From: an uncultured Verrucomicrobia subdivision 3 bacterium
Lineage (GTDB): Bacteria > Verrucomicrobiota > Verrucomicrobiia > Limisphaerales > UBA11358
NCBI GenBank assembly: GCA_903850425.1
Contig: CAINLR010000126.1
Location: 1-47,466, forward strand
Direction of reading: 5' to 3'
Length of the DNA stretch: 47,466 bases
Below are positions 1 through 47,466 of the stretch, in pieces. The translations under genes were made by a program, and so were the position numbers. The notes below the pieces were generated by a model that was not told the DNA's origin, did not search any database, and saw nothing but the letters and a program-made list of their open reading frames with translations. Numbering within the stretch: position 1 is the stretch's first letter; each line of letters starts with the position of its first letter.

Positions 1-66
1 ACCATGGCGATATCTTGACTCCTGTCGGACGCCCCATTATCACTCACCCAGCGCGTCGCTTCGCTC

Positions 67-318
67 CGATCACTGTCCGACAGGATTGGAAGGCTGTCCG
101 ACAGAAATTAGAACCGGTGTCCGACAGCGTCGGAATCCGCAAAAAACGGGGTCGCGAGTCGGCGGACGGGTGTTTTGGAGCGAAAACAGGCCGTCGCCGC
201 CCGCCGACACCCCGACGCCGGTTGGCGGATGGGGGTCGCAACCCGGCGGCAGGCTGTCGCCGCTCGGCAACCCGGCGTCGCCGCCCAAAACACCCCCGTC
301 GCCGGTCGGCGGAGGCAA
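67..318. repeat. Degenerate 21-bp tandem array upstream of the ABC-F gene
   Basis: Reading in 21-base steps from 151, successive units begin GTCGCG, GTTTTG, GTCGCC, GACGCC, GTCGCA, GTCGCC, GTCGCC, GTCGCC (151, 172, 193, 214, 235, 256, 277, 298). The rough consensus is GTCGCCGNTCGGCGGANGGN. The period extends upstream as three copies of TGTCCGACAG starting at 74, 95 and 118 (spacing 21 and 23). Because 21 is a multiple of three, several frames stay open through the array and give arginine/proline-rich shadow ORFs, which I do not call genes. Function unknown. Confidence 0.75.
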
Positions 319-435
319 GTTTTCCTCGACCAGCACCCAAACCTCCCCAACTGGGCCATTGACGCGGCGCGTTTCCCGCATATCCTGTGCGGCTTGTGGT
401 CGTCGGGAAGATCCCGCCGACCACCATTTCATTTC

Positions 436-2046
436 ATGCTCATCATTCGCGATTTAAAAATGACTTTCGGCGGGCGCACGCTCTTCGAGAACGCCTCGTT
501 CCAGGTGAATTACGGCGAACGCGTCGCGCTGGTCGGGCCCAATGGCGCGGGCAAAACCACGCTGTTCTCGCTCATCCTCAAGCAGCGCGAGCCGGATGCC
601 GGCACGATCGAACGCGATGAGTGGACGATGGTCGGCTATCTGCCGCAGGAGGGCGAAGCGCATGGCGACGAGACCATTCTGGAGGTGGCCACCGGCCGCG
701 TGGATGAATTGCCGGCGCTCGAAAAACTCCTGCACAAGATGGAAGCCGCCGGCGATGTGGCCTCGCCCGAATACATGGAGGCGCACGCGAAGCATGACAA
801 GCTGAACGATCCGCTGGTGGAAACCAAGGCGAAGAAGATGTTGCGCGGCCTGGGCTATCGCGACTCAGATTTCGATCGCAAGGCCAAGGAAATGAGCGGC
901 GGCTGGATCATGCGCGCCCGGCTCGCGCGCCTGCTGGTGATGGAGCCGGATTTGTTGCTGCTCGACGAGCCGACGAACCATCTGGATTTGCTCTCGCTGC
1001 TGTGGCTGCAGAATTACCTGAAGAATTACACCGGCGCGCTACTGCTCATTTCGCATGATCGCCAGTTCATGGACGAAGTGATCGGCCAGGTTCACGAAAT
1101 TTCGGAGAAGAAGTTGATCGCCTACACGGGCAATTACTCCGACTACCTCACCCAGCGCGAGGAACGCTACGAACAGCAGCTCGCGGCCTATAAAAACCAG
1201 CAGAAGGAAATCTCCGACTTGCAGGCGTTCGCGGATCGCTTCCGCTCCATTCCGTCCAAGGCATCGCAGGCGCAGAGCAAACTCAAGCAGATCGAGCGGC
1301 TCGAACTGATCGAGAAACCGCTCGCACCGCGCAAGCCGTTTCGTTTCCAGATCCCGCCGCCGCCGCGGGGCGGGCAGCGCGCCGTTTCGCTGGAAGCTAT
1401 TCACATGGCCTACGGTGCGACGAAAGTTTATCAAGGTCTCGACCTCACGGTGGAACGCGGCGAACGCACGGTCCTGGTGGGGCCGAACGGCGCGGGCAAG
1501 TCCACGCTGCTGAAAATTCTCGCAGGCGTCGTGCCGTTTCAGAAAGGCAAACGCGATCTCGGCCACAATGCGAAGATCGGTTATTTCAGTCAGCATCGCG
1601 CCGACACGCTGGACCCGGAAAAGAACGTGCTTGATGAAGTCATGGCCAGCGCGCCGCTCATGCGCGAAGACGAAGCGCGCGCCGTGCTCGGCTCGTTCAT
1701 GTTCCGCAAGGACGACATCTACAAGAAGACGGCGGTGCTGAGCGGCGGTGAAAAGAGCCGGCTGAATCTGGTGAAATTTCTCGTGGATCCGCCGAACCTG
1801 CTGCTGATGGACGAACCGACAACGCACTTGGATATTCACACCGTCGAGTCGCTCACGCTGGCGCTGGAACGCTACGAAGGCACGCTGGTATTCATTTCGC
1901 ACGATGTGCATTTCATCAGCCATCTCGCGACGAAGGTGCTGCATGTGAATGCCGGCACAGTCACGCCGTATGTGGGCGGCTATGAATATTTCCTGGAGAA
2001 GACCGGGGCCGCCGATGACGCCCGCGCCGCCCTCACGGCGGGTTGA
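436..2046 (+). CDS. ABC-F family ATPase (Uup/EttA/YheS-like)
   Basis: Soluble protein of 536 residues with two ABC ATPase domains in one chain and no membrane segment, the architecture of ABC-F proteins, which mostly act on the ribosome. Domain 1 has Walker A GPNGAGKTT (about 34-42), signature SGGW (154-157) and Walker B LLLLDEPTNHLD (173-184). A charged helical linker with KASQAQSKLKQIE (about 275-287) matches the P-site tRNA-interaction motif region. Domain 2 has GPNGAGKST (349-357), LSGGEKSRL (435-443) and LLLMDEPTTHLD (455-466). The frame is open further upstream, but only through the 21-bp repeat array; homology begins at the ATG at 436 (MLIIRDLKMTFGG), so I start there. The subfamily (translation factor, Uup-like or resistance) cannot be decided by eye. 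It is convergent with the mla operon, separated by 61 bp. Confidence 0.93.
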   Translation: MLIIRDLKMTFGGRTLFENASFQVNYGERVALVGPNGAGKTTLFSLILKQREPDAGTIERDEWTMVGYLPQEGEAHGDETILEVATGRVDELPALEKLLHKMEAAGDVASPEYMEAHAKHDKLNDPLVETKAKKMLRGLGYRDSDFDRKAKEMSGGWIMRARLARLLVMEPDLLLLDEPTNHLDLLSLLWLQNYLKNYTGALLLISHDRQFMDEVIGQVHEISEKKLIAYTGNYSDYLTQREERYEQQLAAYKNQQKEISDLQAFADRFRSIPSKASQAQSKLKQIERLELIEKPLAPRKPFRFQIPPPPRGGQRAVSLEAIHMAYGATKVYQGLDLTVERGERTVLVGPNGAGKSTLLKILAGVVPFQKGKRDLGHNAKIGYFSQHRADTLDPEKNVLDEVMASAPLMREDEARAVLGSFMFRKDDIYKKTAVLSGGEKSRLNLVKFLVDPPNLLLMDEPTTHLDIHTVESLTLALERYEGTLVFISHDVHFISHLATKVLHVNAGTVTPYVGGYEYFLEKTGAADDARAALTAG

Positions 2047-2107
2047 AGTGGTTTGGGAACCCTGCTTTCCCTGAACCGGAGCGCGGCGGCGGCCGCGACG
2101 CTGGCGT

Positions 2108-3082
2108 TTACAAACCGAACTGGCCAGCGATGATGCCGATGACGCTCAACGGTCCTTGGTCTTCCAGTCCGTCCGCCGCCTTGTCCAGCTTTTGCAGCGA
2201 GACCTTGGCGTTCTTGTAGAATTCCTGGTCGTTCACCAGCTTGCCAACGGTGCCCTGACCTTGGTTGATCTTCAGCAAAATCCCGTTCAAGTTGGTCATC
2301 GAAGCCGTGGTCGCATGGTAAAGCGTTTCGTCGGTGATCAGTTTGCCGATGGTGCCCTGACCCGCGCTGACATTGTTTATCACGAGCTTGGCCGAGGCTA
2401 ACGCTTCTTTGGCCGAAGTCGCGGTGTCCTGCAAATTGCTCACGGTCGCCAGGGCGGTGACATACAGCGCGTCTTCATTGATCAGTCTCCCCACGGTGCC
2501 CTGGCCGGCGGCAATCTGGCTGGAAATGTTTTTCACGTTGGCAATCGTCGCCGTGATGGGCGCGCTGTTCTGTTTGAAGAAATCCGTGAGCGGGCCGAGG
2601 ATGTTGTCAATTTTGTCGCCGGAAAAAACCTTGGTGATGTTCTGGATGCCGGCGGCGGCATTGTCGAGTTTGGTCATGATGGCGCTCAAGTCGGGCTGTT
2701 CGCCTGTCTCCAGATAATTACCGTCCGTGAGCCGGGAACCATTGGCCGAACCAAAGCTGACCGCCACAAAATTCTGCCCCATCAAGCCGGTGAATTTGAT
2801 GACGGCCTGACTGTCGGTTTTGACCACGGCTTCGGTGTGCAGTTTCATCAGCACGTTGACCTTGCTGTTGGTCAGGGTGATGGATTCGACCCGGCCGATT
2901 TCGACGCCGGCCATTTTGACGCGGTCGCCCACCTTCAAATCCTGCGCCGAGTCAAACAGCGCGCCGACGTGGTAGCCGGGCCGGAAGAAATCGGCGCTGC
3001 CGAGCGTTTCAATAATGGCCCAAGCGGCGAAAACCGCGAGGATGACAAACATGCCGAGCTTGGTTTCGAGGGAGTTTTTCAT
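2108..3082 (-). CDS. mlaD: MlaD-like MCE-domain protein
   Basis: Predicted periplasmic lipid-binding subunit of an Mla-type ABC system, 324 residues. A single N-terminal membrane anchor (about 10-28) is followed by one MCE domain (about 35-115, with VGDRVKMAGVEIGRVESI). The rest is a helical tail. The tail carries a motif three times: GQGTVGRLINEDALY (from 193), GQGTIGKLITDETLY (from 241) and GQGTVGKLVNDQEFY (from 275). E. coli MlaD is about 180 residues, so this belongs to the longer class with an extended C-terminal helical region. It lies 12 bp downstream of the ATPase gene and is last in the mlaE-mlaF-mlaD order. Its substrate is inferred to be phospholipid from the family. Confidence 0.9.
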   Translation of the reverse strand: MKNSLETKLGMFVILAVFAAWAIIETLGSADFFRPGYHVGALFDSAQDLKVGDRVKMAGVEIGRVESITLTNSKVNVLMKLHTEAVVKTDSQAVIKFTGLMGQNFVAVSFGSANGSRLTDGNYLETGEQPDLSAIMTKLDNAAAGIQNITKVFSGDKIDNILGPLTDFFKQNSAPITATIANVKNISSQIAAGQGTVGRLINEDALYVTALATVSNLQDTATSAKEALASAKLVINNVSAGQGTIGKLITDETLYHATTASMTNLNGILLKINQGQGTVGKLVNDQEFYKNAKVSLQKLDKAADGLEDQGPLSVIGIIAGQFGL

Positions 3083-3094
3083 AGGCAGAGGGGA

Positions 3095-3853
3095 TTAATG
3101 TTCGCGTTGAAATTCGACGTGCAAGAAATTTTGCACGAGTGGGTCTTTGAAGTTTTTGACTTCATCAGGCGTGCCGATGGTGACGATGCGGCCTTCGGCA
3201 ATGAACGCAATGCGATCCGCCACGCCAAAAGCCAGGTCGCGGTCGTGCGACACCACCAGCGACGTGACGCCGATGCGCTGCTTGAGTTCCAGAATCTCGT
3301 TGCCGATGATGACCGCTGAAACCGGATCCAGTTCGCTCGTCGGTTCATCGTAAAGAATCAACTGCGGGTCAATTACGAGCGCGCGGGCGATGGCCACTCG
3401 CTTCTTCATGCCGCCGGAAAGTTCGGATGGCATTTTATGCAGCGCGTCCTTGAGGCCGACGTCGGTCAGTTTTTCCAAAACGATGCGCTCAATTTCCGCC
3501 GCCGGCTTGAGCCGATGTTCGGTCAAATACAGCCCGACATTCTCGCCGACGGTGAGCGAGTTGAGCAGCGCACCGGATTGAAACACCAGCGCCATGCGAT
3601 ATTTCGCGGCGACTTCCGGCGCGGTGATCGGCTCACTATTGATCAGGATCTCGCCGGCGTCCGGCGCTTCGAGCCCGATGAGATGTTTGAGCAAAACGCT
3701 TTTGCCGCTGCCGCTCGGCCCCATGATGACAAAGATCTCGCCGGGCTGGACCGCGAAATCAATGCCGTTGAGCACCGGCTGATCGCCAAAATTCTTGCGC
3801 AGGCCGCGCACGACGAGGCCGACTCCGGTAGCGTGGTTAAGCGGGCCGTTCAT
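3095..3853 (-). CDS. mlaF: MlaF-like ABC transporter ATP-binding protein
   Basis: Cytoplasmic ATPase of the Mla-type phospholipid transporter, 252 residues, a normal length. It has Walker A GPSGSGKS (45-52), Q-loop VFQSGAL (90-96) in the form typical of MlaF/Mkl proteins, signature LSGGMKKR (145-152) and Walker B LILYDEPTSELDP (165-177). The usual AGLDP after the Walker B is SELDP here. Its start codon overlaps the stop of the permease gene (ATGA, 3850-3853), which indicates translational coupling. It acts with the MlaE permease and MlaD encoded next to it. Confidence 0.94.
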   Translation of the reverse strand: MNGPLNHATGVGLVVRGLRKNFGDQPVLNGIDFAVQPGEIFVIMGPSGSGKSVLLKHLIGLEAPDAGEILINSEPITAPEVAAKYRMALVFQSGALLNSLTVGENVGLYLTEHRLKPAAEIERIVLEKLTDVGLKDALHKMPSELSGGMKKRVAIARALVIDPQLILYDEPTSELDPVSAVIIGNEILELKQRIGVTSLVVSHDRDLAFGVADRIAFIAEGRIVTIGTPDEVKNFKDPLVQNFLHVEFQREH

Positions 3854-4587
3854 TGCTGCAAAAAGCGGGTTAAAATGTAGTCAAAAATCACGATGAACAC
3901 GATGGAGTTCACCACCGCCTTGGTGACCGAGCGGCCGATCCCGCGCGGGCCGCCGATGGTCGTCAAACCTTGATGGCACGACACCGCGCCGATGATCAGC
4001 GCGAAACAGAAACTCTTGAACACCCCGTTGCCCACATCCTTCAGCACCACGATGGTTTTCAAATCCGAGAAAAACGCCAGAAACGGAATCTCCATGCGGT
4101 GATTGTAGTTGGCCACCACCGACCCGCCGAACCAGCCGACCAGAATGGCGAACGTCACCAGCAGCGGCAGCGCCAGCGCGATGGCCACCATGCGCGGCAA
4201 CACCAGATAGTGAATCGGGTTGATGTTCATCGTGCGCAACGCGTCAATTTCCTGATACACCCGCATGGAGCCGATTTCCGCCGCCATGGCCGAGCCGATG
4301 CGGCCGGCGATCAAAATGGCCATCATCACCGGCGCGAGTTCCTTGGCAATGGCGATGCCCACCACGCCGCCCACCGCGCTGGCCAGGCTGCGTTCCACCA
4401 GCACCGGCCCGGTTTGCAAGGCGATGACCGCCCCGATGAAGAAGGAAAGCACGCACACCATCAGCAAACTGGCGTTGCCGATTTCGAAGAACTGCTCGTA
4501 AATTTTGCGCCGCTGCCGCCACGCCTGCGGCAAAGCCAGCAGCGTGCGCCAGAACAACAGCACCACTTCGCCAATATTTTCAAACAT
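3850..4587 (-). CDS. mlaE: MlaE-like ABC transporter permease
   Basis: Inner-membrane permease of the Mla-type lipid transport system, 245 residues. Hydrophobic segments match the MlaE family, including LLMVCVLSFFIGAVIALQTG (about 40-59), the conserved ELAPVMMAILIAGRIGSAMA region and the C-terminal GPRGIGRSVTKAVVNSIV motif. It is first in the mlaE-mlaF-mlaD operon, with ATGA overlap to mlaF, and lies 9 bp after the upstream gene at 4597-6120, so all four genes are probably co-transcribed. Confidence 0.93.
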   Translation of the reverse strand: MFENIGEVVLLFWRTLLALPQAWRQRRKIYEQFFEIGNASLLMVCVLSFFIGAVIALQTGPVLVERSLASAVGGVVGIAIAKELAPVMMAILIAGRIGSAMAAEIGSMRVYQEIDALRTMNINPIHYLVLPRMVAIALALPLLVTFAILVGWFGGSVVANYNHRMEIPFLAFFSDLKTIVVLKDVGNGVFKSFCFALIIGAVSCHQGLTTIGGPRGIGRSVTKAVVNSIVFIVIFDYILTRFLQQ

Positions 4588-4596
4588 AGTCGGGTT

Positions 4597-6120
4597 TCAT
4601 TTTGCCACCGGCCGGGTTTCGGAAGCGGGGAAATAAAACCACCGCGTCCGGCGGGAATCCCCCACGCATTGATACTGGAAAAGACCGAACAATATCGAGG
4701 TTTTTTTGTGCGCCGGCGCGGTTTCGCGGCGATACAAGTTCCACAGCAACGACTGGCTGGAAGCGCCGGTCTTGGCATTGGCCTCCGCGCGCCAGAGCGA
4801 CCAGAGCGGCGACCAGTTGCGTTCGATCCCTCGGTTGTTCGGCACGGCGGGTTCGATCGGTGCCAGCACTTGCAACCGCTCATTGCCATTGAAATCATGG
4901 CGCCAGGTGAAGAACGGCCACATGTCCAAGCGGCTTTTTTGCGCACCCGTTTCCAGGTTTTTCTCCACCACGCTGGCATAAAGGTAGAGCAAAATCTGGG
5001 TGCGCTGCTGCTCCAGCGGCGTGGAACTAAACTGGCGGTGCTGATACAGCGGCCAGAGATACGATTCCGTCGCTTGCTGGGCATTGTGCGACTGGCTGAA
5101 CAGCGGAAACACGCGCGCGGTGGTCTTGCCTTCGCCGTGCGCGAAGATTACAACCGGCCACGGGCCCTCCCATTCGTGATACTTTTTCGCGCGATCATCG
5201 AGCCAGGTGAAGAACGGCCACAGCACGGTGGTGGAATCGCGTTGCGGTGAACGCGTGGCGGCGTAAAAAGGCATTTCCGCCGCAAACGTCGCCGGGTTCT
5301 CCGTGCCCATGCCGGTGCGCTGGCGCAGATGGATCGGCCAGAAGAAAAAGGATTTGTCGTGGCCGGGATTTGTGACGAGGTCGCCAAACCCGTTCGTCTG
5401 GGTGGTGACGACTTTGTGTTCGCTACCGACGATGGGCCAGACCTGCCAACCGCGCAAACCCTCGCCGTGCCGGACGTGGACCATCGGATACAAATAATTG
5501 TCCGTGACGACGCCATGTTTGCGCGTCTCGCTGTAAATCGGGAACAGGATGAAGAACACATCGCTGATCATCAGCCGGTTTCGGATGTGTCCGTAAAACG
5601 GCACCAGCGCGGTGTAATTGTCGGCGGGGTTCGGCGAACGCTGCTGGAAATACAGCGGATAAATCGTGAAGCGTTTCTTGGTGGTGTCGTCGGATTCCTG
5701 GCCGCCGGCGAAACTCAGGAGTTGAAATAACTGCCAGCGATATTGCTGGCCATAGCGTTCGTAAGTCAGGAGCGGATAAAGAAAATTTTCTTCGTGATTT
5801 TCGACCGCGGGATGATGGGCACTGGAAAAAAATGGTGGCAGGGCCCAGACGGTTCCGTCCTCAGTTTGCTGCGAATAAAAAAACGGGCCCGCCACCTCCG
5901 TGCGCCAGCCAGCTTCCAAAGTGAGCTGAAAGCGCTCGAACGCAAACCCGTAGCCGGCGGCTTCGTCCGATTGAGCTTGGCAAAGAAATGTCGCTAGAAA
6001 TGTCGCCAGGACGCCGAATAAAAAAAACCGGCTTCGTCCGCCGGGAATTTTCCCGCCGGCAAAGTTTTGGTGCTTTATCGTTACTGACTGTTCTTTCACT
6101 CCGATTTTATGCGCCGGCAA
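4597..6120 (-). CDS. Secreted or outer-membrane protein with [WYF]P-[LIFM] repeats, function unknown
   Basis: Up to 507 residues. A hydrophobic stretch FFLFGVLATFLATFLCQAQS (about 32-51) looks like a signal peptide, with about 30 residues before it, so the true start may lie downstream of the ATG used here. The mature part carries about ten copies of a short motif, [WYF]P[LIFM] followed by aromatic and charged residues (YPLLTYERY, YPLYFQQRS, FPIYSETRK, WPIVGSEHK, WPFFTWLDD, FPLFSQSHN, WPLYQHRQF, WPFFTWRHD), between about residues 115 and 400. This alternation suggests repeated beta strands, possibly an outer-membrane barrel. I do not recognise the family. It sits 9 bp upstream of mlaE, so a role with the lipid transporter is a reasonable inference. 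Confidence 0.75.
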   Translation of the reverse strand: MPAHKIGVKEQSVTIKHQNFAGGKIPGGRSRFFLFGVLATFLATFLCQAQSDEAAGYGFAFERFQLTLEAGWRTEVAGPFFYSQQTEDGTVWALPPFFSSAHHPAVENHEENFLYPLLTYERYGQQYRWQLFQLLSFAGGQESDDTTKKRFTIYPLYFQQRSPNPADNYTALVPFYGHIRNRLMISDVFFILFPIYSETRKHGVVTDNYLYPMVHVRHGEGLRGWQVWPIVGSEHKVVTTQTNGFGDLVTNPGHDKSFFFWPIHLRQRTGMGTENPATFAAEMPFYAATRSPQRDSTTVLWPFFTWLDDRAKKYHEWEGPWPVVIFAHGEGKTTARVFPLFSQSHNAQQATESYLWPLYQHRQFSSTPLEQQRTQILLYLYASVVEKNLETGAQKSRLDMWPFFTWRHDFNGNERLQVLAPIEPAVPNNRGIERNWSPLWSLWRAEANAKTGASSQSLLWNLYRRETAPAHKKTSILFGLFQYQCVGDSRRTRWFYFPASETRPVAK

Positions 6121-6184
6121 GCGGCATTTAACAATGACATTGACTTTTGGTTTTTTTTAACTATTGTATCTTCAATTGAGGTTT

Positions 6185-9043
6185 TTACCTCGGTTCCTCC
6201 TGACCCGGTGTTGGCGATGTCCTGCTGACACCGGGGTTTTTTATGAGTGGCCGCCAGCGGCTGATTAAATTCAACAATGCCGGCAAAAAAGTCAACCCCG
6301 CCAGCATACACGTTGCAATGCCCACCGACATGATGAATCCGAGGCTGTGAATGCCCCGATGCTTCGCGAGAATCAGACTGCCGAATCCGGCGATGGCCGT
6401 CAATCCCGACACCAGCACGGCTTTGCCGGTGCTGCGCGCGAGAATGCCCGGCGTGCGCTCTTCGGCAAACCGGTTCAAAATGTGGATGCCGTTGGTGACG
6501 CCGATGCCGATGACCAATGGCAGGGTCATGATGTTTGCCGGGTTGAAGGGCACGCCCTGCCAGCCCATCATCCCGATCAACCACAACGTGCCGATGCCGA
6601 CAGGAATCAATGACAGGATCACGGCGGTCAAGCTGCGGAAATGAAAAAACACCATGATGGCGATCGCGATCAGCGAATACCAAGCCGCCGTGATGTAACT
6701 GTCCTTGAGCTGCGAGGTATATTCAAACAATTGCACCGGCGTCCCGGTGATGACCGGATGGTTCTTTCCCTGCGGATCCAGCGCGGTGCGCAGCGCCGCA
6801 ATAAACTCTTTTTGGTTTTCGCGCTGCCACACATTCTGGCGCGGATAGACCTGCAATAGAAACTTTCCGGTCACGCCCACGAACCGGTTGCGGAGCACCG
6901 GGGGCAAATCTTGAAGCCGCAACGCCGTCTGGTCATCTTGCTGTTGCACCGTCGCGAAGGTCGCATGCAAATTGTCGAACAGCGCCTGTTGAAACAAGCT
7001 CAGTGTGTTCGCGTGTTCCGCCAGCGCTACGCGGTCGCCAGCGAGCATGGCCTTCCGCAAATCCTGGATGATGGTTTGTAGCGACGCGAATTGCTGCGCC
7101 AATGACAGGTCGTTGGTGCCAACTTCCTCGCGCGCCAGCCCGACGTAACCTTTCAGCGAATGCAGCGTGCGACTTAAGTCATAGACATCCACCGGCCGCG
7201 GATCGGGCGCGCTGAAGTGGAGCGGGGCCACCAATCCCTTGACTTCCGAAATCAGTTTCAGCTTCGCGCTCTGATCCTGCGCCACAAATCCGGCGACGGA
7301 TTCCACGTCCGCCACGACGTTCGTCAAGGCGCGGATTTCCTTTTCCAACCGCACTGCCTCCTCGAGATTGTCGGCCACCACGGCGCAGAACAGCAGGGAT
7401 TTGTCCGCCGAATCAATCAGTTTTTGTTCAAACACCACCGCCGGCAGACCCGCGCTCTGCATGTTCAACAAGTTGTAATCAAATTGCACCTTGTGCAGTT
7501 GCGAGGCCGCCAGCCCGCAGGTCACCACGATGATGGCCGTGACTAACCCCGGGCGGGAGAGCCAGAGGTTTTCAATCCGCGCCCGTTTTTCATCCTCGTG
7601 GATTTTGTGATCAATCACGTTTTGTTTGCCGCGCAGCAGCAGCACCGGCAGCAGCGTCAACATCGGCACCAGGCAGACCATCAGCCCGCCGCCGCAGATG
7701 ATGCCCATTTCGCGGATGCCTTTGAAATCCGTGAAGGCCATCGCCGCAAACGCGCCCGCCGTGGTCAGCGCGCCGGTGAAAATCCCCTGGCCGGTGAACA
7801 CCATCGCCTTCAGCAGCGCCTGTTCTTCCGTTTTGCCGTGACGCAACTCCTCCTCGTAACGCGTGATCAAATGCACGCCGAAATCAATCGCCAGCCCGAT
7901 CAACATTGGCAAAAACGTGATCGTCAAAACATTCAGGTGCCCGACCGCCAAGGTGGCAAACGCGAGGGTGTAGGCCAGCCCAATCAGCAGGCAAATGATC
8001 GCCTTGAGCGGGCGGCCGGTCTCGTTGTAGCCGTAAATAAATATGACCGCGCAGAGCACCAGCGACACCACGCCGGCCAGCGTCGTGTCCTTTTGCGATT
8101 GCGCCATCTCGTCCAGATCCAGCACCGGTTCGCCAATCAGGCCGACGTTCACGCCGGTGATTTCCCGCTTCGTCTCGTTGATCAATTGCCGGAGGCGCGC
8201 GACGGTATCGCTGGTCAGGTCGCCACTCGCGGCCGGTTTGTGAAAGACATTTTCGTTGATGGCGTCTTTGAGCAAAGACCCCAGCACCGGTGGCGTGGCA
8301 TTCGTGGGATTAATCGGCGCGTGCGTCGTGAGGAGAAAAATCCGCCCTTCGGCAAAGGTAAGGTAATTGGACGCCACGTCGCCGGCCCCGCCACCAAACA
8401 AGGCCGCGATGCTGGGTGGCGGCGGCGTGCCGGCATGGTCAAGACTGTCCCGCGCCTGTTGCAAGATGCCGGCCAGCGCAGGCACCGCCTTCACGAGCGA
8501 ATTGTTTTGGGCGCTCTCCTCGCGTTTCGCCCTTCGAAACTGCGTGTTGATGAGGTCGAAAAATGAAACCAGATTGGTGGCGGCGGTGAATTGGCGGACA
8601 AAAGGCAGGAACGTCGCAAAGGCATCCCGCATTTCCACCAACTCCGACTCTTGGGCGAGTTGCAGCCCTTTCCGGCCCATCAACGTGATGTCTTTCTGGA
8701 AAAACACATCGCAGAACAAATTGGTTTCCGCCCCCAGCCGCGCCCCCAGCCGCTCGACGAACTGCCGGTTTTTCTCGATGTTCTCGCTTTCCACCACCAC
8801 CGCGAGATCGTCCGGCTGCGGAAATTCTTTTTGCAATTCCCGAAAGTTGTGGTGATACAGTTGATTGCCGCCCACCAGATTATTCCGGTCCGTATCGAAC
8901 TGCAAAAAACCCAGCGTCACCGCAAGGCTCGCGACAAACAAAAGGATCTGCGGATAGACAAACCAGCGCGGATGACGACAGATCGCCACCGCCAGTCGGC
9001 CCAGCAGCCGCGCGAGAAAACTGTCGGCGCTCAACGCTTTCAT
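6185..9043 (-). CDS. MMPL/RND family transporter (HpnN-like)
   Basis: Integral inner-membrane protein of about 952 residues with RND topology: one N-terminal helix (PQILLFVASLAVTLGFLQF), a large periplasmic loop, a five-helix block with GLAIDFGVHLITRYEEE, a second loop, and a C-terminal block with VIGIGVTNGIHILNRFAEE. The two GxxxDFGxH/GVTNGIH motifs are the usual MMPL/SSD signature pair. The family exports lipids such as hopanoids, mycolates or carotenoid-like compounds across the inner membrane; the substrate here is unknown. The frame opens at 9070, which would overlap the upstream ybjQ-like gene; I take the ATG at 9043, 7 bp after that gene's stop. Its position before the mla block suggests a shared envelope-lipid role. 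Confidence 0.88.
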   Translation of the reverse strand: MKALSADSFLARLLGRLAVAICRHPRWFVYPQILLFVASLAVTLGFLQFDTDRNNLVGGNQLYHHNFRELQKEFPQPDDLAVVVESENIEKNRQFVERLGARLGAETNLFCDVFFQKDITLMGRKGLQLAQESELVEMRDAFATFLPFVRQFTAATNLVSFFDLINTQFRRAKREESAQNNSLVKAVPALAGILQQARDSLDHAGTPPPPSIAALFGGGAGDVASNYLTFAEGRIFLLTTHAPINPTNATPPVLGSLLKDAINENVFHKPAASGDLTSDTVARLRQLINETKREITGVNVGLIGEPVLDLDEMAQSQKDTTLAGVVSLVLCAVIFIYGYNETGRPLKAIICLLIGLAYTLAFATLAVGHLNVLTITFLPMLIGLAIDFGVHLITRYEEELRHGKTEEQALLKAMVFTGQGIFTGALTTAGAFAAMAFTDFKGIREMGIICGGGLMVCLVPMLTLLPVLLLRGKQNVIDHKIHEDEKRARIENLWLSRPGLVTAIIVVTCGLAASQLHKVQFDYNLLNMQSAGLPAVVFEQKLIDSADKSLLFCAVVADNLEEAVRLEKEIRALTNVVADVESVAGFVAQDQSAKLKLISEVKGLVAPLHFSAPDPRPVDVYDLSRTLHSLKGYVGLAREEVGTNDLSLAQQFASLQTIIQDLRKAMLAGDRVALAEHANTLSLFQQALFDNLHATFATVQQQDDQTALRLQDLPPVLRNRFVGVTGKFLLQVYPRQNVWQRENQKEFIAALRTALDPQGKNHPVITGTPVQLFEYTSQLKDSYITAAWYSLIAIAIMVFFHFRSLTAVILSLIPVGIGTLWLIGMMGWQGVPFNPANIMTLPLVIGIGVTNGIHILNRFAEERTPGILARSTGKAVLVSGLTAIAGFGSLILAKHRGIHSLGFIMSVGIATCMLAGLTFLPALLNLISRWRPLIKNPGVSRTSPTPGQEEPR

Positions 9044-9050
9044 CCGCGGT

Positions 9051-9389
9051 TCAACCCACCTTCTCCACAAACACCGCCGTGCCGTAACACAAGACTTCGG
9101 TGATGCCCGGCGCGATTTCGGTCGCGTCGTAGCGCACGCCGATGACGGCGTTGGCCCCGAGTTCGCCCGCGTGCGTGAGCATCATGTTGAACGTATCCTC
9201 GCGGGCGCGCTCGCACAGCGTGGTATAGAGCGTGATGTTGCCGCCGAAGAGGCTTTGGATGCTCGCCCCGAGGTTGCCGACGATGGAGCGCGAGCGCACC
9301 ATGATGCCGCGCACGACGCCAAACGATTTGGTCGTGCGATAGCCCGGCAGCTCAAACGCCGTCGTCGTCAAAGGATGGGTCAGACTCAT
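9051..9389 (-). CDS. YbjQ/UPF0145 family protein
   Basis: Small cytoplasmic protein of 112 residues matching the YbjQ (UPF0145, DUF74) family, a pentamer-forming fold sometimes annotated as heavy-metal-binding. It shows the family landmarks [20 protein letters not shown] and [17 protein letters not shown]. The frame is open further upstream to 9515, but homology begins at the ATG at 9389 ([16 protein letters not shown]). It is directly upstream of the MMPL transporter gene and probably co-transcribed. The biochemical role of the family is not established. Confidence 0.9.
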
Positions 9390-9618
9390 AGAGCACTGAT
9401 TGAACACGACCCCTTGCGGCGGCAAAAGAGAAATCTCTGCGCAATCGGTTTTGGGCAACCCCCATTCTTGCTCATGGCTTTCGCCCAAACCGGCCGACCA
9501 AAAGCAGGAAACCAAATCAGCATTGGAAACTCTTGTTTTTTTGTTGATGAAACCGCTTATTCTTCAGATGGTTCCGAGCAATTGACAGTGGCAACTCAAA
9601 CCAGCAAAACCCAAAAAT

Positions 9619-10299
9619 ATGAAACTCAAGTTAGTTATTTCCAGTCTGGCCGGGATATTGTTCGCTTTATCCTCGCACGCACAAGTTCTCGTTTATGACA
9701 ATCTCGGCACTGGTGCCACGGCTGGCTATTCCGAATTGAACGCCAACAATCCGACCTTCGGAGATGAGTTGAGCCTCACGTCGCCCGGACGCTTGTCTGC
9801 TTTGGGGCTTTCTCTCTACAATTCAACCTCCGGCGGCAATACCGGCGCGATTCTGACCGGGACCATGCTGGTGAATTTCTACGACAACACCACAGCGTAT
9901 GCGGGAGGCACAATCAGCAATCCGCTGCTGGGAACGGCCAGTCTCAATTGGGATTTTACGTCGAGCGGCGGCCTGGCCGCCGGTTTTTTCACGACCGGGA
10001 CGTTTGACTTGTCCGCGCTGAACATCAACCTGACGCAAGAGATTTTGATCACCCAAACCTTTACCGAGACGACCGGCACCAGCTTGCGGAACGGTTTTGT
10101 TCTCCTTGGTGCTCCAGTCGTGGGTAGCAGCCCCTCCACAGTTTATATCAGTTCGGCTGCCACAGCTGCGGGTCTGTATACCTTCTCCGGAAATCCTGGC
10201 CAAGTGGCCTTTCAGGTGTCCTTGGTTCCCGAGCCGGCCACGATCGCGATGGCCGCTTTGGGCGGTGTCGCGCTGATGTTCTTCCGCCGCCGGCAATAA
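9619..10299 (+). CDS. PEP-CTERM sorting domain protein
   Basis: Secreted protein of 226 residues. It has an N-terminal signal peptide (MKLKLVISSLAGILFALSSHAQ) and a C-terminal sorting tail: VPEPATIAMAALGG, hydrophobic helix, then FFRRRQ. This tail is recognised by exosortase, which cleaves and anchors exported proteins in EPS-producing bacteria. The middle is low-complexity, rich in G, T, S and N, consistent with a beta-rich extracellular domain, and has no recognisable catalytic motif. It is monocistronic, followed by a strong terminator at 10334-10363. Confidence 0.9.
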   Translation: MKLKLVISSLAGILFALSSHAQVLVYDNLGTGATAGYSELNANNPTFGDELSLTSPGRLSALGLSLYNSTSGGNTGAILTGTMLVNFYDNTTAYAGGTISNPLLGTASLNWDFTSSGGLAAGFFTTGTFDLSALNINLTQEILITQTFTETTGTSLRNGFVLLGAPVVGSSPSTVYISSAATAAGLYTFSGNPGQVAFQVSLVPEPATIAMAALGGVALMFFRRRQ

Positions 10300-10333
10300 T
10301 AAATTAGTTTGCCCCCGTTTTTCACGAATCAGT

Positions 10334-10363
10334 CAGGCTGCCCTTGGGGGCAGCCTGTTTTTT
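10334..10363 (+). terminator. Rho-independent terminator of the PEP-CTERM gene
   Basis: Perfect 10-bp stem CAGGCTGCCC / GGGCAGCCTG (10334-10343 and 10348-10357) with loop TTGG, followed by six T. It lies 34 bp after the stop codon and serves the plus strand only. Confidence 0.93.
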
Positions 10364-10372
10364 ATCACTTGG

Positions 10373-10795
10373 TCACGGTGAAAGCACAGCAAACGCTGGC
10401 AGGTTCCGCAAGATGGTGAACACGAGCGCGATCACCAGCGCGGGCCAAAGTAGGATCGCCGGAAAAAATTCGCCAGCCCTGCCAGCCCTGCCTTTTCTCA
10501 AAACCACCCAGACGGCGCGCATCATCAATCCCGCCAACGCGAAAACCAATAGCGCGTTGTCGTGTAACGCCGTCGAAAAATTTCCATGCACCAGCGCATA
10601 CAGCGCCCGCGTCATGCCGCAGCCGGGACAGTTCAGGCCGGTCAATTGATGAAACGCGCAGCGCGGATAAAACCCATGGGTCGCGGGATTGAAGAAAAAA
10701 ACGGTCGCGCCCCCGACCAGTGTCAGCGCGCCGAGAATGAGGCCGATGGCCCAGGCCGGAGACGACGCGCGAATCTTGGGTGGCACCGCCTTCAT
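10373..10795 (-). CDS. DUF2752 family membrane protein
   Basis: Membrane protein of 140 residues with the DUF2752 signature CPGCGMTRALYALVHG (about 56-71) between hydrophobic helices (WAIGLILGALTLVGGATVFF near the N-terminus; ALLVFALAGLMMRAVWVVL in the middle). The family is small, membrane-bound and of unknown function. A KGRAGRAGE stretch (about 100-108) is encoded by a short direct repeat (GCCAGCCCT twice), probably a small repeat expansion. Its ATG directly abuts the stop of the GYF/DUF4190 gene, so it is the last gene of the lpxA operon. Confidence 0.87.
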   Translation of the reverse strand: MKAVPPKIRASSPAWAIGLILGALTLVGGATVFFFNPATHGFYPRCAFHQLTGLNCPGCGMTRALYALVHGNFSTALHDNALLVFALAGLMMRAVWVVLRKGRAGRAGEFFPAILLWPALVIALVFTILRNLPAFAVLSP

Positions 10796-11302
10796 TTAGA
10801 ATTGGTCGAGATGCCAGAGGCCTCGGGCCGGACTCGTGGCGACTTGCAGCAGCCCGAAGCCAAAACTCAGCAACAAGCTCACGGCCGAACAAATCAGCCC
10901 GGCCAGGGCGAGGCCGCGGCCTTCCGGTTTCTCGACGGCGGCATTGATTTGCACCAGCGCGATGATGGAAAAAATCAGGCCCAGCACGTTGAATGGACAG
11001 CCGCAGCAACAGCAGCAGAACGGCAGCGACAAAAGGCCGCACACAAAGCCGGCGGTGGCGAAGCCGTTGGTCTTCATTGATGGCACCACGACGGCTTTTG
11101 GCGGCGCGATGACTTGCGGGGTGGTCCCGGGGAAATTTTTTGCAAACTCCGGCAGCAGGCCGATGAACGTCCACTCGCTCGCGCCATCCACGAACACCGG
11201 CGTCTGGCTTTCGAGGCGCCCCTGCACGATCCACTGGCGGATTTGCTCCACGCTGGCCGGGCCGTAGGTGTTACCGTCGGTGCCAATGATTTTGTAGTTC
11301 AT
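10796..11302 (-). CDS. GYF_2 and DUF4190 domain membrane protein
   Basis: Protein of 168 residues. The N-terminal part (MNYKIIGTDGNTYGP, then VEQIRQWIVQGRL and the WTFIGLLPEF end) is a GYF_2-type domain. A linker leads to two hydrophobic segments typical of DUF4190 (GFVCGLLSLPF...FNVLGLIFSIIALVQI and LALAGLICSAVSLLLSF), with a cysteine-rich PFCCCCCGCPF in between. The frame opens at 11374, but the domain starts at the ATG at 11302. It starts 1 bp after lpxA and abuts the DUF2752 gene. Function unknown; inferred to be a membrane-associated interaction protein. Confidence 0.85.
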   Translation of the reverse strand: MNYKIIGTDGNTYGPASVEQIRQWIVQGRLESQTPVFVDGASEWTFIGLLPEFAKNFPGTTPQVIAPPKAVVVPSMKTNGFATAGFVCGLLSLPFCCCCCGCPFNVLGLIFSIIALVQINAAVEKPEGRGLALAGLICSAVSLLLSFGFGLLQVATSPARGLWHLDQF

Positions 11303-11303
11303 G

Positions 11304-12101
11304 TCATTCCTCTTCGTTGTCGCGGGTGGAGGCGCCGGGGTCCGAACACACGCCGCGCTTTGCCGCCGCCACAAATTCTAGCATGATTTTCGCGCCCGGG
11401 CTGGTGAATTTTTCCTGCGCCTCGGCCACGGCGCTGCGAATATTTTTTCCGCTGCGAAAAAGCAATTTGTAAAGCTGCTTCAACTCCAGCCGTTGCTCGG
11501 CGGAAAATCCCGCGCGCCGCATGCCAATGATGTTCAGGCCACAAATGGTGTTCACGTTCATCGCGATCGTAAACGGCGGCAGATCCTGGCCGATGCCCGC
11601 GCCGCCCTGCATCATCGCCAACATGCCGACGCGCGTGAATTGGTGCACCAGACAATTGCCGGAGATAAACGCGCGATCCTGCACCGTCACGTGGCCGGCC
11701 AGCAGCACGCCATTGGCCATGATGACATGGTTGCCCAACTCGCAGTTGTGTCCCACATGACCATTCGCCATCAGAAAATTATTGGAGCCAATGCGGGTGA
11801 CGCCGTCCGGCTTGGTGGACCGGTTCACCGTGAAGTGTTCGCGGAAAACATTATGGTCGCCGATGCGGACGTTCGTCGGCTCGTCCTTGTATTTCAAATC
11901 CTGCGGCGCATCGCCGATCACGCAGCCGGTGTGAAATTTGTTGCCCACGCCGATCCTGGTTTCGCCGGTGAGATGCACATGCGGACCGACCACGCAGTCC
12001 GCACCGAGTTCCACGCCCCCATCAATCACGGCAAACGGTCCGACCTGAACCGTGGAAGCCAGTTTCGCTCGCGGATGAATGATGGCCGTGGGATGAATCA
12101 T
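11304..12101 (-). CDS. lpxA: Acyl-ACP--UDP-N-acetylglucosamine O-acyltransferase
   Basis: First enzyme of lipid A synthesis: transfers an R-3-hydroxyacyl chain from ACP to the 3-OH of UDP-GlcNAc in the cytoplasm. It is 265 residues, the family's normal length. Left-handed beta-helix hexapeptide repeats occupy about residues 1-190, followed by a helical C-terminal domain (EQRLELKQLYKLLFR). His118 in NGHVGHNC corresponds to the catalytic base of E. coli LpxA (His125), and GDAPQDLKY is the conserved substrate-site loop. The frame is open to 12182, but homology starts at the ATG at 12101 (MIHPTAIIHP). Its presence supports an LPS-bearing outer membrane. Other lpx genes are not in the window. Confidence 0.95.
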   Translation of the reverse strand: MIHPTAIIHPRAKLASTVQVGPFAVIDGGVELGADCVVGPHVHLTGETRIGVGNKFHTGCVIGDAPQDLKYKDEPTNVRIGDHNVFREHFTVNRSTKPDGVTRIGSNNFLMANGHVGHNCELGNHVIMANGVLLAGHVTVQDRAFISGNCLVHQFTRVGMLAMMQGGAGIGQDLPPFTIAMNVNTICGLNIIGMRRAGFSAEQRLELKQLYKLLFRSGKNIRSAVAEAQEKFTSPGAKIMLEFVAAAKRGVCSDPGASTRDNEEE

Positions 12102-12104
12102 TTT

Positions 12105-12136
12105 GGACCACAGATAAGCACAGATAAACACGGATG
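12105..12136. repeat. Short dispersed repeat (ACAGATAAACACGGATG type)
   Basis: CACAGATAAGCACAGATAAACACGGATG lies just upstream of lpxA, with internally repeated (C)ACAGATAA words. Its inverse relative (GTGTTCATCGGTGTCCATCC) is seen at 15591-15666. I believe this low-complexity repeat is common in Verrucomicrobiota, but that is from memory. It may influence lpxA expression. Confidence 0.55.
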
Positions 12137-12153
12137 AAAATTGAATTTTTCCC

Positions 12154-12261
12154 GGAGCGCGGCTCTGTGAGCCGCAGCACATCCGCCTGTTTGAAGGCCC
12201 ACGGCATTATTCCATACCTTTCTGCCAAGCGATGTTGCTGCGGGTCACCGACCCGCGCTCC
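12154..12261. repeat. REPIN-like element, GGAGCGCGG family, intergenic
   Basis: Two inverted hairpin arms: GGAGCGCGGCTCTGTGAGC at 12154 and the reverse complement of GGAGCGCGGGTCGGTGACCC ending at 12261, about 60 bp apart. The first nine bases of the arms are identical. Arms of the same family occur inside the GH106 gene (33078-33145) and as single hairpins near 23817 and 2080. Confidence 0.8.
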
Positions 12262-12340
12262 GTAAAAGGTCAAATCCGCGCATGCTGATCCACGAAGATA
12301 CTTTGTGCCATCGCACGTTCGCTGTTAAGTTGAACCAGAA

Positions 12341-15022
12341 ATGACCGGCGCACCCACATCTGAACAAACCAGTGTCCAGCATCCAGCATCCACCCGGTTG
12401 CCGGAACTGCTCGCGCCTGCGGGCGACTGGGATTGCGCCAAAGCCGCCGTGGAAAATGGCGCGGACGCGATCTACTTCGGCCTCGACAAATTCAACGCCC
12501 GGATGCGCGCCCACAATTTCACCGAGGCGGTGCTGCCCAAGCTCATGGAATTCCTCCACCGGCGCGGCGTCAAAGGCTACATCACCTTTAACACGCTGGT
12601 CTTCGAGAACGAACTCGCCGATGCGGAAAATTATCTGCGCTCTATCATTGCTGCCGGCGTGGATGCGGCCATCGTGCAGGACGTGGGCATCTGCAAATTG
12701 ATCCGCTCGCTCTCGCCAGATTTTCCGATTCACGCCTCCACGCAGATGACCGTGACCAGCGCCGCCGGCGTGGAATTCGCCCGCAACCTCGGCTGCAACC
12801 TCGCCGTGCTCGCCCGCGAATGTTCGATTGCGGAGATCGAGAAAATTCAAAATAGTTTCAAGTGTTCCGTTTCAAGTGTTCAGTCAGAAACCAGCAACAA
12901 CTTGAAACTGAACCCTGAAAACTTGAAACTTCCGCTCGAGGTTTTTGTCCACGGCGCGTTGTGCGTCGCGTATTCCGGCCAATGTTTGACGAGCGAATCC
13001 CTCGGTGGTCGTTCGGCGAATCGCGGTGAATGCGCGCAGGCCTGCCGGATGCCCTACGATTTGATTTCCGACGGCAAACAAGTTCCACTCGGCGACAAGC
13101 GCTATTTGCTGAGTCCGCAGGATTTGTCCGGCCTGGAGGTTTTGCCCGACCTCGTGCGCGTTAGCGTGGCGTCGCTGAAAATTGAAGGCCGCCTGAAATC
13201 GCCCGAATACGTCGCCAGCATCACGCGCGTCTATCGGCAGGCCCTCGATAAAATTGGTAGCGACCGACGTGCGTCGGCTCAAACTTCTTCCCCCGAAAAT
13301 CAAAATGAGCCATCGCACATCCGGGACCTTGCAGATCAAGACCGTTACGAACTCGAGATGTCCTTCTCCCGCGGGCTGTTCACCGGCTGGTTTGGCGGCA
13401 CGGATAATCAGAAACTGGTCCACGCGCGCTTCGGCAAAAAACGCGGCGTCTATCTCGGCGAAGTCGCGCAGTTGTTGCGCGAAGCCGTGCTGGTGAAGCT
13501 CGAAGCGCCGCTCAAACTCGGCGACGGCATTGTTTTCGACGCCGGCCGGCCGGATGAAAAGGAAGAGGGCGGGAGAATTTACGGCATCAAAGCCTCAAAG
13601 CAGAAGATCGCCAATGCCGAAGCTTCCATTTTGGAGTTTGGCTACGGCAACATTGATTTTTCCCGCGTCCGCGTCGGCGACAAAATTTGGAAAACGAACG
13701 ATCCCGAACTCGACAAGCGTTTGCGCCAGAGTTTCGCGGGCGACGTGCCACGGTTTCAGCGGCCCATCGAAATCGAAGTCCACGGCCTCGCCGGCAAACC
13801 CCTGACGCTGATCGCGCGGGACGAGGCAGGCCATGTCGCGCAGGTCGAATCCTCGATGCCGCTGGCGGTGGCGGAAAAACTGCCGCTCTCCACGGAGAAA
13901 TTGCGCGAGCAACTGGGCCGGCTTGGCGGCACGCCGTTCAAGCTGGGCGAGCTGAAAAACTTTCTGTCGGGCGAAGTCCTGGTGCCGGTGAGCGAATTGA
14001 ACCGCCTGCGCCGCGAGTTTGCCAGCGAACTGGAACGCCTGCGCGCACTGCCAAAGCGGTGGCAACTGAATGATGGTAGCCGCCGATGTGAATCGGCTTT
14101 CACTAACAACCCAGAGATTGATTTGAGCCGACCCACGTCGGCTGCTACGCCGCAATTAATCGTCCTTGTCCGCAACCTCGCGCAGCTCGAAGCCGCGCTG
14201 CAATGCGGCGTGACTACGGTTTACTGCGAGTTTGAAGACCCGAAAAAATATCGCGAGGCCGTGACCCTGTTCCACACCGCGCGCGGCTGCTCGGCACCCT
14301 CCGCCATTGTCAATTCTCCATCCTCGCCCGGCATTTTCGTCGCCCCGCCGCGCATTTTCAAAACCGGTGAGGAATGGGTGTTGAACATCGTTCGTTCGTG
14401 CAATCCCGACGGCTACCTCGTGCGCAACTACGATCACCTGAAATTTTTTGCCGGGGCGCGCTGCGTCGGAGACTATTCGCTCAACGTGGCGAACCATCTC
14501 ACGGCCGATTATTTCAAGAACCATTTCGGTCTCGAACGCGTGGCGGCGAGTTATGACCTGAACGCGACGCAGCTCGACGCGTTGCTCACGGGCGCACCGC
14601 CGGATTGGTTTGAAGTGACCATTCATCAGCACATGCCGATGTTTCACATGGAGCATTGTGTGTTCTGCGCGTTTCTTTCCAGCGGCAAGGATTATCGCGA
14701 CTGCGGCCGGCCGTGCGACGTGCATGACGTGCGCGTGCGCGACCGCGTGGGCGCGGAACATCCGCTGAAGGCCGATGCCGGCTGCCGCAACACCGTCTTC
14801 AATTCCCAGGCGCAGACCGGCGCGGAATTCGTGGCGCGGCTCCTCGCGCTCGGCGTGCGCAATTTCCGCGTGGAGTTTCTGAACGAATCGGTGGAGGAAG
14901 TGACGCGGACGATTTCCAAATACCGGCAGTTGTTGCGCGGCGAAATCACCGGCACGCAGCTCTGGCGCGAACTGAAACTGTTCAATCAGCTCGGCGTCAC
15001 GCGCGGGCAGATGGGAAAATAA
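12341..15022 (+). CDS. U32 family peptidase with three in-frame repeat insertions
   Basis: Predicted U32 protein of 893 residues. The family includes collagenase-like peptidases and enzymes of tRNA/ubiquinone hydroxylation. The N-terminal U32 core starts at LPELLAPAGDWDCAKAA and contains the family signature EVFVHGALCVAYSGQCLTS (from about residue 200). A collagenase-like middle domain and a C-terminal half ending with a Cys-rich segment (EHCVFCAFLS...CGRPCD) follow, as in long double-domain U32 proteins. Three stretches that family members normally lack coincide with palindromic DNA repeats: residues about 172-197, 306-315 and 579-603. All keep the frame and fall at probable loops or linkers. 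The protease activity of this family is debated. The 3' end overlaps the convergent ankyrin-like gene by 37 bp. Confidence 0.9.
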   Translation: MTGAPTSEQTSVQHPASTRLPELLAPAGDWDCAKAAVENGADAIYFGLDKFNARMRAHNFTEAVLPKLMEFLHRRGVKGYITFNTLVFENELADAENYLRSIIAAGVDAAIVQDVGICKLIRSLSPDFPIHASTQMTVTSAAGVEFARNLGCNLAVLARECSIAEIEKIQNSFKCSVSSVQSETSNNLKLNPENLKLPLEVFVHGALCVAYSGQCLTSESLGGRSANRGECAQACRMPYDLISDGKQVPLGDKRYLLSPQDLSGLEVLPDLVRVSVASLKIEGRLKSPEYVASITRVYRQALDKIGSDRRASAQTSSPENQNEPSHIRDLADQDRYELEMSFSRGLFTGWFGGTDNQKLVHARFGKKRGVYLGEVAQLLREAVLVKLEAPLKLGDGIVFDAGRPDEKEEGGRIYGIKASKQKIANAEASILEFGYGNIDFSRVRVGDKIWKTNDPELDKRLRQSFAGDVPRFQRPIEIEVHGLAGKPLTLIARDEAGHVAQVESSMPLAVAEKLPLSTEKLREQLGRLGGTPFKLGELKNFLSGEVLVPVSELNRLRREFASELERLRALPKRWQLNDGSRRCESAFTNNPEIDLSRPTSAATPQLIVLVRNLAQLEAALQCGVTTVYCEFEDPKKYREAVTLFHTARGCSAPSAIVNSPSSPGIFVAPPRIFKTGEEWVLNIVRSCNPDGYLVRNYDHLKFFAGARCVGDYSLNVANHLTADYFKNHFGLERVAASYDLNATQLDALLTGAPPDWFEVTIHQHMPMFHMEHCVFCAFLSSGKDYRDCGRPCDVHDVRVRDRVGAEHPLKADAGCRNTVFNSQAQTGAEFVARLLALGVRNFRVEFLNESVEEVTRTISKYRQLLRGEITGTQLWRELKLFNQLGVTRGQMGK
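12854..12930. repeat. In-frame inverted repeat inside the U32 gene (TTTCAAGT type)
   Basis: AGTTTCAAGT at 12854-12863 and its exact complement ACTTGAAACT at 12921-12930 bracket further TTCAAGT, GTTCAG and CTGAA words. The insert encodes roughly residues 172-197, between EIEKIQNS and LKLPLEVFVHG, which are contiguous in ordinary U32 proteins as I remember them. Confidence 0.7.
13256..13283. repeat. In-frame REP-like element in the U32 gene, GGTAGC...GGCTCAA family
   Basis: GGTAGCGACCGACGTGCGTC followed by GGCTCAAA, with internal hairpin CCGAC-GTGC-GTCGG (13264-13277). It is a single arm of the same family as the pair at 14075-14148, encoding about residues 306-315 in a probable linker (KIGSDRRASAQ). 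Confidence 0.75.
14075..14148. repeat. In-frame REPIN-like element in the U32 gene, GGTAGC...GGCTCAA family
   Basis: The left arm starts GGTAGCCGCCGATGTGAATC (14075). The right arm ends GTCGGCTGCTAC (14148); its reverse complement reads GTAGCAGCCGACGTGGGTCG. The two inverted arms flank about 20 bp, giving a REPIN layout. The element encodes about residues 579-603, between the two halves of the U32 protein, with no stop. Confidence 0.8.
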
Positions 15023-15414
15023 ATAATTGTCGGAGTCGAGGTGACGAGCTGACCGTGGTCGAGCTTTACTGCCAAGTCCACCGGAGTCTGGTGAAGGTCC
15101 GAGGTCGCGTTAAGATCCGCTCCCGTCTTAAGAATGCACTTGGCCACATCCTTCTGTCCGCGCTTCACCGCACCATGTAACGGCGGCCAACTCCAATAAA
15201 GCCAGACCCCATTGCTTGGAACTGATTGCAATATTTCAGTGCCTTGCTTGGTATCGCCGGTCGGAATTGTCGGGCGCAGGTGACTAATGTTGCTCAGAGA
15301 CTCGCAGCATAGCACGCCTGAGGCGGGAAGCCATTCCACTTGGCCGAGCAAGCGTCGCAGCTTGTCGGCTAGTGCTTTCGCCAATTCCGCAGACGAAACA
15401 GGTTTCTTGTTCAT
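14986..15414 (-). CDS. Small protein with an ankyrin-like repeat
   Basis: Protein of 142 residues. The C-terminal half reads PPLHGAVKRGQKDVAKCILKTGADLNATS then TPVDLA, a clear ankyrin repeat pattern (xTPLHxAxxxGxxxxVxxLLxxGADxNA). The N-terminal half has no recognised domain. A GTG start at 15432 is possible, but the ATG at 15414 has GAGG 8 bases upstream and leaves the palindromic cluster at 15427-15462 outside the gene. It is convergent with the U32 gene and overlaps it by 37 bp. It is probably a single-repeat fragment or a small interaction protein; function unknown. Confidence 0.65.
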   Translation of the reverse strand: MNKKPVSSAELAKALADKLRRLLGQVEWLPASGVLCCESLSNISHLRPTIPTGDTKQGTEILQSVPSNGVWLYWSWPPLHGAVKRGQKDVAKCILKTGADLNATSDLHQTPVDLAVKLDHGQLVTSTPTIIYFPICPRVTPS

Positions 15415-15426
15415 GGAAACAGCCTC

Positions 15427-15462
15427 GTTCACGACCCCGTGAACATGTTCATATTCGTGAAC
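15427..15462 (-). promoter_or_regulatory. Overlapping GTTCACG palindromes, candidate operator
   Basis: Three overlapping inverted repeats: GTTCACG/CGTGAAC (15427-15433 with 15438-15444), the perfect 10-mer GAACATGTTC (15441-15450), and GTTCA/TGAAC (15448-15452 with 15458-15462). They lie 13-48 bp upstream of the ankyrin-like gene's ATG. They look like binding sites for a dimeric repressor; the regulator is unknown. Confidence 0.5.
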
Positions 15463-15590
15463 AACTGAAAGTCTGTTTTTCGTCCTGCCAATAGGCTTGC
15501 TTTGGAGGCCCAGGAATTAGCTTCTCAGGACGCGACGATTCTGGGAGATAGCACTGCCGAGGGCGTAAAGAGTCGCGGAAATTTTTCCTC

Positions 15591-15666
15591 TCTTTGCCTT
15601 TCGCTGCGTTCTCCGCGCCTTTGCGTTTTTTCAGATCCGTGTTCATCGGTGTCCATCCGTGGTTGG
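15591..15666. repeat. Dispersed low-complexity repeat upstream of the PilT-like gene
   Basis: The stretch reads CTTTGCCTTTCGCTGCGTTC, TCCGCGCCTTTGCG, then GTGTTCATCGGTGTCCATCC. It is the inverse counterpart of the repeat at 12105-12136. It fills most of the gap between the ankyrin-like gene and the PilT-like gene. Confidence 0.5.
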
Positions 15667-15718
15667 AAAATGATTTTTCTCGACTGGTATTCGCCGGGGA
15701 ACCGGTTACTTTTTGCCC

Positions 15719-16807
15719 ATGGAACTCTTCAATAAAATTCTCAAGGCCGCCGTGGATGGCGCCGCGTCGGACATCCATCTCAAGATCGGCACGCCGGTCG
15801 TTTTCCGCATCAACCGCGAATTAATTTCCATCGAATGTCCCGTGCCGACGACGGAATGGATGAACAAAATTGTGCAGACCGTCACGCCGCCGCACATGGC
15901 GAAGCGGCTGGAGGAGGAGCGCGAAGTGGATTTTTCCTATTTCATCCCGGAAGTCGGCCGGTTCCGCACGAATCTGTTTCAACAGCGCGGGCAGTGGGCG
16001 CTGGCCATGCGCCATGTGAAGAACCATGTCGCCAGCTTTACGGAACTGGGCCTGCTCGAGCAGATCAAAACCATCGCGGAATCCCCGCGCGGCATCGTGC
16101 TGGTGGCCGGGTCCACCGGCTGCGGCAAATCCACCACGCTCGCGGCGATGATCGAGCACATCAACGGCAATTTCAAAAAGCACATCATCACGCTGGAGGA
16201 TCCAATTGAATTTGTCTTCGAAGACAACCAGTGCGTCATCGAGCAGCGCGAAGTCGGCCTGGATACGGTGTCCTTTCATCATGCGCTGAAGAATATTTTG
16301 CGGCAGGACCCGGACATCATCATGCTCGGTGAAATGCGCGACGCCATCAGCTTTGGCGCGGCGATGAGCGCGGCGGACACCGGGCATCTGGTTCTGTCCA
16401 CGCTCCACACGACGACGGCCGCGCAATCCATCACACGCATTTTGGACTTCTTCAAGGCAGACGAACGCGAACAGGTCCGGCGCCAGCTCTCCGGCACGTT
16501 GCGCGGTGTCATCTGCCAGCGCATGGTGCCGACCCTTGACAACCGCATGACGCCCGCGCTGGAGATCATGATCAACTCGCCGCTCATCAAGAAAATGCTC
16601 GAGGAAAACCGGCTGGAAAAACTCACCGCCGCCATCGAAACCGGCGTTGACGACGGCATGATCACTTTCAACCAGTCGCTGTTCAACCTCGTCAAAGAAG
16701 GCAAGGTTTCCGAGAAGGAAGCGCTGGCCAAGGCCAGCAACCCGCAGGCGCTGGAGATGAATTTCAAAGGCATCTTCCTCAACGAAGGTGGTCGTATCGT
16801 CGGTTAA
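15719..16807 (+). CDS. PilT/PilU-type twitching motility ATPase
   Basis: Cytoplasmic hexameric ATPase of the type IV pilus retraction family, 362 residues. It has an N-terminal PAS-like domain (about 1-100, with SDIHLKIGTPVVFRI), Walker A GSTGCGKST (131-139), Asp box ITLEDPIEF (157-165), Walker B region DIIMLGEMRD (199-208) and His box TGHLVLSTLHTTTA (221-234). The C-terminal QSLFNLVKEGKVSEKEAL corresponds to the retraction-ATPase tail. The region usually reading GEMRDLET is GEMRDAIS, nearer to PilU-like variants, so the paralogue is uncertain. A TTG 6 bp upstream is in frame, but the ATG at 15719 (MELFNKILK) is the better start. No other pilus genes are nearby. Confidence 0.9.
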   Translation: MELFNKILKAAVDGAASDIHLKIGTPVVFRINRELISIECPVPTTEWMNKIVQTVTPPHMAKRLEEEREVDFSYFIPEVGRFRTNLFQQRGQWALAMRHVKNHVASFTELGLLEQIKTIAESPRGIVLVAGSTGCGKSTTLAAMIEHINGNFKKHIITLEDPIEFVFEDNQCVIEQREVGLDTVSFHHALKNILRQDPDIIMLGEMRDAISFGAAMSAADTGHLVLSTLHTTTAAQSITRILDFFKADEREQVRRQLSGTLRGVICQRMVPTLDNRMTPALEIMINSPLIKKMLEENRLEKLTAAIETGVDDGMITFNQSLFNLVKEGKVSEKEALAKASNPQALEMNFKGIFLNEGGRIVG

Positions 16808-17187
16808 TAAACGGACTCCGGTGTCGTTTGCCACGAAACCACTCGTTGACACAACGCCGACAAAAATTACCGTCTATTCGTCATATGGGTTTCCAAGTAA
16901 ACTGATCCGCGTTGTCGGCCTTGTTCACGCTGGTGGACAAGGTCGGCGGCCTGCCGATTCCCATCCGTAAACTCGCCTGACGCGACGACGTCCCCAAGCG
17001 GTTTTCCCCGCAGCAAAATGGGAAACGCAGTAATCGTTGTAGCTTTCGCTTTTCCCGTAAATCTTAGCTACAAAACCGCGCTGCTTTACTTTTTTCGGGA
17101 AACGCACTTTCCGGCTTTCAGTTGTGGTTAAAAACTGTGCGAAATCTGTGCGAAGACTACAAGAACCATCCATTTCTAAAGGAAAAA
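16808..17187. other. Intergenic region without a recognised gene
   Basis: 380 bp between the PilT-like gene and tRNA-Leu. It contains an imperfect hairpin near 16919 (CCTTGTTCAC...GTGGACAAGG) and otherwise no convincing ORF, repeat or terminator. A 24-residue open stretch ending at 16980 has no support as a gene. Confidence 0.5.
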
Positions 17188-17272
17188 TGGTGCGCATAGC
17201 AGGACTTGAACCTGCACACCTTGCGGCACTACCACCTCAAAGTAGCGTGTCTGCCAATTCCACCATATGCGC
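17188..17272 (-). tRNA. tRNA-Leu(GAG)
   Basis: 85-nt class II tRNA on the minus strand. Acceptor GCGCATA pairs with TATGCGC, then discriminator A and an encoded CCA (17188-17190). The D arm has TGGTGGAATTGGCAGACACG. Anticodon stem CTACT/GGTAG encloses loop TTGAGGT with anticodon GAG (17236-17238). A long variable arm (TGCCGCAAGGTGT) and T arm GCAGGTTCAAGTCCTGC complete it. The long variable arm and GAG anticodon identify leucine. Confidence 0.95.
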
Positions 17273-17333
17273 ACAACAAGGAATGGCATATTGCCCGATG
17301 CGGCCGCGAACGCAAGTGATTTCAGCGGCCAGT

Positions 17334-18557
17334 TCAGCGGCCCAAGAGCCAGTTCCAACCGCGCCAGCGTCCAGGTTGGGTGGCGGTGAAGCTCGACCCG
17401 TGCAGGGTATCCAAGTCCATTTGGAATAAAAAGCCGATGCTGTTCGCCCCACGACCCTCCGAGCGGATGGCGTCAATGCCATAGGCATAGCTGACGATGA
17501 ACTTGAATTTGTCCGACGGCGAACGATACAAAATCCCCGCGCCAACGCCGCTGACCCAGTTGCCGGCCTGCTCGGTGCCGGACAAATAATCCATGGTGGC
17601 GGTGGCGGCGTTGAATTGCAGATTCCAGCGCTGGTCCGGCGCGATGGGCACCAGATAGCTCGCGTTCACCAGGGCGAATTGCCGGGCGCTGAATTCCTGG
17701 AAATAATAGCCGGGCAGTGACAGCGGGTATTCCGCCACGAGCGGCAAAAAGCCGCCGAGCCGGAACGCGCTCAAGCGGTCGGCCTTCACGCTCGTGCCGG
17801 CCACCAGCCGCACGAAGAAGTTTTGTTTGCTCTCCGGCAGCGTGTAGGACAACGCCGCCGCGCCCCAGAAAAGATGCGTGGCCGCCTCCGTGTCGCGGTC
17901 GCCGTTGAAACCATACGCGCCGGAACTGGTGCGGAATTCGCCTTCATACCACGCGGACAATTCCATCGCGAGCGCCGGAAACAGCGTCGGCTCCACGCCG
18001 CCCCAGCGCAGGCCGGTGCGGAGGTTGAAGGTGGTGCCATCGTCGGGCAGTTCGAAGCTTGGCGCGGTGTTGTCGTTGCCGTCATAGACGGAAACGTGGG
18101 CCGCGCCGCGCACCACGAAGTTCAACGGGATCAGGTCGCCGGGATTAAACAGATGATAAATGCTGGTGGACAATTCCGCGCCGTGACCGTCGAAGGATTC
18201 CTCCTCCTTCCATTTGCCGCCGCGAATTTCATTGTAGCTGTCGGCGAAACCGCCGCCGGCCGCGCCGATGGCAAAGTCCGTGTTCGGTCCCAGCCCGTGG
18301 TTGAAACCGAGCTCGGAATCGAGATACACCGGCGCGAGCGCCAGTCGCAGTGTGAGGTTGGTGCGCAAAAAATCCGGCTGGTTGTGGTAGTAATACGCGT
18401 AGCCCGCCACCGGCGCGCGGCCTTCGAGCGGCTGGTTGTAGCCAAACTGGATGAGGTCGCGCTTGACCGGATCAATCTGCGCGAAGCCGATGGCCGGCAA
18501 AAGCAATGCCAGCCCGGTCAGCGCGCGATGAAGGAGCCACCTCATCGCTAATTTCAT
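17334..18557 (-). CDS. Probable outer-membrane beta-barrel protein
   Basis: Protein of 407 residues with a signal peptide (MRWLLHRALTGLALLLPAIGFAQ near the N-terminus). The remainder has alternating aromatic and hydrophobic strands and many G/N turns (LRTNLTLRLALAPVYLDSEL, LSYTLPESKQNFFVRLVAG, FKFIVSYAYGIDAI), consistent with an outer-membrane barrel. No named family is recognised. The frame opens at 18596, but the ATG at 18557 is preceded by AGGA at 8 bases and gives a better signal peptide. It is divergent from carB', so the two share a 96-bp promoter region. Confidence 0.72.
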   Translation of the reverse strand: MKLAMRWLLHRALTGLALLLPAIGFAQIDPVKRDLIQFGYNQPLEGRAPVAGYAYYYHNQPDFLRTNLTLRLALAPVYLDSELGFNHGLGPNTDFAIGAAGGGFADSYNEIRGGKWKEEESFDGHGAELSTSIYHLFNPGDLIPLNFVVRGAAHVSVYDGNDNTAPSFELPDDGTTFNLRTGLRWGGVEPTLFPALAMELSAWYEGEFRTSSGAYGFNGDRDTEAATHLFWGAAALSYTLPESKQNFFVRLVAGTSVKADRLSAFRLGGFLPLVAEYPLSLPGYYFQEFSARQFALVNASYLVPIAPDQRWNLQFNAATATMDYLSGTEQAGNWVSGVGAGILYRSPSDKFKFIVSYAYGIDAIRSEGRGANSIGFLFQMDLDTLHGSSFTATQPGRWRGWNWLLGR

Positions 18558-18653
18558 AAGGGAATCCTGCCGCCGCCGCAAGCGCGTTCGTTTCATACTT
18601 TCTGGACAGGCGAAATTTTTTCCGGCTTACTACCGTGAATTTATTTTCGCCGA

Positions 18654-20453
18654 ATGTCATCACTCAACGCAGAAAAACTCGCCCAAGCCAAGTCGCTCGG
18701 ATTTTCCGACCGGCAGATCGCCCATTTGACCGGCACCACCGAGGACGCCATCCGCGCCGAGCGCAAACGCCTCGGCCTCGTGCCGAGCTATCGCCTGGTG
18801 GACACTTGCGCCGCCGAGTTCGAGGCTTACACGCCGTATTATTATTCCACTTACGATCGCGGCGACGACGAGGTCAAAGGCAACACCGCGAAGAAAGTGA
18901 TGATTCTCGGCGGCGGGCCGAACCGCATCGGCCAGGGCATTGAATTTGATTACTGCTGCGTCCACGCCGCGTTCGCGCTCAAGGAAGACGGATTCGAGAC
19001 CATCATGGTGAACTCAAATCCCGAAACCGTTTCCACGGACTACGACACCAGCGACAAACTATTTTTCGAGCCCCTGACGCTCGAAGACGTGCTGCACATT
19101 TACGAACGCGAAAAATGCTGGGGCGCCATCGCGCAGTTCGGCGGCCAGACGCCCTTGAACCTCGCGCTAGGCTTGCAGAAGAACGGCGTCAACATCATTG
19201 GCACCTCGCCGCAGAGCATTGAGATCGCCGAAGACCGCAAGCTCTTCGCGGCGATGTTAAACAAGCTGAACATCCCCCAGCCGCCGAACGGCCTCGCCAC
19301 GAACGCCGAAGAAGCGCTGGTCATCTCCAAGCGCCTGACCTATCCCGTGCTTGTCCGTCCGTCGTTCGTGCTCGGTGGCCGCGCCATGCAGATCGTTTAC
19401 TCGGACGCGGAACTGTCCCACTACATGAAGTTCGCCGTGGAAGCGTCGCCCGAACGCCCGGTGCTCGTGGATAAATTTCTCGAAGACGCCACCGAAGTGG
19501 ATGTGGATTGCATCACTGACGTCGGCCAGTTCCAAAATCCGAATGATGGCACCATCGTCATTGGCGGCATGTTGGAGCACATCGAATTTGCCGGCGTGCA
19601 TTCCGGCGACGCCGCGATGGTTCTGCCCGCGCACACGCTCTCGCAAAAAGTCATTGGCATCATCCGCGACTACACCCACGCCATGGCGCGCGAACTCAAA
19701 GTCATCGGCCTGATGAATGTGCAATACGCCGTCAAGGGTGACACCGTCTATGTGCTCGAAGTGAATCCGCGCGCCTCGCGCACGGTGCCCTTTGTTTCCA
19801 AGGCCATCGGCAAACCATTGGCCAAGCTCGCCGCGAAAGTGATGGCGGGAAAAACCTTGAAAGAACTCGGCTTCACCGAGGAAATCTGGACGAAGTATTG
19901 GGCGGTGAAAGAATCGGTCTTCCCGTTCAACCGCTTCCATGGCCAGGACATTTTGCTCTCGCCGGAAATGCGTTCCACCGGCGAAGTCATGGGGCTCGAC
20001 GCCGATCTCGGCGTGGCCTATGCCAAATCGCAGATGGCCGCCAACTCACCGCTGCCCCTGGGCGGAAAAGTCTTCATCAGCGTCAGTGATGCGCACAAAG
20101 GCGAAGTCGCAGCGGTCGCCCGACAATTTGCCGACTTGGGCTTCAGCCTCGTGGCCACCGGCGGCACGGCGAATATCCTGGAAAAAGCCGGGCTGCAAGT
20201 GGAGCGCACCCTCAAGCTGCTCCAGGGCCGGCCCAACGTGATTGACCTGCTCAAGAACAAGGAAATTCAATTTGTCATCAACACCCCCAGCGGGGCCGCG
20301 CCGCGCGAAGATGAAATCAAAATCCGCACGACCGCCGTTTACACCAACACGCCGATTGCCACGACGTTGAGCGGGGCCAAGGCTGCCGCCCTCGGCATCG
20401 CCGCGCTCAAGCGCAGCGGCTATGCCGTGCAGACGTTGCAGGAATACCTTTGA
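18654..20453 (+). CDS. carB: Carbamoyl-phosphate synthase large chain, C-terminal half (split CarB)
   Basis: 599 residues corresponding to the second half of CarB; intact bacterial CarB is about 1070. It begins in the oligomerisation domain (AKSLGFSDRQIAHLTG, VDTCAAEFEAYTPYYYSTY), then has the carbamate-phosphorylating ATP-grasp half (VMILGGGPNRIGQGIEFDY from about residue 82; VLVRPSFVLGGRAM; VLEVNPRASRTVPFVSKA) and the C-terminal MGS allosteric domain (about 465-599, ATGGTANILEKAG). The ammonia-activating N-terminal half is absent, and upstream is a divergent barrel gene with no carB-like sequence. The ATG is clean and all motifs are intact, so this is probably a functional subunit of a two-gene CarB, as known in some archaea and thermophiles, rather than a pseudogene. 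Confidence 0.9.
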   Translation: MSSLNAEKLAQAKSLGFSDRQIAHLTGTTEDAIRAERKRLGLVPSYRLVDTCAAEFEAYTPYYYSTYDRGDDEVKGNTAKKVMILGGGPNRIGQGIEFDYCCVHAAFALKEDGFETIMVNSNPETVSTDYDTSDKLFFEPLTLEDVLHIYEREKCWGAIAQFGGQTPLNLALGLQKNGVNIIGTSPQSIEIAEDRKLFAAMLNKLNIPQPPNGLATNAEEALVISKRLTYPVLVRPSFVLGGRAMQIVYSDAELSHYMKFAVEASPERPVLVDKFLEDATEVDVDCITDVGQFQNPNDGTIVIGGMLEHIEFAGVHSGDAAMVLPAHTLSQKVIGIIRDYTHAMARELKVIGLMNVQYAVKGDTVYVLEVNPRASRTVPFVSKAIGKPLAKLAAKVMAGKTLKELGFTEEIWTKYWAVKESVFPFNRFHGQDILLSPEMRSTGEVMGLDADLGVAYAKSQMAANSPLPLGGKVFISVSDAHKGEVAAVARQFADLGFSLVATGGTANILEKAGLQVERTLKLLQGRPNVIDLLKNKEIQFVINTPSGAAPREDEIKIRTTAVYTNTPIATTLSGAKAAALGIAALKRSGYAVQTLQEYL

Positions 20454-20494
20454 TCCCGCGCGGCGGTTTTTAGCGGCGCGGCATCGCCGTGGGC

Positions 20495-20746
20495 AAACCG
20501 GCCGGTGACATCATGGCACCCCACCCTTGGATTCCGCCACCGCGCGGCCAGCGGTTGGAACCGCACCCTCGGAACGAAGAACCGCACGATTGGATGCGCC
20601 AACCGCAAGACCGGATCACGCGACCGGACCAGCGGATCAACGAACCGCGTCCTCAGACTCAATCACCGGACGATGGGCAGCCAAAACCGCGCGATTGGAT
20701 CACGAAACCGGACGATCGGATGGACAAACCGAGCGATCAGCTGGCC
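20495..20746. repeat. Degenerate 21-bp tandem array (12 units) after carB
   Basis: Twelve consecutive 21-base units starting at 20495, with phase kept exactly: AAACCGGCC, GCACCCCAC, CCACCGCGC, GAACCGCAC, GAACCGCAC, CAACCGCAA, CGACCGGAC, GAACCGCGT, TCACCGGAC, AAACCGCGC, AAACCGGAC, AAACCGAGC (first nine bases of each). The best units read AAACCGNNCGATNGGATNAN. A frame from a GTG at 20489 to 20932 reads through as a heptad xPxDxxx (EPHDWMR, QPQDRIT, KPRDWIT, KPDDRMD), but other frames are also open, so coding is not assumed. Confidence 0.85.
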
Positions 20747-20834
20747 CGCCGCTGCGTTCGTAAGCCGCGTATTTTCAGTTGTTTGAGCAAAGACGGCGAA
20801 GTCGCGGAGCAACGCAACGACAATCCGACAATAG

Positions 20835-21046
20835 CCCAGCCATTCATGGCTGGGTGCGTGAAGGGCCTGGAGTCGCAGAGCGACGTTATGGAAATTAGCC
20901 AGCTACGAAGTGGCTGGCAATGCGTCCGATGAATTTGACCGTCCTGAAAGGACGATGGATTCCACCGTCCCTTCAGGACGGATTCCGTCTTGGGCGGTGA
21001 ACCAGACACTGCGTGTCTGGCTAATTTCCGGTTGTCCCTGCGGGAC
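20835..21046. repeat. Hairpin cluster with a REPIN-like pair
   Basis: Arms GGAAATTAGCCAG (20890-20902) and its exact complement CTGGCTAATTTCC (21017-21029) flank a 140-bp element. Hairpins in and around it: CCCAGCCAT-TC-ATGGCTGGG (20835-20854), GCCAGC...GGCTGGC (20898-20918), CGTCCT-GAA-AGGACG (20940-20954), CCGTCC...GGACGG (20965-20981), CCAGACAC-TGC-GTGTCTGG (21002-21020), GTCCC-TGC-GGGAC (21034-21046). No gene is seen here. Confidence 0.82.
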
Positions 21047-21288
21047 GAAGCCGGCACGACGCCGAAAACGGCCACCGGGACGGGCGCGCTCGGCGGCGGT
21101 GCTGGTGCTGGGGTGTTGATTTATTAACCGCGGAATTGGCTTCCCAAGCCCACCACACGTCATCGTCACGGGCCAACGGCCACAAAATTCCTCGCCGCCA
21201 CCGCATTTTCCGCTTTGCTTCGCACCGGCAGCGGACTAATAATCCAGCGTTAGCAACCAAATCAGACTTATGGAGTGGAGAAAAAATT

Positions 21289-21993
21289 ATGGATGACTAT
21301 TCATTCGCCCGCTACGACAAGTTTGGCCGCGTGCTCGCCTTCGGCCAAAAAAACCTCACCGACGTTTCCGCCACCGATGCCCCCGCGCATCTGACCAAGC
21401 TCGGCAACATCCTCGCGGACCTGGACAAAGCCAAAGCCGGCCAGGGCGGCGGCAGCGCCACCCCCGTGGGCGTGCTCCGCGATGTCTTGCGGCTCGACGT
21501 GCAAAACATCACCCGCACCGCCCGCGCCCTGGCGCAGGACGATCCCAACTACAACGTGCTGTTCCGCCCGCCGGAATCGCACAATCCGCACGGCCTGCTC
21601 ACCGCCGCCGATGCCATCCTCGGCCACCTCATCGTCGCTCCGACGGACGACCCCGCCACCAAGACGGCCAAGGCCGCGCGCATCGCCAAATTCGTGGGCA
21701 AGGGTTTGCCGACGGACTTTGCCGCCCGCCTCGTGGCCGACCGCAGCCAGATTGATGATGCCCACGAAACCGAAAACGATGCCGACAACGACGGCGTGGA
21801 AAACACCGCCGCCATCAGCCGCCTCGTGGACGAGGGCATGAAGGAATGCAACAGCCTGGACGCCATTTTCCACAACGTCTATACGCACAACGCGGACAAA
21901 TTGACCGCGTGGCTGAGCGCCAGCCATCTCCAACGCGTCGCCAAACACGCCGCCGCGCCCGCCCCGCCGCCGACGCCGAAAACGAATCCGTAA
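21289..21993 (+). CDS. Conserved-looking hypothetical protein
   Basis: 234 residues, soluble, no signal peptide or membrane segment. The start ATG at 21289 has GGAG 8 bases upstream, one of the clearest ribosome sites in the window; the frame opens earlier, at 21136, without support. The N-terminus (MDDYSFARYDKFGRVLAFGQ) is followed by helix-rich Ala/Asp-rich sequence, an acidic stretch (HETENDADNDGVEN, about 164-177) and a proline-rich tail (APAPPPTPKTNP). I do not recognise the family. It stands alone, followed by a strong terminator at 22024, and is bracketed by repeat-rich DNA on both sides. Confidence 0.75.
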   Translation: MDDYSFARYDKFGRVLAFGQKNLTDVSATDAPAHLTKLGNILADLDKAKAGQGGGSATPVGVLRDVLRLDVQNITRTARALAQDDPNYNVLFRPPESHNPHGLLTAADAILGHLIVAPTDDPATKTAKAARIAKFVGKGLPTDFAARLVADRSQIDDAHETENDADNDGVENTAAISRLVDEGMKECNSLDAIFHNVYTHNADKLTAWLSASHLQRVAKHAAAPAPPPTPKTNP

Positions 21994-22023
21994 AACGAAA
22001 AGCAAATTACGATGTCATTCCCG

Positions 22024-22052
22024 AACGGGACGGCGAGCGCCGTCCCGTTTTT
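22024..22052 (+). terminator. Rho-independent terminator
   Basis: Perfect 11-bp stem AACGGGACGGC / GCCGTCCCGTT (22024-22034 and 22039-22049), loop GAGC, then a T run to 22052. It lies 31 bp after the gene at 21289-21993. Confidence 0.92.
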
Positions 22053-22383
22053 CGCTGGCGGGAGGTGGGAGCCGACGGGAGGAGTCGCAAATATTCCGCC
22101 CCCAGTCTTTTGTTAGAGACGCATCGCCTCGTCTCCTACAATAATGTGGGGCCGTCTGGGGTTCACAGCGCGAACGTTTCTTTCGGCGAATGCTCGCTCC
22201 CAGGCGAGGATTTCACCGGCTGTGCTTTCGGTTTATTTGGCGACCGTCCGGCCAATCCAGGCGCCGGTTTTGCCACCGACGCGGAGGAGCGGGTTGGGGT
22301 GGCCACTAGGCGAGAAGCCGGTCCCACTATCGCCACTGGCTGGCCCTTGTAACTAAATCCACCCAAGCTTCGTCCAATCACCG
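22053..22383. repeat. Repeat-bearing intergenic region, no gene recognised
   Basis: About 330 bp between the terminator and the pectate lyase gene. A hairpin GTTAGAGACG...CGTCTCCTAC at 22113-22140 is REP-like. The remainder (for example TTTCTTTCGGCGAATGCTCG at 22179) gives only short overlapping ORFs without domain features. Confidence 0.5.
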
Positions 22384-23523
22384 ATGCAACCCGCCGCCTG
22401 TTTTGCGACCTTTTTCTTCACCGCCGTATTTTCGGGCCTGGCGCAAACCCACGCACCGCTCGCCTTTGCCGGCGCGGAAGGGTTCGGCCAATTCGCCAGC
22501 GGCGGGCGCGGCGGCGAAATTTTCCACGTCACGACGTTGGCCGATGCCGGTGCCGGCTCCTTCCGCGACGCGGTCAGCCAACCAAATCGCATCGTCGTCT
22601 TTGATGTCGGCGGCATCATCCGGCTGCAATCCAACGTGGCCGTCACCAGCGACCTTTCCATCCTCGGCCAGACGGCGCCCGGTGATGGCATCCTGCTTTA
22701 CGGCCGCTCCGTTTCGTTCAGCGGCCAGAAGAACGTCATCGTGCGTTACCTGCGTTTCCGCGAAGGCATCAGCGGCGATCGCGGCAAATGTTCCGTGAAT
22801 CTTTCCAGCGGCAGCGACATGATTTTCGATCACTGCTCCATTGAGTGGGGCCGCTGGGATTGCCTGGGCGTCACGCAAGGCAGCCACGACCTCACGTTTC
22901 AATACTGCATCATAGGCGAAGGCGTGGACCCGCAGCGGTTCGGTTCGCTCTCCGATTCCGTGACGAACATCACCTACACGCACAATCTCTGGATCAACAA
23001 CCAGAGCCGCAATCCCAAGGCGAAGGGCCGCATCCAGTATGTCAACAACGTGGTTTACAACTGGGGCGTCTGCGGCCTCGTGGGCGGCCACTCGGGCGCG
23101 GATCATTTTCTGGATGCCGTCGGAAATTATTTCATCGCCGGGCCCAACTCCAACCAGCACGCCGTCGGTGAATTCAAAAGCACCGACCACGTTTTTCAAC
23201 AAGATAATGTTGCCGCCATGGACAAGGCCGGCAACTTGAACGGGCGCGAACTGGTTCCCGCTGACTTTGGCGGCGGCGACAGTGCGCCGACGTTGGCAAC
23301 CAGTTTCACCGTCGCGCCGCTGACCAATGTGACGGTCGAGGCCGCGGCGCCCGCGCTCACCAACGTCCTGGCCCAGGCCGGCTGTTCGCTGCATCGCGAC
23401 GCCCTGGACGCCCGGCTGGTTGACGCCGTCCGCTCCTTCGGCACGCGCGGGAAGATCATCCACGACGAGGCGGAAGTTGGCGGCCCGGGGGAATGGAAGG
23501 AAATCCACGCCCCAACCAAATAG
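22384..23523 (+). CDS. Secreted pectate lyase family protein (PL1-like)
   Basis: 379 residues with an N-terminal signal sequence (ACFATFFFTAVFSGLAQ). The mature protein starts APLAFAGAEGFGQFASGGRGG followed by VTTLADAGAGSFRDAV, the typical opening of the PL1/PbH1 right-handed beta-helix lyases that cleave polygalacturonate or related uronans by beta-elimination. Further beta-helix landmarks are IVVFDVGGIIRL, NVIVRYLRFREG, MIFDHCSIEWG and ITYTHNLWINNQSRNPK, where the Asp-His and NxxRNP surroundings correspond to the calcium-binding and catalytic region. The exact substrate is not clear. It is monocistronic, with repeat-rich DNA on both sides. Confidence 0.87.
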   Translation: MQPAACFATFFFTAVFSGLAQTHAPLAFAGAEGFGQFASGGRGGEIFHVTTLADAGAGSFRDAVSQPNRIVVFDVGGIIRLQSNVAVTSDLSILGQTAPGDGILLYGRSVSFSGQKNVIVRYLRFREGISGDRGKCSVNLSSGSDMIFDHCSIEWGRWDCLGVTQGSHDLTFQYCIIGEGVDPQRFGSLSDSVTNITYTHNLWINNQSRNPKAKGRIQYVNNVVYNWGVCGLVGGHSGADHFLDAVGNYFIAGPNSNQHAVGEFKSTDHVFQQDNVAAMDKAGNLNGRELVPADFGGGDSAPTLATSFTVAPLTNVTVEAAAPALTNVLAQAGCSLHRDALDARLVDAVRSFGTRGKIIHDEAEVGGPGEWKEIHAPTK

Positions 23524-23569
23524 CCTCCCGCCGACCCGGACGCTGGCGCGAACTCCGACGGCTCCCGGC

Positions 23570-23837
23570 CGCGCGCCGCATCTGGGAGTGCGGTGGCCGA
23601 GCGGGCGCGGCGACACCACTTTCGCGCGGACCAACCGCAGGGAGAATTCCATCCGTGACGTGCGTGCGAACGCGGCGTGGCGCGGCGCTTCTCGCCGCAG
23701 TCCAAGTCACGCTCGCGCGAATTTTACGCGACGGCGCGCGGGCCTCAGCCCGCTTCCACATCCGAACTGGCGAGGACGTAAAAAATTTCTATGCGTGCTG
23801 GCGTCCGGGAGCTGAAGCGGCGTGAACGCCGCGCTCC
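23570..23837. repeat. REP relics downstream of the pectate lyase gene
   Basis: This region holds GGGAGTGCGGTGGCCGAGCG...GACACCACTTT (23586-23625), a hairpin-like element, and GCGGCGTGAACGCCGCGCTCC (23817-23837), whose complement begins GGAGCGCGGCGTTCACGCCG and belongs to the GGAGCGCGG family. No gene is convincing between 23524 and 24293. Confidence 0.65.
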
Positions 23838-23945
23838 AGACGCGCCGGGTGCGCCGGAACGCCGCTGCCGTCGAGGTGGTTTTTCTGGATAAATATTTTG
23901 CGGGCGCAAAGGGAAAAGCATGGAACGGAAAACGTCATGCGTTTG

Positions 23946-24186
23946 CGGAAAATCCCAAAGAGATTTCGTCCTCCAGCCCAGGGTTGCGCGCCGCGAGCCA
24001 CCTTGGGTGACGATTCAAATTGGATTCAACCGCAACGCGGTGGTGGCGAATGTCCCGGGCAATGGACGGACGGACGGAAATGGCCGCAACCGCGTTGCGG
24101 TTGGGAATTTTTTGCGGACGCTGACCCATGGTAGCTCGTGCCTCGCAACCCTGGGCTTTGGGTCGGAATTCCGTTGGGATTCTCGG
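23946..24186. repeat. Nested long inverted-repeat element (about 240 bp)
   Basis: Outer arms of about 63 bp: 23946-24008 (contains AGCCCAGGGTTGCGCGCCGC) and 24124-24186 (complement contains AGCCCAGGGTTGCGAGGCAC). Within the 115-bp centre, ACCGCAACGCGGT (24029-24041) faces ACCGCGTTGCGGT. The whole is nearly a 240-bp palindrome, MITE- or REPIN-like, ending 107 bp from the AT-rich gene at 24294. Confidence 0.85.
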
Positions 24187-24293
24187 ATGGCGTGAGCGTG
24201 TGGCGGTGTGATAAAGTCAAATCGTGTTCGGGGGGGGCGAACAATGCCAACGGTATTGTGACATCGACTTTTCCGGCAGAGCCGGGGGATTTC

Positions 24294-25514
24294 CTACGAA
24301 TTAAAATTTAGCGCTGCCTTAGTTATTTCCAGAGCTTCAAAATCAATCTTTTTTCTTACAAGTTCTGGAAAACTTGCCTCAAGCGTTAAATAAAAAGATA
24401 CAGTTCCGTCAATATCCCAAGTAGGGGAATGCGCATCCAAAGTATCCAAAATGGCTTGTATCCTTGTTTCTGTTGGCATTTTGAAGCGATGGCCGTGTTC
24501 GCAATATAATCTAATCGTTTGCTCGCAATAATAGCTCACTTCAACTTGATCCACTCTAAATGTGTCTTCCCAAAACTCAATGCGTTGGCGTTGGGCCTCT
24601 TTCAAGTCCATCTTTGCGTCGCTAATTTCACCCCGTTCGGCATTTTGAAGACTCCGTTTCGCGTCTTCACAATCTCGACGCAAATAATGGGCGGGTTTGC
24701 TATGACGTTCGTCTGTCTCCATTCTGCTTTGCTCGCGTGCAGCTTGCTTTCGTTTTTCTAGGTCTGGCGCACTTAATAATTCACTAATTAGATTTGAGGC
24801 GTCGGATACGCTTAAGTCGGAGTCTGGATTGCCACCCAGTCCGCGAATATAATCAAGTTGGCTTTCACTGGCCTTGGCCTCTGGCAACTCTTCACGAATT
24901 TGAGCTTCGATGATTTGCCTCTTCTCAATAACAAAATCACGGTCCTTTTTTGGCAAAACTCGTTCTATTGCCTTTTGCAACTCCAACACGATTAGAAACT
25001 CAGGATAGTCTTTTGGGCAAAGCTCGCCTTCTGCCAAAACAAGCCGCGCGACACATGATAAATATCCAATCGCAGGAATTTCAGAATTTGGATTTCCGTC
25101 TAACCAAACCAGCAAGCGATTTGCACCCGCATCGTTGACCAATCCATCCTTGGTAATGTCTGTGAGCAAATTCAGCAACTCCTTTACAGATGGGAGTTGC
25201 ATTTGTGAACTGGTCAAAGAAATTCGTGCTCCTTTTGTTTTGTTTACCTCTAAATCGAACCGCGCCTTGAATTTGTTATACTTGTTCCATGCTTTATTTA
25301 GTTCCCGTTCAGAAAGAATTTTCTTTTTGGTTTGAGCAACTGGCGTGGGTGTTGGTTCTTGAGGTGGTATCTCTTGGGCCAGCAACGTTGTTGTTTCAAA
25401 ACAGTGAGGGCACTTTATAGACATACCGGAGTAGCTGGCATCGAACTCTATGTGGCCTCCACAATGCTGGCAACTGCACTTCGCAAATTTTGTTTCTGAC
25501 TGTGAATCGCCCAT
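24294..25514 (-). CDS. Zinc-ribbon protein of unknown function, AT-rich
   Basis: 406 residues. The N-terminus has two CxxC pairs (CSCQHCGGHIEFDASYSG, then CPHCFE), a zinc-ribbon of the type that recognises DNA, RNA or protein. A proline-rich linker (EIPPQEPTPTPVAQ, about 48-61) leads to a long charged helical region without known domains; MDLKEAQRQRIEFWEDTFRV is typical. The gene is clearly AT-richer than its neighbours and uses A/T-ending codons freely, which suggests recent transfer. It is bounded by the large inverted repeat (23946-24186) on one side and the ubiD-fragment/toxin region on the other. Function unknown; a defence role would be speculation. Confidence 0.8.
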   Translation of the reverse strand: MGDSQSETKFAKCSCQHCGGHIEFDASYSGMSIKCPHCFETTTLLAQEIPPQEPTPTPVAQTKKKILSERELNKAWNKYNKFKARFDLEVNKTKGARISLTSSQMQLPSVKELLNLLTDITKDGLVNDAGANRLLVWLDGNPNSEIPAIGYLSCVARLVLAEGELCPKDYPEFLIVLELQKAIERVLPKKDRDFVIEKRQIIEAQIREELPEAKASESQLDYIRGLGGNPDSDLSVSDASNLISELLSAPDLEKRKQAAREQSRMETDERHSKPAHYLRRDCEDAKRSLQNAERGEISDAKMDLKEAQRQRIEFWEDTFRVDQVEVSYYCEQTIRLYCEHGHRFKMPTETRIQAILDTLDAHSPTWDIDGTVSFYLTLEASFPELVRKKIDFEALEITKAALNFNS

Positions 25515-25526
25515 AAGAATCGTGAT

Positions 25527-25649
25527 TCAAATTTTCGCTTTCAAAATATTTTCTACCTTCGCCTTCACGCTTTCATCCATCTTGATGAGCGGCGGCCACG
25601 CGCGTTTGAAACCTTCGCCGGGAATTTTCTTCGTCGCGTCAATTTTCAT
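25527..25649 (-). pseudogene. Duplicated ubiD 3'-end fragment
   Basis: A 40-codon frame reading MKIDATKKIPGEGFKRAW...KMDESVKAKVENILKAKI. The first part is the C-terminus of the UbiD encoded at 26334-27962 (FDATKKIPGEGFKRAW...). At the DNA level 25558-25642 matches 26374-26458 over 85 bp with one mismatch (25632). The tails differ after DESVKAK. Its ATG overlaps the stop of the nucleotidyltransferase gene (ATGA), so it could be translated, but it is best read as a recombination remnant. Confidence 0.85.
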
Positions 25650-26128
25650 TTCTTCTTCGCCCGGCGTTTCACGGATTGCGTCGCGGCCAGCGCGTCGCGC
25701 AGGACGGGAATCGTCAGCTTGTCCTTGGCGCGGTTCGCGGCGATTTTGCTGGCGAGAATCCGTTCCAGCGAGAGCACCTTCAGTTTTTGCCGCCCCAGCG
25801 AAATATCCACGCAGTTTTTGATTTCATCGGCAAATACTCCCAAGCCGTCCATGCGGATTACAATGTCGAACAATTCCGCGCCCGCGCCCGCGAGCATCGG
25901 CGGATTGAAGTTGCTCGGAGGAACATACGCCGCGCCGACTTCCTGCAACGCGCGGGAGATTTTCAGCTCGCCAAGATTTTCAAACCAAAGGTCAACGTCC
26001 TGGGTGACGACGGGCGCGCCTTGCAGCGTGGCGGCGGAAAGGCCGACAACCATGAACCGCACCTTGCGTTTCAGCAAGACTTGCAGCAGGCGGAGTTCAC
26101 TTTCTGCAAACGGCAGTGGCGCGGCCAC
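25646..26128 (-). CDS. Nucleotidyltransferase-fold protein (MNT/AbiEii-like candidate)
   Basis: 160 residues with a nucleotidyltransferase core: FMVVGLSAATLQG (25-37) followed by VTQDVDLWF (41-49), where the DxD of the metal site is Asp44 and Asp46. The later stretch VLSLERILASKIAANRAKDK resembles the C-terminal helix of the AbiEii/DUF6036-type proteins. Such proteins serve as toxins, antitoxins or resistance enzymes; which one applies here is unknown. It overlaps the upstream 69-residue gene by 32 bp and its stop overlaps the ubiD fragment, so it belongs to a compact two-gene module wedged between the real ubiD 3' end and a copied ubiD 3' end. Confidence 0.78.
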   Translation of the reverse strand: MAAPLPFAESELRLLQVLLKRKVRFMVVGLSAATLQGAPVVTQDVDLWFENLGELKISRALQEVGAAYVPPSNFNPPMLAGAGAELFDIVIRMDGLGVFADEIKNCVDISLGRQKLKVLSLERILASKIAANRAKDKLTIPVLRDALAATQSVKRRAKKK

Positions 26129-26306
26129 GGATTAAGCTCCTTTGTAAGCGTTCCAACGGGGGTTGCTCCAGCAGAATCAAGGTGTGCCGGATGTTGTCGG
26201 GATTGGCGTGCGGATGCGCGGCCAGAATTTTGCCAACGCGCATCATCAGCCGACGCGCCCAGCGGCCAGCCTTGGCGGGATCAATTGGTTGCACGCGTTT
26301 TTTCAT
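26097..26306 (-). CDS. Small basic protein paired with the nucleotidyltransferase
   Basis: 69 residues, strongly basic (MKKRVQPIDPAKAGRWARRL...). It has no known domain, and helices with an Arg-rich tail (LQRSLIRGRATAVCRK). It overlaps the nucleotidyltransferase gene by 32 bp, so the two are likely co-expressed, in the order expected for a toxin-antitoxin-like pair. Which partner would be the antitoxin cannot be told from the sequence. Confidence 0.55.
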   Translation of the reverse strand: MKKRVQPIDPAKAGRWARRLMMRVGKILAAHPHANPDNIRHTLILLEQPPLERLQRSLIRGRATAVCRK

Positions 26307-26333
26307 TCGAGCAGTGGGAGTTTAAGCTTTTCC

Positions 26334-27962
26334 TCAAGGCTTGTCACCGGCATTTCCAAACAGGGAATTGATTTTCGCCTTCACGCTTTCATCCATCTTG
26401 ATGAGCGGCGGCCACGCGCGTTTGAAACCTTCGCCGGGAATTTTCTTTGTCGCGTCAAAACCCATTTTGCTGCCGCTGGCGATTTCACTGGTGGCGTGGT
26501 CGAGCACGTCGGACGGGCCTTTGGTGAAAATGCTGTCGCGCTGCGGATCGGTGTTGGCCGTGAGATGGAACAGCACTTCGCTGGTGTTGTGGACGTTCAC
26601 GCCGGCGTCCACCACCACGATGTATTTCGTGAACATCATCTGCCCCATGCCCCAGAGTCCGTGCATGATCTTGTAGGCCTGCATCGGGTAGGTCTTCTTG
26701 ATGCTGACGAACACGAGGTTGTGGAACACGCCTTCCGCCGGCAGCGCGATGTCCACGATCTCGGGAAAATTCATTTTGAAGATCGGCAGAAATAATTTCA
26801 CGCTCGCGCCGCCGATGTAAAAATCTTCCATCGGCGGAATGCCGACAATCGTCGCCGGATACACCGCATCCTTGCGATGTGTGATGGCCGTGATGTGAAA
26901 CACCGGATACGGCTCGGGCAAAGTGTAATAACCGGTGTGATCGCCGAACGGCCCTTCGTCGCGCAACGGCTCGGTCGGGTCAATGTAACCTTCGATGACG
27001 AAATCGGCATTGGCGGGAACTTCCAGATCGTTCGTTTCGCATTTGATCATCTCGACGGATTTTTTGCGGAGATAACCGGCGAGCAGAAATTCATCCAGTC
27101 CGTCCGGCAACGGCGCAGTGGCGGCGAAGGGAAACATCGGGTCGCCGCCGATGAAAATGGCGACGGGCATCCGCTCGCCCTTTTCGTAATAGCGACGGCC
27201 ATGGCGCGCGGCGACTTTCTGCAACTGCCAGTGCATGCCGGTGGTTTTGTCGTCGTAAATCTGGATGCGATACATGCCGAGATTGCGCTCGCCGGTGTCC
27301 GGGTCGCGCGTGACGACGCAGGGGAGCGTGATAAAACGTCCACCGTCGAGCGGCCAGCATTTGAGGATGGGCAAATTCAGAAGTGTGGGGAGCACACGCG
27401 TCTCGCGTGTGGTTGTCGGCGTCGCGCCGACAACTTGTTTGTCTGACGAAGTGTTTCCGGCGAGGACGCCGGAAACCGCAGGCGAGACGCCCGCGCTCCC
27501 CAGAATATCCGGCGCACCCGGCCACGGCTCTTTGCGCGAAGCCGGTGCTTCGTATTTGTGGATTACATCTTTGCACGAACCGCTCTTCACCGTCTTTGGT
27601 TTCGCGTGGCGCAAATCCAGCGCGAGCGAGAGCAGCTTGATGGCTTCCTTGAAACTCGTCGGCGGCTTGGCTTTCATCAGCGCGCCGAGTTCGTTCGCCA
27701 CTTCGTCCACGGACTCCGCGCCCATGCTCATGGCCATGCGTTTGTGCGAGCCAAGCGTGTTGATGGCCACCGGAAATGGCGAGACGACGCCATTGACGGT
27801 GGGCTTTTCGAACAGCAGCGCCTTGCCGCCGCCGGGCAGTTTCATTTCGCGGTCGGCGATCTCGGTGATCTCGAGTTCGGTGGCGACGGGCTGGGAAATG
27901 CGTTTGAGTTCGCCCGCCCGGTCGAGCGCGTTGACAAAATCGCGGAAGGAATCAAAAGCCAT
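26334..27962 (-). CDS. ubiD: UbiD family decarboxylase with in-frame 39-residue repeat insertion
   Basis: Prenylated-FMN-dependent decarboxylase of 542 residues; E. coli UbiD is 497. It acts on hydroxybenzoate- or naphthoate-type precursors of quinones, or on other aromatic acids. The N-terminus (MAFDSFRDFVNALDRAGELKR), GGGKALLFE, GMYRIQIYDDKTTGMHWQ, EGPFGDHTGYYT and the C-terminal KIPGEGFKRAWPP fit the family. Residues 154-192 (LGSAGVSPAVSG...RETRVLP) are not part of the family; they are encoded by a 117-bp palindromic element at 27386-27502 just before the conserved LPILKCWPLDGG. This insert is exactly 39 codons. The gene is flanked on both sides by partial ubiD-end copies (25527-25649 and 28809-28922). 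The quinone pathway is not determined by the window. Confidence 0.93.
   Translation of the reverse strand: MAFDSFRDFVNALDRAGELKRISQPVATELEITEIADREMKLPGGGKALLFEKPTVNGVVSPFPVAINTLGSHKRMAMSMGAESVDEVANELGALMKAKPPTSFKEAIKLLSLALDLRHAKPKTVKSGSCKDVIHKYEAPASRKEPWPGAPDILGSAGVSPAVSGVLAGNTSSDKQVVGATPTTTRETRVLPTLLNLPILKCWPLDGGRFITLPCVVTRDPDTGERNLGMYRIQIYDDKTTGMHWQLQKVAARHGRRYYEKGERMPVAIFIGGDPMFPFAATAPLPDGLDEFLLAGYLRKKSVEMIKCETNDLEVPANADFVIEGYIDPTEPLRDEGPFGDHTGYYTLPEPYPVFHITAITHRKDAVYPATIVGIPPMEDFYIGGASVKLFLPIFKMNFPEIVDIALPAEGVFHNLVFVSIKKTYPMQAYKIMHGLWGMGQMMFTKYIVVVDAGVNVHNTSEVLFHLTANTDPQRDSIFTKGPSDVLDHATSEIASGSKMGFDATKKIPGEGFKRAWPPLIKMDESVKAKINSLFGNAGDKP
27386..27502. repeat. In-frame palindromic element inside ubiD (117 bp)
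   Basis: Outer arms TGTGGGGAGCACACGCGTCT and, as complement at the other end, TGGGGAGCGCGGGCGTCTCG. Two perfect inner hairpins: GTTGTCGGC-GTCGC-GCCGACAAC (27412-27434) and GTTTCCGGCG-AGGA-CGCCGGAAAC (27453-27476). At 117 bp it equals 39 codons and has no stop in the ubiD frame. Confidence 0.88.
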
Positions 27963-28032
27963 ATGTCCGCGAAGCTAACTGAAAAACGCAGGCCGGGCAA
28001 TGCGGGGGAAACCTTTTTGGGAACAAGCCGGA

Positions 28033-28491
28033 TTACTTCAAGGCCAGATTTTCCTCGGCGGTGAGGGGCGGCCACACTTTTAGTTTTTGCGTGGCAGCGA
28101 GCACCCGCTGATAACTGCGGGTGTCGAACGAGACAAAGGTTTTGAAATTGCCCGTGACGGCGGCGGCGACATGCAGGGCGTCCAGCGACCGGAGTTTTTT
28201 CCAACGTGGACAAAAGTTGATGATTAATCCAGCCGCGCGCTTCGCAACAAGATCGGCTTCCAATTCCAGCGGGTAAAGTTTTTTGCCGCCAGCCACATCC
28301 TCCTTGACCCAGTCCCAAAGTTTTTCGGCGTTTTCGGGATGGCTCGTCCAGAAGGCTTTCGCCAGTTCTGGCCAGTGCAGAAAAACCAGCGGCAGGCGCG
28401 GGTGATTGGCTTCAATAAATTTTCGTGCCGCCGCCGTGTTCGCATCCAAGCCGTAGGCGGACGCAATGAAACTGGTGTCGGCGTAGATCAT
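28033..28491 (-). CDS. PIN-domain protein, VapC-like toxin
   Basis: 152 residues with a PIN nuclease fold: MIYADTSFIASAYG (Asp5), PELAKAFW (Glu42), SLDALHVAAA (Asp104) and FVSFDTRSY (Asp123), the acidic residues expected to hold the catalytic metal. VapC toxins cleave RNA, often tRNA or rRNA. The start at 28491 overlaps the antitoxin-like gene's stop (ATGA), the normal vapBC layout. The frame extends upstream to 28569 without support. It ends 70 bp before the ubiD start. Confidence 0.9.
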   Translation of the reverse strand: MIYADTSFIASAYGLDANTAAARKFIEANHPRLPLVFLHWPELAKAFWTSHPENAEKLWDWVKEDVAGGKKLYPLELEADLVAKRAAGLIINFCPRWKKLRSLDALHVAAAVTGNFKTFVSFDTRSYQRVLAATQKLKVWPPLTAEENLALK

Positions 28492-28724
28492 CGCTCGCCG
28501 GATTCCTCGCGCAGTTCGGCCACGGTTTTGCGCGCGGGTTTGAGGTGCAGGGCTTTGCTCTTTTTCCAATGGTTGTCCCAGGTTTCCGGCTCGGGTGCGG
28601 CGGCGGCCTCCACCACGAGTCGTTGCAGGAACGAGTAGATGGTTTCGCCCCGTTCGCGGGCGGCAATTTCAAACTGCTGGGCAACTTTGTCGTCAACGCG
28701 TGTTTGCAGAAGTGTCATACACAT
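28488..28724 (-). CDS. Antitoxin-like protein of the PIN module
   Basis: 78 residues, preceding and overlapping the PIN gene by 4 bp. The N-terminal part (MTLLQTRVDDKVAQQFEIAARERGETIYSFLQ... region) has the pattern of a ribbon-helix-helix antitoxin: a short beta strand then two helices. The C-terminal tail with WDNHWKKSK and charged residues would bind the toxin. The ATG at 28724 has GGGAAGA about 9 bases upstream; a second ATG lies 6 bp in. Autoregulation is expected from the family. Confidence 0.8.
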   Translation of the reverse strand: MCMTLLQTRVDDKVAQQFEIAARERGETIYSFLQRLVVEAAAAPEPETWDNHWKKSKALHLKPARKTVAELREESGER

Positions 28725-28808
28725 GACTGTAATCTTCCCGCATGAAATGTCAACCAGCGGCTCGCGCGGACGCTCGCCCCACCCACCCCAATCCGGCGGA
28801 TTTCGCCT

Positions 28809-28922
28809 TCACTCTGCGGCTGCGACTTCCGGTGCGGATGGCGGCGCGTTGGTGCCGCCGCGCCCGCTGACTTCGTGCCGGTCGAGTGCCTGGATGAAAT
28901 CACGACCGGAATCAAAAGCCAT
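28809..28922 (-). pseudogene. ubiD 5'-end-like remnant upstream of the PIN module
   Basis: A 37-codon frame starting MAFDSGRDFIQALDRHEV. The start matches UbiD (MAFDSFRDFVNALDRAGE), and the DNA around the start codon (28881-28930) is about 80% identical by eye to 27921-27970. Homology fades after about 15 residues, and a stop follows at 28809. It is the counterpart, at the opposite end, of the ubiD 3' copy at 25527-25649. Confidence 0.72.
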
Positions 28923-28967
28923 CTGCCCGCACAGCGATTGGAGCGTTGATAGTTGCCGGGAGCCAGT

Positions 28968-28993
28968 TTGAGCCGACTCACGTCAGCGGCGAC
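28968..28993. repeat. REP-like element of the GGCTCAA family next to tyrS
   Basis: TTGAGCCGACTCACGTCAGC followed by GGCGAC closely resembles TTGAGCCGACCCACGTCGGC at 14123 in the U32 gene. This degraded copy ends 3 bp from the tyrS stop codon. Confidence 0.6.
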
Positions 28994-28995
28994 GA

Positions 28996-30273
28996 TTACT
29001 TGGCGGTGATGACGACGTAATTCTTTTTCCCTTTGCGCAGGAGAATGTGTTTGCCGAAGAGCAAATCGCTGGCGGCCACCGCCCGCGCCGCGCTGGCTTC
29101 GCGGACATTGTTGATATTCACGCCGCCGCCTTCGATGTCTTTTCGCGCCTGGCCTTTGGAGGGACACAAGCCGGCGTGAACCAACAGTTCCACCAGCGGC
29201 AGGCCCGCGCCGTCCAGGGTGGCGCGCGCCATTTCCTTCGTCGGCACTTCGCCCACGATTTCATTGAAGGTGCTTTCGGCCACGTCTTTCAATTCGCCGC
29301 CGAATAAAATTTCGCTTGCGCGCACGGCTTCCGTCGTCGCCTGCGCCCCGTGAATCAAATCGGTGGCAAATTTCGCCAGCGCCTTGTGGGCAATTCGCGG
29401 GCCGGGATTTTCCGCGTGCTGCTTTTCCAGCGCCGCGATTTCTTCCGGTGCCAGAAACGTGAAGAATTTCAAGTAGCGGATGACATCGCGGTCGTCGGTG
29501 TTGATCCAGAACTGGTAAAATTTATAGACGCTCGTGCGTTTCGGATCGAGCCAGATGGCCCCGGCGGCGGTCTTGCCAAACTTGGAGCCGTCGGTATTGG
29601 TGATCAGCGGCAGGGTGAGGCCAAAGACGTGGCGGCCCAGTTTCTTGCGCGTGAGTTCGATGCCCGCCGTGATGTTGCCCCATTGGTCGCTGCCGCCGAT
29701 CTGCAGTTCGCAATGCTGCTCGCGGCACAACACCATGAAATCGAAAGCCTGCAGCAGCATGTAGCTGAATTCGGTGTAGCTGATGCCGACCTCGCGGTCT
29801 TCCATCCGCGCCCGGACGGATTCCTTGGCGACCATCTGATTGACGGAAAAATGTTTGCCGATGTCGCGCAAGAATTCGAGGAACGATATCCCCGTGGTCC
29901 ACGCGGCGTTGTCCAGGAGCCGCGCGGGATTTTGTTGCGTTTCAAAATCGAGCAGTTTGGCGAGCTGCACTTTCACGCTGGCGATATTGTGATCCAGCAG
30001 TTCCTTGGTCAGCAACTGGCGCTCGGCCGTCTTGCCGCTGGGATCGCCGATGCTGCCGGTCGCGCCGCCCGCGACGGCGATCGGATGATGGCCGAGCAGT
30101 TGAAAGCGGCGCAGCGCGAGGAGCGGCACGAGATTGCCAACGTGCAGGCTGTCGGCGGTTGGATCGAAGCCGCAGTAAAGCGTGATCGGCGCAGAAATTT
30201 TTTTGGTCAATTCCGCCGTGTCGGTGCAATCAGCGACCAGGCCGCGCCATTGTAATTCTTCAAGAATGCTCAC
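28996..30273 (-). CDS. tyrS: Tyrosyl-tRNA synthetase
   Basis: Class I aminoacyl-tRNA synthetase attaching tyrosine to tRNA-Tyr in the cytoplasm, 425 residues, normal for TyrRS. It has the HIGH-type motif HVGN (44-47), the conserved catalytic stretch GDPSGKTAERQLLT, the tyrosine pocket YMLLQAFD (171-178) and GGSDQWGN (193-200), and the KMSKS-type motif KFGKT (231-235). A C-terminal S4 RNA-binding domain covers about 358-420 (LVHAGLCPSKGQARKDIEGG). The KFGKT form is known in bacterial TyrRS. It probably forms its own transcription unit. Confidence 0.97.
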   Translation of the reverse strand: MSILEELQWRGLVADCTDTAELTKKISAPITLYCGFDPTADSLHVGNLVPLLALRRFQLLGHHPIAVAGGATGSIGDPSGKTAERQLLTKELLDHNIASVKVQLAKLLDFETQQNPARLLDNAAWTTGISFLEFLRDIGKHFSVNQMVAKESVRARMEDREVGISYTEFSYMLLQAFDFMVLCREQHCELQIGGSDQWGNITAGIELTRKKLGRHVFGLTLPLITNTDGSKFGKTAAGAIWLDPKRTSVYKFYQFWINTDDRDVIRYLKFFTFLAPEEIAALEKQHAENPGPRIAHKALAKFATDLIHGAQATTEAVRASEILFGGELKDVAESTFNEIVGEVPTKEMARATLDGAGLPLVELLVHAGLCPSKGQARKDIEGGGVNINNVREASAARAVAASDLLFGKHILLRKGKKNYVVITAK

Positions 30274-30467
30274 GCGGCCAGATTAAGTCGGCGGCGACCA
30301 AATGCCAATTTCCAATTATCACTCGGGCCATACCGTATCGGCGCGCGGCGTGAACACCGCGCACCGCCCACGCCAGCATCAGGTCGGCTTGTTTGACCGC
30401 CTCAATGGTTACGGTTTATCCGCGTCGCGGCGGTGGTTGTTCCCTCCGTTGGCTGGCTGGCGCGGCC

Positions 30468-30503
30468 AAAAAAACCGCCGGAACGATTGCCGTTCCGGCG
30501 GTT
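30468..30503 (-). terminator. Terminator of the fucose-permease-like gene
   Basis: 13-bp perfect stem AACCGCCGGAACG / CGTTCCGGCGGTT (30473-30485 and 30491-30503), loop ATTGC. On the minus strand it is followed by a run of seven T (30468-30474), 27 bp after the stop at 30530. Confidence 0.92.
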
Positions 30504-30529
30504 GCGGGGAGTTTGGCAGGCGTTGATCT

Positions 30530-31936
30530 TCAGTGGCCGTTCGCACCGCCGACGCCGTGGAGCGAATCCGCTTTGGCAAATTTCGGCCAGAAAAACGCGT
30601 AGAACGCCACAAACCCAAAGCACAGCGCCGGCACGATGAAGCCGCGGCACATGTTGGATTCGTCGGCGATGTAGCCCATCAGCTTCGGCAGCAGCGCGCC
30701 GCCCATGATGGCCATGACGATGAACGCCGAGGCTTTCTTGGTCTTGGCCCCGAGGCCGTAGATGCCCAGCGCAAAAATGGTCGGGAACATGATGGACATG
30801 AAGAAATAGCTGGCGAACACGCTGAACACCGAGACCCAACCGAGGTTCGCGAAAATCAGCAGGCAACAGAGAACATTCAACCCGCCGTAAAGTCCCAGCA
30901 CTTTGTGCGCGGAGAATTTTTTGAGCAAGCCCGCGCCGCTGATCCGTCCGAGCAGGAAGCAGCCAAATGCCACGGACGCCAGCGTGGACGCGCCCGCATC
31001 GCTCACATGCAACAGGCCGTCCTTGCCCGTTTCAAAGAGTGATTTCAGCGCGCCGCTGCCCCAACTCTCCGGGATGTGCGGCATCATGCTAAAACCGGTT
31101 TGGCGATCCGCCGTCATGCTGTTGATGAAAAAGCCAAAGATGCCCGCCTGCGCCGCCACGTAAAAAAACTGCGCCGCCACGCCCATCACGAAATGTGGGC
31201 ATTTGAGCAGCGAATGGGCAACGCCCGGCTGCGATTCGTCGAGATGAAAATCATCTTCGTTCTTAATGTCCGGCACATAGGACACCTTGAAAATCACCGC
31301 CAGCACGAGCACCACCACGGCGACCGCGACATAGGGCACAAAAATTTTCGGATCCTTGGAGTAGAAATATTGCGCGCCGATGATAGGGCCGAAAATCCAG
31401 CCGATGCCGTTGCAGGATTGCGCGAGGTTGATGCGCGCGGCCGCGAGCCGGGCCGGCCCCAGCACCGTGGTGTAGGGATTGGCGACCGTTTCCAAAAACG
31501 TCAACCCGGCCGCGATGACACAAACCCCGAGCAGGTAAGCCACAAACGCCATGGTGGCCGAAACTTTGCCCGCATGAGACGCCGCCTGGATGCTCGTGGC
31601 CGGGAGAAACCAAAAGCCGCCCACCGCCACCAGCAGCAGGCCGGCGATGATGCCGCCTTTCCAACCCCAGCGCCGCGCCAGCCAGCCGGCCGGCAGCGCC
31701 ATCAGAAAGTAACCCAGATAATGCGCGAACTGCACATTGGCCGACTGCGATTTGGTGAGGTTCAGCTCGTTCTGGAAATGTTTGTCCATCACGTCAATCA
31801 TGCCGTTGCAAACGCCCCACAGCAGAAACAGCGACGAGACGAGGCAGAAGGTGAACAGCATGTTCGTCCCGTCCGGCAGGTGGAACATGCCTTTTTTGAC
31901 GCCGCTGGAATCGGTGGATTGACTTGGTGTGCTCAT
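30530..31936 (-). CDS. FHS/FucP-type sugar:proton symporter (MFS)
   Basis: 12-helix major facilitator protein of 468 residues in the fucose-galactose-gluconate symporter branch. Typical features: FCLVSSLFLLWGVCNGMIDV in helix 1, FAHYLGYFLMALPAGWLARR around helix 2, FLETVANPYTTVLGP in helix 5 and RINLAQSCNGIGWIFGPIIG. FucP carries proton-coupled sugars such as L-fucose and rhamnose-like substrates. The frame opens at 31987; I use the ATG at 31936 (MSTPSQSTDSSG). It is divergently transcribed from the GH106 rhamnosidase gene, so it may import the released deoxy-sugar. Terminator at 30468. Confidence 0.88.
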   Translation of the reverse strand: MSTPSQSTDSSGVKKGMFHLPDGTNMLFTFCLVSSLFLLWGVCNGMIDVMDKHFQNELNLTKSQSANVQFAHYLGYFLMALPAGWLARRWGWKGGIIAGLLLVAVGGFWFLPATSIQAASHAGKVSATMAFVAYLLGVCVIAAGLTFLETVANPYTTVLGPARLAAARINLAQSCNGIGWIFGPIIGAQYFYSKDPKIFVPYVAVAVVVLVLAVIFKVSYVPDIKNEDDFHLDESQPGVAHSLLKCPHFVMGVAAQFFYVAAQAGIFGFFINSMTADRQTGFSMMPHIPESWGSGALKSLFETGKDGLLHVSDAGASTLASVAFGCFLLGRISGAGLLKKFSAHKVLGLYGGLNVLCCLLIFANLGWVSVFSVFASYFFMSIMFPTIFALGIYGLGAKTKKASAFIVMAIMGGALLPKLMGYIADESNMCRGFIVPALCFGFVAFYAFFWPKFAKADSLHGVGGANGH

Positions 31937-32042
31937 GAGTGGTTTTGGATTATCGTGGGAGTCTTTAGAAATGTGGTGGCAGGTCAAGTTTCAATTACAG
32001 TTTGGACCTTGATTGGGCGCTTCTCACTTTTCTGCAACCTCG

Positions 32043-32190
32043 CATTAGCACCGGGCTGAAGCCCGGTGGACGCCGGCAGTCCGGCCTCAAGCCGTTTCAA
32101 CGGCTGGGCGGCTGCGGGTGGTGGAAAACGGTTGAAACCGTTGCGGCTTTCTCCGCGCACGCTTCACCCGGCTGAAGCCGGGTGCTAATG
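32043..32190. repeat. REPIN-like element, CATTAGCACC family
   Basis: Arms CATTAGCACCGGGCTGAAGC (from 32043) and complement CATTAGCACCCGGCTTCAGC (arm 32165-32190), about 96 bp apart. Each arm itself folds as a hairpin (CACCGGGC...GCCCGGTG). Between them GCCGTTTCAACGGC and AACGGTTGAAACCGTT form extra small palindromes. It lies in the divergent promoter region of the MFS and GH106 genes. Confidence 0.88.
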
Positions 32191-32507
32191 AGAAATATGG
32201 CCTGGCCTGAAAGTGCGAGGCACCCAAGTTGGCAAAGATTCAAACCTGCGTTTTTCAAATTGCTGCCGAGGAAGCAATGGCAGGCGTGGCGCAAGCCTGG
32301 TGGATCAGGTCGCGCTGTGACCCGATTTGCCCGCGCCGCGCGCTTGAGGCATGGAAGTGGTGAGACCACGATAGCTTCCGTCGCCTGATACTGCGCTCGG
32401 CGACGGCATGGGCCGCCGCGCGACCAAGGCCGCCAAGCCGCGCGCATCGCCAGAAATTGTTACACTCTCCGCTTGCGCAACAATTCTCCCTCCGTGTTAA
32501 TGGAAAC
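32191..32507. other. Divergent intergenic region, no gene recognised
   Basis: About 320 bp upstream of the GH106 gene with no convincing ORF. It must hold the GH106 promoter, but no good sigma-70 boxes stand out. Confidence 0.4.
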
Positions 32508-35345
32508 ATGAAATTCCACCGCCGACTATCGCTCGCTCTGGCCGCGTTTTTTCTGGCCACGACCGGCGCGTTTGCCGCCGATGACGCCTTCGCCTGGCCC
32601 CCCATCACCTCGCAGCAAAAACCGTGGGCCTACAACTGGTGGATGGGCAGCGCTGTGGATAAAACCAATCTCACCAAGGAACTCGAACGCTACGCCGCCG
32701 CCGGCCTCGGCGGCATCCACATCATTCCGATCTACGGCGCGAAGGGGTTTGAGGACAAATACATCAATTACCTCTCGCCGCAGTGGATGGAAATGATGGG
32801 CTGGGCGGTCAGCGAAGCGAAGCGGCTCGGCATGGGTGTGGACATGACCACCGGCAGCGGTTGGTGTTTCGGCGGGCCGCAAATCACCGATGAAGATGCG
32901 AATGCCAGCGTCGTGGTGAAAACCTACGAGTTGAAGGCCGGCGAAAAGCTCACGCAAAAGTTCGACCGCAAGACCACGCAGGCGCTGGTCGCGTATTCAC
33001 CGGACAGAAAATCCGTTGAACTCACGGACAAAATTTCTGCGCAAGGCGAAGTGGATTGGATTGCGCCGGCAATTTCAGGAGCGCGGACAGCCTTGTCCGC
33101 GAGTTCCACGGATCAAATTCGCGCGGACGCGGCCGTCCGCGCTCCGGAGGGCGGTTCATGGACCATTTACGCCATCTCCCAAAAACCTTCCGGCCAGAAA
33201 GTGAAACGTCCCGGCCCCGGCGGCGAAGGCTGGATGCTCAACCTCATTTATCCGCCCGCGATGGATGATTTTCTCAAGCCCTACACCGCCGCTTTCGCCA
33301 ATTACACCGGCCCCAAACCGCGCGCCCAGTATCACGATTCCTACGAGTATCGCTCCGACTGGTCGCCGGATTTTTTTGCGCAATTCGAGAAGCGCCGCGG
33401 CTACCGACTGCAGACCGAGCTGCCTTCTTTGTTCAGCACCAAAGACGAAGATCATGCCAATCGCGTGAAGTGCGACTACCGCCAGACCGTTTCTGAAATC
33501 ATGGCCGAAGAATCGTTGCCCAAGTGGGTGAACTGGTCGCACGAACACGGCTTCCTCACGCGCAATCAGGCGCACGGTTCGCCCGGCAACTGGCTCGATC
33601 TCTACGCCGCCGCCGACATTCCCGAGACCGAGATGTTTCACGCCGACCGCAACAAGCTTATCTCCAAATTCGCGTCGTCCGCCGCGCACGTCACCGGCAA
33701 GCCGCTCGTCAGTTCCGAGACCGGCACCTGGATCGAGGAACATTTCACCGAGAAGCTGTCCGACGTGAAATATCTCTTCGACGACATGTTTCTCTCCGGC
33801 ATCAACCACATGTTTTATCACGGCTGCTGCTACTCGCCCGACGAAGCCGGCTGGCCCGGCTGGCATTTCTACGCCTCGCTGGAAATGAACCCGCGCAATT
33901 CCATCTGGCGCGACGCCCCCGCGCTCAACGCCTACGCCGCGCGCGTGCAATCCATCCTGCAATCCGGCCAGCCCGACAACGACATTCTGCTCTACTACAA
34001 CGCCGCCGATTTCTGGATGCAGCCCGGTGACAAGCTGCTGCCGCAACTCACCGTCCACGCCCGCGACTGGTTCGAGGGCCAGCCCATCGGCAAGTTGGCA
34101 AAGGACCTGTGGGATAGAGGCTATCAATTCGATTACGTCTCAGACGCCCAGTTGAAGACGGCGAAAGCCGTTGACGGAAAAATTCAGATGTCCGGAGGTA
34201 ACTACAAAGTCATCGTCGTGCCGGAATGCAAATACATTCCGCTGGAAACTTTTAAGCAATTGATCGCGCTGTCAGAAGGAAGGGTGATCATTTTTTTCCA
34301 AAATAAGCTTCCGGACGATATTTCTGGAGCAAATGATGTAACTGAAAAACAACAAGAACTGAGAAAGATAAGCTCAAATTTGGAAATTCGTAATTTCAGT
34401 TCAAGTGCGCGTGATTGGGAAGAATTCCCACACGGCAAAGGAACAATTTGGCGAGGTGCTTCATCGTTTATTGGATACTTGGACGGAGTTCACCCTACCG
34501 TGAGCTATAACGATGGCATCCCCGTGGATGACCTCTCCTTTATTCGACGCTCATTCAATGGTGGTTTGTGTTATTTCATCGTCAATCATGGTAACAAGAA
34601 TGTTGACACTTGGTTTGTTTTGGAAAGCCAACTTCAATCCGCTGTTTTGCTCGATCCAATGACGGGGGATTCTGGAATGGCTGCCATTTCCTATGGTGAA
34701 ACTCGTCAGCGTAATGGCTTCAAATTGACAAAACCAAATAAACTTCATCTTCAACTCGCCGCCGGCGAGTCCGTGATTCTCCGCGCCTTCGCCGACAAAA
34801 AAGTGGAAGGCCCGGCTTGGAATTATTGGCAGACCAACGGCCAGCCGGTTGAAATCGCCGGCCCGTGGAACGTGAAATTCATCCTCGGCGGCCCGACGCT
34901 GCCGGCGGATTTTCAAACCGCGAAGCTCGTCTCGTGGACGACGTTCCCCGACACGAACACGCAAGCCTTCGCCGGCACCGTGAAATACGAAACCATGTTT
35001 GCTGTAGATGAGCCGCTTGGAAAATCCTTCGAGTTGAACCTTGGTAATGTTTGCCAAAGTGCGCGAGTGAAATTGAATGGCAAAGACTACGGCACGTTGA
35101 TTACGCCTCCATTTCGCGTGGTTGTAAACAATTTGAGTCCCCTCACCAACCTTCTCGAAGTGGAAGTCACCAGCGTCGCCGCCAACCGCATCCGCGATTT
35201 GGATCGTCGCGGCGTGCCGTGGAAAACTTTCCGCGACATCAACATCGTGGACATCAATTACAAACCCTTCGACGCTTCGAATTGGCCGTTGACCGATTGC
35301 GGCCTGCTCGGCCCGGTCACACTAACGCCAGTGATCGCGAAATAA
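32508..35345 (+). CDS. GH106-like alpha-L-rhamnosidase
   Basis: Secreted protein of 945 residues with a signal peptide (MKFHRRLSLALAAFFLATTG...). The N-terminal half has the GH106 pattern: PWAYNWWMGSAVDK, ELERYAAAGLGGIHIIPIYG, MGWAVSEAKRLGMGVDMTTG and GSGWCFGGP. The middle has HDSYEYRSDWSPDFFAQFEKRRGY, VSSETGTWIEEHFTE and a C-terminal beta-sandwich domain (VEVTSVAANRIRDL). GH106 enzymes release L-rhamnose from plant or bacterial glycans. Residues about 191-213 (GARTALSASST...AAVRAP) are encoded by a palindromic repeat inserted in frame at 33078-33145. From about 34190 to 34760 the DNA is clearly AT-richer than the rest, so the gene may be a mosaic. It is divergent from the FucP-like transporter. 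Confidence 0.85.
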   Translation: MKFHRRLSLALAAFFLATTGAFAADDAFAWPPITSQQKPWAYNWWMGSAVDKTNLTKELERYAAAGLGGIHIIPIYGAKGFEDKYINYLSPQWMEMMGWAVSEAKRLGMGVDMTTGSGWCFGGPQITDEDANASVVVKTYELKAGEKLTQKFDRKTTQALVAYSPDRKSVELTDKISAQGEVDWIAPAISGARTALSASSTDQIRADAAVRAPEGGSWTIYAISQKPSGQKVKRPGPGGEGWMLNLIYPPAMDDFLKPYTAAFANYTGPKPRAQYHDSYEYRSDWSPDFFAQFEKRRGYRLQTELPSLFSTKDEDHANRVKCDYRQTVSEIMAEESLPKWVNWSHEHGFLTRNQAHGSPGNWLDLYAAADIPETEMFHADRNKLISKFASSAAHVTGKPLVSSETGTWIEEHFTEKLSDVKYLFDDMFLSGINHMFYHGCCYSPDEAGWPGWHFYASLEMNPRNSIWRDAPALNAYAARVQSILQSGQPDNDILLYYNAADFWMQPGDKLLPQLTVHARDWFEGQPIGKLAKDLWDRGYQFDYVSDAQLKTAKAVDGKIQMSGGNYKVIVVPECKYIPLETFKQLIALSEGRVIIFFQNKLPDDISGANDVTEKQQELRKISSNLEIRNFSSSARDWEEFPHGKGTIWRGASSFIGYLDGVHPTVSYNDGIPVDDLSFIRRSFNGGLCYFIVNHGNKNVDTWFVLESQLQSAVLLDPMTGDSGMAAISYGETRQRNGFKLTKPNKLHLQLAAGESVILRAFADKKVEGPAWNYWQTNGQPVEIAGPWNVKFILGGPTLPADFQTAKLVSWTTFPDTNTQAFAGTVKYETMFAVDEPLGKSFELNLGNVCQSARVKLNGKDYGTLITPPFRVVVNNLSPLTNLLEVEVTSVAANRIRDLDRRGVPWKTFRDINIVDINYKPFDASNWPLTDCGLLGPVTLTPVIAK
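33078..33145. repeat. In-frame REPIN-like element in the GH106 gene, GGAGCGCGG family
   Basis: Left arm GGAGCGCGGACAGCCTTGTC (33078) and right arm whose complement is GGAGCGCGGACGGCCGCGTC (ending 33145), flanking about 20 bp. It encodes about residues 191-213 without a stop. The same arm type occurs in the intergenic element at 12154-12261. Confidence 0.87.
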
Positions 35346-35421
35346 ACTGATGTCGCACCCGCGTCCCGCGGGCATTTGAAACAGGACGATTCCGTTCGTG
35401 CGTTGAACGCCGGAACCCTCT

Positions 35422-35479
35422 CATCCGACCTACGGCCTCCTTCTCCCCCACGGGAGCGAAGGCCGGGAGAAGGCGGATG
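35422..35479. repeat. REP-like inverted repeat
   Basis: CATCCG (35422-35427) pairs with CGGATG (35474-35479), and CCTTCTCCC (35439-35447) with GGGAGAAGG (35465-35473). It lies between the GH106 gene and the cupin gene; no gene is assigned to this gap. Confidence 0.65.
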
Positions 35480-35570
35480 CCCCACTATTATTACGGTGGC
35501 TGTGAAACGCATCCGGGCCTCACACATTTGTCCGCTTGACTTCATTGCACTTTCCCGCCGAAATGCGCGG

Positions 35571-36014
35571 ATGATTACCCGTCGAGATTTGGCCGTGGCG
35601 ACCGTTTCCATTTTGCTCACCGTCGCGGGCCTGGCGCTCGCGCAGAGTGGCGGCAAGCCGCTGATGCATTCGTCCGTTTTCAATTGGACCGACCTGCAAG
35701 TCAAGCCGACGAAAGTCGGCGAGGGGCGCGCGGTGTTCGACGCACCCACGCCCGCGCTCGCGGAGTTGGAGTGCCACATCACGACGCTGAACCCGGGCGA
35801 GTCGCCGCATCCGCCACACCGGCATCCGGCGGAGGAAATGATGATCCTCCGCGAAGGCACGGTGGCGTCGTGGCAGGAGGGCGTGACAAACATCGTCACG
35901 GCGGGCGGCATCATTTTCGAGGCATCGAACGAGCTGCACGGACTGCGCAACATCGGCACCAATCGCGCGACGTATTTCGTCATCAAGTTCGCGCCGCACG
36001 ATCTGCCCCATTGA
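35571..36014 (+). CDS. Secreted cupin-domain protein
   Basis: 147 residues. The N-terminus MITRRDLAVATVSILLTVAGLA has two Arg before the hydrophobic stretch, a possible Tat signal. The rest is a single cupin barrel: metal-site motif PHPPHRHPAEEMMILREG (two His and Glu) and the second motif near ELHGLRNIGTN. The frame opens at 35376 through repeat DNA, so I start at the ATG at 35571. Small metal cupins can be dioxygenases, isomerases or sensors; the substrate is unknown. Confidence 0.82.
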   Translation: MITRRDLAVATVSILLTVAGLALAQSGGKPLMHSSVFNWTDLQVKPTKVGEGRAVFDAPTPALAELECHITTLNPGESPHPPHRHPAEEMMILREGTVASWQEGVTNIVTAGGIIFEASNELHGLRNIGTNRATYFVIKFAPHDLPH

Positions 36015-36147
36015 ATTCGAGAGGGCGCGAATTCGGCGCGCGCCGCCCGTGCCGGCAAAAAAGTTTCCGTCCAGGGCGTCCGCCAGATTCGCGGTTTCAA
36101 TTCAATTCTTTTTCAGACTGAACGCGGCGGCAAGAAATCTGTCTTTT

Positions 36148-37200
36148 ATGGCGGCAATTGATATTTTTTCTCGCGTGAATAATTTTCTCATGGGCCTTTT
36201 CGGCGCGCTGGTGGCCACCAACCCACCGTTGGCGGTCAGCAACCTCGTGCAGGAACAGACTGGCCTCGCGGTGCCGGTCGCTGCGACGCCGGAGGAAAAA
36301 GAGTTGCGCGCGGTGATGCTGGCGGACGATCTCGCGCAAGCGGAGGTCGGCGATTGGATCAGCACGAACAGCCCGACGAGCCTGGCCACGGGCACCAATA
36401 CGCTGGCCGAGTCCAAGGCGGCGTTCAACCATCGCATCGCCGCGCGGTTCGACGAGGTGCGGCACCGCTACGATGGTTTTCTCCGCAACCATCCGGGCAA
36501 CGCCCGCGGCTTTCTGGCTTACGGCAGTTTTCTGAACGAGATTGGCGACGAGGAGGGTGCCCGGACGCAATATGAAAATTCCCGCCAACTCGATCCGAAG
36601 AATCCCGCCGTGTGGAACAACCTGGCGAATTATTACGGTGAATACGGCCAGCTCACTAATGCGTTCGCTTATTATGCCGAGGCCATCCGCTTGAAGCCGG
36701 ACGAGCCGGTGTATTACCAGAATTTCGCCACCACGGTTTACCTGTTCCGGTCGGACGCGCGCGCGTTTTACCACTGCAACGAGCAGCAGGTGTTCGACAA
36801 GTCGCTGGAGCTCTACCGGCAGGCGATCAAACTCGCGCCGGGCAATTTTGTTTTCGCCACCGACTACGCGGAGAGTTATTACGGCATCAAACCGCTGCGC
36901 ACGAACGACGCGCTCGCCGCGTGGACCAACGCGTTGCAGGCCGCGCACACGGATTTGGAACGGCAGGGCGTGGAGTTGCATCTCGCACGCGTGAAGCTCG
37001 CGGCGGGCTATTTTACCGAGGCCAGCAATCATCTGGCCGCCGTGACGAATGCGAACTACCTGGATTTGAAATTGCGGCTGGAGCGCAATCTGGCCGAGCG
37101 CGAAAATCCGACCGCGGATCCCGGGGCGGAAATTCCAACCAACGCCAGCGCGCCGCCCGTCCCGGCCGTGCCGCCGCCACCGCGCCAGCCAAAGCCATAG
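36148..37200 (+). CDS. TPR-repeat protein
   Basis: 350 residues. After a hydrophobic N-terminal segment (about 10-27, possible anchor) there are tetratricopeptide repeats: FLAYGSFLNEIGDEEGARTQ, AVWNNLANYYGEYGQLTNAF and the motif AYYAEAIRLKPDEPVYY (about 130-230), then further helical pairs, and a proline-rich tail (APPVPAVPPPPRQPKP). TPR domains mediate protein-protein interaction; the partner is unknown. The frame opens at 36049, but the ATG at 36148 follows a short AT-rich leader; the exact start is uncertain. Confidence 0.8.
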   Translation: MAAIDIFSRVNNFLMGLFGALVATNPPLAVSNLVQEQTGLAVPVAATPEEKELRAVMLADDLAQAEVGDWISTNSPTSLATGTNTLAESKAAFNHRIAARFDEVRHRYDGFLRNHPGNARGFLAYGSFLNEIGDEEGARTQYENSRQLDPKNPAVWNNLANYYGEYGQLTNAFAYYAEAIRLKPDEPVYYQNFATTVYLFRSDARAFYHCNEQQVFDKSLELYRQAIKLAPGNFVFATDYAESYYGIKPLRTNDALAAWTNALQAAHTDLERQGVELHLARVKLAAGYFTEASNHLAAVTNANYLDLKLRLERNLAERENPTADPGAEIPTNASAPPVPAVPPPPRQPKP

Positions 37201-37529
37201 GGGCGCTTTCAAAGCGCGAATGGGGGCAGGGTTGGCCCGGGTCGCGCGGTGGCCCGAGCTTGATCGAAATGAGTTACTCTGCACTGGAGAAAAAGTTTGG
37301 CCGGGCGCAGTAGGTGACCGACCCGTAAGGGTTCAAGGCCGCTGCCCCGGATGATCCCGGCCCGATTATCACTGGCGTGACCGGTGCCGGTGAAGCTGGG
37401 CGAATGAAAACGGCTGCGGTCGTTGTGTCGAGTAACGAGTAAAACCAGATCTCTTTGTTGTTGCTTTTGGGTTGGAGAAGTTTAGCTTTTTGGCTAGATG
37501 GTAAACCAAGAAAGACCAAACTGCTTTTT
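37201..37529. other. Leader region upstream of the second PEP-CTERM gene
   Basis: 329 bp. It contains small stem candidates (GGCGCTTTCAAAGCGC at 37202-37217) and a minus-strand open stretch ending at 37274 (...NPYGSVTYCARPNFF...) that has gene-like composition but no start or domain. It may hold the promoter for the gene at 37530. No riboswitch is recognised. Confidence 0.4.
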
Positions 37530-38684
37530 ATGAAAAAATCATCCGCTTTTGCTTTCGCGGTAATTTTCGCGCTCGCCAATTGTCAACTGGTTGGAGCCGC
37601 CGGTTTCACTGCCGGCGATTTGACGGTGGTTCTTGCTGGTGATGGCACCGCCGCGTTGGGCTCGGCCGCGACGGCAGCATTTTTGCGGGAATACACCATT
37701 TCAGGCTCGCTGGTGCAGACCATCAACTTGCCCACCGTTTTCTCTGGTGGAAATGCGCCGCTGACGCTCTCTGGCAGCGCGGGTTCCGAAGGTTTTTTAT
37801 CGCTTTCCACTGATGGTCAATTCCTGACTATGGGCGGCTATGCAGCTGTCACTGGAACGGCGGGGGTTGCCACGGCCACGCCCGCAACGGTCAACCGCGT
37901 GGTGGGCGTCATTGACGCGAGCGGCAACGTCAATACCACAACGGCATTGGCCGATTCGTATAGCGGCAGCAACATTCGCAGCACCGCATCCACCGATGGC
38001 AACTCGCTTTGGACTTCTGGAAATGGCGGCAGCGGACAGGGTGCCACCGCCGGGGCCCGTTATACCACCCTTGGCAGCACCGCTGCCATCCAGTTGAATC
38101 CCACCACCTCCAACTTGCGCGTGCTCAATATTTTCAACGGCCAGCTTTATGCCTCCTCCTCCTCCGGCACGTTTTTGGGAATCAGCACGGTGGGAACCGG
38201 TTTGCCGACGACCGGCGGCGCTGGCACTCTGACGCTGCTTGCCGGTATGCCGACCACTGGAACTCATTCTGCTTACGATTTCTGGTTCAAAGACGCGAAC
38301 ACGCTTTATGTGGCGGATGATGGCTCGGCGGCCAATGGTGGTGGAATTCAAAAGTGGATCCAGTCTGCTGGAACCTGGTCGCTCGCCTATACGCTGCTTA
38401 ACAACGGGACGACTACCACCGGCGTGCGCGGCCTGATTGGCACGGTTGATGGCGGCGGCAACACCATTCTCTTCGCCACGACCTCGGCTACCTCCGCAAA
38501 CCAGTTGATTTCGTTGTCGGACACGGGCGCGGGTGCCGTCTTCACCACGCTCGCCACCGCGCCCGCCAACACGGCATTTCGCGGGGTTGATTTTACGCCC
38601 ACCGCCGTTCCGGAACCTTCCTCGCTGGCCTTGGCTACCTTGGCCGGCAGTGCCTGCCTGGTCGCCGTGCGTCGCAAACGCTAA
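37530..38684 (+). CDS. PEP-CTERM sorting domain protein
   Basis: 384 residues. It has a signal peptide (MKKSSAFAFAVIFALANCQL) and a C-terminal PEP-CTERM tail VPEPSSLALATLAGSACL followed by VAVRRKR, the exosortase target. The long middle is low-complexity, rich in T, S, G and A, with beta-propeller-like repeats (GVIDASGNVNTTTALADSYS; IYVADDGSAANGGGI-type strands), suggesting an extracellular structural or adhesion protein. It is followed by a terminator at 38714. It shares the secretion pathway with the gene at 9619; the exosortase is not in the window. Confidence 0.88.
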   Translation: MKKSSAFAFAVIFALANCQLVGAAGFTAGDLTVVLAGDGTAALGSAATAAFLREYTISGSLVQTINLPTVFSGGNAPLTLSGSAGSEGFLSLSTDGQFLTMGGYAAVTGTAGVATATPATVNRVVGVIDASGNVNTTTALADSYSGSNIRSTASTDGNSLWTSGNGGSGQGATAGARYTTLGSTAAIQLNPTTSNLRVLNIFNGQLYASSSSGTFLGISTVGTGLPTTGGAGTLTLLAGMPTTGTHSAYDFWFKDANTLYVADDGSAANGGGIQKWIQSAGTWSLAYTLLNNGTTTTGVRGLIGTVDGGGNTILFATTSATSANQLISLSDTGAGAVFTTLATAPANTAFRGVDFTPTAVPEPSSLALATLAGSACLVAVRRKR

Positions 38685-38713
38685 TCGTTTTGCTTAAGGA
38701 TTTCAGAAGCAAA

Positions 38714-38740
38714 AAGAGCCGGATTTTCCCGGCTCTTTTC
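38714..38740 (+). terminator. Rho-independent terminator of the second PEP-CTERM gene
   Basis: Stem AAGAGCCGG / CCGGCTCTT (38714-38722 and 38729-38737), loop ATTTTC, followed by TT and a further T-rich stretch. It lies 29 bp after the stop. Confidence 0.88.
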
Positions 38741-38838
38741 TTTTACCGCTGCTTTCAGGCTCGCCGTAATCATGACGCAACGGGGCCACAGAATTGAATT
38801 TCATCGCGCCGCCGCGGCACCTCTGCCATCCTCCCCCC

Positions 38839-40011
38839 ATGACGCGCACGGAAAAACTGCTGGCGGAACTGATCGCGCTGCCCAGCGTGAACCCCGCCTT
38901 TCTGCCGGCTGGCCATCCGTCGGCCGGCGAACAGCGCGTCGCGGAGTTTCTGGCGGCCACGGCGGCCCAGGCGGGCTTGGAAATTGAATTCCAGGAAGTC
39001 TTACCGGGTCGTTCCAATCTGATCGCGCGGCTGCGGCCAGCACAGGCCATCCGCCGGACGATTCTGCTCGCGCCGCACATGGACACTGTCGGTGCGGACG
39101 GCACAAAATTTATTCCCCAGCGCAAAAACGGCCGGCTGCACGGTCGCGGCGCGTGCGACACCAAAGGTTCGGTGGCCGCGATGCTCGCGGCCCTGTGCGA
39201 CCTGGCCCGGGCAAAAGCGCGGCCGCTGGAAACGGAAATTGTTTTCGTCGGCCTGATTGATGAGGAGCACGCGCAAGCCGGTTCCCGCGCGCTGGTGGGC
39301 CAGGTTTCCAGCCTGTCGCCGTTGTTCGGAAAGGCCGGCCGCCGCGCCGCGGCCGGTTCGGTTTTGGCCATCGTAGGCGAACCGACGAAACTGCAAGTCG
39401 TCACCGCGCACAAGGGCAGTTTATGGCTGCAGCTCGCAACGCGCGGCCAGGCGGCGCACGGCGCCACGCCGCACCTCGGCCAAAATGCCGTGCACGAAAT
39501 GGCGCGCGTGGTGGACGTGCTGGAAACCAGTTACGCGGCGCAGTTGCGGCGGCGGCAGCATCCGCTGCTCGGCGCGGCCACGGTGAACGTGGGCCAGATT
39601 GCCGGCGGCACGCAGCCGAACATCGTGCCGGACCGGTGCGTCATTTCCATTGATCGCCGCACGTTGCCGGGCGAAACGGAAGCCGGTGTGCGCCGCGAAA
39701 TCAAAGCATTCCTGGGGGCGAAAAAGCTGAAGGTGAACCTTGCCAGCGCCAAGCTCGCGCCGGCCCTGCCGCTGGCGACGGAGGTGACCTTGCCGCTCGT
39801 GCAGCAATTTCTCCAGATCGGCAATCAAACCAAGCCGGTGGGCGTGGATTATTTTTGCGATGCGGCCGTGATTTCCGCCGGCGGCATTCCCAGCGTGGTG
39901 TTCGGGCCGGGCGACATCGCGCAGGCGCACACGGCGGATGAATGGATTTCGCTGGCACAGCTTGAACGCGCGAAGGATTTGCTGGTCAGATTTTTCCAAT
40001 CGCTGCCGTGA
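38839..40011 (+). CDS. M20 family metallopeptidase (ArgE/DapE/CPG2-like)
   Basis: Dizinc amidohydrolase/peptidase of 390 residues. Metal and catalytic motifs: APHMDTVG (His80, Asp82), GRGACDTKG (Asp107), DEEHAQAGS (Glu142-Glu143) and AIVGEPT (Glu181). A dimerisation domain follows, then the C-terminal part of the catalytic domain. The substrate could be N-acetyl-ornithine, succinyl-diaminopimelate or a peptide; none is decidable by eye. Residues about 155-174 (QVSSLSPLFGKAGRRAAAGS) interrupt the usual path to the Glu motif and coincide with palindromic DNA at 39298-39360. The frame opens at 38794; homology starts at the ATG at 38839. Confidence 0.9.
   Translation: MTRTEKLLAELIALPSVNPAFLPAGHPSAGEQRVAEFLAATAAQAGLEIEFQEVLPGRSNLIARLRPAQAIRRTILLAPHMDTVGADGTKFIPQRKNGRLHGRGACDTKGSVAAMLAALCDLARAKARPLETEIVFVGLIDEEHAQAGSRALVGQVSSLSPLFGKAGRRAAAGSVLAIVGEPTKLQVVTAHKGSLWLQLATRGQAAHGATPHLGQNAVHEMARVVDVLETSYAAQLRRRQHPLLGAATVNVGQIAGGTQPNIVPDRCVISIDRRTLPGETEAGVRREIKAFLGAKKLKVNLASAKLAPALPLATEVTLPLVQQFLQIGNQTKPVGVDYFCDAAVISAGGIPSVVFGPGDIAQAHTADEWISLAQLERAKDLLVRFFQSLP
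39298..39360. repeat. Possible REP-derived insert in the M20 gene
   Basis: Hairpins CAGG-TTTCCAG-CCTG (39301-39315) and CCGGCCGC-CGCGCC-GCGGCCGG (39335-39356) encode about residues 155-174. This is less certain than the ubiD, U32 and GH106 cases, because no second copy of the same sequence was found in this window. Confidence 0.45.
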
Positions 40012-40019
40012 ATTTTTTT

Positions 40020-40103
40020 AACCACGAAACCCACGCAACCCACGCAAATTTCCGGCCCGGACCAGCCTGCGATTTTTTCGTGGGTTCCGTGTCGTTCGTG
40101 GTT
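40020..40103. repeat. Inverted repeat, ACCACGAA type
   Basis: AACCACGAAACCCACGCAAC (40020) faces the complement of CGTGGGTTCCGTG...TTCGTGGTT (40079-40103). It is an intergenic palindromic element between the M20 gene and the flippase gene, possibly acting as a terminator or REP. Confidence 0.7.
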
Positions 40104-40141
40104 GAACTGATTTAACCCCGCCATACGCACGACCATTTTTC

Positions 40142-41437
40142 ATGAACACTGATAAAACAGAAACGCTGCCGACCATTGACCACAAGCCGCACGCGGCGTT
40201 TTTCCGCCAGAGCGGCTGGCTGATGATTGCGGCCATCGCCGGCGGGGCGCTGACCTGGGGCGTGCATTTTCTGAACAAGGTGATCAATCCGGCGGAATAC
40301 TCCGCCTTCGGCGTGCTCCTGATGGTGGTGGCGTGCCTGCCGGCGATGCCGTTGCAGATGGTGTTCGCCCAACAGTCGGCCCTGGCGCTGGCGACCGGCC
40401 GCGAACGGCAGTTGGCGGGCATGATCCGCCTGGCTTGGCTGTGGACTTTCATCGCGTGGGGGCTGGGCGCGGCGGTGGTCTTCGTGTTTCGCAAACAAAT
40501 CGTGGCGGGCTGGCATCTGCCCAATGAACTCGGCTTGTGGGTGACGCTGGCGCTGCTCCTGGTCTCGTTGTGGGCCCCGATGTTTGGCGGCGTGTTGCAA
40601 GGCCGCCAGGATTTTTTCTGGATGGGCTGGTCCACCATCATCGGCGGCGGCGCGCGTTTGCTCGGTGCCGTCTTGTTGGTGATGGCCTTGAGCCTGGGAG
40701 CGGCCGGCATGATGGCGGGGGCGCTGATTGGCATCACGCTGGCAGCGTTCATCGCCATCTGGCGGACGCGGGATTTGTGGTGTCTCCGGGCGGAGCCGTT
40801 TGACGGCAAATTAGTGCTGCGACAAGTGCTGCCGTTGATGTTCGGCTTTGGCGCGTGCCAGTTCATGTTCACTTCGGACACGATGTTTGCCACCAGCTAT
40901 TTTGACGGCGAGCAGATGAAACCTTACGTCGTGGCCGGAACACTGTCGCGGGCGCTGCTGTGGCTGGTGATGCCGATGGCCTCCGTGATGTTTCCAAAGC
41001 TCATTCAAAGCCGGGCGAAATCGGAGAAGAATAATTTATTTAATCTCGTGGTGCTCGGCACGGCGGTGCTGTCCGTTTGCGGCGCGCTGGGCTTGTGGAT
41101 GGTCGGACCGCTGGTGGTGCGGTTCGTGGCGCACGCCGGCGACGTAGCTGGCACGATGGCGCTCATCCCGTGGTATGCCGGCGCGATGGTGCCGCTGGCG
41201 ATGGCCAACGTGCTGGTGAACGACCTGCTGGCGCGGTCACGTTTCGGCGTGGTGCCATTCATGGTGGTGCTGGCGGTCGGTTACGGCCTCACGCTGCCGT
41301 GGATGTTGAACCACTATCCGGGCCGGATCGAAGTGGTGCTGCAAACCCTTGGCGTCTTCAACCTGCTGCTGTTCGGCGTCTGCGCCTGGTTCACTTGGAG
41401 CGCGCCGGGAAATGGAAAACGGGAAACTCAAAAATAA
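40142..41437 (+). CDS. Polysaccharide flippase-like membrane protein (Wzx/MATE superfamily)
   Basis: Membrane protein of 431 residues with about 12 hydrophobic segments (WLMIAAIAGGALTWGVHFLN, LWVTLALLLVSLWAPMFGGV, LLWLVMPMASVMFPKLI and others), the size and layout of lipopolysaccharide/exopolysaccharide O-unit flippases. The pattern NPAEYSAFGVLLMVVAC and LQGRQDFFWMGW fits the superfamily. No glycosyltransferases flank it, so the saccharide is unknown. It starts at the ATG 40142 directly after an inverted repeat. Confidence 0.82.
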   Translation: MNTDKTETLPTIDHKPHAAFFRQSGWLMIAAIAGGALTWGVHFLNKVINPAEYSAFGVLLMVVACLPAMPLQMVFAQQSALALATGRERQLAGMIRLAWLWTFIAWGLGAAVVFVFRKQIVAGWHLPNELGLWVTLALLLVSLWAPMFGGVLQGRQDFFWMGWSTIIGGGARLLGAVLLVMALSLGAAGMMAGALIGITLAAFIAIWRTRDLWCLRAEPFDGKLVLRQVLPLMFGFGACQFMFTSDTMFATSYFDGEQMKPYVVAGTLSRALLWLVMPMASVMFPKLIQSRAKSEKNNLFNLVVLGTAVLSVCGALGLWMVGPLVVRFVAHAGDVAGTMALIPWYAGAMVPLAMANVLVNDLLARSRFGVVPFMVVLAVGYGLTLPWMLNHYPGRIEVVLQTLGVFNLLLFGVCAWFTWSAPGNGKRETQK

Positions 41438-41563
41438 ATTTTGGATCACTTCTGTCCCGTTTAGATTTTGATCACAACGATTTCATCATTGTAAAAGCTG
41501 GACAAAACCGCTGTCCGGTCATTTTTTGATTTCAATTCTGTGACGACTCTCCGAGGGTGTTCC

Positions 41564-41583
41564 ACCGCCAACCGGCGGTTTTT
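41564..41583 (+). terminator. Short terminator-like hairpin
   Basis: ACCGCC-AACC-GGCGGT (41564-41579) then TTTT. It lies 126 bp after the flippase gene, inside the degenerate region with the transposase stub; weak stem. Confidence 0.5.
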
Positions 41584-41589
41584 CACCTT

Positions 41590-41739
41590 ACGAACGCAGG
41601 TCGCACCATCTTCGCCCAACTCCTCGACTTCCTGCCCAAATACGAGTTCGACAAGTGTGTCGAGCATTGCCACGGCAATTTCCGCCTGCGCAAGCTGCCC
41701 ACCTACGAACAGTTATACCAATTCTCAAAAGCAACCGGT
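41590..41739 (+). pseudogene. IS4-family transposase N-terminal stub
   Basis: About 50 residues of open frame (TNAGRTIFAQLLDFLPKYEF, then CHGNFRLRKLPTYEQLYQF) match the N-terminal DUF4372 domain of IS4-type transposases (xxGxTxFxQLxxFLPxxEF...YRG). It has no start codon and no catalytic domain, and ends at a REP-like element at 41745. It is a relic of an inactivated insertion sequence. Confidence 0.8.
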
Positions 41740-41744
41740 GCCTT

Positions 41745-41803
41745 GGTAGGGCGGCGCGGCGGCGACGCCAAGCGGGGAGGCCGAGCCGCAGCTCGGCCCT
41801 ACC
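41745..41803. repeat. REP-like element, GGTAGGGC family
   Basis: GGTAGGGC (41745-41752) faces GCCCTACC (41796-41803), with an inner hairpin CCGAGCCGCAGCTCGG. It lies between the transposase stub and the truncated cheW. Confidence 0.8.
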
Positions 41804-41816
41804 AGAAATGTGCCGG

Positions 41817-41987
41817 CTAGTCGGGCATCTGCGGCACGGCGGTGATAGCAAGGTGGCGAATAATCTCGCGCACCTTCAGCACCTCGATGCCATAGGATTC
41901 GATTTGCAGCGTGAAGGTGAGATCCTGGCCGGCCAGCGCGGCGGTGGTGGCGGTGGTTTCAACCGGCGAAGCGAGTTCGGCAGTCAT
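41817..41987 (-). pseudogene. cheW: Truncated CheW (chemotaxis adaptor)
   Basis: 56 codons on the minus strand from the ATG at 41987. LTFTLQIESYGIEVLKVREI then ITAVPQMPD is the unmistakable CheW core (family pattern: TFxLxxExYGIxxxxVxEI...xxVPxxPxxVxGVINLRG). The frame ends in TAG at 41817, where intact CheW would continue VKGVINLRG; the tail is replaced by the REP and transposase stub. CheW couples chemoreceptors to CheA; this copy cannot be complete. No other chemotaxis gene is in the window. Confidence 0.88.
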
Positions 41988-42242
41988 AGCTTTTATTTGG
42001 TTTTGTCAGGCGCCTAATGCTTCTGGCCATCTGGGCAAAGGAGTGGCCAAGTCTAGTGGCATGAATTGGCCACAGCGGGCGGTCCTTGAATTATATTTGA
42101 TTCTGGAGGCCGGATTCTTGATGATGAGTGCTTACAGCACCACGCGCGGCCAATTTTTTGAGAAACCCGGATGGCATGGTTGTGGTCATCCGGCAACCGG
42201 TCGTGACCGGTCGCAAGTGATCCTGCCAACTTAATAACAAAC
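41988..42242. promoter_or_regulatory. Region upstream of GH125 with repeated ACCGGTCG
   Basis: 255 bp between cheW' and the GH125 gene, including CAACCGGTCGTGACCGGTCG (42196-42215), a tandem ACCGGTCGTG pattern that may be a regulator site, and an AT-rich stretch near 42088-42100. The exact promoter is not resolved. Confidence 0.35.
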
Positions 42243-43661
42243 ATGAACCGTAGAGAATTCATCCGCAACACTTCGCTGGTCGCCTCGGGTTTAGCGCTGG
42301 CACCCACCCTGACTTGGGCGGCGGACAGCAGCTTCCCCGTGGTGCGCGTGGCCGAAGCCAGGCGCAAATTCAAGAGCGCCGCCGTCGAACGCACCATTGC
42401 GCGCGTGCAGGCCGGCATCGGCAACCGCGAACTGGCCTGGATGTTCGGTAACTGCTTTCCCAACACGCTCGACACCACGGTGGATTTTGAAATGATCAAC
42501 GGCCGGCCCGATACTTATGTCATCACCGGCGACATTGATGCCATGTGGCAGCGCGACAGCTCGGCGCAAGTCTGGCCCTATCTGCCGCTCATGGCGGAAG
42601 ACCCGCAACTCCAGCAGTTGATTGCCGGCGTCATCAATCGCCAGACGCGCAATACGATTTTGGATCCCTACGCGAACGCCTTCTACAAAGACGAAAAGAA
42701 AGTCAGCGAATGGAAGAGTGATATGACCGACATGAAGCCGGGCATTCATGAACGCAAATGGGAAGTGGACTCGCTCTGCTACACCATCCGCCTGGCCTAC
42801 GGCTATTGGAAAACTTCCCATGACAGCGCGCCGTTTGATGCCGCGTGGCGCGAGGCTATCGTGAAGATCGTCCAGACTTTCCGCGAACAGCAGCGTAAGG
42901 ATGGCAAAGGAGCTTATCATTTCATGCGTCGCACGGAATGGCAGACCGATACCGTTCCGGGCCGTGGTTATGGCAATCCCGCCAAGCCCGTGGGTCTGAT
43001 CTGCTCCATTTTCCGCCCCAGCGACGACGCGACGGTATTTCCTTATTTGGTGCCGGCAAACTTCTTCGCCGTGGTGAGTCTGCGGCAGGCGGCGGAGATG
43101 CTGGAAAAAATTTTGCACGACACCGCGCTCGCCGGCCAATGTCGCACGCTGGCGGACGAAGTTGAAAAGGCCTTGCACGAACACGCCATTGTGCAGCACG
43201 CCAAACTCGGACCGGTCTATGCCTACGAGGTGGACGCTTTCGGCAACTACTACTGCATTGATGACGGCAATGTGCCGAGCCTGCTCTCGCTGCCCTATCT
43301 CGGCGCGGTCAAGTCCAGCGACAAGGTCTATCAGAGCACGCGCAAGCTGGTCCTGTCTGATGCGAATCCCTATTACTGCCGGGGCAAAGCCGCCAATGGT
43401 CCGGGCGGACCGCACGTCGGGATGGACATGATCTGGCCGCTCGGCTTGATCGTGCAAGGACTCACCAGCACCAGCGATGAAGAGGTAAAGCAGTGCCTGG
43501 CCACCCTGCAAAAAACGCACGCTGGCAAAGGTTTCATGCACGAAGCCTTCCACAAGGACAACCCGGACAAGTTCACCCGCTCGTGGTTCGCCTGGGCCAA
43601 CACGATCTTCGGCGAACTCGTCTTGAACGCCTTCAATCGCAATCCCAAACTCCTGAGTTAA
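42243..43661 (+). CDS. GH125-like exo-alpha-1,6-mannosidase
   Basis: 472 residues. The N-terminus MNRREFIRNTSLVASGLALA has a twin-Arg signal (RREFI), indicating Tat export. The body matches glycoside hydrolase family 125: TGDIDAMWQRDSSAQVWPYL, a DPYANAFY segment, WEVDSLCYTIRLAYGYWK, ICSIFRPSDDATVFPYLVPA and GPGGPHVGMDMIWPLGLIVQ. GH125 enzymes remove alpha-1,6-linked mannose. The gene is followed 54 bp later by an FHS-type transporter, so the two likely form a mannan-utilisation operon. Confidence 0.93.
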   Translation: MNRREFIRNTSLVASGLALAPTLTWAADSSFPVVRVAEARRKFKSAAVERTIARVQAGIGNRELAWMFGNCFPNTLDTTVDFEMINGRPDTYVITGDIDAMWQRDSSAQVWPYLPLMAEDPQLQQLIAGVINRQTRNTILDPYANAFYKDEKKVSEWKSDMTDMKPGIHERKWEVDSLCYTIRLAYGYWKTSHDSAPFDAAWREAIVKIVQTFREQQRKDGKGAYHFMRRTEWQTDTVPGRGYGNPAKPVGLICSIFRPSDDATVFPYLVPANFFAVVSLRQAAEMLEKILHDTALAGQCRTLADEVEKALHEHAIVQHAKLGPVYAYEVDAFGNYYCIDDGNVPSLLSLPYLGAVKSSDKVYQSTRKLVLSDANPYYCRGKAANGPGGPHVGMDMIWPLGLIVQGLTSTSDEEVKQCLATLQKTHAGKGFMHEAFHKDNPDKFTRSWFAWANTIFGELVLNAFNRNPKLLS

Positions 43662-43715
43662 TACCCGTTGCCCGCACTCCTGCAAAAAATTAAAACCCCA
43701 AACTAGAAACATAAT

Positions 43716-45161
43716 ATGGCCAGTATTCCTACTTCCAGTTCCACCGCCGCCTCCGGCAGCACCCAAACCTATCGCGGGCCGTTCTCGATCATGACGGTGC
43801 TGTTTTTCATGTGGGGTTTCATGACGGTGTTTAACGACATCCTGATCCCGCGTTTCAAGGATGCCTTCACGCTGGATTATTACCACGCCATGTTCGTCCA
43901 ACTGGCTTTCTTCGGTGCTTACTTTATTGGTTCCTTGATTTACTTTGTGATTTCGGCAGCGACCGGCGACCCCATCGCCAAAATCGGTTACAAAAATGGC
44001 GTGGTGATCGGCCTGCTGATCTCGGCGACGGGCAGCGCGTTGTTCTGGCCAGCCGCGACCAAGCTTTCATATCCGTTGTTTCTCGGCGGCCTCTTCGTCG
44101 TCGGGCTGGGCTTTGCCATGTTACAGATCGCGGCCAATCCCTATGTGACAATCCTCGGACCTGAACGCACCGCGTCGAGCCGGTTGAATTTGGCGCAAGC
44201 GTTCAACTCCGTCGGCACCACGGTCGGGCCGCTGATTGGCGGCTATTTGATCTTCCAATACTTTGCCAAGACCGGCGCGCACGGTGCCGAATCAGTCAAG
44301 ATGCCCTACCTGATCTTTTGCATCATGTTTGTGATTCTGGCCGGCGTCTTTTTTGTCATCCGCCTGCCGCATGTTGGTGAAGGCGATGCCAAGCCGGGCA
44401 TTGGTGCGTTGAAATATCCGCATGTCATGCTGGGCGTGCTGGCCATCTTCATGTATGTCGGCGGCGAAGTATCCGTCGGCAGCGCCATCATCAACTTCCT
44501 TGGCCAAAAATCCGTGGCTGGCATGGATCCCGTGGAGGCGAGCAAATACGTTTCATTATTCTGGGGCGGCATGTTGATCGGCCGGTTCATGGGCGCGGTG
44601 GAATTGAGTGAGATGAAAAAGGCCAACAAGCAGATCATGCTGATCGTGGTTCCGATCCTTTGCTTTCTGGCGTTCATGCTTTTGCGCAGTTGGAATTCCG
44701 ACCAGCATCAGTTCGATTTCGCCGCCGGCTGGGCCATCCTCAAGAATTACCTGCCGCTGCTGGGATTGTGCTGGGTGCTGTTCCAGTTCGGCCAGGCGCT
44801 GGCCGGACGCACGCTGTTGATCTTCGGCTCAACCATCGTGATCCTGCTGGCCATTTCCATGATCCAAGGCGGCAAGCTGGCGATGTGGTGCATCGTGGGT
44901 ATTGGCCTGTTCACCTCCATCGGCTGGCCGAACATCTTCTCGCTCGCCTTGGATGGCATGGGCGTGTTGAAGAGCCAGGTTTCCTCGCTGCTGGTGATGG
45001 CGATTCTCGGTGGCGCGCTCCTGCCGCCAATGCAAGGCTGGATCGCCGACCACCATGGATTGCAAATCTCCTTCATCGTTCCGCTCATTGCCTATGCCTA
45101 CGTCGCCTTCTACGGCGCTATCGGCCACAAAGTAGGGCGGCAAGCCAAACTGGAGGCGTGA
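43716..45161 (+). CDS. FHS-type sugar:proton symporter (MFS)
   Basis: 12-helix transporter of 481 residues, same superfamily branch as the gene at 30530. Landmarks: VLFFMWGFMTVFNDILIPRF in helix 1, VQLAFFGAYFIGSLIYFVIS, MLQIAANPYVTILGPERTAS in helix 5 and RLNLAQAFNSVGTTVGPLIG. It is probably a mannose or related hexose permease, inferred from being co-directional with and 54 bp downstream of the GH125 mannosidase gene. A hairpin at 45206 may end the operon. Confidence 0.9.
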   Translation: MASIPTSSSTAASGSTQTYRGPFSIMTVLFFMWGFMTVFNDILIPRFKDAFTLDYYHAMFVQLAFFGAYFIGSLIYFVISAATGDPIAKIGYKNGVVIGLLISATGSALFWPAATKLSYPLFLGGLFVVGLGFAMLQIAANPYVTILGPERTASSRLNLAQAFNSVGTTVGPLIGGYLIFQYFAKTGAHGAESVKMPYLIFCIMFVILAGVFFVIRLPHVGEGDAKPGIGALKYPHVMLGVLAIFMYVGGEVSVGSAIINFLGQKSVAGMDPVEASKYVSLFWGGMLIGRFMGAVELSEMKKANKQIMLIVVPILCFLAFMLLRSWNSDQHQFDFAAGWAILKNYLPLLGLCWVLFQFGQALAGRTLLIFGSTIVILLAISMIQGGKLAMWCIVGIGLFTSIGWPNIFSLALDGMGVLKSQVSSLLVMAILGGALLPPMQGWIADHHGLQISFIVPLIAYAYVAFYGAIGHKVGRQAKLEA

Positions 45162-45205
45162 CTAATCTTCATGGCTTTCGGGCTAGTCGGGCCAAAGCCA
45201 GCTTG

Positions 45206-45242
45206 TGCAACTGCCTCCGCATCCGTTGCGGGGGCAGTTGCA
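45206..45242. terminator. Bidirectional terminator-like hairpin
   Basis: 15-bp stem TGCAACTGCCTCCGC / GCGGGGGCAGTTGCA with one G-T pair and loop ATCCGTT, 44 bp after the MFS gene and about 130 bp from the end of the convergent dehydrogenase gene. It lacks a long T run. Confidence 0.55.
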
Positions 45243-45371
45243 TTTCAAGCAGGCTTCACCATCGAACGTTGCCCATCCTGATTGCGCGCCAGGTTGGCGA
45301 ATCTCGCACCTCGGATCATCGCGCAGGGTGATACGCTCGTTGACTCGGCCACCATAACAAATCGTTGCTGC

Positions 45372-47466
45372 TCACGGCACGGCCAGCCGATAGAACACGC
45401 TGCCGTTGGCTGAGTCCAGCGGCACCACGAGGTGATTCGTCGCCGCCGATCCCGGGACCGTGACCCAGTTCGCGCCCAGCCCCACAATCAGGCTATTGGT
45501 CTGCGTTTCCAGATGCCCGTCAGTCACGGGCCAGGAGATGTCCAGTTGATTCCCGTTCCGCTGGATGGCCAGGCGTAGAGCGACAAACTTGTAAACTACT
45601 CCGCCGCTCCCATTCGCCGAGGTGTTAGTCACCAGGGCATAGAGTTCGCCATCCGCATCCTGGCCGAAGCCATGCACGGTCAGGCCGTTGGGCAAAATGG
45701 CGCTGCCGCCAAACTGCGCCAATGGAAACGCCTTGATCTGTCCGGTCACCAAATCCGCATAGAAGAGACGGCCATTCGCCCGCACGGTCGAGGCCTGCAG
45801 GGCCAGATCACCGAAGACATACTTCCCGTATAGCTCCGGGATGGCGGTGCCGCGATAAACGAAGCCGCCAGTGATGGAGATGCCATCATTATGGTCATAT
45901 TCCAGCGTGCCCATGGTGCCCGTAATCGGATCTATCAGGCCCGCCGGAATTCCCGGGCTGTGGTTTCCCGGTGGCACCCCGATCGTGCCGGCGGCACCGG
46001 CTGGACCGTTCGTGCGGTTAAACAGAAAGTCACCTTCCTTGATCGGCCAGCCATAGTTGCCACCCAGAATAATGCGGTCTATCTCCTCAATGTTATTCTG
46101 GCCGACGTCGGCGTGAATCAAGTCGCCGCTGACGCGGTCGAAAGCAAAGCGATAGGGATTGCGCAGACCATAGGCATAGATCTCCGGCACCTGCCCTGCT
46201 CCTTGGAAGGGATTGGTTGTAGGGATTCGGTATTGGCCATTGGCACTAACCGGGTTCGGACTGGTGGGTGTCAGGGCCGGATTGAGCGGGTCGAAGCGCA
46301 GGAATTTACCCAGCGGCGTGCTCAGGTTCTGGGCGTTGCCGCCCGGTTCGATATGGCTTAGTCCAACATCGTTGGCGTCGCCGCCATCGCCCAATGCGAG
46401 ATATAGATAGTTGTCCGGTCCAAAGGCGAGCGTGCCGCCGTTATGATTGGATGCGTTTTTGCCGAAAGAGACAACCTCGCGGCGCGAGGCGGGATCAATG
46501 ACATTCGCGTTCGTGGCGGAAATCTTCCACTCATTGACGACGTTCTGGTAGTTGTTCGTGGCCGTCGTTGGCACCGGGTAAGTCGGCGTCATCGCGGCCG
46601 GGATCACTTCGCTGTTGTAGGTATAGAGGGTTCGATAACCGGGGCTGGTCGGGTTGCTGTAACCAGGATGGAACGCTAGCCCGAGGAAGCCGCGTTCGTC
46701 ATTCGGGTTGGAGGCGACCAGCGGCGGCTGCACGCGGCTCTGTAGGTTCAGCGCTGCTCCAGGCAGCAAGCTTCCATCCTGGATGAGGCGCAACAATCCA
46801 TTCTGCTCCACGACGAACAGCCGGTTCGGGTCGCCCGGCGGACTAATGGCGTAGTCGGGCGCGGCCAGATTGGTAGCCACAGGTTGCAGAAGGATGTAGA
46901 TATTGCCATTCGTAATTGCCGGCAGATATCGAGCCATGGTGATGTGAACGGGTGCGGAGGTTGCTTTGGCACCGAGGTTGTCCGAGGCGACGGCGGTTAA
47001 CGCATGCAGCCCAAGTGCGAGACTGACCGTGAGACTATAAGGACTGGAGGCGTCGTTGCCCAGCGATACATTGCCGTCGAGGAACTGAACATTGGTCACC
47101 GTGCCGTCGGTATCGCTGGCCGAGGCCCGGATAGTCACCGTGGCGGGACTGGGCAACGTAGCCGTGTCCACCGGGTTGGTAATAGTCACGCTGGGCGGCA
47201 CATTGCCGACATTGACGGTCACGTTCACAACGGTAGAGGTGGTGGCGAGACCGAGGTTATCCGTGGCCACGGCGGTGAGCGCATGAGCACCGGTGGTCAA
47301 TATAGCTGTAACCATGAAAGGCGTATTGTTAGCACACCAATCCCGTCCGACGGGGAACAATGACCAAAGAAACTGGCTTGCGTTGGTTGACATTCGTTGG
47401 CTTGTTGGAGTTGCGACGGGCGGGCGGCAAGTAAACCGGCCTGCCAATGGTGCCTTATCAAAGCCC
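45372..47466 (-). CDS. Glucose/sorbosone dehydrogenase-like protein with Ig-like domains (partial)
   Basis: The frame stays open to the window edge, so the N-terminus is missing. Visible from about 47300 down: two tandem Ig/cadherin-like repeats (ALTAVATDNLGLATTSTVVN, then SVTITNPVDTATLPSPATVT and ALTAVASDNLGAKATSAPV). Then comes a six-bladed beta-propeller of the GSDH/PQQ-type sugar dehydrogenase fold (PDYAISPPGDPNRLFVVEQNG, ERGFLGLAFHPGY, NHNGGTLAFGPDNYLYLALG, YAYGLRNPYRFAFDR, DHNDGISITGGFVYRG). The C-terminus has a short beta domain with LDISWPVTD. The protein is probably secreted. The first about 45 visible residues look unlike the rest, possibly a frameshift or element junction. Confidence 0.85.
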   Translation of the reverse strand, partial: GFDKAPLAGRFTCRPPVATPTSQRMSTNASQFLWSLFPVGRDWCANNTPFMVTAILTTGAHALTAVATDNLGLATTSTVVNVTVNVGNVPPSVTITNPVDTATLPSPATVTIRASASDTDGTVTNVQFLDGNVSLGNDASSPYSLTVSLALGLHALTAVASDNLGAKATSAPVHITMARYLPAITNGNIYILLQPVATNLAAPDYAISPPGDPNRLFVVEQNGLLRLIQDGSLLPGAALNLQSRVQPPLVASNPNDERGFLGLAFHPGYSNPTSPGYRTLYTYNSEVIPAAMTPTYPVPTTATNNYQNVVNEWKISATNANVIDPASRREVVSFGKNASNHNGGTLAFGPDNYLYLALGDGGDANDVGLSHIEPGGNAQNLSTPLGKFLRFDPLNPALTPTSPNPVSANGQYRIPTTNPFQGAGQVPEIYAYGLRNPYRFAFDRVSGDLIHADVGQNNIEEIDRIILGGNYGWPIKEGDFLFNRTNGPAGAAGTIGVPPGNHSPGIPAGLIDPITGTMGTLEYDHNDGISITGGFVYRGTAIPELYGKYVFGDLALQASTVRANGRLFYADLVTGQIKAFPLAQFGGSAILPNGLTVHGFGQDADGELYALVTNTSANGSGGVVYKFVALRLAIQRNGNQLDISWPVTDGHLETQTNSLIVGLGANWVTVPGSAATNHLVVPLDSANGSVFYRLAVP

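Follow-up and report, generated by a model that had tools for sequence, protein, structure and literature searches.

Palindromic repeat families recur in three variable loops of a U32 family protein in Verrucomicrobia

The DNA analysed here (the window), a stretch of 47,466 nucleotides from an uncultured Verrucomicrobia subdivision 3 bacterium, contains a gene for a U32 family protein (the query) into which three palindromic repeats are built. The question that this locus raises is how such repeats became protein sequence, and why they are found in this gene. A preliminary description, made from the sequence of the window, had placed the three repeats in frame and without stops within the gene; our analysis bears this out, and all three are real and lie in the one open frame listed in Table 1.

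Loop 1 contains an inverted array of 7-nucleotide-type units (the TTTCAAGT class, with a palindrome score of 14); the array lacks the GTAG tag, and its classification as a REP was rejected for this reason. The repeats in loops 2 and 3 have GTAG at one end of an imperfect palindrome of 20-40 nucleotides (GTAGCGACC... at 13257, GTAGCCGCC... at 14076 and, inverted, ...GCTGCTAC ending at 14148; the loop-3 pair has a palindrome score of 13), and both are GTAG-type REPs, in agreement with the proposal that two of the three repeats belong to one family. The feature described in loop 2 as a single REP arm (13256-13283) most likely represents a decayed pair, judging from the sequences of the gene and its homologues. 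A lone arm was rejected on account of a degenerate second arm and of the full REP pairs in loop 2 of two homologues (L013 and L057), whose repeat loop has the same length of 26 nucleotides as that separating the arms in the query. The repeat loop of the query matches that of L057 at 18 of 26 positions (0 of 20,000 shuffles as good) and that of L013 at 13 of 26 (2.7% of shuffles). The pair is assigned on place and loop over arm letters, because 10 of the 2480 other positions in the gene reach the consensus score of the second arm. In addition, an array of 7-nucleotide units near the amino terminus is weaker than the three repeats, with a CCAGCAT-array match that exceeds all 60 shuffles.

Table 1. 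Location of the host gene and its repeats in the window
Feature	Position	Strand	Details
U32+DUF3656 protein gene, 893 aa, repeat host	12341..15022	+	open frame; Pfam PF01136 E 3.7e-83, PF12392 E 1.9e-25
N-terminal 7-nt array CCAGTGT, CCAGCAT, CCAGCAT, CCACC, one-armed	12369..12394	+	read in sequence
Loop 1: inverted TTTCAAGT-type repeat	12854..12930	+	arms 12854-12884 / 12900-12930; residues 172-197
Loop 2: left arm of GTAG REP pair	13257..13280	+	19/24 consensus bases
Loop 2: right arm of REP pair, most likely decayed	13307..13330	+	13/24 consensus bases; assigned on place and 26-nt loop
Loop 3: GTAG REP pair	14076..14148	+	arms 14076-14099, 14125-14148; residues 579-603

The query matches the peptidase U32 model of Pfam (PF01136) with 278.8 bits against a curated cut-off of 22.4, and its DUF3656 match extends to residue 568. 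The DUF3656 domain would be a ground for assigning the protein to RlhA. Like RlhA/TrhP, U32 family proteins of prephenate-dependent RNA hydroxylation, it has a U32 domain with the essential Glu/Cys/Cys at the same spacing (PMC6599085); unlike TrhP, it scores 205.6 bits with the NCBIfam TrhP model NF011996, below the cut-off of 534. The residues E200, C208 and C215 are invariant in a structure alignment of 48 rows (the query plus 47 references out of a list of 96), and the cysteines follow the glutamate at +8 and +15, which is the spacing of E161/C169/C176, required in E. coli RlhA (PMC6599085). By sequence, the query retains the residues that its E. coli relatives cannot do without, and their invariance and RlhA-like spacing make the query a likely, predicted active enzyme. 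The end of the loop-1 repeat lies about 3 residues ahead of E200. In the predicted structure (mean pLDDT 80.3, pTM 0.84), loop 1 links a helix (163-180) to a strand (199-204), and loop 3 separates a helix (550-569) from a strand (605-610). Model confidence is low at residues 183-189 and 588-593, and block mean pLDDT values of 63 and 52 are found at residues 311-330; a stretch of the conserved core (206-231) is likewise partly low in pLDDT, which counts against reading low confidence as an argument for loops. A PDB sequence search with the query gave no match at E <= 0.01, and a fold search returned weak TIM-barrel matches, the fourth-ranked being the U32 structure 5d88 (E 1.9e-4).

Protein searches gave a match at E <= 1e-30 in 51 of 59 related genomes, and 80 loci were taken from genome contigs; 111 aligned homologue rows became 100 after removal of identical or contained proteins. 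The near relatives of the query are from Verrucomicrobia subdivision 3 / Limisphaerales MAGs. Among the 100 homologues, the loop-1 segment (169-198) ranges from 8 to 53 residues (30 in the query against 8-16 in 12 cyanobacterial homologues), the loop-2 segment (303-332) from 8 to 71 (30 in the query) and the loop-3 segment (574-606) from 23 to 73 (33 in the query). With minima of 8, 8 and 23 residues, loops 1 and 2 may shrink almost to nothing, and loop 3 is always a linker. The suggestion that the repeats were added as new linker peptides accordingly holds for loops 1 and 2 but is too simple for loop 3, where all 100 homologues have at least 23 residues, so that the repeat fills a linker existing everywhere. 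The alignment also agrees with the expectation that the loop peptides would be missing or differently filled in relatives.

An ungapped hairpin scan of the 100 homologous genes gave 54 palindromes in 33 genes at a score of at least 14, compared to 1 in codon-shuffled copies of the same genes, and 41 compared to 0 at a score of at least 16. A GC-rich linker that happens to resemble a palindrome, or an artefact of assembly, has a very small probability as the explanation: single palindromes of score 10-12 do arise in codon-shuffled genes too (106 at a score of at least 10 and 13 at a score of at least 12), but the control at higher scores led us to reject chance or low complexity, and copies of the repeats are dispersed through the genome (see below), and the same architecture occurs in independently assembled genomes. 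Most of the palindromes scoring at least 14 (46 of 54, spread over 32 genes) lie inside loops 1-3. Five length-variable blocks (169-199, 306-335, 414-436, 579-602 and 644-667) hold 57 of the 58 palindromes that score at least 13 between residues 20 and 890; the exception is a core palindrome of score 13.0 near residue 124 of one homologue (L067), outside the variable blocks. A sixth, weakly variable block at the carboxy terminus (809-888) contains no palindrome at a score of at least 13. Repeats inside one U32 gene are real, but they are not particular to the copy in the window, since the same loops are filled by other repeat families in other species.

The repeats belong to families that are dispersed in the genomes, as found in each of four dispersal tests (the query REP, the query loop 1, and the loops of a Nostoc homologue, L087, and of a homologue designated L020). 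In the 6.9-Mb genome of the window, the 22-nucleotide core pattern of loop 1 has 17 matches at up to 3 mismatches (2 for the reversed control), with copies at 0 mismatches at 3 places besides the window, and the loop-1 sequence itself has 12 matches at E <= 1, self included. The arm pattern of the loop-3 REP has 93 genome matches at up to 3 mismatches, against 38 for the reversed control at the same limit, and 44 of the 93 are at up to 2 mismatches. Intergenic REP pairs are also present (for example, at 1596-1681 of locus L157 in the same genome), and the loop-2 and loop-3 repeats share with other GTAG REPs the many dispersed copies that often form inverted pairs. A related REP arm pattern is found in 29 of 36 genomes of the same genus, where the reversed control gives 0 matches. 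The loop-1 cassette of L020 has 50 and 53 matches at E <= 1 in the genomes of L020 and its close relative L018, and loop 2 of the Nostoc homologue has 43 matches at E <= 1, self included, in its own genome. A TGCGGAN triple-unit pattern is found in 22 of the 36 genus genomes; it was not found in the genome of the window, where its reversed control has 3 matches. Within the window, a further REP-like arm (28967-28994) lies just downstream of the stop of a minus-strand gene (28996-30273).

Grouping the rows by lineage, drawn by the analyst from titles and the tree, places 0 loop palindromes of score at least 13 in 12 cyanobacterial rows, 2 in 20 Opitutales-like rows and 51 in the 68 remaining rows. 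Five of the 12 cyanobacterial homologues (L087, L093, L107, L115 and L082) have a cyanobacterial repeat label in loop 2; that of Nostoc L087 stays under the palindrome threshold despite its 43 genome matches. Across all 80 loci, near-duplicates kept, palindromes scoring at least 14 number 34 in 215 kb of U32 genes (0.158 per kb), 4 in the 256 kb of 286 neighbouring genes (0.016 per kb) and 30 in 158 kb of non-coding DNA (0.189 per kb). U32 genes are enriched 10-fold over their neighbours at this threshold, and 6.7-fold at a score of at least 18, on few neighbour-gene hits. A home-made gene caller was used for these neighbour counts, as for the own-genome and REP-arm counts below. The near-equality of U32 genes and non-coding DNA might suggest that palindromes of any family are retained for their mRNA hairpin, for instance in translation pausing at domain borders; palindromes also outlast the turnover of families, and loop 3 lies between the DUF3656 match, which ends at 568, and the next strand at 605. 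This is quite unlikely, however, as 67 of the 100 genes have no palindrome at a score of at least 14 and none of the 12 cyanobacterial genes has one at a score of at least 13.

The in-frame excess raised in the preliminary description was not found genome-wide, and was rejected in favour of a depletion in genes. In 447 kb of the genome of the window, the 314 called genes (368 kb) contain 9 palindromes scoring at least 13, 2 of them in the query gene, and the 79 kb of intergenic DNA contain 46; the density per kb is about 24 times lower in genes than outside, so that depletion in genes is strong overall. Three of the 46 look like one CRISPR-like array: positions 83-460 of L157 contain three palindromes with the same 24-nucleotide sequence and different spacers. 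Among the 30 best REP-arm matches for which a locus was fetched, 12 fall within called open reading frames, namely 2 in the query gene, 1 in L136 and 9 in other Pfam-matched genes with in-frame REP arms (L132, L133, L134, L135, L137, L145, L147, L148 and L149). The match in L136 was dropped as chance, as it apparently consists of native residues of a DFP domain. The host genes include a translesion-polymerase open reading frame (IMS/PHP/DNA_pol3_alpha), a photolyase, a pseudouridine synthase, YbeY and XdhC, the first three of which are gene kinds that also appear in the lists of PMC3733652. Two other genes in the window contain in-frame palindromes: a UbiD-type decarboxylase gene (26334-27962, minus strand) with a palindrome of score 20.5 at 27386-27502 (minus strand; residues ~154-193, which separate the match to the N-terminal domain from that to the Rift-related domain), and a glycoside hydrolase family 106 gene (32508-35345) with one of score 17 at 33075-33148 (plus strand; residues ~190-214).

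The palindromes in the U32 loops comprise several types of GTAG REP, arrays with an inverted second arm (units TGCGGAA, TTTACGA, TTTCAAG/TGTTCAG, GTCAC, GGGTCTG and GTCGAGA) and others. Family labels are found in loops 1, 2 and 3 of 34, 38 and 44 of the 100 rows, beyond all 60 shuffles, although the analyst compiled the family list from the same data and labels were defined after viewing them, so that there is some circularity in the label counts and in the arm identities. The reading frame of the left REP arm is identical in 9 of 10 loop-3 rows (the tenth being a poor match) and in 5 of 5 loop-2 rows; one of the three reading frames of the arm is closed, the one that reads TAG. Between species, the loop-3 REP arms have a mean identity of 0.80 (36 pairs of 9 rows, a value inflated by the choice of rows for their resemblance to the REP consensus); the corresponding values are 0.53 for fourfold sites and 0.29 for the repeat loops. 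Also, the close pair L018/L020 (92.6% amino acid identity) has loop-1 segments of 57 and 108 nucleotides, in which the surplus is a palindrome. The query and its sister L010 (87.7%) have the loop-3 pair in common but differ in the repeats of loops 1 and 2 and in those of the amino terminus, where each has its own 7-nucleotide array.

These comparisons bear on whether each loop received one old insertion that was inherited vertically, the differences being decay of the same element. Part of the repeat loop of the loop-3 REP pair is common to the query and L010 (0.64 identity), so that this pair looks vertically shared and the repeats are not all new arrivals; at loop 2, the pairs of L013 and L057 are similar in length and loop to that of the query, and L018 and L020 have the same 7-nucleotide family in loop 2. 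As a general account, vertical inheritance is nonetheless improbable. Loops 1, 2 and 3 have 10, 13 and 17 labels, with at least 20, 23 and 29 changes on a protein tree built without the loops; the fairly close pairs L052/L057 and L046/L078 have unrelated repeats; and L013 and L050 have identical arms over 48 nucleotides at a fourfold-site identity of 0.56. A different possibility, for which we see only a small chance, is that a loop that already holds a palindrome is a landing pad, in which a newcomer preferentially enters or replaces the resident hairpin and unrelated families trade sites. Direct switches between fairly close species would fit such a landing pad, as would loop 3 of L071 (gene 463-3165), where a tandem AAATCCG array is nested in the loop of a REP pair. 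If true, the landing pad would be a natural cassette-exchange system for loop peptides over hundreds of species.

We consider it highly likely that dispersed palindromes insert, that copies in genes are mostly purged, and that the survivors are those in the indel-tolerant loops of the U32 protein, where they decay and are replaced. Several short palindromic repeat families dispersed in these Verrucomicrobia genomes would insert at many places, and most copies in genes would be lost because the protein is broken. The U32+DUF3656 protein may have five internal surface loops that accept extra residues, and this tolerance would be the reason for the retention of repeats; in-frame copies landing there would survive, decay and give way to other families. 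The outcome would be species-specific sets of repeat-coded loop peptides in a protein that is still functional.

Insertion of this kind would resemble transposition. For the GTAG type, mobilisation by RAYT is a published hypothesis (PMC3733652), and RAYT may act here as well. Y1_Tnp is present in 33 of the 36 genus genomes, and in 5 of 20 sampled Y1 loci from relatives REP arms occur somewhere in the fetched stretch. The 3 Y1 transposase loci in the genome of the window, however, all lack GTAG REP arms of the families tested, at up to 5 mismatches. In one of them (L119, ~1419-2440), the Y1 transposase gene lies between the short inverted repeats gtcagttcttggtattg / caataccaagaactgac, with no GTAG REP beside these terminal repeats. 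We know of no enzyme for the 7-nucleotide arrays.

Cyanobacterial STRR repeats are 7-nucleotide tandem repeats, as are the TAACTGA repeats of Beggiatoaceae (PMC4679880). The arrays in the U32 genes resemble both in having seven-base tandem units dispersed in the genome and differ in that most have an inverted second arm and that they can occur in coding sequence. The Rickettsia palindromic elements (RPE; cited in PMC3733652) are palindromic DNA translated as an additional peptide within functional genes, and the U32 repeats resemble them as in-frame palindromes coding a peptide absent from relatives. The likeness is one of working, and the U32 repeats are found in another phylum than Rickettsia. 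In the verrucomicrobium Opitutus terrae, in-frame GTAG REPs inside genes often are dimers that code 20-30 residues, some genes (such as uvrA) are hit twice, and flexible linkers or loops have been suggested as places that tolerate them (PMC3733652). The U32 REPs are like these in being GTAG-tagged palindromes in frame inside genes of a verrucomicrobium. They differ in that three orthologous loops are reused by many families, where most genes in PMC3733652 have REPs at different sites, and in that the U32 loops also hold 7-nucleotide arrays without the GTAG tag. GTAG REPs in frame and genes hit twice are already published, as is a single instance of REPs at one shared site, in recB of two Xanthomonas species (PMC3733652). 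Two features appear to be new, namely the repeated filling of three orthologous loops with turnover of families, and inverted 7-nucleotide arrays as coding inserts; the titles and abstract openings of the open-access literature gave no description of multi-family recurrence at orthologous loops.

Our analysis thus provides a replicated natural experiment on the conversion of non-coding repeats into protein sequence, in which filled alleles can be compared with closely related empty ones. The same three loops of one enzyme have been independently filled by many repeat families, which shows protein positions that accept 10-40 foreign residues, and a class of inverted 7-nucleotide arrays is documented to enter coding sequence, as REPs do.
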